Part shown: positions 1 to 64,000 of the stretch, one piece after another
How positions within the stretch are numbered: the first letter of the stretch is position 1
Layout: each line of letters begins with the position of its first letter
Origin: Diacronema lutheri
Taxonomy: Eukaryota; Haptophyta; Pavlovophyceae; Pavlovales; Pavlovaceae
DNA length: 64,000 nucleotides
Direction: 5' to 3'
Assembly (NCBI GenBank): GCA_019448385.1
Contig: JAGTXO010000019.1
Location: 186,001 to 250,000, forward strand
Translations under genes and position numbers: made by a program
Notes under the pieces: generated by a model
Told to the model about the DNA's origin: nothing
Seen by the model: only the letters and a program-made list of their open reading frames with translations
The model's database searches: none

Positions 1-735
1 CGGCGGCGCGGCGCCAAAGGAGAAGGCGGGCGCGGCGGCGCCCATCGACGCCGGCTGGCCAAAGAGCAGCGGCGCGCCAGCCGCCGCACTTGACGGCACG
101 GCCCCCAGGCTGCCAAACAGCCCACCGCCGCCGACACCACCGCCGCCACCTGCGGGCGGCGCGCCGCTGCCGGCCGGCGGCGCGCCGAAGGAGAAGGCGG
201 CGCCGCCGCCGGTGGGCGCCTGCGCTGTCGACGGGGCGGGCGCACCAAAGAGGCCACCGCCACCACCGCCGCTGCTGCCGCCGCCAAAGCCGACGGCGGG
301 CGTGGTGGACGCGCTTCCGATTCCAAGGCCAGCGCCAAGCAGACCGCCGCTGCCCGCGGGCGCCGCGGGTGCTTGCGCGCCGCTCCCGCCACCAAAGGAG
401 GGGAATGGCGCGGCGCCTGCCGCACCCATAGGCGCGCCACCGCCAAAGCCAAAGCTGCCGCCCGCCGCGCCCGGCCCCGGCTGAGTCGCGGCGGCAGTGC
501 CGCCAAACAGAGCGCCGCCAGCGGGCGCCGCCGCTGCCCCTCCGCCGAGCGCGCCAAAGAGGCCACCGCCGCCGCCAGTGGCGGGCTGCGTGGTCGCGCC
601 ACCAAACAGCCCACCGACCGCCGGCGCGGCCGACGCCGCCGGCGGCGCGCCGAAGGAGAACGCGCCGGCCGCGCCGCCAAATGCGGGCGGCGCACCCGCG
701 GCGCCGCTTGTCGGCGGCGGGCCAAAGTTGAACAT
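1..735 (-). CDS. FG-repeat nucleoporin, N-terminal part (runs off the left edge)
   Basis: The frame opens with ATG at 735 (MFNFGPPP) and stays open for 245 codons to the window edge. It is spaced with FSFG (four copies), GLFG or LFG and single FG dipeptides in Gly/Ala/Pro/Ser/Thr-rich linkers almost without charged residues. This is the disordered FG domain that lines the nuclear pore channel and binds transport receptors. No folded domain is reached, so the subunit (Nup54/58/62 or Nup98 class) cannot be named. The start is supported because the FG pattern begins at the second residue and the sequence upstream loses it. The opposite strand is open only as Arg/Pro-rich shadow. Confidence 0.8.
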   Translation of the reverse strand, partial: MFNFGPPPTSGAAGAPPAFGGAAGAFSFGAPPAASAAPAVGGLFGGATTQPATGGGGGLFGALGGGAAAAPAGGALFGGTAAATQPGPGAAGGSFGFGGGAPMGAAGAAPFPSFGGGSGAQAPAAPAGSGGLLGAGLGIGSASTTPAVGFGGGSSGGGGGGLFGAPAPSTAQAPTGGGAAFSFGAPPAGSGAPPAGGGGGVGGGGLFGSLGAVPSSAAAGAPLLFGQPASMGAAAPAFSFGAAPP

Positions 736-957
736 GCGCGCGGGACGGGCGGGCGCAGGCGCGGGCGGGCTGCGCGCGCGCAAAGGCGCGCGCGTCACGC
801 AGCGGCGGCGCGCGGCGCGTGAGCTGCGCGTGCCATCGGCGCCGAGAGCCGCTCGCGCGAGGCCGCGCACACCGAGGCAGTATGGGGGCTCGCAAACGGC
901 GCGCAGTCGCGCGGCACGATGGCGGCGGACTTGGCGGGGCTGACCTAACCCCCGGGG

Positions 958-1688
958 GTGGCGAAAGCGGCGCACGGCGCGGTGCTCACGCTCGCGCTCC
1001 TCGCCGCGGCCGCACTGCGCGTGGGCCGCGCATTTGGCGCGCCGTACGTGCGCCACACGCCGCTCCACGCGACCACGCCCGCCGCGCACGTCGCCGCGTG
1101 GACTTTCGAAGAGCCGCACGCGCAAGGCTCGGCGACCGGCGCGCTGGCCGACGCGCGGACGCACGAGTTCACGCTCGGCGAACGCCGGGCGAGCAGCGCT
1201 GTGGATATTCACCCGCGCCCGTCCAGCGGCGAACGACAACCGCGCGCCGGACGCGTCGGCGCCGCCGTCGGCCGGCGACACGCCGGCCGCGCCGAGCGCG
1301 TGCGCGAAGGCGGGCGCGCTCGCGATCGCCATTTCCTGCCCGCACGCGCCGTGGGTGTACGGCCACGTCTACAACACCGCGCTTCCCTCGTTGTATTCCT
1401 TCCTGGCCCGGCCGGGCGCTGCGCGAGCCAAGCGCGCGGCGCTTGGCGCGCGGCGGTCGCGGCGCCGGGGGGGGGGGGGGGGGGGGGGGGCGCTCGGCGC
1501 TTGCACATGGCAGCGCTGCGGGCGGGAGCAACGCCTCGAGGGACGCGCGCGGCTGCGCGCGCGACGGGCGCGACGTGCACGGAGCGGCGGTCGGCGACGG
1601 CGACGGCGGCGGCGGTGGCGCGGCGGGCCGCGAGACGGAGGCGGGCACGTCGACGTGGACGATCCCGCTGCCGCCGAACAAGCTTTAA
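958..1688 (+). pseudogene. Unresolved plus-strand gene with secretory or plastid-type N-terminus, frame broken twice
   Basis: Three successive stretches read like ordinary protein but lie in three different frames. About 958-1230 gives a hydrophobic signal-like segment (VLTLALLAAAAL) followed by GRAFGAP and a balanced region with WTFEEPH. About 1226-1425 gives ALAIAISC, HAPWVYGHVYN and LPSLYSF. About 1600-1688 ends TSTWTIPLPPNKL and TAA. Either short introns, one frameshift near 1230 and a frame change across the G-run at 1470-1490, or decay would explain this. No in-frame ATG precedes it; the first candidate codon is GTG at 958. The A-F-G after the signal resembles a plastid presequence. Function unknown. 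Confidence 0.35.
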
Positions 1689-1712
1689 AGCTCATTCACC
1701 CGCACGAGCTTT
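1687..1712. other. Short hairpin between convergent gene ends
   Basis: A 7-bp perfect inverted repeat (AAAGCTC / GAGCTTT) with a 12-base loop overlaps the stop of the plus-strand gene and lies 63 bases beyond the stop of the minus-strand glycosyltransferase. It could mark a 3' end, but that role is only inferred from position. Confidence 0.3.
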
Positions 1713-1774
1713 GGGGGGGAGATTCACTCCCTGGCTCCCTGACTGTGGTGACCAGTCGTGTTCCGCTCCCGCCC

Positions 1775-3827
1775 TCACGCCCGGGCCCCGGCCCCGCTCT
1801 CGCCCGCAGCCGCCGCGCTCTCGCCCGCAGCCGGCCGTAGCCGCAGCTGCGCGCAGAGGCTCGTCCGGTTCATCCCGTCCTGGAACTGGAAGGGTCGTAA
1901 CGTCTCGGCCCACATGCCGCGCGAGTCGTAACCCGCGATCGCCTCCGCCGCGCGCAGCTCCGTGCGCGACGCGCGCGCGAGCAGCCGCGCGCGCGCGTCG
2001 GCGGAACACTCGGCCGTCTCGCGCGAGCGGGCGGCGCACGCGAGCGCGACGCGGCGCTCCGCATCGGCGCCGTGCGCTTCAGCCCTGCCGCGCGCGTCCG
2101 CTGCGTCTTGAGCGACGTGGTCGGCGCGCGGGAAGGACGCGCGCACCGCGCGCTCGGCCTCGCGCCAGTACCGCACGCGGCGCGAGAGCTCGACGTGCGA
2201 ATTGTCGCGCAGTGAGTAGGGCCACGCCGGGTCGCACTTTCTCTGAAAGATCTTTTCAAAGTCGTGGTAATACCGGAATTCCGGACGCGCCGCCGAGTCC
2301 GGCTCGGCTTCTGCGCCGGGCGTGAGGAGGCAGGCGAGGTCGCCGCCAACCTGCGCTCGTCGCGGTGTGCGGGAATGCGCCGCGCGCCGCGCGCCGCGCC
2401 GCGGGTGGGCGCGCCGTGCGTGACAGCGGGCAAGCGGGGAGGGCGGGGTGGGGGGGGGGGGGGGGAGGGGGGAGGGAAGGGGGGCTGGGGGGGCATGGGC
2501 GCACGCACGCGGCGCGTCGGCGCGCCGCTGTCGCCCGTCCATGCCACGCACATGAATGGCACACGAACAGAGTGGGGGTTTGGGGGAAGGAGTGGGGGTT
2601 TGGGGGAAGGGGGGAAGGAGCACAGAGTGGGGGGTTGGGGCAAAAGGGCAGGGGGGGGGAGGGGGGGGGGAGGGGGGGGGGGCTTGAGGTGTGGCGGCGC
2701 GCTTGGGAGCTAGCATGTCTACGGGCAAGGCGCTGCCCACTGGCTGGCGCGCAACGCGGCGTGGACGGGCCAGCGACGGCTAGCGAGCGAGGGCCCCGGC
2801 GGTCGAGCGGGGCTCACCTGGTGCTTCGCGTGCGTGAGGTGAAACCACATCCCCTGGTCCATCATCGCGCCGTGGTACCGCCACGAGCCGCCTCGAATCG
2901 CCGCCGAGCCACGCGGGTGCACCCACACTGGATCGTTTGCCGGCACTGTGTCGCGCGGCGGCCCGCGCAGCTCCCAACCTAGCGCGCCGTCGAACACGCG
3001 CCCGGGCCGCGGATCGCGCGTCAGGATGGCGAGCGCGTCCGGGTAAAGCCGCGTAGACGGTCTGATGAGGACCATGCCGCCGTTGATCGGGCTCGCAACA
3101 TCCGGACGTCCGGCGAGGCGCCAGTTGGACTCGCGCATCGCGCGCAGCGCGCCGAGCCACGCGCCGATCGAGCGGTCCGGCCGCGCCTGCAGCAGCGGCG
3201 GGAAGAAGTCGACGTCAAGGTCCCTGCGCGCGCGCGCGACAACGCGCGCGAAGGCCGCGCGGCGTGCGCGCGCCGAGCGTCGCCGGCCGCGCGGTGTGCG
3301 CACGCCGCGCGGCCGCGTCCTGCGCACCCGCGCGACGGAGCGCGCGCATGTCCATCGGAGCGCGCGAATTCCTCCCGCGCGCTCGCGTCCCGCCACGCTC
3401 CCCACTCGCGCGAGCGCGTCGCGCGCCGCGCGCCCTCGCGCGCCGCGCGCCCGCGCGCGCCGCGCGCCCCTCACCAGAAGAGCGTGAAGTCGACGTCGGT
3501 GCGCGCGAGCGCGAGCAGCTTGTAGAGCGAGCGCACCATCGGTCGGTACTTGCCGAGCGTGCCGTGATAGGCGCGCACGGCGGCGGCGAGCTCGTGCGGC
3601 ACAACGGCGTGCGTGCGCACGCGCGTGCCACGCGGCGTCACGCGCTCGCCGGGTATGCTGCAGTTGCCGTAGATGTCAACGACGACGTCGCGGCCGGACG
3701 CGGCGCGGAGCGCCGCGGCGAACGCGTCGGCGCGCGCACGCCAGAGGAAGGCGGGGCACATATACTTGACGCAGTGGTCGTAGTAGAGGATGAGCGCCAC
3801 GCTGAGCAGCGCTCGGCCCACCGCCAT
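1775..3827 (-). CDS. Type II membrane glycosyltransferase with DxD motif
   Basis: Three exons in transcript order, 3827-3475, 3223-2818 and 2350-1775, encode 444 residues; phases agree and introns are GTGAG..CAG. The N-terminus (MAVGRALLSVALILYYDH) is a signal-anchor, as in Golgi transferases. Splicing across 3475/3223 restores DVDFTLFWDLDVDFFP, whose DLDVD is the metal and nucleotide-sugar binding DxD motif. NGGMVLIRPSTRLYPDAL matches the NxGxMxxxPS segment of GT8/glycogenin-like enzymes, and a later HGAMMDQGMWFHL segment resembles their acceptor region. The C-terminus is Arg/Ala-rich. The start was chosen because the anchor begins there; an in-frame ATG 44 codons upstream would add a basic tail. 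Exact sugar and acceptor are unknown. Confidence 0.75.
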
Positions 3828-3986
3828 CCGACGATGACCACGACGCACGCTCAAGTCGGTTCGAGGTGGACGGCCATCGGCTGCGCAACCGTGTCGTTGT
3901 ACCGAAGGCACTCGGCACTCATCCGTCTGACTCATCAGTGAACGTTCGTACGAAGGCATACGTAACCGCGTCTGAGATTTTAACCG

Positions 3987-4279
3987 TCACTCGTGAGGCG
4001 AAGGCTGCGTGCTCCGCACGACCCCGCCCGCCCCCTCCATGTTGTCAAACTGGACGAGATTACACAGCGTCTTCCAGTGCTCGCGCTCGTCGTCGCGCAC
4101 GTTGACGAACACGTCGTACCTGGCCGGCGCGGGCGGACAGTGGCGCACAGTCAGGCCACGTGCGGACAATCTGCCAGCGGGTGTACGACAGCCCGATTGT
4201 CCGCCCGTCGCGCACCAAAAGTGTTTGCGCGCGTGCGTACGTGGGGTGGTGGGTGGTGCCGCGCGCGCGCGCGCGCGCG

Positions 4280-4320
<41 letters not shown>

Positions 4321-4603
4321 CTTGCGCGGCACGGTGGCGCGGCGCTGGTGCGGGGCGCCGTGCGGGCGGTGCGTCGAGCGCGCGCACAGTGACCGAAGCG
4401 TTGGGCGTTGCCGCGGGCACTCTGAGCCAAGCTCAACGCCGCCATCGCCCTCGGCCGTCTGGGACAGCGCAGCCGTGTCTGAGACGGTGCAGAAAAGGTC
4501 GAACAGAAAAGGGTTGTCGTCCTCGTAATACTTTTTGGCGATGGGCGGCACGGGCGCGGCGCGGAGGGCGGCCTCGTGCTCGCGCAGGTATTTGTCGTAG
4601 CTG

Positions 4604-4634
<31 letters not shown>

Positions 4635-7600
4635 GGGGGGGGGGGGTGGGGCAGGTTTAAGGGGGGCGGAGGGTGAGACGTGTGACTTCCGCGGATGGGT
4701 GGGTAAGTGTGTGCGGGTGGTGGGTGGGCAAGGCTGGTCGCGCACGGCAGATGGGTCAACAATGGCGCAGGGCAGAGCCACGGCAGGTGGGTCAACAATG
4801 GCGCAGGGCAGAGGCAAGGAAGGTGGGTCAACAATGGCGCAGGGCAGAGCCATGGAAGGTGGGTCATCAATGGCGCAGGGCAGAGGCAAGGAAGGTGGGT
4901 CAACAATGGCGCAGGGCAGAGCCATGGCAGGTGGATCAACAATGGCGCAGGGCAGAGGCAAGGAAGGTGGGTCAACAATGGCGCAGGGCAGAGCCATGGC
5001 AGGTGGGTCAACAATGGCGCAGGGCAGAGCCATGGCAGGTGGGTCAACAATGGCGCAGGGCAGAGGCATGGCAGGTGGGTCAACAATGGCGCAGGGCAGA
5101 GCCATGGCAGGTGGGTCAACAATGGCGCAGGGCAGAGCCATGGCAGGTGGGTCAACAATGGCGCAGGGCAGAGCCATGGCAGGTGGGTCAACAATGGCGC
5201 AGGGCAGAGGCAAGGAAAGTGGGTCAACAATGGCGCAGGGCAGAGCCATGGCAGGTGGGTCAACAATGGCGCAGGGCAGAGGCATGGCAGGTGGGTCAAC
5301 AATGGCGCAGGGCAGAGCCATGGCAGGTGGGTCAACAATGGCGCAGGGCAGAGCCACGGCAGGTGGGTCAACAATGGCGCAGGGCAGAGGCAAGGAAGGT
5401 GGGTCAACAATGGCGCAGGGCAGAGGCAAGGAAGGTGGGTCAACAATGGCGCAGGGCAGAGGCATGGCAGGTGGGTCAACAATGGCGCAGGGCAGAGCCA
5501 TGGCAGGTGGGTCAACAATGGCGCAGGGCAGAGGCAAGGAAGGTGGGTCAACAATGGCGCAGGGCAGAGCCATGGCAGGTGGGTCAACAATGGCGCAGGG
5601 CAGAGGCAAGGAAGGTGGGTCAACAATGGCGCAGGGCAGAGGCATGGCAGGTGGGCCAACAATGGCGCAGGGCAGAGCCATGGCAGGTGGGTCAACAATG
5701 AAGCAGGGCAGAGCCATGGCAGGTGGGTCATCAATGGCGCAGGGCAGAGGCAAGGAAGGTGGGTCAACAATGGCGCAGGGCAGAGCCATGGCAGGTGGGT
5801 CCACAATGGCGCAGGGCAGAGGCAAGGAAGGTGGGTCAACAATGGCGCAGGGCAGAGGCAAGGAAGGTGGGTCAACAATGGCGCAGGGCAGAGCCATGGC
5901 AGGTGGGTCAACAATGGCGCAGGGCAGGGGCAAGGAAGGTGGGTCAACAATGGCGCAGGGCAGAGCCATGGCAGGTGGGTCAACAATGGCGCAGGGCAGA
6001 GGCATGGCAGGTGGGTCAACAATGGCGCAGGGCAGAGGCATGGCAGGTGGGTCAACAATGGCGCAGGGCAGAGGCAAGGAAGGTGGGTCAACAATGGCGC
6101 AGGGCAGAGCCATTGCAGGTGGGTCAACAATGGCGCAGGGCAGAGGCAAGGAAGGTGGGTCAACAATGGCGCAGGGCAGAGCCATGGCAGGTGGGTCAAC
6201 AATGGCGCAGGGCAGGGGCAAGGAAGGTGGGTCAACAATGGCGCAGGGCAGAGGCATGGCAGGTGGGTCAACAATGGCGCAGGGCAGAGGCATGGCAGGT
6301 GGGTCAACAATGGCGCAGGGCAGAGGCAAGGAAGGTGGGTCAACAATGGCGCAGGGCAGAGGCATGGCAGGTGGGTCAACAATGGCGCAGGGCAGAGGCA
6401 TGGCAGGTGGGTCAACAATGGCGCAGGGCAGAGCCATGGCAGGTGGGTCAACAATGGCGCAGGGCAGAGCCATGGCAGGTGGGTCAACAATGGCGCAGGG
6501 CAGAGGCATGGCAGGTGGGTCAACAATGGCGCAGGGCAGAGGCAAGGAAGGTGGGTCAACAATGGCGCAGGGCAGAGCCATGGCAGGTGGGTCAACAATG
6601 GCGCAGGGCAGAGGCATGGCAGGTGGGTCATCAATGGCGCAGGGCAGAGGCAAGGCAGGTGGGTCAACAATGGCGCAGGGCAGAGGCATGGCAGGTGGGT
6701 CAACAATGGCGCAGGGCAGAGGCAAGGAAGGTGGGTCAACAATGGCGCAGGGCAGAGCCATGGCAGGTGGGTCAACAATGGCGCAGGGCAGAGGCAAGGA
6801 AGGTGGGTCAACAATGGCGCAGGGCAGAGGCAAGGAAGGTGGGTCAACAATGGCGCAGGGCAGAGGCATGGCAGGTGGGTCAACAATGGCGCAGGGCAGA
6901 GCCATGGCAGGTGGATCAACAATGGCGCAGGGCAGAGCCATGGCAGGTGGGTAAACAATAGCGCAGGGCAGAGCCATGGCAGGTGGGTCAACAATGGCGC
7001 AGGGCAGAGGCAAGGAAGGTGGGTCAACAATGGCGCAGGGCAGAGGCAAGGAAGGTGGGTCAACAATGGCGCAGGGCAGAGGCATGGCAGGTGGGTCAAC
7101 AATGGCGCAGGGCAGAGGCAAGGAAGGTGGGTCAACAATGGCGCAGGGCAGAGCCATGGCAGGTGGGTCAACGATGGCGCAGGGCAGAGGCAAGGCAGGT
7201 GGGTCATTAATGGCGCAGGGCAGAGCCATGGCAGGTGGGTCATCAATGGCGCAGGGCAGAGGCAAGGAAGGTGGGTCAGCAATGGCGCAGGGCAGAGCCA
7301 TGGCAGGTGGGTCAACAATGGCGCAGGGCAGAGCCAAGGCAGGTGGGTCAACAATGGCGCAGGGCAGAGGCAAGGAAGGTGGGTCAACAATGGCGCAGGG
7401 CAGAGCCATGGCAGGTGGGTCAACAATGGCGCAGGGCAGAGGCAAGGAAGGTGGGTCAACAATGGCGCAGGGCAGAGCCATGGCAGGTGGGTCAACAATG
7501 GCGCAGGGCAGAGGCAAGGAAGGTGGGTCAACAATGGCGCAGGGCAGAGGCATGGCAGGTGGGTCAACAATGGCGCAGGGCAGAGGCATGGCAGGTGGGT

Positions 7601-10600
7601 CAACAATGGCGCAGGGCAGAGGCAAGGAAGGTGGGTCAACAATGGCGCAGGGCAGAGGCAAGGCAGGTGGGTCAACAATGGCGCAGGGCAGAGCCACGGC
7701 AGGTGGGTCAACAATGGCGCAGGGCAGAGCCATGGCAGGTGGGTCAACAATGGCGCAGGGCAGAGCCATGGAAGGTGGGTCAACAATGGCGCAGGGCAGA
7801 GCCATGGCAGGTGGGTCAACAATGGCGCAGGGCAGAGGCAAGGAAGGTGGGTCAACAATGGCGCAGGGCAGAGGCAAGGAATGTGGGTCAACAATGGCGC
7901 AGGGCAGAGGCAAGGAAGGTGGGTCAACAATGGCGCAGGGCAGAGCCATGGCAGGTGGGTCAACAATGGCGCAGGGCAGAGGCATGGCAGGTGGGTCAAC
8001 AATGGCGCAGGGCAGAGCCATGGCAGGTGGGTCAACAATGGCGCAGGGCAGGGGCAAGGAAGGTGGGTCAACAATGGCGCAGGGCAGAGCCATGGAAGGT
8101 GGGTCAACAATGGCGCAGGGCAGAGCCATGGCAGGTGGGTCAACAATGGCGCAGGGCAGAGGCAAGGAAGGTGGGTCAACAATGGCGCAGGGCAGAGCCA
8201 TGGCAGGTGGGTCAACAATGGCGCAGGGCAGAGGCAAGGAAGGTGGGTCAACAATGGCGCAGGGCAGAGCCATGGCAGGTGGGTCAACAATGGCGCAGGG
8301 CAGAGCCATGGAAGGTGGGTCAACAATGGCGCAGGGCAGAGCCATGGCAGGTGGGTCAACAATGGCGCAGGGCAGAGGCAAGGAAGGTGGGTCAACAATG
8401 GCGCAGGGCAGAGCCATGGCAGGTGGGTCAACAATGGCGCAGGGCAGAGGCAAGGAAGGTGGGTCAACAATGGCGCAGGGCAGAGGCAAGGAAGGTGGAT
8501 CAACAATGGCGCAGGGCAGAGCCACGGCAGAGGCAAGGAAGGGCAGGTTGCAGGAGGCGCGGGCAGAGGCAAGGAAGGGCAGGTTGCAGGAGGCGCGGGC
8601 AGAGGCAAGGAAGGGCAGGTTGCAGGAGGCGCGGGCGGAGGCAAGGAAGGGCAGGTTGCAGGAGGCGCGGGCAGAGGCAAGGAAGGGCAGGTTGCAGGAG
8701 GCGCGGGCGGAGGCAAGGAAGGGCAGGTTGCAGGAGGCGCGGGCAGAGGCAAGGAAGGGCAGGTTGCAGGAGGCGCGGGCAGAGGCAAGGAAGGGCAGGT
8801 TGCAGGAGGCGCGGGCAGAGGCAAGGAAGGGCAGGTTGCAGGAGGTGCGGGCAGAGGCAAGGAAGGGCAGGTTGCAGGAGGCGCGGGCGGAGGCAAGGAA
8901 GGGCAGGTTGGAGGAGGCGCGGGCAGAGGCTAGGAAGGGCAGGTTGCAGGAGGCGCGGGCAGAGGCAAGGAAGGGCAGGTTGCAGGAGGCGCGGGCGGAG
9001 GCAAGGAAGGGCAGGTTGCAGGAGGTGCGGGCGGAGGCAAGGAAGGGCAGGTTGCAGGAGGCGCGGGCGGAGGCAAGGAAGGGCAGGTTGCAGGCGGCGC
9101 GGGCGGAGGCAAAGAAGGGCAGGTTGCAGGAGGCGCGGGCAGAGGCAAGGAAGGGCAGGTTGCAGGAGGCGCGGGCAGAGGCAAGGAAGGGCAGGTTGCA
9201 GGAGGCGCGGGCGGAGGCAAGGAAGGGCAGGTTGCAGGAGGTGCGGGCGGAGGCAAGGAAGGGCAGGTTGCAGGAGGCGCGGGCAGAGGCAAGGAAGGGC
9301 AGGTTGCAGGAGGCGCGGGCAGAGGCAAGGAAGGGCAGGTTGCAGGAGGCGCGGGCGGAGGCAAGGAAGGGCAGGTTGCAGGAGGCGCGGGCAGAGGCAA
9401 GGAAGGGCAGGTTGCAGGAGGCGCGGGCGGAGGCAAGGAAGGGCAGGTTGCAGGAGGCGCGGGCAGAGGCAAGGAAGGGCAGGTTGCAGGAGGCGCGGGC
9501 GGAGGCAAGGAAGGGCAGGTTGCAGGAGGCGCGGGCAGAGGCAAGGAAGGGCAGGTTGCAGGAGGCGCGGGCAGAGGCAAGGAAGGGCAGGTTGCAGGAG
9601 GCGCGGGCAGAGGCAAGGAAGGGCAGGTTGCAGGAGGTGCGGGCAGAGGCAAGGAAGGGCAGGTTGCAGGAGGCGCGGGCAGAGGCAAGGAAGGGCAGGT
9701 TGCAGGAGGCGCGGGCAGAGGCAAGGAAGGGCAGGTTGCAGGAGGCGCGGGCGGAGGCAAGGAAGGGCAGGTTGCAGGAGGCGCGGGCGGAGGCAAGGAA
9801 GGGCAGGTTGCAGGAGGTGCGGGCGGAGGCAAGGAAGGGCAGGTTGCAGGAGGCGCGGGCAGAGGCAAGGAAGGGCAGGTTGCAGGAGGCGCGGGCGGAG
9901 GCAAGGAAGGGCAGGTTGCAGGAGGCGCGGGCAGAGGCAAGGAAGGGCAGGTTGCAGGAGGCGCGGGCAGAGGCAAGGAAGGGCAGGTTGCAGGAGGCGC
10001 GGGCGGAGGCAAGGAAGGGCAGGTTGCAGGAGGTGCGGGCAGAGGCAAGGAAGGGCAGGTTGCAGGAGGCGCGGGCAGAGGCAAGGAAGGGCAGGTTGCA
10101 GGAGGCGCGGGCGGAGGCAAGGAAGGGCAGGTTGCAGGAGGTGCGGGCAGAGGCAAGGAAGGGCAGGTTGCAGGAGGCGCGGGCAGAGGCAAGGAAGGGC
10201 AGGTTGCAGGAGGCGCGGGCGGAGGCAAGGAAGGGCAGGTTGCAGGAGGTGCGGGCAGAGGCAAGGAAGGGCAGGTTGCAGGAGGCGCGGGCAGAGGCAA
10301 GGAAGGGCAGGTTGCAGGAGGCGCGGGCGGAGGCAAGGAAGGGCAGGTTGCAGGAGGCGCGGGCAGAGGCAAGGAAGGGCAGGTTGCAGGAGGTGCGGGC
10401 AGAGGCAAGGAAGGGCAGGTTGCAGGAGGTGCGGGCAGAGGCAAGGAAGGGCAGGTTGCAGGCGGCGCGGGCAGAGGCAAGGAAGGGCAGGTTGCAGGAG
10501 GCGCGGGCAGAGGCAAGGAAGGGCAGGTTGCAGGAGGCGCGGGCAGAGGCAAGGAAGGGCAGGTTGCAGGAGGCGCGGGCAGAGGCAAGGAAGGGCTGGT

Positions 10601-13600
10601 TGCAGGAGGTGCGGGCAGAGGCAAGGAAGGGCAGGTTGCAGGAGGCGCGGGCAGAGGCAAGGAAGGGCAGGTTGCAGGAGGCGCGGGCGGAGGCAAGGAA
10701 GGGCAGGTTGCAGGAGGCGCGGGCAGAGGCAAGGAAGGGCAGGTTGCAGGAGGCGCGGGCGGAGGCAAGGAAGGGCAGGTTGCAGGAGGCGCGGGCAGAG
10801 GCAAGGAAGGGCAGGTTGCAGGAGGTGCGGGCAGAGGCAAGGAAGGGCAGGTTGCAGGAGGCGCGGGCAGAGGCAAGGAAGGGCAGGTTGCAGGAGGCGC
10901 GGGCGGAGGCAAGGAAGGGCAGGTTGCAGGAGGCGCGGGCAGAGGCAAGGAAGGGCAGGTTGCAGGAGGTGCGGGCAGAGGCAAGGAAGGGCAGGTTGCA
11001 GGAGGTGCGGGCGGAGGCAAGGAAGGGCGGGTTGCAGGAGGTGCGGGCAGAGGCAAGGAAGGGCAGGTTGCAGGCGGCGCGGGCAGAGGCAAGGAAGGGC
11101 AGGTTGCAGGAGGCGCGGGCAGAGGCAAGGAAGGGCAGGTTGCAGGAGGCGCGGGCAGAGGCAAGGAAGGGCAGGTTGCAGGAGGCGCGGGCAGAGGCAA
11201 GGAAGGGCAGGTTGCAGGAGGTGCGGGCGGAGGCAAGGAAGGGCAGGTTGCAGGAGGCGCGGGCAGAGGCAAGGAAGGGCAGGTTGCAGGAGGTGCGGGC
11301 AGAGGCAAGGAAGGGCAGGTTGCAGGAGGCGCGGGCAGAGGCAAGGAAGGGCAGGTTGCAGGAGGCGCGGACGGAGGCAAGGAAGGGCAGGTTGCAGGAG
11401 GTGCGGGCAGAGGCAAGGAAGGGCAGGTTGCAGGAGGCGCGGGCAGAGGCAAGGAAGGGCAGGTTGCAGGAGGCGCGGGCGGAGGCAAGGAAGGGCAGGT
11501 TGCAGGAGGTGCGGGCAGAGGCAAGGAAGGGCAGGTTGCAGGAGGCGCGGGCAGAGGCAAGGAAGGGCAGGTTGCAGGAGGCGCGGGCGGAGGCAAGGAA
11601 GGGCAGGTTGCAGGAGGCGCGGGCAGAGGCAAGGAAGGGCAGGTTGCAGGAGGTGCGGGCAGAGGCAAGGAAGGGCAGGTTGCAGGAGGTGCGGGCAGAG
11701 GCAAGGAAGGGCAGGTTGCAGGCGGCGCGGGCAGAGGCAAGGAAGGGCAGGTTGCAGGAGGTGCGGGCAGAGGCAAGGAAGGGCAGGTTGCAGGAGGCGC
11801 GGGCAGAGGCAAGGAAGGGCAGGTTGCAGGAGGCGCGGGCGGAGGCAAGGAAGGGCAGGTTGCAGGAGGTGCGGGCGGAGGCAAGGAAGGGCAGGTTGCA
11901 GGAGGCGCGGGCAGAGGCAAGGAAGGGCAGGTTGCAGGAGGCGCGGGCAGAGGCAAGGAAGGGCAGGTTGCAGGAGGCGCGGGCAGAGGCAAGGAAGGGC
12001 AGGTTGCAGGAGGCGCGGGCAGAGGCAAGGAAGGGCAGGTTGCAGGAGGCGCGGGCAGAGGCAAGGAAGGGCAGGTTGCAGGAGGCGCGGGCAGAGGCAA
12101 GGAAGGGCAGGTTGCAGGAGGTGCGGGCAGAGGCAAGGAAGGGCAGGTTGCAGGAGGCGCGGGCGGAGGCAAGGAAGGGCAGGTTGCAGGAGGCGCGGGC
12201 AGAGGCAAGGAAGGGCAGGTTGCAGGAGGCGCGGGCAGAGGCAAGGAAGGGCAGGTTGCAGGAGGCGCGGGCGGAGGCAAGGAAGGGCAGGTTGCAGGAG
12301 GTGCGGGCGGAGGCAAGGAAGGGCAGGTTGCAGGAGGCGCGGGCGGAGGCAAGGAAGGGCAGGTTGCAGGCGGCGCGGGCGGAGGCAAGGAAGGGCAGGT
12401 TGCAGGAGGCGCGGGCAGAGGCAAGGAAGGGCAGGTTGCAGGAGGTGCGGGCAGAGGCAAGGAAGGGCAGGTTGCAGGCGGCGCGGGCAGAGGCAAGGAA
12501 GGGCAGGTTGCAGGAGGCGCGGGCAGAGGCAAGGAAGGGCAGGTTGCAGGAGGCGCGGGCAGAGGCAAGGAAGGGCAGGTTGCAGGAGGCGCGGGCAGAG
12601 GCAAGGAAGGGCAGGTTGCAGGAGGCGCGGGCAGAGGCAAGGAAGGGCAGGTTGCAGGAGGCGCGGGCAGAGGCAAGGAAGGGCAGGTTGCAGGAGGCGC
12701 GGGCAGAGGCAAGGAAGGGCAGGTTGCAGGAGGCGCGGGCAGAGGCAAGGAAGGGCAGGTTGCAGGAGGCGCGGGCAGAGGCAAGGAAGGGCAGGTTGCA
12801 GGAGGTGCGGGCAGAGGCAAGGAAGGGCAGGTTGCAGGAGGTGCGGGCAGAGGCAAGGAAGGGCAGGTTGCAGGCGGCGCGGGCGGAGGAGGCGCGTGCG
12901 GCGTACGTGCTGTAGGCGTGGTCCTCAATCAGCTCACTCAAGTGGTAGGCCGCCTGCTCGGACACTGAGTAGATGACGACCACATACCTACGCATACGCG
13001 AGTGCGTGCGAGTGTGGCGCTGGGTGTGTCAGTGTGGGTGTCGGTGGCAGTTTGACTGTGAGTGAGAGCGCGCGCGTGGGTGTGGGTGTGCGTGCCTGCC
13101 CAGCCGCACCAGTAGTACACGAACGCCATCGTCTGCGCGAGCGCACGGTCGAGCCCGTTCTCGTTCCCGCCCAAAGCCTCCATGATTAAAAGGTGGTGCA
13201 GCTCGTTGTCGGCCTCGGCGTAGTGCGTGCGCATTCCTGCGGGCGGCGGGCGATGGGCGGGTGATGGTCGGCGATGGCCCCTTCTTCCAGACCGCTTTTC
13301 AAACCCCCAAAAGAAGGAAAGAAACGGTTTTCGCTGCGCGCGCGCGCGTGCAGGCGCAGGCGGGGGCTGGGCTTGCGGAAAGCGGGGTGAGGGCCGGTGC
13401 CGAGCAGGGAGCGGTAGGTGAGACCATATGTGAGTCGCTGGCACAGCGGGCGGGAACGCAGGTGGGAAAGCGGGCGAAAAGAGCGGCTGGGAAAGCGGGC
13501 GAGTGTAAAAAGCGCCGCACGGTAGTTGTCGCCTGGCGCTCGCTTGCCAAAGGTCTCCTTCAGGTGCCTGCACGCGTAGGGGCGGTGGAGCTCGGGAGGA

Positions 13601-14189
13601 CGCGGTGAGCATGGCGGCATCGGCGTTGGCGCAGCCGGGGCTGCGGTCGGCGTGCGAAAGGTTCCCGGCGGAGCATAGCCGCTCTGCCCCTGAGGCCGCG
13701 CCGCTCCGCACCGCTCCGCCCGCCCGCCCGCCGCTGTCCGGCTCGCCCGCCCGCCGCTGTCGCGGCTCCGCCCACCCGCCGCCGTCCGGCTCCGCCCAGC
13801 CGATTCGCTCCGCTCCACCCCGCGCCGGCTCGGCCCGCGCCGGACCTGACGGAGAGGTAGGCGAAGTACGGAACCCGCGCGACGGTCTCAAGGACGTAGA
13901 AGCGGGCAAAGTCGCGCGGGCCGCCGGTGACGGGGTAGAGCACGCAGATCAGCCCGTACACCGCGTCGATCACCACCTTGTTGAATGTGAAGACGCCGCC
14001 GTTCATGGTCGCGCGCGCAGGCGCCGCGACGGCGGCGGCCGGCGGCGCGACGGCGGCGGGCGGCGCGCTTGCGAGCGGCGGCGGGCGCGTTTGGATGCGT
14101 GGCGCGCGCGGCGGCACGTTGAAGGCGCGCGCGCCCGCCGCGAGCGCGACGAGCAGCAGCGCCCTCGCGCGCGACGAGCACGTCATCAT
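3987..14189 (-). CDS. PTOX: Plastid terminal oxidase (PTOX, alternative-oxidase family)
   Basis: Six exons in transcript order (14189-13846, 13567-13521, 13236-13110, 12987-12907, 4600-4388, 4119-3987) give 314 residues with consistent phases. PTOX is a di-iron plastoquinol oxidase of thylakoids that sends excess electrons to oxygen and supports carotenoid desaturation. All iron-ligand motifs are present: VLETVARVPYF, NELHHLLIMEALGG, ELIEDHAYSTY and YDVFVNVRDDEREH. HLKETFGKR, encoded by a 47-nt exon, and YYEDDNPFLFDLF also match the family. The N-terminus is a signal peptide (ALLLVALAAGARA) followed by FNVPP, the bipartite presequence of secondary plastids. ATG at 14186 is an equally possible start. 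Intron 4 (12906-4601) is 8306 nt and filled with tandem repeats; intron 5 has a long transcript-strand C-run. Donors are GTCCGG, GTGCGG twice, GTACGC and GTGCGC. Confidence 0.9.
4750..8529. repeat. 36-bp minisatellite array 1 in PTOX intron 4
   Basis: About 105 head-to-tail copies of a 36-bp unit containing GGTGGGTCAACAATGGCGCA and ending in a variable box (GCCATGGCA, GGCAAGGAA, GGCATGGCA, GCCATGGAA). Variants alternate along the array, as expected from unequal exchange. Because 36 is a multiple of three and the unit lacks stops in most frames, five of six frames appear as huge ORFs; none has coding character. There are no unique spacers. Confidence 0.97.
8530..12884. repeat. 36-bp minisatellite array 2 in PTOX intron 4
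   Basis: About 121 copies of a different 36-bp unit, GAGGCAAGGAAGGGCAGGTT followed by GCAGGAGGCGCGGGCA, start without a gap after array 1. Variation is almost limited to three sites: A/G in GGGC(A/G)GAGG, C/T in GAGG(C/T)GCG and A/C in CAGG(A/C)GG. The unit shares GCAGAGGCAAGGAAGG with the GGCAAGGAA variant of array 1. The array ends at the exon 4 splice donor of PTOX. Confidence 0.97.
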
Positions 14190-14270
14190 GGCGGCTCCGC
14201 CGTGCGTGCGCTTGTCCGCCGTCACGGCTGTAACAAGGCGTGACGTCACGGGGTTAATAAGGTCACCGGC

Positions 14271-15306
14271 ATGGCTCTCGACGTGGACGCGCTGCTCGCG
14301 GCCTTCGGGCGCGACGGGTACGCGTACGTGCGCGCGGCCGTGGCCGAGCGTGTGGTGGACGCGCTCAACACCGAGCTTGCCGCAGAGCTCGCGAGCCCGT
14401 CCGTCGCGACGGAGAGCGGCGGCACGCGCGCGCCGGGCGGCGAGCGGCTTTCACTCGCGGCGAGGGAGACGTGGCCGACGGCGGGCGCGCGGCGCGTGGT
14501 GGAGGTGACGCCACCGGGCGGCAGCGCGGCGTGGGAGTCGATCGAGCGCTCGCCGCCGCTTGCGCGCGCGCTCGATGCGCTGCTCGGCGCCGGCTGCTGG
14601 GAGCTGCCAGCCAACGACCGCGCGCCGCCGGGCGGCGGCCAGCTCGCGGTGCGGCACTGGTACGCGCCCATCGCGTTCCCGCAGCCGCCGTCGGAGGGCG
14701 GCGCGGAGAGCTGGACGCCGGTCAACCGCCGCGGCAAGCGCTGGCGCGGCTGGCACGTCGACATCGGCCCCGGCTTCTCGACGGACGAAACGCGAGCGCT
14801 CGGCGGCCATCGTGCGCAGGGCGCGGTCGTCCTCTTGCTCGGCTCGGATGCCACGCCGGGCGGCGGCGGCACGGCGCTCATCCGCGGCAGCCACAGGTGG
14901 GTGCACGCCGCCCTCGCGCGCGCGGGCGAGCGTGGCCTCACGCACCAGCAGCTCAACCGTTGGGCGGCGGCGGAGGCGGATGCTCGTCGGCGGTCCGGGC
15001 GGCTGCGTCTCGAGGTGCCCGGACAGCCGACGCGCGCGCGCGCGGCGCAGGCGATGGCGGCGGCGGCGGCGGCGGAGCTCGATGAGGACGGCGGCGACGG
15101 CACGCCGCGCGGGCAGCGCGCGCGCGCCGACCAGCGCGCACGTGCGGGTAGGCGACGCGCGGACGCGGACGCGCGGGCGAACGCCGACGCCGACGTACAG
15201 GGCGCCGACGACGTGCAGGGCGCCGACGACGTGCAGGGCGCCGACGACGTGCAGGGCGCCGACGACGTGCAGGGCGCCGACGCGGGCGTGGGCGCCGACG
15301 CGGGCA

Positions 15307-15351
<45 letters not shown>

Positions 15352-18210
15352 ATGCCGACGCGGATGCCGACGCGGAGGTCCACCAGGTGTGCGGCAGGCC
15401 GGGCGACGTCGTCTTGCTGCACCCTTGGCTCGTCCACTGCGGTACGACCAACTGCAGCGAGCGCCCGCGCGTGCTCTACAATGGGATGGCGCGCGTCCGC
15501 GCCGCCGCATTTGAAAAGGGCGGGTGCGCCACGCTCGCGCTGCTCACCGAGCACGCGGCCGCGTGGCGCGCGGCGCGGCGGTCGCGCGCCGCGCGCACCG
15601 CCGCGCGCGGCGTCGGCGGCGTCGGCGACGGCGTCGGCGACGGCGACGACGACGGCGACGACGGCGGCGACGACGGCGACGGCAGCGGCGGCGCGTGGCC
15701 GCCGGTCCCGCCGCTGCGCTTGTTCGAGCGCCTGCCAACGCCGCCGCCGCTGCGCGGCGCGCGCGCCGCGGCCGGCACGCCGCGCGCCGAGGAGCTGGCG
15801 GCGGTCGTTGCGGCTCTCGGCGCGGCGGCTGAGGCGAACGGCGGGCCGCGCGCGCCCGCCGACGCGGCGCTGCCGTCCGTGAGCGTCGTGCTGGCGCTCG
15901 AGCGCGTGCTGGCCGCCGGTCGCGAGCTCGGACAGCCCGCGCAGCTCGGGCAGCCCGCGCCGCCATCGCCGCCATCGCCGCCATCGCCGCCATCGCCGCC
16001 ATCGCCGCCATCGCCGCCCGCGCCGCCCGCGCCGCCTGCGGCACCGGTGCGGGCAGCGATGGCGGCGATGGCAGCGATGGCGGCTGCCGAAGCCGCGCCG
16101 GCCGAGCCGAGCGGCGCCGCGACGGCAGCCATCGCTGCCAATAATGGCGAGCGCGCAAGGGACTTGGCGACGGCAGCCATCGCTGCCAATGATGGCGAGC
16201 GCGCAAGGGACTTGGCGACGGCAGCCATCGCTGCCAACAATGGCGAGCGCGCGATTTTGGCGCCATTGCCTCCGGCACGCGCGCCGCCGTCCGCGGGCGC
16301 AGCTGGCGCGCTCGCGGCGGACGGCTCACCGCCGCCGCCCGCGCGGCGCGCGTCCGAGCCCAAGCCCGCACAGCAGCATTTGTCGGGCGCGCGCGCGCCG
16401 GGGCCAGCGCCGCGCAGCGCGCGCACCGCGGACGCGCGCGTCGGCTTGGACGCGCGCGCGCGCACGCCGCCGGCCGCTTCGCGCTGGGCGTGCGAGATGC
16501 TTGACACGAGTCTTGGCTCAGTGCTTGCGCAGACGTACAGGGGGCAGATTGAGGTGCGCCCGTCCAGCCGCGCGCGCGTGCGCGCGTGCGCCCGAGCACC
16601 CACCTGTGCGCGCGTGTATGCGCCGCGCTTGGCTTTTAAAATCGCCCGCACGGCGCGCGGCGCGCGGCGCGCGGCGGCAGGTGTCCGTCTTCGACGCGAG
16701 CGCCGACAAATGGGTGTCGTGCGCCGTGCTGGGCTGGGCGGCTCGCCTGCGGCGTGCGGGCATGCACGTCGTCACGGCGCGCGGCGGCGGCGGCGGCGCG
16801 CCGATGGGCGGCGGCGGCGCGCTCCGCGCGGCGGTCGAGCAGTCGAGCGGCAGCGTCATCGTGATGCTCGGGCTGGGCGACGTGATGATGCCCGAGCGCA
16901 TCGCCGCGCAGGTGCACGCGCTCGAGCGCGCGCCGCGCGCGCTCGTCGGCGCGGCCTGGCGGCGGCTGCCTGACGGCGCGACCGCCCATTTTGAAACTTG
17001 GGCGAACGGACTCGCGTCTCACGAGTTGTGGCTGCAGCAATTCCGCGAGGCGCCGCTGCAGCTTGGCGGCTGGTGCCTGACGCGCGCCGCGTATGACGCC
17101 GCCGGCGGCTTCGCCGCCGCACCGCGGGGCGACGTCGCCGCGCGGTGCGACCCGCAGGTCGCTGCCTGTAAAAGTCCGGGCAGCGAGGAGGGCGCCATCG
17201 TGTCTGCGACAGCCTGCGCAGCCACCGCCTACGGCGGCAGGCGTGCGCGGCGCGCCGCCACCGCCGTCGCGCACGCCGACGCCAACGCGGACGCCTCGGC
17301 CGCGGCGGCCGCCGCCGACGGCGCGACGGCGTGCGCCGAGGACGTGCACTTCTTGCACGCGCACTTGGACGCCTTCGCGCGCTATTACGGCGGTGACGGC
17401 TGTAACGTCGGTGACGCCTGTGACGGCGGTGACGGCGGTGACGGCGGTGAAGGCGGTACAGAGCGGCGCGCGCGCGGCGAGCACAGCCCTGCGCCGCGTT
17501 CGCCGCGCGCGCCGGCTGGGCGCGCGCCGGGCGCGCGTAGCCCCGCGCGCAGCGCCGTCGACGACGAAACCCGCCATGCCCCGCCCTGCCCGTGCGCGCC
17601 GGCGGACGCGGGCGCGGCGTGGCTGCGCGCGCAGCTCGCCGCATCGCCGCCCCTCGTGCGCGTCGGCGACAGGCATGCGCCCCTCCTCCTCCTCCGCTGC
17701 GCACTCGGCGAGGCCGCGCCGCGCGAGGGCAGCGTCGAGTCGGAGTGCGTGCGCGCGGCCGGCGCGGGCGGCGCGGCACGCGCGCTCGCGCAGCGCGCGG
17801 CGCGGCGGCGGTGCGCGCTCGCGGCGCGCGTCGCCGCCTTCGAGCGGCGCGTGCTCACCCTGCCCGCGTGGGCGCACTTTGCCGTGTGGGGCGCCGGGCG
17901 AGAGGGCCGGCGCTTTGCCTCGGCGCTGTCCTCGTGCGCGCGCGCGCGCGTCGTCGCGCTCGTCGACGACGACGCGGCGAAGGCGGGCGGTCGGTACGTG
18001 AACAGGCGGCTCGTGCCCGCGCTCACGCTGCCGATCGTGCACACCGCCGAGCTGCGCGCCGGCACGCCAACGGTCGTGTGCGTCGCGCGCCGACGTGCTG
18101 ACGAGCCGGGCGCGCTCTCGTCCGATTCGGCGGGCGCGCCCGAGGCGGTGCAGCGCGCGGCGGCGGTGCTCGGCCTCGTCGAGGGGCTCACGCTGTGGCA
18201 CTTTTGCTAG
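14271..18210 (+). CDS. Fusion: PhyH-type 2OG-Fe(II) dioxygenase + B3GNTL1/QTGAL-type glycosyltransferase
   Basis: Exons 14271-16553 and 16681-18210 (intron GTGCGC..CAG, 127 nt) encode 1270 residues. Residues 1 to about 430 are a phytanoyl-CoA dioxygenase-like jelly-roll with WHVDIG (H162, D164), distal H389 in WLVHCG and the 2-oxoglutarate arginine in ERPRVLYNG; an acidic repeat insert (about 300-370) splits the fold. From V537 (VSVVLAL) a GT2-like domain begins. Its first strand and helix are separated by about 200 low-complexity residues, then SLGSVLAQTYRGQIE joins across the intron to VSVFDAS. The C-terminal 90 residues (AHFAVWGAGREGRR, VVALVDDD, LPIVHTAE) match the end of B3GNTL1, the queuosine-tRNA galactosyltransferase. 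The acidic motif LDSDDVMMP of that family is here LGLGDVMMP, so activity is doubtful. The gene starts 81 bases from the divergent PTOX start. Confidence 0.82.
15196..15375 (+). repeat. In-frame 18-bp and 6-bp minisatellites in the dioxygenase insert
   Basis: Five copies of an 18-bp unit (GTGCAGGGCGCCGACGAC, protein VQGADD) are followed by about ten GACGCC-type units (poly-DA). They sit between the two halves of the dioxygenase iron site and preserve frame, so length can change without breaking the protein. Confidence 0.85.
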
Positions 18211-18622
18211 CGGGTTTGCCCACATGTACAGGGCGCCTAGGCGCGTGGCTACGCGTTTGGTCCCAGCGCGCCGGTTGCGCCTACGCCGCCGCAGCCGCTG
18301 CTGCAGGCGCAGCTCACCGCCGCGGCGCTGCCGTTCGGCGACTCGCTTGCCGCTGCGGGTGACCCGTTCGCAGAGCCCGCCCTGGGCCATGCCCCCCCCC
18401 CCCCCCCCCCCCCCCCCAAGCCCCTGCGCTTCCCACGCTGCCGGGGGCGTGGCCCGGGATGAGAGGGGAGAGGTCGGAGGACGAGCCTGGGCAGGAGCAG
18501 GGGCAGGCGCCGCGCGGGCTGTCCTACCTGTAGAGCTTCTGCACCACTCAGTGTGCACGGAAAGAGCTTCCGCGCCAATCGCCGTGTGCCGCATGGCCCG
18601 CCTCGTCGGTGACAACTGACAA
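18211..18622. other. Intergenic stretch with C-run and dispersed repeat copy R1a
   Basis: After the fusion gene stop this 412-base stretch contains a short open segment (YAFGPSAPVAPTPP, LPFGDSLAAAGDPF) lacking a start, a C-run at 18391-18418, and at about 18436-18545 a roughly 108-bp repeat (starting CCCACGCTGCCGGGGGCG) that recurs at 24172-24290. No gene could be supported. Confidence 0.6.
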
Positions 18623-18754
18623 GTGACAACGCAGTGTGAACGCACCAAAGGAGTCCGGCCTTTCCAATTATTCTGTAAATGTCCGGGTCGTGCGCGCACC
18701 TGCCCCGGGCTCACGCTTGGCGAAGGGCGCTCGTCCCGGGAGGGCCGCTCGCTG

Positions 18755-20206
18755 ATGCTCACGAGGCGCGCGACTGCGCGCACGAGCGCCGAGCGCACGG
18801 ATATGTTCGCGCGGCTGCCCGCCGACGTGCTCGCGCGCATCTGCGCGCTCATCGGGCCGGAGGACGCGCTGTGCGTGCGCGCGTCGTGCCACGCCTTTGC
18901 GCACGCACTTCCCGCACCGACGCGCACGCCGCGCTCGGCGATGCTGCGCTCGCGCACGCTCGCCGCGTGGGCGTGGGCGCTGCCCGGCTTCCGCTCGGCC
19001 GCGTTTCCCGCGAATGAGCAGATCAAGCTGTGCGCGCTGGCGGCGAGGGCTGGATGCGTCGGCACGATGGCGTTGCTACGCGAGCATGGCTGCAAATGGG
19101 ACAGCCGCACGTGCTCCTCTGCAGCTCGGGGTGGCCACCTCGAGGTGCTGCAGTGGGCGCGAGAGCACGGCTGCGAGTGGGACAGCGGCACGTGCTTCGC
19201 TGCAGCTGCGGGTGGCCACCTCGAGGTGCTGCAGTGGGCGCGAGAGCGCGGCTGCGAGTGGGACAGCGGCACGTGCTCCGGTGCAGCTCGGGGTGGCCAC
19301 CTCGAGGTGCTGCAGTGGGCGCGAGAGCGCGGCTGCGAGTGGGACAGCGGCACGTGCTTCGCTGCAGCTGAGGGTGGCCACCTCGAGGTGCTGCAGTGGG
19401 CACACGAGCACGGCTGCGAGTGGGACAGCGACACGTGCTCCTCTGCAGCTGCGGGTGGCCACCTCGAGGTGCTCCAGTGGGCACGCGAGCACGGCTGCGA
19501 GTGGAGCAGCGACACGTGCTCCTCTGCAGCTGCGGATGGCCACCTCGAGGTGCTGCAGTGGGCACGCGAGCACGGCTGCGAGTGGGACAGGGGCACGTGC
19601 TCCGCTGCTGCTGAGGGTGGCCACCTCGAGGTGCTGCAGTGGGCACACGAGCACGGCTGCGAGTGGGACAGCGACACGTGCTCCTCTGCAGCTGCGGGTG
19701 GCCACCTCGAGGTGCTCCAGTGGGCACGCGAGCACGGCTGCGAGTGGAGCAGCGACACGTGCTCCTCTGCAGCTGCGGATGGCCACCTCGAGATGCTGCA
19801 GTGGGCACGCGAGCACGGCTGCGAGTGGGACAGCGACACGTGCTCCTCTGCAGCTCGGGGTGGCCACCTCGAGGTGCTGCAGTGGGCACACGAGCACGGC
19901 TGCGAGTGGGACAGCAGCACGTGCTTCGCTGCAGCTGCGGGTGGCCACCTCGAGGTGCTGCAGTGGGCACGCGAGCACGGCTGCGAGTGGGACAGCGACA
20001 CGTGCTCCGCTGCAGCTCGGGGTGGCCACCTCGAGGTGCTGCAGTGGGCACGCGAGCACGGCTGCGAGTGGGACAGCGACACGTGCTCCGCTGCAGCTGC
20101 GGGTGGCCACCTCGAGGTGCTGCAGTGGGCACGCGAGCACGGCTGCGAGTGGGGCGGCGACACGTGCTCCTTTGCAGCTGGGGCTGGCCACCTCGAGGTG
20201 CTTTAG
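18755..20206 (+). CDS. F-box protein with ankyrin-like 27-residue repeats, ended early by a stop in the last repeat
   Basis: The frame is open from 18623. ATG at 18755 or 18803 is the likely start because an F-box (LPADVLARICALIGPEDAL) follows MFAR at 18803. F-box proteins link substrates to SCF ubiquitin ligases. About 14 near-identical 81-bp repeats (GGHLEVLQWAREHGCEWDS + TCSAAAA) form an ankyrin-like solenoid of the type common in algae and their large DNA viruses. TAG at 20204 replaces the CAG of the LQW motif; beyond it the same frame continues with WARAHGCKWN and VADWVRAQL to TAA at 20327. The original protein therefore probably ended at 20329 and this copy is truncated by about 41 residues. 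Homogenised repeats imply recent duplication. Confidence 0.75.
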   Translation: MLTRRATARTSAERTDMFARLPADVLARICALIGPEDALCVRASCHAFAHALPAPTRTPRSAMLRSRTLAAWAWALPGFRSAAFPANEQIKLCALAARAGCVGTMALLREHGCKWDSRTCSSAARGGHLEVLQWAREHGCEWDSGTCFAAAAGGHLEVLQWARERGCEWDSGTCSGAARGGHLEVLQWARERGCEWDSGTCFAAAEGGHLEVLQWAHEHGCEWDSDTCSSAAAGGHLEVLQWAREHGCEWSSDTCSSAAADGHLEVLQWAREHGCEWDRGTCSAAAEGGHLEVLQWAHEHGCEWDSDTCSSAAAGGHLEVLQWAREHGCEWSSDTCSSAAADGHLEMLQWAREHGCEWDSDTCSSAARGGHLEVLQWAHEHGCEWDSSTCFAAAAGGHLEVLQWAREHGCEWDSDTCSAAARGGHLEVLQWAREHGCEWDSDTCSAAAAGGHLEVLQWAREHGCEWGGDTCSFAAGAGHLEVL

Positions 20207-20329
20207 TGGGCACGAGCGCATGGCTGCAAGTGGAATCCGAAGCTCTGCTTGAGCAACGCGCGTTTTTCTGGCAACTCGCGCGTGGCCGATTGGGTGCGAG
20301 CGCAGCTGACGCTGCGGCGGCAGCCGTAA
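20204..20329 (+). pseudogene. Orphaned C-terminal end of the F-box/ankyrin gene after an in-frame TAG
   Basis: The sequence after the stop keeps the repeat frame (WARAHGCKWNPKLCLS, then RVADWVRAQLTLRRQP) and ends in TAA. A relic of this same end, including GCAGCCGTAATCCAACGCC, recurs at about 24285-24345 beyond the reverse transcriptase. Confidence 0.7.
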
Positions 20330-20400
20330 TCCAACGCCAGAGCATCGCTTCTTCCCCCCCCCCCCCCCTCCTTACCGATATAGCGCATATAATTCTCGGC

Positions 20401-20442
<42 letters not shown>

Positions 20443-20487
20443 GGTTTGCGACGCATATGCGTCCGCATATCCGGGGTCGCCGCGGAA

Positions 20488-23400
20488 ATGTTAGCGTGGG
20501 CGCGTGTCAAAGACACTGAGGTGAGCTGTGCAAGTAAGGAATTTAAAATTAGCGGCTCCGAAAAACATTTTTTTTCAGAAATCGAAGCGGAGATCGCCGC
20601 CAGTGAAAGCGCGATGGAGGAGATCGACCCGGAGTTCTCCGCGGCGCTGGCCGGCGACAGCGCGCACCCGCACTCATCGGCCATCCTCGCCGTTCTAGCC
20701 GGCGCTTTGGTTGCGATTGACCGGCGGCTGCCCGTTCCGCGTCGGTGACCAAGTGATCGACGAGGTCCTCGGCACGGGCCTGGTCACGTCGCTTTGCTCG
20801 AGCGACGAACGCTACCGCGGCCCTGGCGGGCACACGAGGGTGCGCTTTGACAAATCGTCACATGGCGAACGATGGCGCACGTGGGGTCATCTCTCGCGTG
20901 CGTCTTGCCCTCCCGAACCCGCCCTGAAACTTTCCGCCAAGCGCAAGTCCGCGATGATCGATTTTTTCGCTCCTCGCCCGCTGTGCGCGGCGAGCGGCGC
21001 AGACGGCGGCTACAGCGGCGGTGTCGGAATTGACTCATTTTCAACGGGCTGCGCAGCTTCGACCTCCGGCTCGATCGTCGCCGGCGTGCAGCTTCTGCGC
21101 CGCACCCCCCGCTCGGACCCACGCCGCATGGGCGCCGCGCTCGCGCAGCGTTTCACGCTGTGGGAGACGCGCGCCTACGCCGAGCTGGTCGCGGGCTGGG
21201 AGCGTGATTGCGCGGTACACGCCGCGCGGCGCTGGCCCGCGCGTGAGGATGCCGCGGACCGCGCGCTCCGCAGGGCGCTCGCTCTCATTGCCAAGGGGAA
21301 GATCTCTGATGCGTCTCGCCTGCTCGACAGCCACGGCATCGCTGACATCGCGCGCCCGGAGGTGCTCGCGCAGATGGTGGCCAAGCACCCGGTGCGCGTT
21401 GAAAGCGTCGACGCTGTCCTCGACGATGTGGATGACGCTCCGCACCTTCGGGTCCTGCCCGCCGACATCGAGACTGCTTTTCGCCACCTCGACACCGGCA
21501 AGGCTGCTGGCGCGTCGGCTTGGCGCTACGAGTACCTCACGGCGCTTGTGCCGACCGTGCCCTTCCCCTCTCTCGTCGCGGCCGATGCGGCGGCCGCCGG
21601 TGCGTACTTCGCGACGCGCTTTGCGAACGGCGCGCTGCCAGCTTGGTTCAACTTTGTCTTCTCGTCCGTGCGGCTGCTCGCCCTGCGCAAGCGCGCCCCG
21701 TCTGCTGACGAGGCGGAGGATGCTAGGCCGGTGGGCATTTCCTGCGCGCTCCGCCGGGCGGTGACGAAGGCGATCTTTGCGAACGGCGCGCTGCCAGCTT
21801 GGTTCAACTTTGTCTTCTCGTCCGTGCGGCTGCTCGCCCTGCGCAAGCGCGCCCCGTCTGCTGACGAGGCGGAGGATGCCAGGCCGGTGGGCATATCCTG
21901 CGCGCTCCGCCGGGCGGTGACGAAGGCGATCTTTGCGAACGGCGCGCTGCCAGCTTGGTTCAACTTTGTCTTCTCGTCCGTGCGGCTGCTCGCCCTGCGG
22001 ATGCGCGCCCCGTCTGCTGACGAGGCGGAGGATGCCAGGCCGGTGGGCATATCCTGCGCGCTCCGCCGGGCGGTGACGAAGGCGATCTTTGCGAACGGCG
22101 CGCTGCCAGCTTGGTTCAACTTTGTCTTCTCGTCCGTGCGGCTGCCCTGCGGATGCGCGCCCCGTCTGCTGACGAGGCGGAGGATGCCAGGCCGGTGGGC
22201 ATTTCCTGCGCGCTCCGCCGGGCGGTGACGAAGGCGATCTTCGCGAACGCGTCTTTGAAGGAGACCTTTGCGGGCCACCTCGCGCCGCAGCAGCTCGGCG
22301 TGGCGGTCGCGGCGGGCGCCATCAAACTCATCATCGGCCTGCGCGAGCTGCTGGACGCTGAGCCGAGCTTTGGCATCTTCACCCTCGACATCTCCAACGC
22401 CTTCAACTCCGTCTCTCGCGCAGCCCTCCTCCGCCAGCTGTCCGACGGCAGCGTCCCCGGCGAGATCCGCGCGCTCGCTCGCCTTGCGCACGCGACTCTC
22501 GGCCCGCAGGCGCCCGTCTTTGCCGGCGGCGGTAGCGGCGGCGCGCCCCTCACGCAGCTCCTCTTCCGAAGCTCGGAGGGCGTGCAGCAGGGCTCGGTGG
22601 AGGGCAGCTACTTCTTCGCGGCCGCCATCCAGCCCGCGCTCGTGGCCCTCGACGCCGAGCTCGCCGCGGTCGGTGGGGCCGCGCGCGCAGGTCATGACGA
22701 CGTCTACGCCGTCGGCCCGCCCGCTCTCGTCGCCGCTGCGCTCTCGCGCTTCGAGGGCGCGCTGGCCGGCCTCGGCCTTCACGCCAATCTGGCCAAGTCG
22801 GCGTGCTGGATCGATCCGCGCAGCGCTGATGCGCTCAAGGGCTGCCGGGGGGGCCGTTCCCCTCGGCTCGGTGGCGGACCCGGCCACTGGCGCCCTCCAC
22901 TACGGCCTCAACATCCGGTGGGCTCGCCTGGCTACGTGGGCACGACACTCGCGACCAAGACCGACGAGATCGCTGGCATCTCGAACAAGCTGATCACAAC
23001 GCTCGGCTCGTCGGCCAAACAGTCGCTGTGGGTCCTCACCCGCCGCTCCACCATCTTCCGCTTCTCCTACTTGATCTCCCACTCGTACCTGTCGGACTCC
23101 CTGCGGGCCGCGGCTGCCTTCGACGACATCGTCGCCCGCCAGGCTACCGTCGCTCTCGGCGTCTCCGCCTCGACGGATGCCGTCGCGAGCCGCCGGCTGC
23201 CGCTCCCGATTGCGATGCATGGCACCGGCCTGCGCAAGCAGGTCGACCTCGCTCCCGCCCTGATCTGGAGCGCCGCCAGCCTCGCCCTGCCGCACCTGCT
23301 CGACACGCGCGCCGCGGACGGCTCGGTCCTTGAGGCGGGCGTCCTCGACCGGCCTGCCATCGCGGCGCGCGTCGGGCGCGACGCCTTCGCCGACATGGAC

Positions 23401-24204
23401 GCGCACGGGTGGCGCTCGTTCCTCGCCTCGGGCTCGCGCCTGGGGCGCGATCTCGACTCCGCCTGGCACGCCATGCAGGCCGAGCTCGGCGACGGGCAGG
23501 GCGACACGGAAGTGCGCGTCCTCCGCCTGTCGCCGGGCTCCGTCGCGCCCGCCGCTCCCGCCGCCGGCCGCCGGCCTAGCCTCTTGGCCGACATCACTGG
23601 CGACCGCGAGCGCTGCCGCTTCGACATGCTCAACGCTGAGCACGCCGCCATGCCGCCGGGCTCGCGCCCACGCGGCCTCTGGTTTGGTCTCGGCAAGGAG
23701 AGCGGCCTCTTCCTCGAGGCCCTGCCGCGAGCCTATGCCGCTTTCTCGCCGGCGGAGTGGGCCGAGGCGGTTGCGCGCTACTTGGGTCTGCCGAGCCCCG
23801 TGTGCGCGCAGCTCGCGGCGGCGGGCGCGCGCCTCGCGCGCAGCGGCAGCCAGCGCCCGATCCCGGTCGATGCGTTCGGCGACGCGCTCGCGGCGGCACC
23901 GGGCGTCGCCCACGACCACGTCGCGAAGCTTCGCCACGACCCCGCTCTCAACCTGCTCGCCTCGCTCGCTCGCGGTTACGCTGGGACCTACGCGCGGCGC
24001 GAGGACGCGGACATCTTTGGCTCCGTGCTCGCCGGCGTGCCGCCGGCCGGGCGCGCGGCCCTGCGGCGTCGGCGCGTGCCAACCGTCGATCTCGTCGTCG
24101 TGCTCAACGGTGCGGGCTCGGCCCCTCAGCTCGTGCAGACACTGTGCGAGCTCAAGTCGGTCTCGTACTGCCCCACGCGCTGCCGGGGGCGTGGCCCGGG
24201 ATGA
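20488..24204 (+). pseudogene. Non-LTR-type reverse transcriptase, decayed (frameshifts and internal triplicate insertion)
   Basis: The frame starts at ATG 20488 (MLAWARVKD). Near 20731 a 4-base gain (CCGGCGG versus CGG in the second copy) shifts it to 20711-22143, a 4-base loss near 22143 shifts it to 22111-24204, and two compensating slips lie at a 7-G run (about 22850) and at about 22917. Recognisable parts: an SH3/Tudor-like segment (FRVGDQVIDEVLGTG), a PIP-box-like AMIDFFAP, the RT entry motif HLDTGKAAGASAWRYEYL, motif A FTLDISNAFNSVSRA, motif B SSEGVQQGSVEGSYF, motif C AGHDDVYAVG, motif D GLGLHANLAKS, and a C-terminal DLVVVL..ELKSVSY resembling a PD-(D/E)xK endonuclease. A 156-bp unit is present four times (see repeat). 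It follows the ankyrin gene on the same strand. Confidence 0.85.
21625..22248 (+). repeat. Four tandem copies of a 156-bp segment inside the reverse transcriptase
   Basis: Copies start at 21625, 21781, 21937 and 22093 and each encodes 52 residues (NGALPAWFNFVFSSVRLLAL then ARPVGISCALRRAVTKAI). Only one copy is expected between RT motifs. Copies are nearly identical; the last has lost CTCG after GTGCGGCTG (near 22143), breaking the frame. Confidence 0.92.
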
Positions 24205-24345
24205 GAGGGGAGAGGTCAGGGGACGAGTCTGGGCAGGCGCAGGGGCAGGTGCCGCGCGGGCTGTCCTACCCGTAGAGCTTTTTCACCACAGCGAGAGCAG
24301 CTGGCGCTGTAGCGGCAGCCGTAATCCAACGCCTGAGCATCGCTT
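24172..24345 (+). repeat. Second-unit remnants: R1b repeat and relic of ankyrin-gene 3' end
   Basis: Positions 24172-24290 match 18436-18545 with scattered substitutions and directly follow the RT end. At about 24285-24345 follows a match to the ankyrin gene terminus (GCAGCCGTAATCCAACGCC at 24307), then a C-run as at the first locus. The ankyrin gene body is missing here. Confidence 0.75.
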
Positions 24346-24782
24346 TCGCCCCCCCCCACCCCCCCCCCCGCCCCCCCAAAACTGTAGCGACATTCAAATG
24401 TGGCCTGACGAGAGTCGCTCGACCGCCAATCCGCTCGGCGCCTTGCTCTGTCCTGCTTGGAGCTCAAAACGCGACGGAGAAGGAAGCCATGCAAGCAGTT
24501 GTATGATTGGCGATTCTTTCGTGCTACGTAAGGTTCGCGGATAAGCCCCGCCCTTGAGCTAGCTCCGTACCGTCGCGAGTCATGCGGCCGCACGAGCGCG
24601 CTGGTGATGCGCGCACGCGGCCAGGCTGGCAGGCTCCCCTGAGCGGGGTCGCGCGGCGGGAGGGTACATTTGATCTCAGACCTGTAACGCCCGACGAGCC
24701 CAGGGTCGTTGCCCTGACTTTTGACCGACGCTGCGTGCAATCTTTCGCTGGCTCCGTTCGTCACGCCTCGGCCCTGTGCACG

Positions 24783-24813
<31 letters not shown>

Positions 24814-24864
24814 CGCCTCTGCCTTTCGTCGGCGGCGTTAGTACCCTGACCTATTTACTGCCCG
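24346..24864. other. Gene-free stretch with two C-runs
   Basis: Contains C-runs at 24350-24377 and 24783-24812 and no reading frame with coding character. It is the spacer that at the first locus lies between the ankyrin gene end and the RT start. Confidence 0.5.
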
Positions 24865-25300
24865 ATCGACGGCTGCCCGTTCCGCGTCGGCGAACGGGTG
24901 ATCGACGAGATCTTGGGCACGGGCCTTGTCACGTCGCTCTACTCGAGCAAAGCGAGCTACAGTGGTCCCGGCGGGTAGACGAAGGTGCGTTTGACGACTT
25001 GCTTCTCGCCCTTCCGAACCCGCTCCCGGCCTTCCCGCCAAGCGCTAGTTCGCGATAATCGATCCGCTCCGTTTGTCCAGCCTCGGCCCCGTGCGCGCCC
25101 CTCCTGCTGACCCGCCTGTAAGCGTCGTTAGTATCTTCTTTTGCTCCGCACCCGCGGTGCGCGGCGAGCGGCGCAGATGGCGGCTGCAGCGGCTGTGTCG
25201 AAGGTCGCTCGACCTCAAGGGCTGCGCCGCTTCAACCTTTGGCCCGATGGCCGCCGGCGTGCAGCGCGCGAGCATGGAGCGCGCGCGCCGCTGCCTCAGC
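24865..25300 (+). pseudogene. 5' remnant of a second reverse-transcriptase copy
   Basis: The sequence aligns with 20722-21110 of the first RT copy: GGCTGCCCGTTCCGCGTCGG, then VIDEILGTGLVTSLYSS with an in-frame stop (GGG TAG) and small indels. It keeps the uninterrupted IDGCPFRVG reading that is frameshifted in the first copy. It ends at about 25300, before a G-run at 25319-25346; no RT motifs follow. Confidence 0.75.
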
Positions 25301-25346
25301 TGCCTGAGGGACGGGGCAGGGGGGGGGGGGGGGGGGGGGGGGGGGG

Positions 25347-25560
25347 TCGCGAATCGTATGTTGGCCAAATCGGGCCAGTCTTTGCGCGCGGACCCCGTGA
25401 TGGGCGAGCTGCTTTACGTGGCGCTGTGATCTCGCAGTCCACGCGCAAAAATGCGTGCAAGACCTGATAAACTTTGACAAGCGCAACAACGCCGACGAGC
25501 TTAGCATGTAGAAACGCTAACCGAGTTTTGCATGCCTCATTCGCCAGCTCGACGGCGCAT
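25347..25560. other. Gene-free stretch with decayed coding-like fragments
   Basis: Plus-strand pieces such as RADPVMGELLYVAL and VQDLINFDKRNNADELSM look like former coding sequence in different frames and end in stops. No start, splice structure or family could be assigned. Confidence 0.3.
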
Positions 25561-25586
25561 ATCAAGTGTTTGCAGACTGCAGAGGT

Positions 25587-26310
25587 CTAGGCAGCTGCTC
25601 GCATTTCGTCAAGCTCCTCGCAAAAGATGAGCTGGTCGACGAGCGGCCAGTACGCGAGGCCTTCATGGCCCAGCACGCGCGAGACTTCCGCGTGCACGTC
25701 GCCGTCGTCGTCCCGGGGCACCGCGCCGCGCGCGTAGCCGTCGTCCGTGCCGGCAGCGCCGCTGCTCGTCGCGCAGCTGCCGGCGGCGCGCGCCTTGAGA
25801 AGGGCGTACACTTTGGCGAAGCCGTCCGCGCCGAGCCGCTCGACGCACATGGCGCGCAGCGCGTCTGCAAGGGGGGGGGCGGGGGGGGGGGGGGGGGGGG
25901 GGGGGTGGGGGTGAAGCGGGGCGGCGGGTGCCATGGCCGCCGGGTTCGGGGGGTTGGGGGGGTTGGGGGGGGGGGGAGGGGGGGGGGGGGGGAGGATGGT
26001 GGGGGGTTGGCGGGCACAGGAGGGGGCGCAGGAGGGCGCGTGTGCGAGCGCATGCGAGCGAGCGCACCGTCACGGTGTCGATACGTTGATATGCGCGGCC
26101 GCCGCCCCTCCATGCTCTCGCGCACGCCGCCGCCGCCACCAGCGCCGCCGCCAGCGCCAGCACCGTCTGCCGCCGCCGCCTGTACGCGTGGCGCGTGCCC
26201 ACGCGCGCGCACGGGTCGGTGCGGCACCTCGCCGCGCGCAGAGCCGCCGGCGTCGGCGGCTCGCGTGCCAACCAGCGCCGCGCTGCACCCCACGCCCACG
26301 CCCACGCCCA

Positions 26311-26355
<45 letters not shown>

Positions 26356-27001
26356 AGCGATCGGTTTTGAAACCCGCCTGGGCGCTTTGCGCTGGCGGGT
26401 GCAGCGCCTCGCGTCGTTCGAGCGCGGCGACGTGTACGCGCGCGCTCTCGCGGACGGCGCGCATCGCCGCCTCCGCTGCTTGCGCCGCCCAGTCGCCGCC
26501 GCCGCACCCGCCGCAATTTAAATGGTCGCACGCGCCGCCGTTTGCCAAAGGCGGCGCCGCGTGCGCCGTCGCCTGCTGCAGCCGCCACGCGCGCAGCTCC
26601 GCGGCCTGGGCCGCGTGCGCCGCCTGCCAGTCGGCGACGACCACGTCCGCGCCCGCGCCGTCGAGCTGCGCGCGCCGCGCGCCGTCCACGCCGCCGTCGC
26701 CGCCGCCGCCCGCGCCGCCGGCCGCGCTGTCGCCCGCGACGAAAGGCGGCGCCACGCCGCCCGCCTGGCGCGCCTTGGCGGCGGCAGCGGCGGCTGCAGC
26801 GGCGGCAGCGGCGGCGGCTGCGGCGGCCGCGGCGGCGGCGGCGGCGGATGTGGGCGCAGCGGGCGACGGCCATCGTGAAGCGTGCGCTGCGGTTGCGGCG
26901 GTTGCGGCGGTTGCGGCGGTTGCGGCGGTTGCGGCGGTTGCGGCGGTTGCGGCGGTTGCGGCGGTTGCGGCGGTTGCGGCGGTTGCGTCCGCCCGGCACG
27001 A

Positions 27002-27032
<31 letters not shown>

Positions 27033-27449
27033 CTGCCGTCTCGCGTATGCGACAGCTGGGCAGCGGCGGCGGCGGCGGCGGCGAGCCGCGCCGCGCCGAG
27101 CGCGCGCGACACGGCCTCGCGCTCCGCAGCCGCGCGCGCGACCGCCGCCACCGCGCCCGCCTCCGCGCGCGCGCCGTGCGGAGGCGCGTCGGCGGTAGTC
27201 GCGGTGGCGGCGGCCGCGGCTCGCGCGCTCGCCTCGTGCGACCGCATAGCCCCTCCACCCCCTACACCTTCTCCACCCACTCCACTCCCTCCACTGACTC
27301 CACCGCCTCCAACGCCTGCACCCCCGCCAAGGGCGGCCCCGAGCGTGCCGGACGCGCTCGCGCCGGCGCCGGCTCCTAAGCGTGCGCGTAGGAGTTGCAC
27401 CTTGAGCTCGCGCTCGCCGAGCGTGGCCTCGAGCGCCTCGGCTGCGTCC

Positions 27450-27501
<52 letters not shown>

Positions 27502-29504
27502 CACTGCCACGATCGTCACCGTCACCGTCGCCGTCACTGCCACGATCGTCACCGTCACCATCACCGTCCTGCTCGTCCTCGGTGCCACGCACCCTTTCGC
27601 TCTCGGCCCCACCGTCACCCGCCGCCTCCGCCTCCGCCTCCGCCACGCCCGCGCGCCCCACGCGCCCTGCCACCGCCAAACCCGCCGCGCGCGCGGCCAA
27701 CCCGCCCGCCGCGGCGCAAGCGCCGCCGCCGGCGCCGCGCGCGCCGTCTTGACCACCCACGCCGCCATCGCCGCCGCCGCCGCGCGCGCCGCTTGCCGCG
27801 AGGCGGGCGGTGGACGCTGCCACGTGGCGTGCGCCGCGCCCGCCGCCGGTGCCGCCGCGCCCGCCCACCCCGCCCGCCATTGGCGCCACGTCCCACGGCA
27901 GGAAGACGCGCGGCTGGGATCGGACACTGGAGGCCCCCACACTGGCGCCGAGCGCGGCCCTGCCCGTCGCGCCTAGGCCGACGGGGTGGCAAGTGGCTCT
28001 GCTGCGCGCGGCCCCGTAAGCGAAACCGCCGGCCTGTGCGGCCCCCCCGCCATCGTCGTTGCCACCGCCGCCACCGCCACCGCCGCCACTGCCGCCGCCG
28101 CCATCGTCGCCGCTACCGCCGCCACCGCCGCCGCGGTCGCCGCCACCCGCGCCGCGAGCGCCGCCACCGCCGCCATCCTTCCACTCAGCGGGCATGAGCG
28201 CGGTTTCGTCATATGCCGGGAAGTCGTCCGCATCCCACGTCGCGCTGGCCCCGTGACCCGCCTCCGCAGCAGACGGCGTCCGCTCGTCCGCCGCTCCACA
28301 AATCGCCGGCGCGGCCGCGCCGGCCGCGCGCTCCGCCTGCGCGCGCTCGCGCGCTGACGGCTCTACGCTCTGCTCGACAAAGTCGCCCCACATCTCGTCG
28401 TCGTCGTCGTCGGCGTCGTCGTCGTTGTCGTCGTCGTCGCCGTCGCTGTAGAGCAGCGCCGAGCCCTCCGCCGACCTGTCCGAACCCGTGTCGGAACCCA
28501 TGTCGGAACCCATGTCGGGCCCGGCGTCGGGCCCGACGTCGGGCCCGGCGTCGGGCCCGGCGCCGGGCCCGGCGTCCGGGGCCGGCGCGCGCTGCGGAGC
28601 TGCGCAAGCGCTCGCGGCGCCCGGGCCCACCGCGCACGCGGCCGCGCGCGCGCTCGCCACCGCGCAACCGGCCGCCGGCGAGATTCCGGTGCGAACGCTG
28701 CCGACCGCTGGCGGCGACCGGCGCGGCGCGCCCGCGCCGTCGTCGGCCGGCCGCGGCGGCGCGGGCGAGGGCGCTGGCGTGACGGACGCAGCTGGCGAGG
28801 CGTCGGAGCTGGCCGCGGGCGCTGCCGCTACAAGCGTCGCTCGCGTTGTCGTCGCTGAGCGCGGGCGCGCGCCGGGCGCTGCGGGCGTTGGCGGCGCAAC
28901 GCCGGCATCGCCGCATCCGGCGGACGGGCGGGCAGCGGGCGCGCCGAGGCGCAAGCCGTCGAGCCGCTTTTCAAATTCGGCGACGGTGAGCGGCCCGACG
29001 CCTCGCGGCGGCTGCGCGAGCGGCGGCGGCCGGGGCTGCGGCCACGGCGGCGATGGTGGCGAACGCGTGCCCGCGGCACGAGGTCGCTCGCCCGGCTCAT
29101 CTGCGACTCGGTGCTCGCCGCCCGCGCCGGTCGCCACCACCGCCGCCGGAAGCTGCGGCTGCAGCTGACGGGGCGGGCGAGCGGCGGGCGCGGCGGCGGG
29201 CGCAGCGGCGCCCTGCGCGCGCGCAGTGGCCGCAGCGTCGCCCGTTGAGCGCGCGCGCGGTGTTTCGTCAAGTGCGCGCGGGCCGTCGGCTGCGCGGCGC
29301 ACGGCCTCCGCGTGCGTGTCCGCCTGGGGAAGAGGTAGCGGTGACGGGGGGGGGGGGGGGGGGGGGGGTGGGGGGGGGGGGGGGGGGAGACGGAGGGCGG
29401 GGGCAGCGACCGACCGGGGCCAAGGGGGAGCGAGGCGCCGGGGCGGGGAAGGGGGGGTGGGGTGGGGGGGGGGGGGGGGGGGGGGGGAAAGAGGGCAAGC
29501 GGGT

Positions 29505-29546
<42 letters not shown>

Positions 29547-31572
29547 CTGGGAGGGGGGGAGAAGAGGGCAAGCGGGTGGAGGGGGGGGGGGGGGGGGGGG
29601 GTAGGCGGGTGCGCAGACCGGCGCGCGGCGAGGCGGCGGGCGGCGGGCGGCGCGGGGCGGCGGGCGGCGGGCTGCGCGGGGCGGGCAGCGCTGCGCGCGC
29701 ACGTGGCCCTCGTCGGCCGTCCGCTCCGCCTCCGCTTGGCTCAGCGCACCGTCGCGCCGGCTGCCGTGCGCCGAGCCCGCGCGCGCGCCGTCGTCCGCAC
29801 GCCGCGGCGCGCGCGCAGCCGAAGCTTGGAGCGCGGCCGTTGTGGCCTGCGGCGTTCGCGACGGCGATTGGCCGGCGGCCCCGCGCGGCCGTGCGGCGGC
29901 AGCGGCGTCCGCCGCCGTCGCGGCGATGGCGGCGTGGTCCTCCCGCCGCCTCTCCTTTAGAAAAAGGCGCCACTCCGCCGCCTCCGCCTCCGCCTCGTCC
30001 GCCGCCTCGTCCGCCGCCGCGTCCGTGTCCGCCGCGCCGGCCGCCCGCGGCGCGCCCGCACCCGCGTGTGCGCGCCGCTGCGCGTTGTCACCGTCCTCCG
30101 CCGCAGCCGCCGCCGCCGCCTCCTCACCCGCCGCCGGACCCGCACCCGCCGCACCCGCCGCCACCGCCTCCTCACCCGCCGCCGGACCCGCCCCCGCCGC
30201 CGGACCCGCCCCCGCCGCCACCGCCGCCATCGCCGCAGCCGCGGCAAGGCCCTCGCCGCCACCCGCCCGCTCGCAAGAGCCGACTGCCATGGAATTGCCA
30301 AGGTCGCGACGCAGCGCGGCAGTCTCAGCGCTCGCCTCGGCGCTGGCCGCACCACGCGCCGCGGCCACCGCCTCGCCCGCCGCGGCCATCGCCACGCCCG
30401 CCGCGGGCAGCGGCACAAACGCCGCGCCGCCCCGCCTGCCATCGGCGGCCGCAGGCGGGCGCACGCGCGCGTCTGCGCGCACGTCGTCGATCAGCGCCGC
30501 TGCGGCCGGACCCAACCGGACAGCGGCGCCCGAGCGGTCCGGCACGCCGCCGGACTTTGGTCGCGCGCGCTGCGCGGCGGACACGTGCGCGGCGCTGTCG
30601 CCAGCGCCACAAGGGCCGCCGCCACGCCCGCCACCGTCGTCGCGGCCGCCGCCAAGGCGCTCGAGCCGACTTTCAAAATCGCGCAGCTCGGAGCGCACAG
30701 CGGCGCCAGAGTCGGCGGCCATCGCTCCGCTGAAACCGCCGGCGTCCGGTCCGGCGCCAGCGCCGCAACGCCCATGCCCGCCGCCATTCGCGCCGCGCGC
30801 GCCAGCGGCCGCCGCGCCCGCGCCGCCGGACCGGACGCCGCCGGACCGGACGCCGCCGGTCCGGACGCCGCCGGTCCGGACGCCGCCGGTCCGGGCGTCG
30901 CCGGCGCCGGCGCCGCGCGCGCTCAACGGCGGCGCGCCGTGCGCGCACGCCGCGCCGGCCGCGCCGCCAGCCGCGCGCTCGGCGGCGCGCGCGCGCGCGA
31001 TGGCGATCGGAAGGGAGGCCACGTCGCCGGCGGCGCACACGCCCACCGCGGCGGCGGCGTCGGGGCCCACCACAGCGGCGCCGGCGCGCGCGTCCGTCGC
31101 TGCGCCGCCGGCGCCGCTCGGCGGCGCGGGCGGCGGCGCCGCGGCGAGCACGGGCAGCACGTCGCGCTGCGCCCCGCCGCCGCAGCCGCGCGCCGCCAAC
31201 AGCGCCACCTTCGCCGCCTCCGCCTCCGCGCGGCGCGCGGCGCGGCGTTCGATCGCCGCCGCCTCCTCCGCGGCGCGCTTGGCGGCGAGCTTGGCGGCCG
31301 CTCGTCGTCTCTGCCCCTCCTCCGCCTCCAGGCGTCGCATCAGAGCCGCGACAGACGCGCGCCTCCCCGCGCCGGCGCACGCCGCCGCACCGCCCGCCTC
31401 AGCCGCGACGCCGCCGGTCGGCGCGGAGGGCGGCGGCGGCGCGTTCACGCCGTCGCCGCCGCCGCCGCCGCCAGCGCCGCCGCCACATTCCGCGCCGCGC
31501 GCGGGCGCGCGCGCGCCGTCGAACGGCGTGCGCGCGGCCGCGTGCGCGCGGGCCGCGGCCGGAGGCGCGCGC

Positions 31573-31628
<56 letters not shown>

Positions 31629-32671
31629 GCCGCTGCCGCCGCCGCCGCCGCTGCCGCCGCGGCCGACCGCGCGGCGCGCGAGTGCCGCCGCCGCGCCAAT
31701 CTCGCGCACGGCCGCGCCGCCGGCCACGCCGAGCGGCGCACCGCTGCGGGGGCGGGCGCGCCGCGCGCCCGCTTCGCCGGCATCGCCGCCGCCGCCACCG
31801 CCGCCGACGCCGCCAGCCCCCGCAGGGCTGGAGGGCTTCGCGGGCCCGCCCGCGCCGGCGCCCGTGGGCGGCGCAGGGGGCGTGGGCGGCGAGGCGTGGG
31901 TGGCGGCGGGCGGCGCGCGCGGCGGTTTGCGCTCGGGCGCCATCCTGTCGCGCAGGAGCCGCGTGACCTGTGCTTGGAGGAGGGGCGTCTGGAGCAAATC
32001 GGCGCAGGATGGGCGCACGTCGGGTGAGGGCTTGAGCAGGTCTGTAACGATCGAGCGCAGTTCTAAAAGGGGCGGTGCAGAGAAGGAGGGGGGGGGAAGG
32101 GGGGGGGGGGGGGGGAGGGGAGGGGAGCGTAAGAGGGGTAAGCGCTCGTGTGGAAAGGTTGGAGGGGAGGGGGGGGGTGTAGGGGCATACGAGTAAGCGG
32201 GGCGTTGGTTGGGTAAGCGCTCGCGTGCAAAGGTCGGAGGAGGAATGGGACGCGTGGGCGCAGGAGGGGGCGCCCCTGCGCCCACGCGTCCCCCACTGCG
32301 CCCCGCACGATCCCCTCTCCGCGCGATGCGGCCCCTGCAACCCGCGCCCCGCGCCATGCGCCCCCTGCCCCCCCCCCCCCCCTCCCCTCCCCTTCCCCTC
32401 CCCTCCACCCCTTCCCATCCCCTGCGCCCCCCCTTCCCCCCCCTCCCCCTGCGCCCCCACTGCGCCCCGCGCCATCCCTCCCCCCCTTCCCACCCCCTGC
32501 GCCCCCCTTCCCCCCCCTCCCCCTGCGCCCCCACTGCGCCCCGCGCCATCCCTCCCCCCCCCCCCCCCCCTTCCCACCCCCTGCGCCCCCCCCTCCCCCC
32601 CCCCCCCCCCCCCCCCCCCCCCCACACACACACACCCCGAACCCGGCGGCCATGGCACCCGCCGCCCCGCT

Positions 32672-32702
<31 letters not shown>

Positions 32703-33917
32703 TGCGCCCCCCCTGCACGCGCGCGCGCCGCACCGCGCGAATAATGTCCGGTGCGCCCATTGGGCTCCGGATAGGTGGGTGGCACTTCCGGGTACTTTCC
32801 GCGAACAATCTTCATCGCGAGGCCGTTCATGTCGTGCGCGTCGAAGGCGTGGCGGAGGGTGAGCACCTCGTACAGCACGCAGCCGAGCGCCCACATGTCG
32901 GCCTGCGCGCGCATTGTGAAATATGGGGAAGTGGGGGGTGGGGGGGAGAAAATGGAAGAGGGGGGCAGAAAAGGAAAAGAAGGGGGGGGGGGGGGGGGGG
33001 GGGGGGACAAGGAAAGAGGGGGGGGCGGACAAGGAAAGAGGGGGGGGGGGGGGGGGGAGGGGACAAGGAAAGAGGGGGGGGGGGGAGGGGACAAGGAAAG
33101 AGGGGGGGGGGGGGAGGGGACAAGGAAAGAGGGGGGGGGGGGGGGGGGGGGGGGCGGACAAGGAAAGAGGGGGGGGGGGGGAGGGGACAAGGAAAGAGGG
33201 GGGGGGGGGGGCGGACAAGGAAAGAGGGGGGGGGGGGGGGGGAGGGGACAAGGAAAGAGGGGGGGGGGGGGGGAGGGGACAAGGAAAGAGGGGGGGGGGG
33301 GGAGGGGACAAGGAAAGAGGGGGGGGGGGGGGGAACAAGGAAAGAGGGGGGGGGGGGAGGGGACAAGGAAAGAGGGGGGGGGGGGGGGAGGGGACAAGGA
33401 AAGAGGGGGGGGGGGGGGGGGGGGGACAAGGAAAGAGGGGGGGGCGGACAAGGAAAGAGGGGGGGGGGGGAGGGGACAAGGAAAGAGGGGGGGGGGGGGG
33501 GGGGGAACAAGGAAAGAGGGGGGGGGGAGGGGGTCTTCAAAATGGGCTCGCGGCCTCGCGTGCGGTCACGCGCGCAACGGTCGCAACGCGCGCCACCCGC
33601 AATCACGCAGACAGTGAACGGCCACAGTCGACGGACCCCACAGTCACAGGCAAAGTCCCAGTCACAGCCTCGTCGCGCGGACGCACACTCACAGCGCTCG
33701 CGGCCGTGCGCCACTCGCCTTTGCCGAGTAAGGAACTTTCCGGAAGATCTCCGGTGCCATGTAATATGGCGTGCCAACGGTCGTAGCGGCCAAGTCGGTC
33801 GGCCGATCGAGGACGCGCGAGACGCCAAAGTCGCCCTGCGCGCCGGTTTTCAAATTGTTCGTGAGAGGGCATTTTGGGGAGGTGAGGAGGAGGGTGTGTG
33901 TGTGTGGGTGGGGGGTG

Positions 33918-33951
<34 letters not shown>

Positions 33952-34445
33952 CAGGGGGCAGGTCGTCAGTGTGCACACGTGACACGTCCGCGCGTGTGAC
34001 GCGCCAGTGTGGGCCACGCCAGTGAGGGCCACCGCTGGGGGGGGGGCCCAGGCTGGATAGGGAGCAAGCAAGCAAAGCTGTGCCAATCGTGCGGTACAGG
34101 ACGCGGTGTGGGCCGGGCGTGGGCGCGCGCGCACGGGCAGCCGCGCGGCAGCGGCCGCGCGCACGAGCTTCAAGTCGGCGTCCGCGGTGAGGAAGACGTT
34201 CTGCGTCTTGAGGTCGCGGTGTATGACGCCAAGCCCGTGCACGTAGCCGAGGGCGAGGGCGAGCTGCGTGAGCCAGCGGGCGGCGGTTGGCTCGGCGATG
34301 CGGCGGTTGGCGGCTTGCGCGCGGCGGAGCGCGGCGTGCAAGTCGCCGCCTGTGCAGTATCTGCGCGGGAAGGGAAGGGAAGGGAAGGGGGGGGGGGGGG
34401 GGAGGTTGAAAAAGCGCGGGAAGGGAAGGGAAGGGGGTGCGGTGG

Positions 34446-34506
<61 letters not shown>

Positions 34507-35276
34507 CCTTGGGTGGCGGCCGAGACCCCACGGCGGTGGGGGCTCGGCGCGCGCGCGCACTGCCGCTGCGCTTTTTTTGAAAATGCGCCGCCTACACTGC
34601 TGCGCTGCTGCTGCTGCTGCTGCTGCACAACGAGGCCTCGCAGCTCGCACGGGCGGCCCGCTGCGCGCCACGGCGGCCCGCCGCGCGGCGGGGCGGGGCG
34701 GGGCGGCCTGCCGCGCGGCGGGGCGGGTCGGCCGCGCGGTGGGGCGGGGCGGGCCGCGATCAGCGCGCACTGCATGACGATGCAGAGCTCGGTGGTGCGC
34801 TTGTCGAGGAACGAGTCGCGGTACGTGACGATGTACTCGTGGTGCAGCCGCTGGAGGAGACGCACCTCCTACGCGGCCGCGAGGGGAGGGCGGCGACGCG
34901 CGCGGCCGATCGCCGTGGGCGCGCGCGTCGCGCGGCACACGGCGCCGCGCGCGGCCACCAGGCGGGTGGGGCAGCGCGCGCCGAGGGTGCAAGCCCGCGC
35001 GCGCGCCTGGTAGGCGGCCTTGCTCTCCTTGGGCTTGACGTGCGCGAGCTTGATCCGCTTCATCACGTAGACCTTGCCGCCCCCGCCACCCGCCGCCGCG
35101 TCGCGCGCTCCGCCGGCGGCGTGGCGCGCGCCGCCGGGCGCGGCGTCGGGCGCGGGCGGTGGTGGACCGACCTCACGCACGAGGTAGACGGCGCCAAACG
35201 AGCCCTTGCCCAGCAGCCGGCCCAGCTCGTACTTGCGCCGCGGCTGTGTCCCCACCACCCCTTCCGGCGCCGCCAT
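25587..35276 (-). CDS. NIMA-related (NEK) serine/threonine kinase with a giant low-complexity C-terminal tail
   Basis: Eight exons in transcript order (35276-35007, 34868-34771, 34360-34165, 33835-33719, 32902-32734, 32062-29703, 29323-26068, 25864-25587) encode about 2247 residues. The kinase domain is complete: GKGSFGAVY loop, K73, C-helix E91, HRDLKTQN (D172), DFG (D190), GTPYYMAPE, ADMWALGCVLYE and RELRSIVTDLLKPSPDVRP. NEKs act in cilia and mitotic microtubule control. The long tail holds coiled-coil-like Ala/Glu/Arg stretches, poly-Gly, a very acidic run (about 28395-28450) and an ATAATA-type repeat. The last exon (RAMCVERLGADGFAKVYALL and WPLVDQLIFCEEL) resembles a conserved C-terminal module of protist NEKs. 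Introns 1 and 4 are GC-AG; the other clear donors are GTGCG(C/G). The exon 7 donor is the least certain border. Confidence 0.8.
26892..26988. repeat. 9-bp coding repeat (TTGCGGCGG)
   Basis: About eleven copies of a 9-bp unit within exon 7 of the NEK gene encode a Thr-Ala-Ala tract on the minus strand. The same unit in the other orientation (CAACCGCCG, about six copies) occurs at 39227-39275 inside a different gene. Confidence 0.85.
32985..33530. repeat. G-rich tandem repeat (GGACAAGGAAAGAG + G-run) in NEK intron 4
   Basis: About 17 irregular units of GACAAGGAAAGAG followed by 8-24 G. On the NEK transcript this is CTCTTTCCTTGTC separated by C-runs, filling the 816-nt GC-AG intron upstream of its acceptor at 32903. 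Confidence 0.9.
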
Positions 35277-35290
35277 CGCGCCGACCAACG

Positions 35291-35623
35291 ATGGCGGCGG
35301 CGGGGAGGTTGACGGCCCAAGGCGTGGACGAGTACCTCGAGGAGAACGCGGCGCTGCTGCGCGCGGCGACGGCAGCGCAGCACAAGGGCAACGTGCGTGC
35401 CGCGCTCACCTACTCCCTCCGCCTCCAGCAGAATCTGCTCTTCCTCGGCATCCACGCCGACCGCTTTGGCGATCCGCGGCCGCCGCGCGCGGCGGGCGAC
35501 GCGCGGCCGGGCGCGGCGGGCGCCGCGGGCGCGGCAAGGCCTTTGCCGGAGCCAGTGTTGGCGGCTGCTGCAGACGCATCCGCACCGCCGCAAGGTCCCG
35601 CCGTCCCAGGCGTTTGCGGCTGA
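35291..35623 (+). CDS. SS18/GIF-type transcription coactivator (SSXT domain)
   Basis: A 110-residue intronless frame. Residues about 12-57 (VDEYLEENAALLRAA, NVRAALTYSLRLQQNLLFLG and IHAD) match the SSXT/SNH domain of animal SS18 and plant GIF/AN3, where YLxEN, RLQxNLxxL and AD are conserved. These small proteins tie SWI/SNF remodelers to transcription factors. The C-terminal half is Ala/Pro-rich and disordered. Its ATG lies 14 bases from the divergent NEK kinase ATG, so the two must share promoter sequence or overlap in their 5' ends. The next gene is convergent. Confidence 0.75.
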   Translation: MAAAGRLTAQGVDEYLEENAALLRAATAAQHKGNVRAALTYSLRLQQNLLFLGIHADRFGDPRPPRAAGDARPGAAGAAGAARPLPEPVLAAAADASAPPQGPAVPGVCG

Positions 35624-35849
35624 ACGCACCGGCGCCGCCGGGAAGTGCGGCCGACGCTGCGGGCGCGGGGGCACGAATCCGGGGCCGTGGCCACCTGTCG
35701 CAGAATCCCGTGGGTGCGTGCACACGTGTACAGGGCGCCAGCAGAATTTCGCAGTGCGCGCCAAGCCACTAGACGGCGCGACCACTGCGACCCCCCGCCC
35801 CCCCCCCCCCCCCCCCCCCCCCTCCCCTTTCCCACGACAACTCGAGACG
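35624..35849. other. Convergent intergenic spacer with C-run
   Basis: Lies between the stops of the SS18-like gene (+) and the EF-hand giant protein (-). It contains a C-run at 35790-35822 and no gene. Confidence 0.5.
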
Positions 35850-46851
<11,002 letters not shown>

Positions 46852-47150
46852 CGTGGGGGCGAACGGAACCGCGCAGTTCCAAAACGGGAATCGGGAATCC
46901 CCGTCCGAGACAACCTCTGCGAGTAGGCCGCCTGAGTCGGCGTGGCGTGTACGTGGATGTATATGTATGATGTAGAACCTTGGTCGCAACTCGTTATCCG
47001 TATAAAGGTGGGTGGCGCCTTCTGGAAGACAGGTCTCCGAAACATCGATCAACCCCCGCGGGCCCTACTCATCAACGCCGCGACAGTCCCGTAGTCGCGG
47101 AAACGATCGACGGCTAGCGAGCGAGGGCCCCGACGGTCGAGCCGGCGAGC
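46852..47150. promoter_or_regulatory. Bidirectional promoter region between EF-hand gene and rhodopsin kinase
   Basis: 299 bases separate the two divergent starts. TATAAAG at 47001-47007 faces the rhodopsin kinase at 150 bases before its ATG, and 47108-47141 carries a 34-base motif also found at 2774-2807. Promoter role is inferred from position. Confidence 0.4.
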
Positions 47151-50100
47151 ATGTTCACCAAGCATGCGGCCCACGTCTTGCTCTGCACGCGCGTCACGCG
47201 CGCACTCGCGCTCGGCACGGCGCTTGTGTACCCGGCGCTCCTCGCGCTGCTCTACTACGTCCACCGCGACTCGCTCCTCGAGCTATCGGTGGAGGAGCGG
47301 CGCTGCGCGGGCGTCGTCGCGTCGGTGATGCTCGGCGCGTGCGCCGTGTCCGCCGCCAACATAGGCATTGCCGACGAGTTTTCGGGTGCGCGCGAGGTGA
47401 TGCTCGCCGTGCACCTCGTCACCGCGCTCGCGAACGCGCTCGCAGCGCTCTACCCGATGCCCGTGCTCGTCGACCCGTTCACGGGCGTGCGCGCGCACCA
47501 GTCGCGCTACGCCGAATGGGCGGTGCTCGCCTTCACGATGACGTACCTCATCGAATCGTGCGACGCCAGGTCGGCGACCGCGCCGCTCGCGATCGCGCTC
47601 CGCTCGGCCGGCGGCGTCGTGATCGCCGGCCTCATCATCCCAAACCTCGGCGGCTACCCGGTGCTGTGGGCGCTCGGGCTCGCGGCGGGGTACGCCAACT
47701 TTCTGACCATCTTCCCGCGCGTGTGGGCGCGGATGGACGACGTGCGCGCCGACCAGCGCGAGCTGCGCGCGAGCGACCTCACCGCGAGCGTCGAGCGCAG
47801 CCTCGCCAAGGACCTGCTCATCACGTGCTCGTGCATGTGGTCGCTCTTCGCCTCGTCGTACCTGCTCACGTGGCTATGCGCTTGGCGCGCGGGCGACAGC
47901 TGGGCGCACCCCGCGTGGCCATACATTGTCGACTCGTCGCTCGACGTGATCGTCAAGCTGCTGTACGGCCTCACGATCGAGTCGGCGCATCGGTCGATCC
48001 CCGCGCGCCGCGCGCACATCCAGAGCCAGCTCATCCAATCAGCGCTCGACGTAATCTGGTCGCTGAGCAGCGACGTGATGATCATCTCGCGCTTCTCGCC
48101 CGCGCACCCCGAGCGCCTCACCACCATCGCCTCCGAGTCGATCACGCGGATGCTCGGCGCCGACGCGGCGCGCTGGCGCGACTGGACGCACCACAAGATC
48201 CTGGACGATCGCGCGTGCGCGGCGCTCGACGGCGGCGCGCTCGACGACGAGGACGACATGCCCGTCACGGCGGTGCCGGCGCTGCCGCTCGGCATCGAGG
48301 CGGACGCGGCGCGTGCGCTGCTTGACGCGCGCGACGCGCTCGCCGGCGGCGGTGGCGCGGGTGGGCCGCAACCGACGCTCGTCGTGCGCGCCGCCGACGT
48401 GCAGTCGCTCGTCTCGCAGGTCTGGCGGCGCATCACAGCGGGCGACGGCGAGAGTGGCGAAGGCAGTGCGCCGGGCGCGACGCCCAAGCTCGACGCCGAT
48501 GGCATGCCGCTCACGCACGTCGCGTTCTCGTGGTCGCAGGGGCGTGGGCGCTGGTCGGACGTGAGCGCGACCGTATGCAACGACCGCGGCTGCCTCATCA
48601 TGGTCGCGCGCGACGCGACGGACCGGCTGCAGCTGCAGCGCTCGGAGAAGGAGCTGCTCGCACAGCGGCTCTGCCGGCAGAAGGACGCCGAAGCGAACGC
48701 GTTCACGCGGCACGAGGTGAAGAACTGCGTCCTCGAGGCGCTCACGCAGTGCGAGTCGCTGCGCGAGCTCCTCGGCGGCGCGCTCGGCGCGCACGCGGCC
48801 GGTGGCGGTGGCGGAGGTGGCGGCGGTGGCGTTGGTTGCGGCGAGCCGCGCGAGAGCGCGTCGCTCGTGCGCGTCGTGACCGAGATGGAGGAGAAGCTCA
48901 AGCGCACGCTCAACACGGTGCTCGCGCAGGCGATGGCGCGCGAGCTCGTGCACGGCGAGTATTCGGCGCAGCCCGAGCCCGTCGACGTCGAGGCGCTGCT
49001 CCGCTCGTCCATCTCGTCATCGGACGACGACGCGCGCTTCCAGTTTGCCTTCCGCCCTGACCCGTTCCCGATGGTCCTCGTCGACCCGCGGCTCGTCTAC
49101 CACGTCTTCCACAACGCCGTCTCGAACGCGTGCAAGTACGGGCGTGCTCGCGGCGTGATCACGACGGACGTGTCGATCGCGCACGGCGTCGTGACGATGC
49201 GCGTGGTCAATCTGCCCGGGCCAAGCCACGAGCGGCTGTGCGCGGCGCCCGACTCGGCCGCCGCCGTCTTCGAGAAGGGCCGCCGGCTGCATGAGGACGA
49301 TGCGGACGACTTGCGCACCGCCAAGGTGAGCGCGGGCGACGGCGCGTGGATCATGCGCAAGTGCTCGGCGGCGTTGAGCGGGTGGTGCTCGATCTCGTTT
49401 GGCGAAACGCGGACCGTCTTCGAGCTCCACTTCCCGGCCAAGCTGCACGTCTCGCGCGCGCAGGTCCTCGCATACGCGCTGCCGGCCGGCACGCTCGGCA
49501 TCGGCATCGACGACTCGAAGGTGCAGCGCTCGATGCTGCGCAAGATCTTCGAGGTGGTGGGGATCGCGCCCGAGCTGATGACGATCGTTGGGCACGACTC
49601 CGAGTCTATCCTCGCCTTCGCCGACACCGTCGAGCGCATCGTGCGCGACAACCCGACCGCACGCGTCTTTGTCGTCGCGGACGAGAACCTCGAGCTCGAG
49701 GGCGGCGCGACGCGCGAGGCGGCCTCGGGCTCGCGCGCGCTCGAGACCGTGAAAGCGCGACTACCGGTCGAGCTCCTCGCCAACACGCTTCTCGTCGTGC
49801 GCTCCGCCAACGACTCGAAGGAGGAGTGCGCGGCGTTCTGCGCGCGTTCGCACGGCGTGCTGCCAAAGTGCGCGTTTTCGAAGGAGGGCGTGCTGCAGGC
49901 GGTGGCCGCGCTGTGGTTTGAGCGGTTTGGCGATGCGGGCGGCGCCGAGGGCATCACAGAGCATGGCTCCGAGTCGCGCATGCTCACGTCGATCGAGGGC
50001 GAGCTCTTCGAGTCGATCGAGAAGCTCGCCGCGGTGGTCGATCCGACGGCGCCGTGGGACGTCGTACGCCGGCAGCTGCACCAGATCAAGGGCGAGCTGC

Positions 50101-50393
50101 GCTCGTTGCCCGCCAGCGAGGCGCTTAGCGCGCATATTGAGGCGATCGTCGGCACGATCGACCGCGTGCGCAAGGGCTCCGAGCCGTCGCCGTCGTTCGC
50201 GACCACATGGGGCGCGCTGCGCGCCCACATCGCGAGCCTCGTGCAGGCGGCGAGCGCCGCGGCGCAGATGGGCGCGGACGGGCAGCTGCGCGCGCGCTCA
50301 TCGTCGAGCAGCGAAACGCGACGGCGGCAGAGCGCCTACCGCATGCGCCTCGTGCTGGAACCCACTCGTTCTGAACAAATCCAATTGCCTTGA
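47151..50393 (+). CDS. Rhodopsin-coupled hybrid histidine kinase (8 TM rhodopsin + HisKA/HATPase + receiver + HPt)
   Basis: Single 1080-residue exon starting at MFTKHAAH. Eight hydrophobic helices fill residues 1-285. The fourth carries RYAEW (R119, E122, W123), equal to R82, D85 and W86 of bacteriorhodopsin; the seventh has CMWSLFASSYLLTWL like helix F; the eighth has DVIVKLLYG with D265 and K269 at the spacing of D212 and the retinal Schiff-base lysine K216. The D96 proton donor position is leucine, as in sensory types. An extra N-terminal helix is typical of enzyme-rhodopsins. Then come a HisKA H-box (H521, TRHEVKN), a HATPase N-box (HNAVSNACKYG, N655) with a weak G-box, a receiver (D787, D788; acceptor D844 in VVADEN) and an HPt (H977, LHQIKGELRSL). 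Light could drive a His-Asp-His relay. Codon use is even and less repetitive than neighbours. Confidence 0.85.
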   Translation: MFTKHAAHVLLCTRVTRALALGTALVYPALLALLYYVHRDSLLELSVEERRCAGVVASVMLGACAVSAANIGIADEFSGAREVMLAVHLVTALANALAALYPMPVLVDPFTGVRAHQSRYAEWAVLAFTMTYLIESCDARSATAPLAIALRSAGGVVIAGLIIPNLGGYPVLWALGLAAGYANFLTIFPRVWARMDDVRADQRELRASDLTASVERSLAKDLLITCSCMWSLFASSYLLTWLCAWRAGDSWAHPAWPYIVDSSLDVIVKLLYGLTIESAHRSIPARRAHIQSQLIQSALDVIWSLSSDVMIISRFSPAHPERLTTIASESITRMLGADAARWRDWTHHKILDDRACAALDGGALDDEDDMPVTAVPALPLGIEADAARALLDARDALAGGGGAGGPQPTLVVRAADVQSLVSQVWRRITAGDGESGEGSAPGATPKLDADGMPLTHVAFSWSQGRGRWSDVSATVCNDRGCLIMVARDATDRLQLQRSEKELLAQRLCRQKDAEANAFTRHEVKNCVLEALTQCESLRELLGGALGAHAAGGGGGGGGGGVGCGEPRESASLVRVVTEMEEKLKRTLNTVLAQAMARELVHGEYSAQPEPVDVEALLRSSISSSDDDARFQFAFRPDPFPMVLVDPRLVYHVFHNAVSNACKYGRARGVITTDVSIAHGVVTMRVVNLPGPSHERLCAAPDSAAAVFEKGRRLHEDDADDLRTAKVSAGDGAWIMRKCSAALSGWCSISFGETRTVFELHFPAKLHVSRAQVLAYALPAGTLGIGIDDSKVQRSMLRKIFEVVGIAPELMTIVGHDSESILAFADTVERIVRDNPTARVFVVADENLELEGGATREAASGSRALETVKARLPVELLANTLLVVRSANDSKEECAAFCARSHGVLPKCAFSKEGVLQAVAALWFERFGDAGGAEGITEHGSESRMLTSIEGELFESIEKLAAVVDPTAPWDVVRRQLHQIKGELRSLPASEALSAHIEAIVGTIDRVRKGSEPSPSFATTWGALRAHIASLVQAASAAAQMGADGQLRARSSSSSETRRRQSAYRMRLVLEPTRSEQIQLP

Positions 50394-50582
50394 CCGCGCG
50401 CGTGACCGCGTCTGCTCTTGGGCGAGCATCTGCTGACTTGGGGGACCTTCGCCGCCTCAGGGTGGAGCGCGCGTTGGAACGAAGCATGGCGGGATCGATT
50501 TCGCCTGATCTCATCTCATCAGTTCTGATCCCCCTGCCGAGAAAACTCCTCTTGTTGTTCGGCTTGGCTACCCTTTGCCGCC

Positions 50583-51957
50583 ATGGCGGCCGCCGCGCTC
50601 ACGCCGATCGATCTCGAACCCTTCCTCTTGGACCCGCGCTCGCCCGCGGCGCAAGCGGCGTGCGACGCACTTGCAGATACGCTCGTCGCCACCTCTGCTC
50701 TCGTCGTCCGCGACCCGCGCGTCTCCTCCGCGCAGAACGACACGTTCCTCAGCCTGCTCGAGCGCTACTATGCGCAGCCGCGCGCCGCGACCGCGGCGGA
50801 CGAGCGCCCCGAGGTGCATTTCCAGGTGCGCGCGGCAGGCGCGCGCGTGCTGGCGCGCGCGGTGCACCTACGCCGAGGCAGCATTCGCCCGCACGCGCAG
50901 GCGGAGCCTCCTTGCCCCACAGCCACGCGGCGGTATTTGCGCGCGCGCCGGTACTGCGGCGCGCTCGCAGGTGGGCGTCACGCCAGAGGGCACGGAGGTG
51001 CCGCTGTGCGCCGGCGTAGGTCCTCGTCCCACATGGTGCGCGGCGAAGCTCGCACAGCTCGCGCCCGCCGCGCGCCCGGCTGAGGCTCAGGGTGCAGACC
51101 TCAAGTGGCGCTTCTTCTGGCGGGTGAGCGACGCCGCCATCGTGAGCGATGGCGGCGTGGGCGACGTCGGCAGCGTCAGCAGGGGCGGCGGTGTGGGCGA
51201 CGCCGGGATGGCGACGGCCGCGCTGCCGGTCGTGTCCGGTGGTGCTGGCGTCATGCCGCGCAACGGCGGCGGCGATGCACCCGACGACGGCGGAGGCCAG
51301 CTCGACGCGCTCCATGCCCCGCAGGTGGTGCCAGCGGCGTTTGCCGCGGAATGGGAGCGCGCACTGGACGCGTGGGGCCACGCGCTGCTCCGGACGGTGC
51401 GTGGCTGCGGCGGCGCGGCGCGGCGCGGCGCGGCGCACAGTGAAGGGGATAGGCGAGCATGGCCTCCTTCCCCCTCCCCTCCCCTCCCCTCACCTCCCCT
51501 CTCCTCACCTCCCCTCCCCTCCCCTTTCCTCCCTTTTCTTCCCCTCCCCTCACCTCCCCTCCCAATCAACTCCTCCCCTCCCATCCCCTCCCCTTCCCCG
51601 CGCGCCGCACAGGCGTACACCGTCGCGCGCATGGCGGCAATTGGCCTCGGCCTTCCAGAAGGCGCGCTCACCTCCGCAATGGCGGGCGGGCCGCACCTGC
51701 TCGCGCCCACTGGCTCAGATTTGGGCAAGCACAGGGCGCTTGGCACGGTGCTTGCTGGCTGGCACCGCGATTTAAATCTGATCACGCTGCACGGCAGGTC
51801 GCGATTTCCCGGCCTCGAGATTTGGCTGCGCGACGGCACAAAGGTGTGCCGGGCGCTCCTTTACACGCCCGCGTGCCCCGCTCGCCCTTTTCCCGCCACG
51901 CCAGCACGCGCACGGCCGCCTTCGAATTTCTTTCTGCCCTGCGTACCCCGCTCATGC

Positions 51958-51988
<31 letters not shown>

Positions 51989-52511
51989 AACCTCCCCCAA
52001 CCACCCACCCGCCCACCCACTGTAGCTCGCGCCCACTGTCCCAGACGGGCACGTTCTCATCCAGGCGGGTTTGCAACTCGAATGGTTGACCAACGGCCTC
52101 GTACAAGCCGGCATGCACCAGGTCACAGTCACGGAAGCGACGCGCGCGGCCGTCGCGCGCGCCGAACTGACCGCCGCCGAGGCCACGCGCGCCGCGGCGG
52201 CGGGTGCACCCGCCGCGCGGGGCGCGCCCGGCGCGGCGGGCGAGCCGGCGCCGCTCGCCGGCGCGGACAGCGCGGCGGGCGCGAGCGTGCCGCACCTGTG
52301 GCGGGTGTCGTCAACCCTCTTCGCACATTCAAATTCGGCGGCGACGCTCCGCCCGCTCCTCACCGCCGCGCCCGAGCGGATGGCGCGCGCGGCGGGCGAG
52401 GCGGGCGTGCAGACGCCGGCCGTTGCAGAGCCCGGCGCGTACCCACCCGTCCTCGCGGGTGAGCAGGTGCTCGCCGAGCTGCGCGGAATTGCACTCGCGC
52501 GCAGTCACTGA
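50583..52511 (+). CDS. 2-oxoglutarate/Fe(II) dioxygenase, isopenicillin-N-synthase-like
   Basis: Four exons (50583-50825, 50971-51396, 51613-51843, 52026-52511), all phase 0, give 461 residues. Joins restore VHFQVGVTPEGTE, LLRTAYTVARM and DGTKLAPTVPDGHVLIQAG. Iron ligands: H and D of GWHRDLNLITLHG and the H of AGMHQVTV; FPGLEIWLRDG and LQLEWLTNG are hallmarks of the DIOX/IPNS-like fold; HLWRVSSTLF probably supplies the cosubstrate arginine. Such enzymes hydroxylate or desaturate small molecules; the substrate is unknown. An Ala/Gly-rich insert lies between the distal histidine and the arginine segment. Introns use GTGCGC, GTGCGT and GTGTGC donors; intron 2 is CT-rich and intron 3 has a C-run before a TAG acceptor. 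Confidence 0.8.
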
Positions 52512-52616
52512 GCACCGTGGGCAGGTGTGTTGACTGGAATTCTTCAGTCACAGACTGCACAGTCACTGTCTTGTCACCTCTCATTCTCACTGTCTGTCAC
52601 TGATCACAGTCAAGCG

Positions 52617-54752
52617 TCACTTGCGCTTGGCCGCGCCTGCCGCAACGATCGCGGCGCCGGCGACGAGCACGCCGAGCGCGCCCGCAAAGATCGCGCCACC
52701 AATCAGCGCCGTGCCCTTGTTCTCGTCGAACCACTGCAGCGCGGCGGTGCGGAGCGCCGCGCCGCGCGCGAGCGCGCGCGACGCGCGCCGCGCGGTCGAG
52801 CCGCCGGTCGCGTCGTCGGCGTCGGCGCTGCTGAGCTGCTGGAGGACAAGAGCGCGCACGATGGCTTCCGAGGACGGGTCGGCGCCGCCCCATTCCTTCG
52901 CGCGCTGGAGGAATTCGGTCAGCATGGCTGACGGGGGATGCGCCGCCATGGGGGGGGTTGGGGGGGGGGGGGGGAGGTTGGGGGGCAGCAAAGGGGTGGG
53001 CGCGCGGTCGATTGTGGGATGCGGCGCGCATGAGCCCGCAGAGTGGGCACACGCGCAGTGGGCACACGCGCAGTAGGCACACGCGCAGTGGGCACACGCG
53101 CACGCGCGCCGCCACGCACGCACGCGCCGTTCCCGCCGTTCCCGCCGCCCGCCGCCCTGGGTGCACGCACGCCGCCCTGTGCGCCCGCCGCGCCTCGGCG
53201 CGCCCGCTCGCTCACCTTCCGACGTGGCATCGCGCGACTCTGGGAGGCCATGCTCGAGGCCAAAGTCCGTTACAAACGACGCGTGTAACAGCCGCTCCCT
53301 CCGCTGCGCGCTGGCAGCGGGGTGGCGGTCGAGCGCGGCGAGGTGGTTGGCGAGGCGTGTGGCGATCACAGGCAATGGCGCGGAAGTGTCCTGGAACTCG
53401 CACGAAGCTTCGACGGCGCGTAACGCCGAGCGCGGCGGCGCGGGCGCGACGGACGCGCCGCTCGGCCGCGCCGTAACGGTTTCATGTAACGGCGATGCGG
53501 CTGGCGGAATTTCCAACAGGCCGAGCGCGCGGCACGTCGCTGCCATCTGCGCGCAAGGGGAGACGGTGGGAGGAGGACGGGCAGAAGAAGGGTAGAAAGG
53601 GGAAGGGGGGAGGGGATGGGCGGGGACGGGAGGAAAAGGGAGGGGAGGGGAGGGGAGGGGAGGGGAGGGGAGGGGGGGGGGGGGGGGGGTGAAGAGGGGA
53701 GGAAGGGCGGGAACGCACGCGCAACTGGCGCGTGCGGGCGAGGCGGGGCGGGCGGGGCGAGGCGGGGCGAGGCGGGGCGAGGCGGGGCGAGGCAGGGCGG
53801 GCGCGGCGGACGGGGCGGACGGGGCGGGCGGGGCGGGCGGGGCGGGCGCGGCGGGCGCGGCGGGCGGGGCGGGCGGGGCGGGCGGGGCGGGCGGCCAAAG
53901 GCCGAAGGAAATGGCGCGCCTCGCACAGGCGTGCAGTGCGGCGCGGCGCGGTCCGGCGCGGCGCCGTCCGGTGCGCACCGAGTTGGCCACCGCCTCCTGC
54001 GCCACGAGCCGCTGGCAATGCAAAAATTCGTTATATAACGGCGAGTTGGCGCGCTCGGCCGGGCTCGCCTTGGCGAGCGCGGTCACCTGCATCGGAGGGG
54101 AAGGGGCGGGGTGCGGCGCGGCGGAGCGTCGGGTTGCGCGGCGCGCGGCGCGCCGCGCGCGGCGCGCGGCGCGCGCGCGCGTCATGCGCCGGTGAGACCA
54201 GCCCACTCGTGTGCTGGCGCGAAAAAAAAAGGGGGAGCGGGGAAGAAGCGGTCACGCGGCATGTCTGTCGCTGGCGTGCGTGCGCCCAACGGCCCAGCCC
54301 GCGTGCGCTCCGCCGCAACAAGCCACGCTGCACTGAATCCTCGCATGGCATCAAGCTTCGCGGCATGCGCCGGCGCGGCGCCCGGCGGCCCGTCGAGCGC
54401 GCACTCTGTCGGCGTAGTGAAGTGCGGTCGGCATCGCGCGCGCGCGCGCCGCGGCCTCGATGGGCGCGCCAGCGGTGCCGTCGGCGGCGTCCATGCGCAT
54501 GAAATCGACGAGAATGAAACGCCAGCCCGAGAGCACCGCGAATTCCTCGCACGCCTCGAGCAGCTCCGCCCAGTGCGGGTAGGGCGTGTCCTCGCCCCCC
54601 TGGTAGCGGCAAGGTGGCGATGCGCCGCGGGGGACGCGGCGAGGCGGCGAGCGCGGTGCGAACGGCGCGTGAGTGGCGCGGCGGCGTGCGGATGTGCGAG
54701 GCGACTGCCCCCCGCTTCCGTTGCCCTTCCGCTCCGCGGTCGACCTCACCAT
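52617..54752 (-). CDS. Tail-anchored membrane protein of unknown function
   Basis: Exons in transcript order 54752-54750, 54599-54405, 54086-53979, 53546-53216 and 52927-52617 give 315 residues in consistent phase. The first coding exon would be the ATG alone, followed by a strong GTGAGG donor; the alternative is read-through or a different upstream exon. Readable regions are GGEDTPYPHWAELLEACEEF, LSGWRFILVDFM, the junction LHYADRVTALAKASPAE, YNEFLHCQRLVAQEA, EFQDTSAPLPVIATRLANHL and LTEFLQRAKEWGG. The C-terminus (ALIGGAIFAGALGVLVAGAA, then KRK) is one membrane helix with a basic end, typical of tail-anchored proteins of ER, mitochondria or peroxisomes. No family recognised. It is convergent with the dioxygenase (105 bases between stops). 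Confidence 0.65.
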
Positions 54753-54870
54753 TGCTAGAAGGGCGGCTGTGCCGTCCTCCTTCTCCGAGTCTGCAGTCAG
54801 TCAGTCGGCAGGGACTGTCACAGGCAGGGCGCCTGCCCAAAACTGGAGAGCTTAGACCACCAGGTGGGAT

Positions 54871-54892
54871 TCCCGTGAGGCGACTCACGGGA
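54871..54892. other. Perfect 9-bp hairpin with GCGA loop
   Basis: TCCCGTGAG, GCGA, CTCACGGGA lies 68 bases beyond the NUS1 stop and 119 bases upstream of the next minus-strand start, so it would fall in the NUS1 3' UTR or the promoter of its neighbour. The loop fits the GNRA pattern only on the plus strand. Confidence 0.5.
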
Positions 54893-54959
54893 TTCCACGC
54901 GAGCGGTTCACCCGCAGCCCTACCACCCGCTGCCCGCCCCTCGTTCAAATGCGCGCGCA

Positions 54960-55510
54960 TCACGCGCCGTGACGCTGCGTCACGCTCGCGAAACGGCAGA
55001 GCGCGTCACCGAGGTCCGTCGCGCTTGTCCGGCTCGGCGGTCGCGGCATCTGCTGCAGCTCGGTGAGCGCCATGTGGAACGGGTGCAGCCCGCGCAGCTC
55101 GAGCAGCGGCTGCGGCAGCACAGCGCGCGCCGCCCACGCCAGCGCGCGTCGCGCAGGGCCACGCCCGCCGCGCCCGACCCCGTCGGCCGCGCCCGCCGAG
55201 CCCGCGCCAGCCCCGCCTTTTGGCGGGAAATCGGGCACGGATTCTGGCGGGAACGAGAGGAGCAGCGCCGGCGCGGCCGGTGCGCAGAAGACAGGCGACA
55301 GTCGCCCCTCCAGCTCACGCAGGCTGAGCGCGGGCGAAGTGGAGTCATCAGCGCCGGCCGCCAACGCGACGGCGGCGGGCGCGCCGCGCTCGGCCTCCAG
55401 CGCGCAGAGCGCGCGCACGGCACGGACGACGTCCGCCTTGGCCGAATGCGCGGACAGGAGGACAAGCCGAAGCTCGCCGGCACGCAACGCGCCACCGCAC
55501 CTGTCCGTAC

Positions 55511-55542
<32 letters not shown>

Positions 55543-56648
55543 GCGCCGGCGCCGGCGCCGGCGCCGGCGAAGTGCCCGCCGTCCGCCACCGCGCGAGCGT
55601 GCCGCATCGCCGCGCTCTCGCCGCGCCACCGCGCGCCGCCCTCGCCGTGCGCCTCGCCCTGCCCGCATACCTGCACCGCCGCGCCGCCGCCGCCGCCGCG
55701 CAGTGCAAGGCCGGCCGGCGACGGCGCGGCGCCGTGCCCACTGCCGCCGTCCGCCGCCGGCTGCGCGGCCCCGTCAACGCCTGCGCCGGGCGTTGCCCTG
55801 ACGGACGGCGCCAACGCAATCGCATCGGCCGTACCAGCGTGGCCACGCCCACCAGCCGAGCGCCCGCCGTCGCGCGCGTGCGCCGCGACGCGCTCGACGG
55901 CGCGCGGCGCGCCGCGCACCCGATCGTCGACCCATGCGCTGACGAAACGACCGCGCGCAGCGGGCGTGGGCGCGGCCACGCTCTGCGGCGATCGGGCCGT
56001 GCCGCGCGCACGCGCCGCGCTCGCAAGCGCGCCCACCACGTAGCCACCGAGCCGCCGACGCGCGCCGCGCTCCGCGCCGGTCACGCCGCCGAGCACGCGA
56101 GCGCCTCCCGACGCGTAGTCACGCTCGTCGCCGAGCGCCGCGGCGACGAGCCTGCCGAGGTCGCGCGCGGCCTCCTCGCCGAGCAGCTCGCCTGCGCACC
56201 CGTCCGTATCGCCGCAGCCGCAGGCGCCGTCGAAACCGCCGCCTTCATCGCAGATGGTGACGACGCGTGCGCCAGCCTGCGCGAGGCACGCGCTCAGCCG
56301 CGCGAGGGCGACGAGGTCGGGCGCGCGCGCGGCGCATGGGCGTGCTGGCCGGCACGGCAAGCCCAACGTCGACAGCGCGCGCGACGACGAAGGCGCGCTC
56401 GAGGACGGCGACGCCGATGGCGACGGTGACGAGCGCGGCGGCAGCGCGGCGAGCCCGGGCGCGCGCGGCGAGGGCGCCACCGGCGCAGACCGCAGCAGCA
56501 GCCAAACGTGCTCGGGGCAGCGCGGCGGGAGTGGTGCGCGCTGGGAGCGACGCACGAGCCGCAGCAGCGCGCGCTGCGCCGTCGCGACCCACGCGAGCAG
56601 CACGTACAGCACGTGCACCAGCGCGAGGGCCCAACTCGCGGCCGGCAT
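54960..56648 (-). CDS. NUS1: NUS1/NgBR-like subunit of dehydrodolichyl diphosphate synthase
   Basis: Single exon, 562 residues, starting MPAASWALALVHVLYVLLAW, a membrane anchor as in NgBR. NUS1 pairs with a cis-prenyltransferase on the ER to make dolichol for N-glycosylation. Matches are the segment LARLSACLAQAGARVVTICDEGG, the strand LRLVLLSAHSAKADVVRAVRAL, and above all the end FHMALTELQQMP..LGDALCRFASVTQRHGA, whose last RHG matches the RxG motif that binds isopentenyl diphosphate. The protein is far longer than the animal or yeast forms because a Gly/Ala/Asp-rich insert of roughly 250 residues splits the fold. The active-site residues of the catalytic partner are not expected here. A TTG 19 codons upstream is in frame but ATG 56648 fits the anchor. 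Confidence 0.8.
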
Positions 56649-57186
56649 TATTATTTCCGCCACGACGTGGAGTTTTAATACTAACGACGCTTTCCGACGG
56701 GTCAACAGATGGGGTCAGGGTTTTAATAAGCCGACTGGCGCCCAATTTTCAAAGTGCCCGAGGCCGGCATGCGCGGCGCTGCGGACGGCGCGGGCGGCGC
56801 CTCCGCCTTCGACCCTGCGGAGGCGTGCAAGAGCTCGATCAACAGGTGCGCTCGCGTGCCACCTTGTTGCACTGCGCTTCGGCTGCGCCAGCCGGTCGTG
56901 TATAGTGCGCCGCGCGGTTGGCGGCGTGCGCGCGCCGGACGCGCGCGCGCCACGCGGCGCGCGGCGCTCGCAATGCGCGCCGCTGCCGCGCGCACAGGTC
57001 GCCAATTCCCTGTGCCGGCGTGCGCGCGCGCGCGTGTGCTGCTGACGTGCGCGCATGTCCCCGCCCTCCCGCCCGCGCCACTGCATCGCCGGTCGTCGTC
57101 GCGCGCTTTCTCGGCGTTTGCGCTCCGCTGACCGCACGGCGCGCGCGCGCAGCCGACCGACGGCCACCGACGCCGAGCACGTCGCC
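56649..57186. other. Divergent intergenic region
   Basis: Separates NUS1 (-) from the transporter (+). It is rich in alternating CG and holds only Arg/Ala-rich shadow frames; no gene seen. Confidence 0.45.
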
Positions 57187-60474
<3,288 letters not shown>

Positions 60475-60531
60475 CGCTTTTGTTGATTCGTCATTGTTCA
60501 ACGATGTTCGCCCTGACATTGACACTCATGG

Positions 60532-60694
60532 TCACCTCGTGAAGTCATGCAGGAGGCGCGTGAGCCGCTCGTCAAACTTGTCGCATTTGATCGGCATGTC
60601 GAGCTCGTAGAACGGGTTCTTAAGGGCGTAATCCGCGTAGAGCGCGTGGATCGCCTTGAGAAGGAGCTCGAGGCCTGCATTCGAAAGAGGAAGG

Positions 60695-60755
<61 letters not shown>

Positions 60756-61315
60756 CTGACCGTCGGTCGGTCGCGCGAGGCACGGGTGTGGCACGGGTGG
60801 TGCGCGCGAGGACGGACGGGGAGAAGGGCTGCGCGCCGCGCGCAGCGCGCGAGCGGGCGAGCGCACCCTGCGTGCCGGGTTCGGCGAGCATGACCAGCTT
60901 GAGCCCGGTGGGCACGTCGTACGAGCAGAGCACGAAGCCGTTCGCCTCGAGGCTGCTCATCGGCCGAGAGCCACTGGTCGGTGCGAGCTCCTGCAAGATG
61001 AGCGCGAGCGACGAGAGCATCGACGCGACGGTGAGCTGGTCATTGTCGCGCAGCTTGGCGGCGGCGGGCGACAGGTTCTGCGGGCGAGCGCGCGTGCACC
61101 CGAGGCGCGCCGTGAGATGGCCGCACGCGCGCGCACGCCGGGCGACGCACCGCTGGCGTGCGCCGCGCTGCGCGCCCGAGGAGGCGCGCGGGTCGCGCAG
61201 GCGCGGGTCGCGCGGGCGCGGGTCACGCGAGCGCGGTTCGCGCGCGCACGCGCTGGTAGATGAGGCCGCCCGATCGGTTGTTGATGTAGAGCGAGAGCAG
61301 CCGGCCGCCCGACAT
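60532..61315 (-). CDS. TRAPPC4: TRAPP complex subunit 4 (TRAPPC4/Trs23)
   Basis: Exons in transcript order 61315-61250, 61077-60867 and 60674-60532 encode 139 residues, the usual size. TRAPPC4 is a longin-fold core subunit of the TRAPP tethering and Rab-activating complex in ER-Golgi traffic. The N-terminus LSLYINNRSGGLIYQ matches the family (INKxGGLIY), followed by LRDNDQLTVASMLSSLALI, FVLCSYDVPTGLKLVMLAEP and ALYADYALKNPFYELDMPIK, nearly the family consensus. The match is stronger than to TRAPPC1. Donors GTGCGC; the second intron has a C-run of about 55 bases on the transcript strand before its acceptor. Confidence 0.9.
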
Positions 61316-61569
61316 GGCGCACCCGCGCCACGGTCACCCCCCGCGCACGATGGCGGCGCCGCGCGCACGATGGCGTCGATATGGATGGAGGAGGAGAGAA
61401 CCGATGGACGCCACAGTCGCCCACGCTCCCTTTGCCACGGCCTGCGCGCGCGGCGCGCTGTCGCCGCTTTCGCGTACAACTAAATCAAGTGATGCACAAC
61501 CACAGGGCGAGCCGGCAAAATGGTCGCAATACTAATGCGGCGCGCCGAGCGCGCGCCGGCGCCGCCGGC

Positions 61570-63075
61570 TCACGCGAGCGGCAGGCGAAGCGGACCGACG
61601 CTCGCCGCGGCGTCCGCCGGCGCCTCGCCGTCGCCGTGCTCCGCGCCGCCGCGCGCGTCGTCCTCCGCCGCTGGCGCGTGCGCACCGTCGGCTGCGGCGA
61701 CTGCGCGCGCAGCGCGCTCCGCGCGCTCGCGCCGCGCGACCGCCGCGTGGTGCCGGTCCGCGTGCGCCTTGACGAGGCCCCAGATGGCCGCGTCCGAAAC
61801 GGTGACGAGCAACGCCGCGCGCCGCACGGTGCCCACCTCGAGCACGCCGCGCCCGAAGGGCTGCACGAGGGTCGAGCGCACGTCGCACGCCTCGCGCTCG
61901 TTGACGCGGAGGAGCGCGGTGGGCAGGAGCGGGCACGACGCGCACCCGCCGCCCTCGCGCGCCGCCGCGACGAGGTCCTCGCTGTAGAAGGGCAAGCGGC
62001 TCGCCCATACTGCGCCGGGCAGGCCGACGCCCTGCGGGAATGTGAGGGCTGCAGAGCGCGCGCCATACATGGACGCGAGGACGTAACGGTCCTCCGCGCC
62101 GGCGGCGTGCACGCCGCGTGAGAGCACGCAGAACTGAAACGAGAGCAGCGCGTTCGTCACCGACGGCGCCCAGAAGATGGCAAAGTCGCCGCCGCCGCGG
62201 TCAAGGACCGACTGCGCCGCGTACCGAAGCGCCGCCGCCGCGCAGAGCTTGGCGGCGGGTGCGGGCGCGGGTGCGGGCGGCGCGGCGGCGGCGGCCGGCT
62301 CACGCGTGGCGGCGGACATGGCGGCCGCCGCCGCCGCGAGCACGCCGAGCGGCGGCGCCGGCGGCGGCGCGACGGTGGCGGCGCGCGCCGCCGCGCGCGC
62401 CGCGGCCGCCGCCAGCACCTCGCCACACGACGGCGGGCGCGCGAGCGGCGAGCGCGGCGGCGAGTCGGCGTCGGCGCACCGGCCGACCGGCCAGTTGGGC
62501 ACGCGCCGTTGCGCCGCGCGCGCCGCTTGCGCGCGCGCGCTCGCGCCGGGCGAGCGCGCCTCAAGCTCGGCGGCAAATGAGCACGGCTCCGCGGCAGGCG
62601 CGTACAGCGCGCCGTGCGACGGGCGCGCGGGCCGATCGGCAAGCGGCGCGCCGGTGTGCTCAGCCGTGGCAGTTGCAGGCGCGCCGCGCGCCGCGGGCGC
62701 GCCCGTGCGCCGCTCGCCCGACGACGCCGGCGCGTCGCTCGCCTCGGTGATAGACGGGATCGATTCGGAGGAGCCGGACGAGTCGTAGACGGTGAGCGGG
62801 CCGGCGCGCTTGGTCGCGAGCATGCCGTCCGATTGCGCCGCAGCATGCAACGAAGTGGCGAGCATCGAGCACGACGCGTCGCTCACGTACCGGCCGCGCA
62901 CGCGCGCGCCCGAGGCGAGCTCGGCCGTGGCGGACGCGGGGATCGACTCCGCGGCGTCGAGCGCGGCAGGGTCAGCGGCGGCGGCGGCGGCGGAGCAGAG
63001 CGCGGAGGCGGGGGCGCTGTGCGGCCGGTCGTGCGTCAGCTCGTCGGGCGCCGCCCGTCGCCGCGCGTTGAGCAT
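61570..63075 (-). CDS. Protein with GAF-like (bHLH-MYC N-terminal type) sensor domain
   Basis: A single 501-residue frame from ATG 63075 (MLNARRRAAPDELTHD). Residues about 300-440 form the only ordered part: AQSVLDRGGGDFAIFWAP, GVGLPGAVWASRLPFYSEDL, CPLLPTALLR and STLVQPFGRGVLEVGTVRR. The pattern of F-WxP, GxGLPGxxW and VQPFxxGVLEVGT is that of the GAF-like domain of plant MYC/R-type bHLH regulators, and GAF domains in general bind small molecules. No bHLH or other DNA-binding motif is seen, so it may be a sensor or signalling adaptor. The first 290 residues are Ala/Pro/Ser-rich. An upstream exon cannot be excluded. Confidence 0.6.
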   Translation of the reverse strand: MLNARRRAAPDELTHDRPHSAPASALCSAAAAAADPAALDAAESIPASATAELASGARVRGRYVSDASCSMLATSLHAAAQSDGMLATKRAGPLTVYDSSGSSESIPSITEASDAPASSGERRTGAPAARGAPATATAEHTGAPLADRPARPSHGALYAPAAEPCSFAAELEARSPGASARAQAARAAQRRVPNWPVGRCADADSPPRSPLARPPSCGEVLAAAAARAAARAATVAPPPAPPLGVLAAAAAAMSAATREPAAAAAPPAPAPAPAAKLCAAAALRYAAQSVLDRGGGDFAIFWAPSVTNALLSFQFCVLSRGVHAAGAEDRYVLASMYGARSAALTFPQGVGLPGAVWASRLPFYSEDLVAAAREGGGCASCPLLPTALLRVNEREACDVRSTLVQPFGRGVLEVGTVRRAALLVTVSDAAIWGLVKAHADRHHAAVARRERAERAARAVAAADGAHAPAAEDDARGGAEHGDGEAPADAAASVGPLRLPLA

Positions 63076-64000
63076 CGGTGCGCGTACGCGGGGTTCTCCA
63101 CCCGCGCGTAGAAGGGGTTTGAGAAAACTTCGGGGTCCCGGGAGGGTCTGACCCTGAGTTGCGGTCCGGACGCCGAGGAAACGTCAACCAATCAGGCATT
63201 GGCTAAACCACGGTGCACTCACATGATGAGTGCGAAGGCCGAGCACAGGGTGAGAACTGAGTCGCGAGTAGGGTTGGTCGTGATGACGGCGGCTGGTCTA
63301 AGAGGCTTCGTCAAGTGCTGCCGGCTCCGCGCGGTTTGAGCGCGCGCGCGCGCCGCGCGCCCCCGCGGCCATGGCCACATGCTCGGCGCGCGTAACGACC
63401 CGCGAGCGGCGCTGCTCGTGATGACGGCGGCGCGTCGCATCGTGCCGCCGGTTCCGCGCGCTTTGCGCGCGCGCGCGGCCGTGGCCGCGTCCACGGCGCG
63501 TAGCGAGTCGCGACTCGAGATTACGGCAACTCGGGCTGATCATGATGACGGCGAAAGGTGCACAGGGCTTCGTCAACTGCTACTGATTCCGCGCGCTTGG
63601 CGCGCGCGCGCGGCGGCCATGACCTTGTGCACGGCGCGCGCGGCGGCCATGAACACGTGCACGGCGCCGCACGCGCCAGACCACGGGCAGTCCGGCCGAT
63701 GCGCGGCCGTGCACGCGGCGCGCCGGAGTCGACGGGGATGAACGAAGCGACTCGTCGGAGCGCGGGAGCGGGGCGCAGACGGGTGTTCCTTGCCTCGCGG
63801 AAGCGGAGGGAGCATTTGTCGGAGGGAGCGTCCACCGGAGGACGGAGGTAGCGCTCAGCGGAGTCGTTGCACTGCGTGGTGGCCTGGTGGGCGGTGGCTC
63901 GTCACAATCACAGTGAGGTCCGCATCATTGTTTGTCTCGTCCACAAGAGGAAGGAACGTGGCAGCCATCGCTGCCCCGCGCCGCGTGACGAGCAAGAAGG
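63076..64000. other. Gene-free right end with imperfect tandem repeats
   Basis: No coding frame is supported. From about 63279 to 63680 a motif TGATGACGGC starts three imperfect units (63281, 63419, 63543), each with GCTTCGTCAA or GCGTCGCATC, a CCG(G/A)(T/C)TCCGCGCG segment, a (GC)n tract and GCGGCCATG. The rest is unremarkable GC-rich sequence. Confidence 0.55.

Follow-up and report, generated by a model that had tools for sequence, protein, structure and literature searches.

A gene of the haptophyte Diacronema lutheri best classed as a histidine-kinase rhodopsin with an HPt-like end

The named histidine-kinase rhodopsins, including Cr2c-Cyclop1 and Vc2c-Cyclop1, join an eight-helix rhodopsin, a histidine kinase and a response regulator in one chain and, in the parts of the published accounts consulted, run on into a cyclase. 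Guanylyl cyclase is the enzyme output measured for these two proteins in the same parts, and the mutants of Cr2c-Cyclop1 described there point to His-to-Asp transfer. The proteins are known from green algae, as the sequence-only reading of our locus had stated, but the cryptophyte Guillardia is also tabulated (PMC7693036). The Ostreococcus members (OtRh1/Ot-HKR, OtRh2 and OlRh1-4) are tabulated as HisK-RR without a cyclase (PMC7693036). HPt is missing from their entries and from the rest of that one published table of partner domains (PMC7693036), in line with the earlier suggestion that an HPt end would be a different output design. In the literature searched, we found neither an HPt-ended nor a haptophyte histidine-kinase rhodopsin. 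The order HisKA-HATPase-receiver-HPt read in one chain at our locus is that of bacterial tripartite hybrid kinases of the ArcB, BarA and EvgS type, whose sensor is not a rhodopsin and whose H, N and G boxes are canonical.

The window analysed here is the whole stretch of 64,000 nucleotides (contig JAGTXO010000019.1, positions 186,001 to 250,000). We observed that its positions 47151..50393 (+) contain one uninterrupted reading frame, 1,080 codons long from an ATG start to a TGA stop, laid out as rhodopsin, PAS-like linker, DHp, ATPase, receiver and HPt-like end. The single chain proposed earlier was recovered, at a length of 1,080 aa, with R119, E122, D265, K269, H521, N655, D787, D788, D844 and H977 all at the positions assigned to them. 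The base composition predicts about 17 stop codons per 1,080 codons, and the frame stays open; codon positions 1, 2 and 3 have a GC of 0.69, 0.50 and 0.92, and GC3 is high in all five stretches tested. Pfam searches of the ORF and its pieces revealed no guanylyl cyclase domain, and the only NCBIfam matches of the whole protein were kinases, all far under their cut-offs. The ORF fits best among the histidine-kinase rhodopsins, as a member that ends in HPt-like helices. Like the named members, it has a predicted rhodopsin and kinase followed by a putative regulator; it differs from them in the PAS-like linker before the kinase and in the HPt-like end where they continue into a cyclase. Judged from the sequence and the models, rhodopsin and phosphate-passing domains in one gene plausibly make a new output design within this known class of algal light-sensing enzymes.

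The size and GC of the host genome agree with a haptophyte, as the earlier reading had supposed. Three paralogs are present in this genome. The full-length copy L009 is interrupted at the Asp85 position by an in-frame TAG, L010 carries a one-base frameshift within the receiver, and L011 gave a rhodopsin match only and is without a kinase. Across kinase, receiver and HPt, L009 is 49% identical to the window protein and keeps H521, N659, D787, D788, D844, S885, K906 and H977; L010 has Gly in place of H977.

The rhodopsin domain spans residues 13-300 (47187..48050, +), as delimited by AlphaFold, Foldseek and hmmsearch. The model of the first 300 residues (pLDDT 81, pTM 0.77) has eight helices, TM0 (13-37), A (47-71), B (78-100), C (117-136), D (143-166), E (170-203), F (207-250) and G (256-300), with BC-loop strands at 103-116. 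In this model an extra N-terminal helix precedes the seven others; with the kinase part further along the chain, this is the predicted arrangement of an enzyme-rhodopsin. All of the best 50 of 490 Foldseek matches (E≤10) were microbial rhodopsins. The best four were rhodopsin phosphodiesterase (RhoPDE) of Salpingoeca rosetta with its TM0 (7cj3, 7d7q), the closest solved fold and the sole matches at E≤0.001 among those listed (best E 4.5e-5; TM 0.68-0.71 by query length; 270-295 aligned columns). RhoPDE was also the sole PDB match at E≤1 (E 1.1e-3) of an hmmsearch profile built from the four family members. It shares with the window protein the eight helices, RYAEW and the Asp and Lys of TM7, and differs in its phosphodiesterase output and in sequence, with 15-16% identity in the fold alignment. 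The eight-helix enzyme-rhodopsin proposed from the sequence is therefore upheld, and no best match went to a non-rhodopsin membrane sensor. Pfam Bac_rhodopsin (PF01036) gave no match at E≤1 in the six rows of the alignment of the rhodopsin part, a matter of the detection threshold and not of the molecule itself. The genome has two PF01036 matches, both on C19. Bestrhodopsins are fused to bestrophin channels. We rejected kinship with them, as 7pl9 gave only a weak, non-significant match over TM2-TM3 with RYMEW (E 0.15), and both profile and fold searches prefer RhoPDE.

RYAEW lies in helix C at residues 119-123 (47505..47519, +), where it aligns with RYAEW of RhoPDE and places E122 at the Asp85 position. 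D265 and K269 in helix G (47943..47957, +) are the proposed counter-ion and Schiff-base lysine. Both are kept in all four family members, with the acid four residues ahead of the lysine as a type 1 rhodopsin requires, and the same is true of R119, W123 and W230, the last presumably at the Trp182 position. Helix G carries K269 on its conserved side: the conservation moment points to 112 degrees and K269 to 120 degrees, an equally strong moment arose in 0.56% of 5,000 shuffles, and the direction was 119 degrees with K and D omitted. Across the four copies, the Asp85 position is filled by Glu once and by Gln twice, and in L009 it is a stop codon. The Glu at the counter-ion position and the Leu at the proton-donor position, from which a sensory function had been read, are present, but judged by its residues the pocket is not new: the Ostreococcus histidine-kinase rhodopsins have the same Glu 85, Leu 96, Asp 212 and Lys 216, and Glu 85 is also found in RhoPDE and RhoGC (PMC7693036). 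By the table entries, the Ostreococcus proteins have Thr at 89 and 90, where the window protein has Leu and Ala; Leu at the Thr89 position occurs in no row of the table, the histidine-kinase rhodopsins having Thr, Ser, Ala or Gly (PMC7693036). In RhoPDE the corresponding Glu carries a proton and Asp292 serves as counter-ion, so E122 may, by analogy, not be the counter-ion in the window protein either.

Between rhodopsin and kinase lies a PAS-like linker of ~190 residues (301-489; 48051..48617, +), which was absent from the earlier description. Its fold is putative and was assigned from the sequence pattern by eye; Pfam gave no match of any kind at E≤10 in four copies, and model confidence is <50 throughout the linker. 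It ends in a D-A/V/C-T-D/E-R motif common to L009 and L010. The C-terminal AlphaFold model as a whole has a mean pLDDT of 63 and a pTM of 0.40; it predicts a kinase hairpin, an ATPase, a receiver and HPt-like helices, with the phospho-sites located where such domains would need them.

Model, Foldseek and paralogs define a DHp helical hairpin at residues 490-600 (48618..48950, +), with helices 490-549 and 567-600 (confidence mostly 43-75) and with H521 in HEVKN, a motif present in all three kinase copies. The HATPase domain at residues 609-765 (48975..49445, +) rests on Pfam HATPase_c (E 3.1e-4 with the whole ORF and 8.3e-5 with the isolated piece, both under the curated cut-off) and on motifs; the paralog L009 passes that cut-off and L010 gave no match. 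Foldseek with the C-terminal model returned 248 matches at E≤0.001, and the 50 listed are histidine kinases, phytochromes and their kin. By sequence and model, a DHp phospho-His and a HATPase thus stand in the same chain as the rhodopsin, as in a histidine-kinase rhodopsin. N655, which had been taken as the ATPase Asn, is in place as the first Asn of the N-box NAVSNACKYG (residues 655-664), but it is replaced by Ala in L010. All three kinase copies retain N659, which we take, by comparison with PhoQ and EnvZ, to be the counterpart of the Mg-ligand Asn of known kinases. The rest of the canonical motif set is altered when compared by eye with L022, L023, L024 and L025, ordinary kinases of the same genome. 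These have the G1 Asp, whereas the G1 box VVNLPGPSH has Asn instead in 3/3 kinase copies; the G2 box reads GDGAWIMRKC, not GTGLGL, and is without GxGxG.

The putative receiver domain at residues 782-926 (49494..49928, +) was assigned from the model and from conserved motifs. D787/D788, D844, S885 and K906 are at or just past the ends of strands 1, 3, 4 and 5, confidence averaged by tens of residues is 67-93, and VRSANDS and HxVxPK are invariant in the three copies. Neither Pfam on the pieces nor a PDB sequence search gave a significant match to this part, and the receiver profile scored E 0.14 (probability 0.4%) next to E 0.25 for a mismatched control. Behind it, model and profile delimit HPt-like helices at residues 940-1063 (49968..50339, +; core confidence 61-86, both ends <50), with H977 in the HxxKG motif of LHQIKGEL on the second model helix. 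Pfam Hpt matched the isolated window piece below cut-off (E 0.0043) and did not match the L009 or L010 pieces. A profile comparison with the four other HPts of the genome gave E 3.2e-4 (probability 39%), with H977 over their His, next to E 0.56 and 0.25 for mismatched pairs; searched against the PDB, the same profile picked out no HPt. Elsewhere in the genome there are 20 receiver matches, and HATPase matches number 32 with the window included. The His-Asp-His phosphorelay had been called complete; its phospho-sites are in place, but completeness is only plausible, because neither the receiver nor the HPt is well supported by sequence and the ATPase carries Asn in place of the G1 Asp.

We consider it probable that the ORF encodes a histidine-kinase rhodopsin that signals through a phosphorelay in place of a cyclase. 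Retinal on K269 would absorb light; D265 would act as its main counter-ion and probably form a hydrogen bond with E122. Helix movement would then travel through the bundle and the PAS-like linker and either raise or lower autophosphorylation of H521, and phosphate could pass from H521 to D844 and on to H977, within the same chain or to the dimer partner. H977 would finally hand it to free-standing response regulators. This reading is favoured by the RhoPDE match, the eight-helix model, K269 and D265, HATPase_c, the kinases found with the C-terminal model, the phospho-sites kept in L009, the HPt profile match, the other HPts and receivers of the genome and the His-to-Asp transfer indicated by the mutants of Cr2c-Cyclop1. 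It is weakened by the Pfam rhodopsin miss, the weak receiver and HPt, the lack of a HATPase match and the Gly at the HPt His in L010, the G1 Asn, the L009 stop, the L010 frameshift and the low confidence of the C-terminal model.

The altered ATP site invites an account in which it no longer phosphorylates H521, the kinase part is non-catalytic or mainly phosphatase-type, and light controls how a receiver/HPt carrier docks or is dephosphorylated. The G1 Asn of all three copies, the G2 sequence and the missing HPt His of L010 argue for it, but at about 50% identity the window protein and L009 have H521, N659 and much of the ATPase in common, the L009 ATPase exceeds the Pfam cut-off, and Asn may still hold nucleotide; we regard this account as unlikely. 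A further idea, speculative and rather unlikely, builds on the same site: a haptophyte-specific photoreceptor-kinase class in which light sensed by one chain would feed a multi-step His-Asp-His relay to diffusible regulators through a remodelled nucleotide site, with Asn for the adenine-binding Asp, which may take another nucleotide or serve mainly as a light-gated phosphatase.

The protein might also be a rhodopsin-like membrane sensor that has lost retinal, senses another stimulus and retains the lysine as a relic. Its distance from rhodopsin profiles, the variable Asp85 position and the Leu at 89 fit this, but K269, D265, R119, W123 and W230 are kept in 4/4 copies and K269 is on the conserved face. 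Moreover, Cop6 with Gln at 85 is tabulated as a rhodopsin (PMC7693036), and HKR1, with Met at 85 (PMC7693036), is described as binding retinal; we regard loss of retinal as very unlikely. Equally improbable, finally, is a decaying family whose copy in the window escaped damage by chance and is unused: the lesions of L009 and L010 and the reduced L011 speak for decay, but the 1,080 open codons, the uniformly high GC3 and phospho-sites conserved at 49% identity speak against it, and some lesions may be assembly errors.

A histidine-kinase rhodopsin ending in HPt could couple to any response regulator. If the phosphorelay reading is true, light becomes testable as a direct phosphorelay input in a haptophyte, histidine-kinase rhodopsins extend to this group, and the gene offers a compact light-to-phosphorelay tool.

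A viral source was considered but not supported: none of the 8, 5 and 35 pattern matches from three scans of viral contigs was confirmed, tblastn against phages gave nothing, and Foldseek on BFVD gave 0 matches at E≤0.001. None of the 42 pattern matches in a genome-contig scan, which covered prokaryotes, was confirmed as a prokaryotic relative. TAG as a sense codon was considered and rejected, the 148 protein-kinase matches of the genome holding 0 TAG and 2 TGA. The idea had come from the in-frame TAGs of L009 and of L023 (compared with L022), at each of which a sister copy has CAG.

We conclude that the open reading frame at 47151-50393 on the forward strand (1,080 codons without the stop) is a real gene. 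Base composition predicts ∼17 stops in this interval and none was found within the frame; GC3 is 0.92 vs a GC2 of 0.50, in a window where GC ranges from 63 to 84% per 2 kb. All ten residues named in the sequence-only reading were checked and found at their positions. From sequence and structure models together, the product is probably a histidine-kinase rhodopsin that ends in a phosphorelay-type output.

We searched the genome (43,492,796 bases, 103 contigs) for paralogs and found three further copies, L009 on contig C9, L010 on C5 and L011 on C32. L009, assembled from four exons by GT-AG boundaries, has 1,081 codons and the domain order of the window gene. The two are 49% identical over the kinase-receiver-HPt part, and H521, N659, D787, D788, D844, S885, K906 and H977 are invariant between them. 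One in-frame TAG in L009 falls exactly on the codon at the Asp85 position (bacteriorhodopsin numbering; reverse-complement position 3232), where L010 and L011 have CAG. L010 also keeps the domain order, with a one-base frameshift immediately after DDSKVQR inside the receiver (∼5640 on C5) and Gly at the HPt His position. L011 has the rhodopsin and a stretch that looks linker-like by eye, and no kinase match was obtained in it. The stop in L009 and the frameshift in L010 may be real or assembly-derived. Of the copies seen in the genome, only the one in the window is both full-length and intact. The genome's only two Pfam rhodopsin-family matches lie on contig C19 (273369-274125), presumably in one conventional rhodopsin of two or more exons.

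Single-sequence searches of the window protein with Pfam and NCBIfam returned no rhodopsin family, and against the PDB the protein alone gave a weak bestrhodopsin match (E 0.15). We then ran a profile of the rhodopsin part (four copies, six rows) against 177,635 distinct PDB sequences. Only two matches were obtained at E<=1, both to the rhodopsin domain of the Salpingoeca rhodopsin phosphodiesterase, RhoPDE (7cj3, 1.1e-3; 7d7q, 1.2e-3), with RYAEW aligned onto RYAEW. An AlphaFold model from the same six rows (mean pLDDT 81, pTM 0.77) has eight helices and BC-loop strands. Foldseek of this model against the PDB gave 490 matches at E<=10; the four at E<=0.001 are all RhoPDE, with TM0 in the alignment and TM-scores of 0.68-0.71 normalised to the query length. 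The eight-helix enzyme-rhodopsin proposed earlier is supported by the model and by the profile and Foldseek matches to RhoPDE. The best 50 of the 490 matches are all microbial rhodopsins (one named only psXR), not other membrane sensors.

D265 and K269 are conserved in all four copies. The evidence that K269 would be oriented toward the helix bundle is indirect: a conservation-moment test on 15 helix G columns put the conserved face at 112 degrees, compared with 120 for K269 and 80 for D265, and an equally strong moment arose in 0.56% of 5,000 shuffles. Leaving out both residues gave 119 degrees. It is likely that the product senses light.

The window rhodopsin has Glu, Leu, Asp and Lys at positions 85, 96, 212 and 216, the same set as OtRh1-2 and OlRh1-4 in the residue table of PMC7693036; Glu at position 85 is also common to RhoPDE and RhoGC in that source. 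The sequence-only reading had noted Glu in place of Asp at the counter-ion position. The Glu is present; in RhoPDE the counter-ion is Asp292, and Glu164 is protonated and bonded to it (PMC7644710). A similar pairing, with a protonated Glu and Asp as counter-ion, would be the simplest reading for the window rhodopsin, and it is favoured further because L010 and L011 carry Gln at the Asp85 position. In all four copies the Thr89 position is Leu (L126 in the window gene), a residue that no row of the PMC7693036 table has there, and the Thr90 position is either Ala or Ser.

The AlphaFold model of residues 285-1080 has a mean pLDDT of 63 and a pTM of 0.40, with confidence <50 up to residue 499. By tens of residues, confidence is 43-75 in the kinase hairpin, 39-90 in the ATPase and 67-93 in the receiver; in the HPt part it is 61-86 in the core and <50 at the ends. 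In the model, H521 sits in a helical hairpin (residues 490-549 and 567-600); the ATPase comes next (609-765), and its N-box helix carries N659. A Foldseek search with this model returned 248 hits at E<=0.001, headed by the histidine kinase ShkA. Histidine kinases, phytochromes and their kin make up the best 50 of these, so the receiver and HPt gain no separate support from this search. Pfam HATPase_c scores for the window protein (E 3.1e-4 whole, 8.3e-5 on a piece) fall below the curated cut-off; L009 exceeds it (26.9 vs 26.4 bits), and no match was found in the L010 piece. We regard the kinase assignment as a fair call.

The ATP site is altered. Ordinary kinases of the same genome (L022 and its near-copy L023, L024, L025) have the G1 boxes VTDTGIG, VRDEGVG and VSDSGEG and the G2 box GTGLGL, vs VVNLPGPSH, VVNEAGIDH and VSNKPGDGH (G1, register by eye) and GDGAWIM, GDGAWVM and GEGAWLM (G2) in the three rhodopsin kinases. 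The G1 Asp makes the adenine contact, and Asn at this position disables several known ATPases of the HATPase fold. L022 and L023 lie ∼5.6 kb apart on contig C43, with 4 differences over 351 compared bases; a codon that is CAG in one copy is TAG in its partner.

In the receiver model (residues 782-926), D787 and D788 lie just past strand 1, D844 ends strand 3, and S885 and K906 lie just past strands 4 and 5. A receiver profile compared with four receivers of the same genome gave the right register without significance (E 0.14, probability 0.4%), and the profile matched nothing in the PDB. Support for the predicted receiver comes from the model and from its pattern of conserved residues. The HPt-like helices span residues 940-1063, with H977 in the second. 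Pfam Hpt scores are below cut-off (E 0.061 on the whole protein, 0.025 and 0.0043 on two pieces), with no match in the L009 and L010 pieces. A three-row profile aligned His on His with four other HPts of the same genome (E 3.2e-4, probability 39%; mismatched domain pairs as control, E 0.56 and 0.25); against the PDB it found no HPt. An HPt identity of this end is likely. Of the complete phosphorelay proposed in the sequence-only reading, the phospho-site residues are in place, but the receiver is not significant by sequence, the HPt is below the Pfam cut-off and the G1 Asp is Asn. A His-Asp-His relay is plausible; mainly because of the altered ATP site, we do not call it complete. Elsewhere, L029 (contig C39, 243907-244957) has a receiver match and then an HPt match on the same strand, which may come from another protein that joins the two domains or from adjacent genes.

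For green-algal and Guillardia rhodopsins, PMC7693036 tabulates kinases, regulators, cyclases and other partner domains but no HPt; neither HPt nor phosphotransfer occurs in its main text, nor HPt in that of a 2025 review (PMC12558739). Titles and abstract openings, covering a minority of subscription papers, yielded no HPt-ended and no haptophyte histidine-kinase rhodopsin. The suggestion of a different output design agrees with this limited search. A Pavlova (Diacronema) lutheri rhodopsin was non-electrogenic on expression by Klapoetke et al. 2014 (PMC8818676); it may be one of the four copies or the C19 gene.

Apparent purine-rich repeats with large overlapping open frames lie upstream of the gene (∼43600-45500; from translations and base skew). 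Among 10 window ORFs scanned, that at 58974-60098 matched a ZIP transporter below cut-off (E 5.5e-4) and that at 14271-16973 a phytanoyl-CoA dioxygenase (E 2.5e-10).
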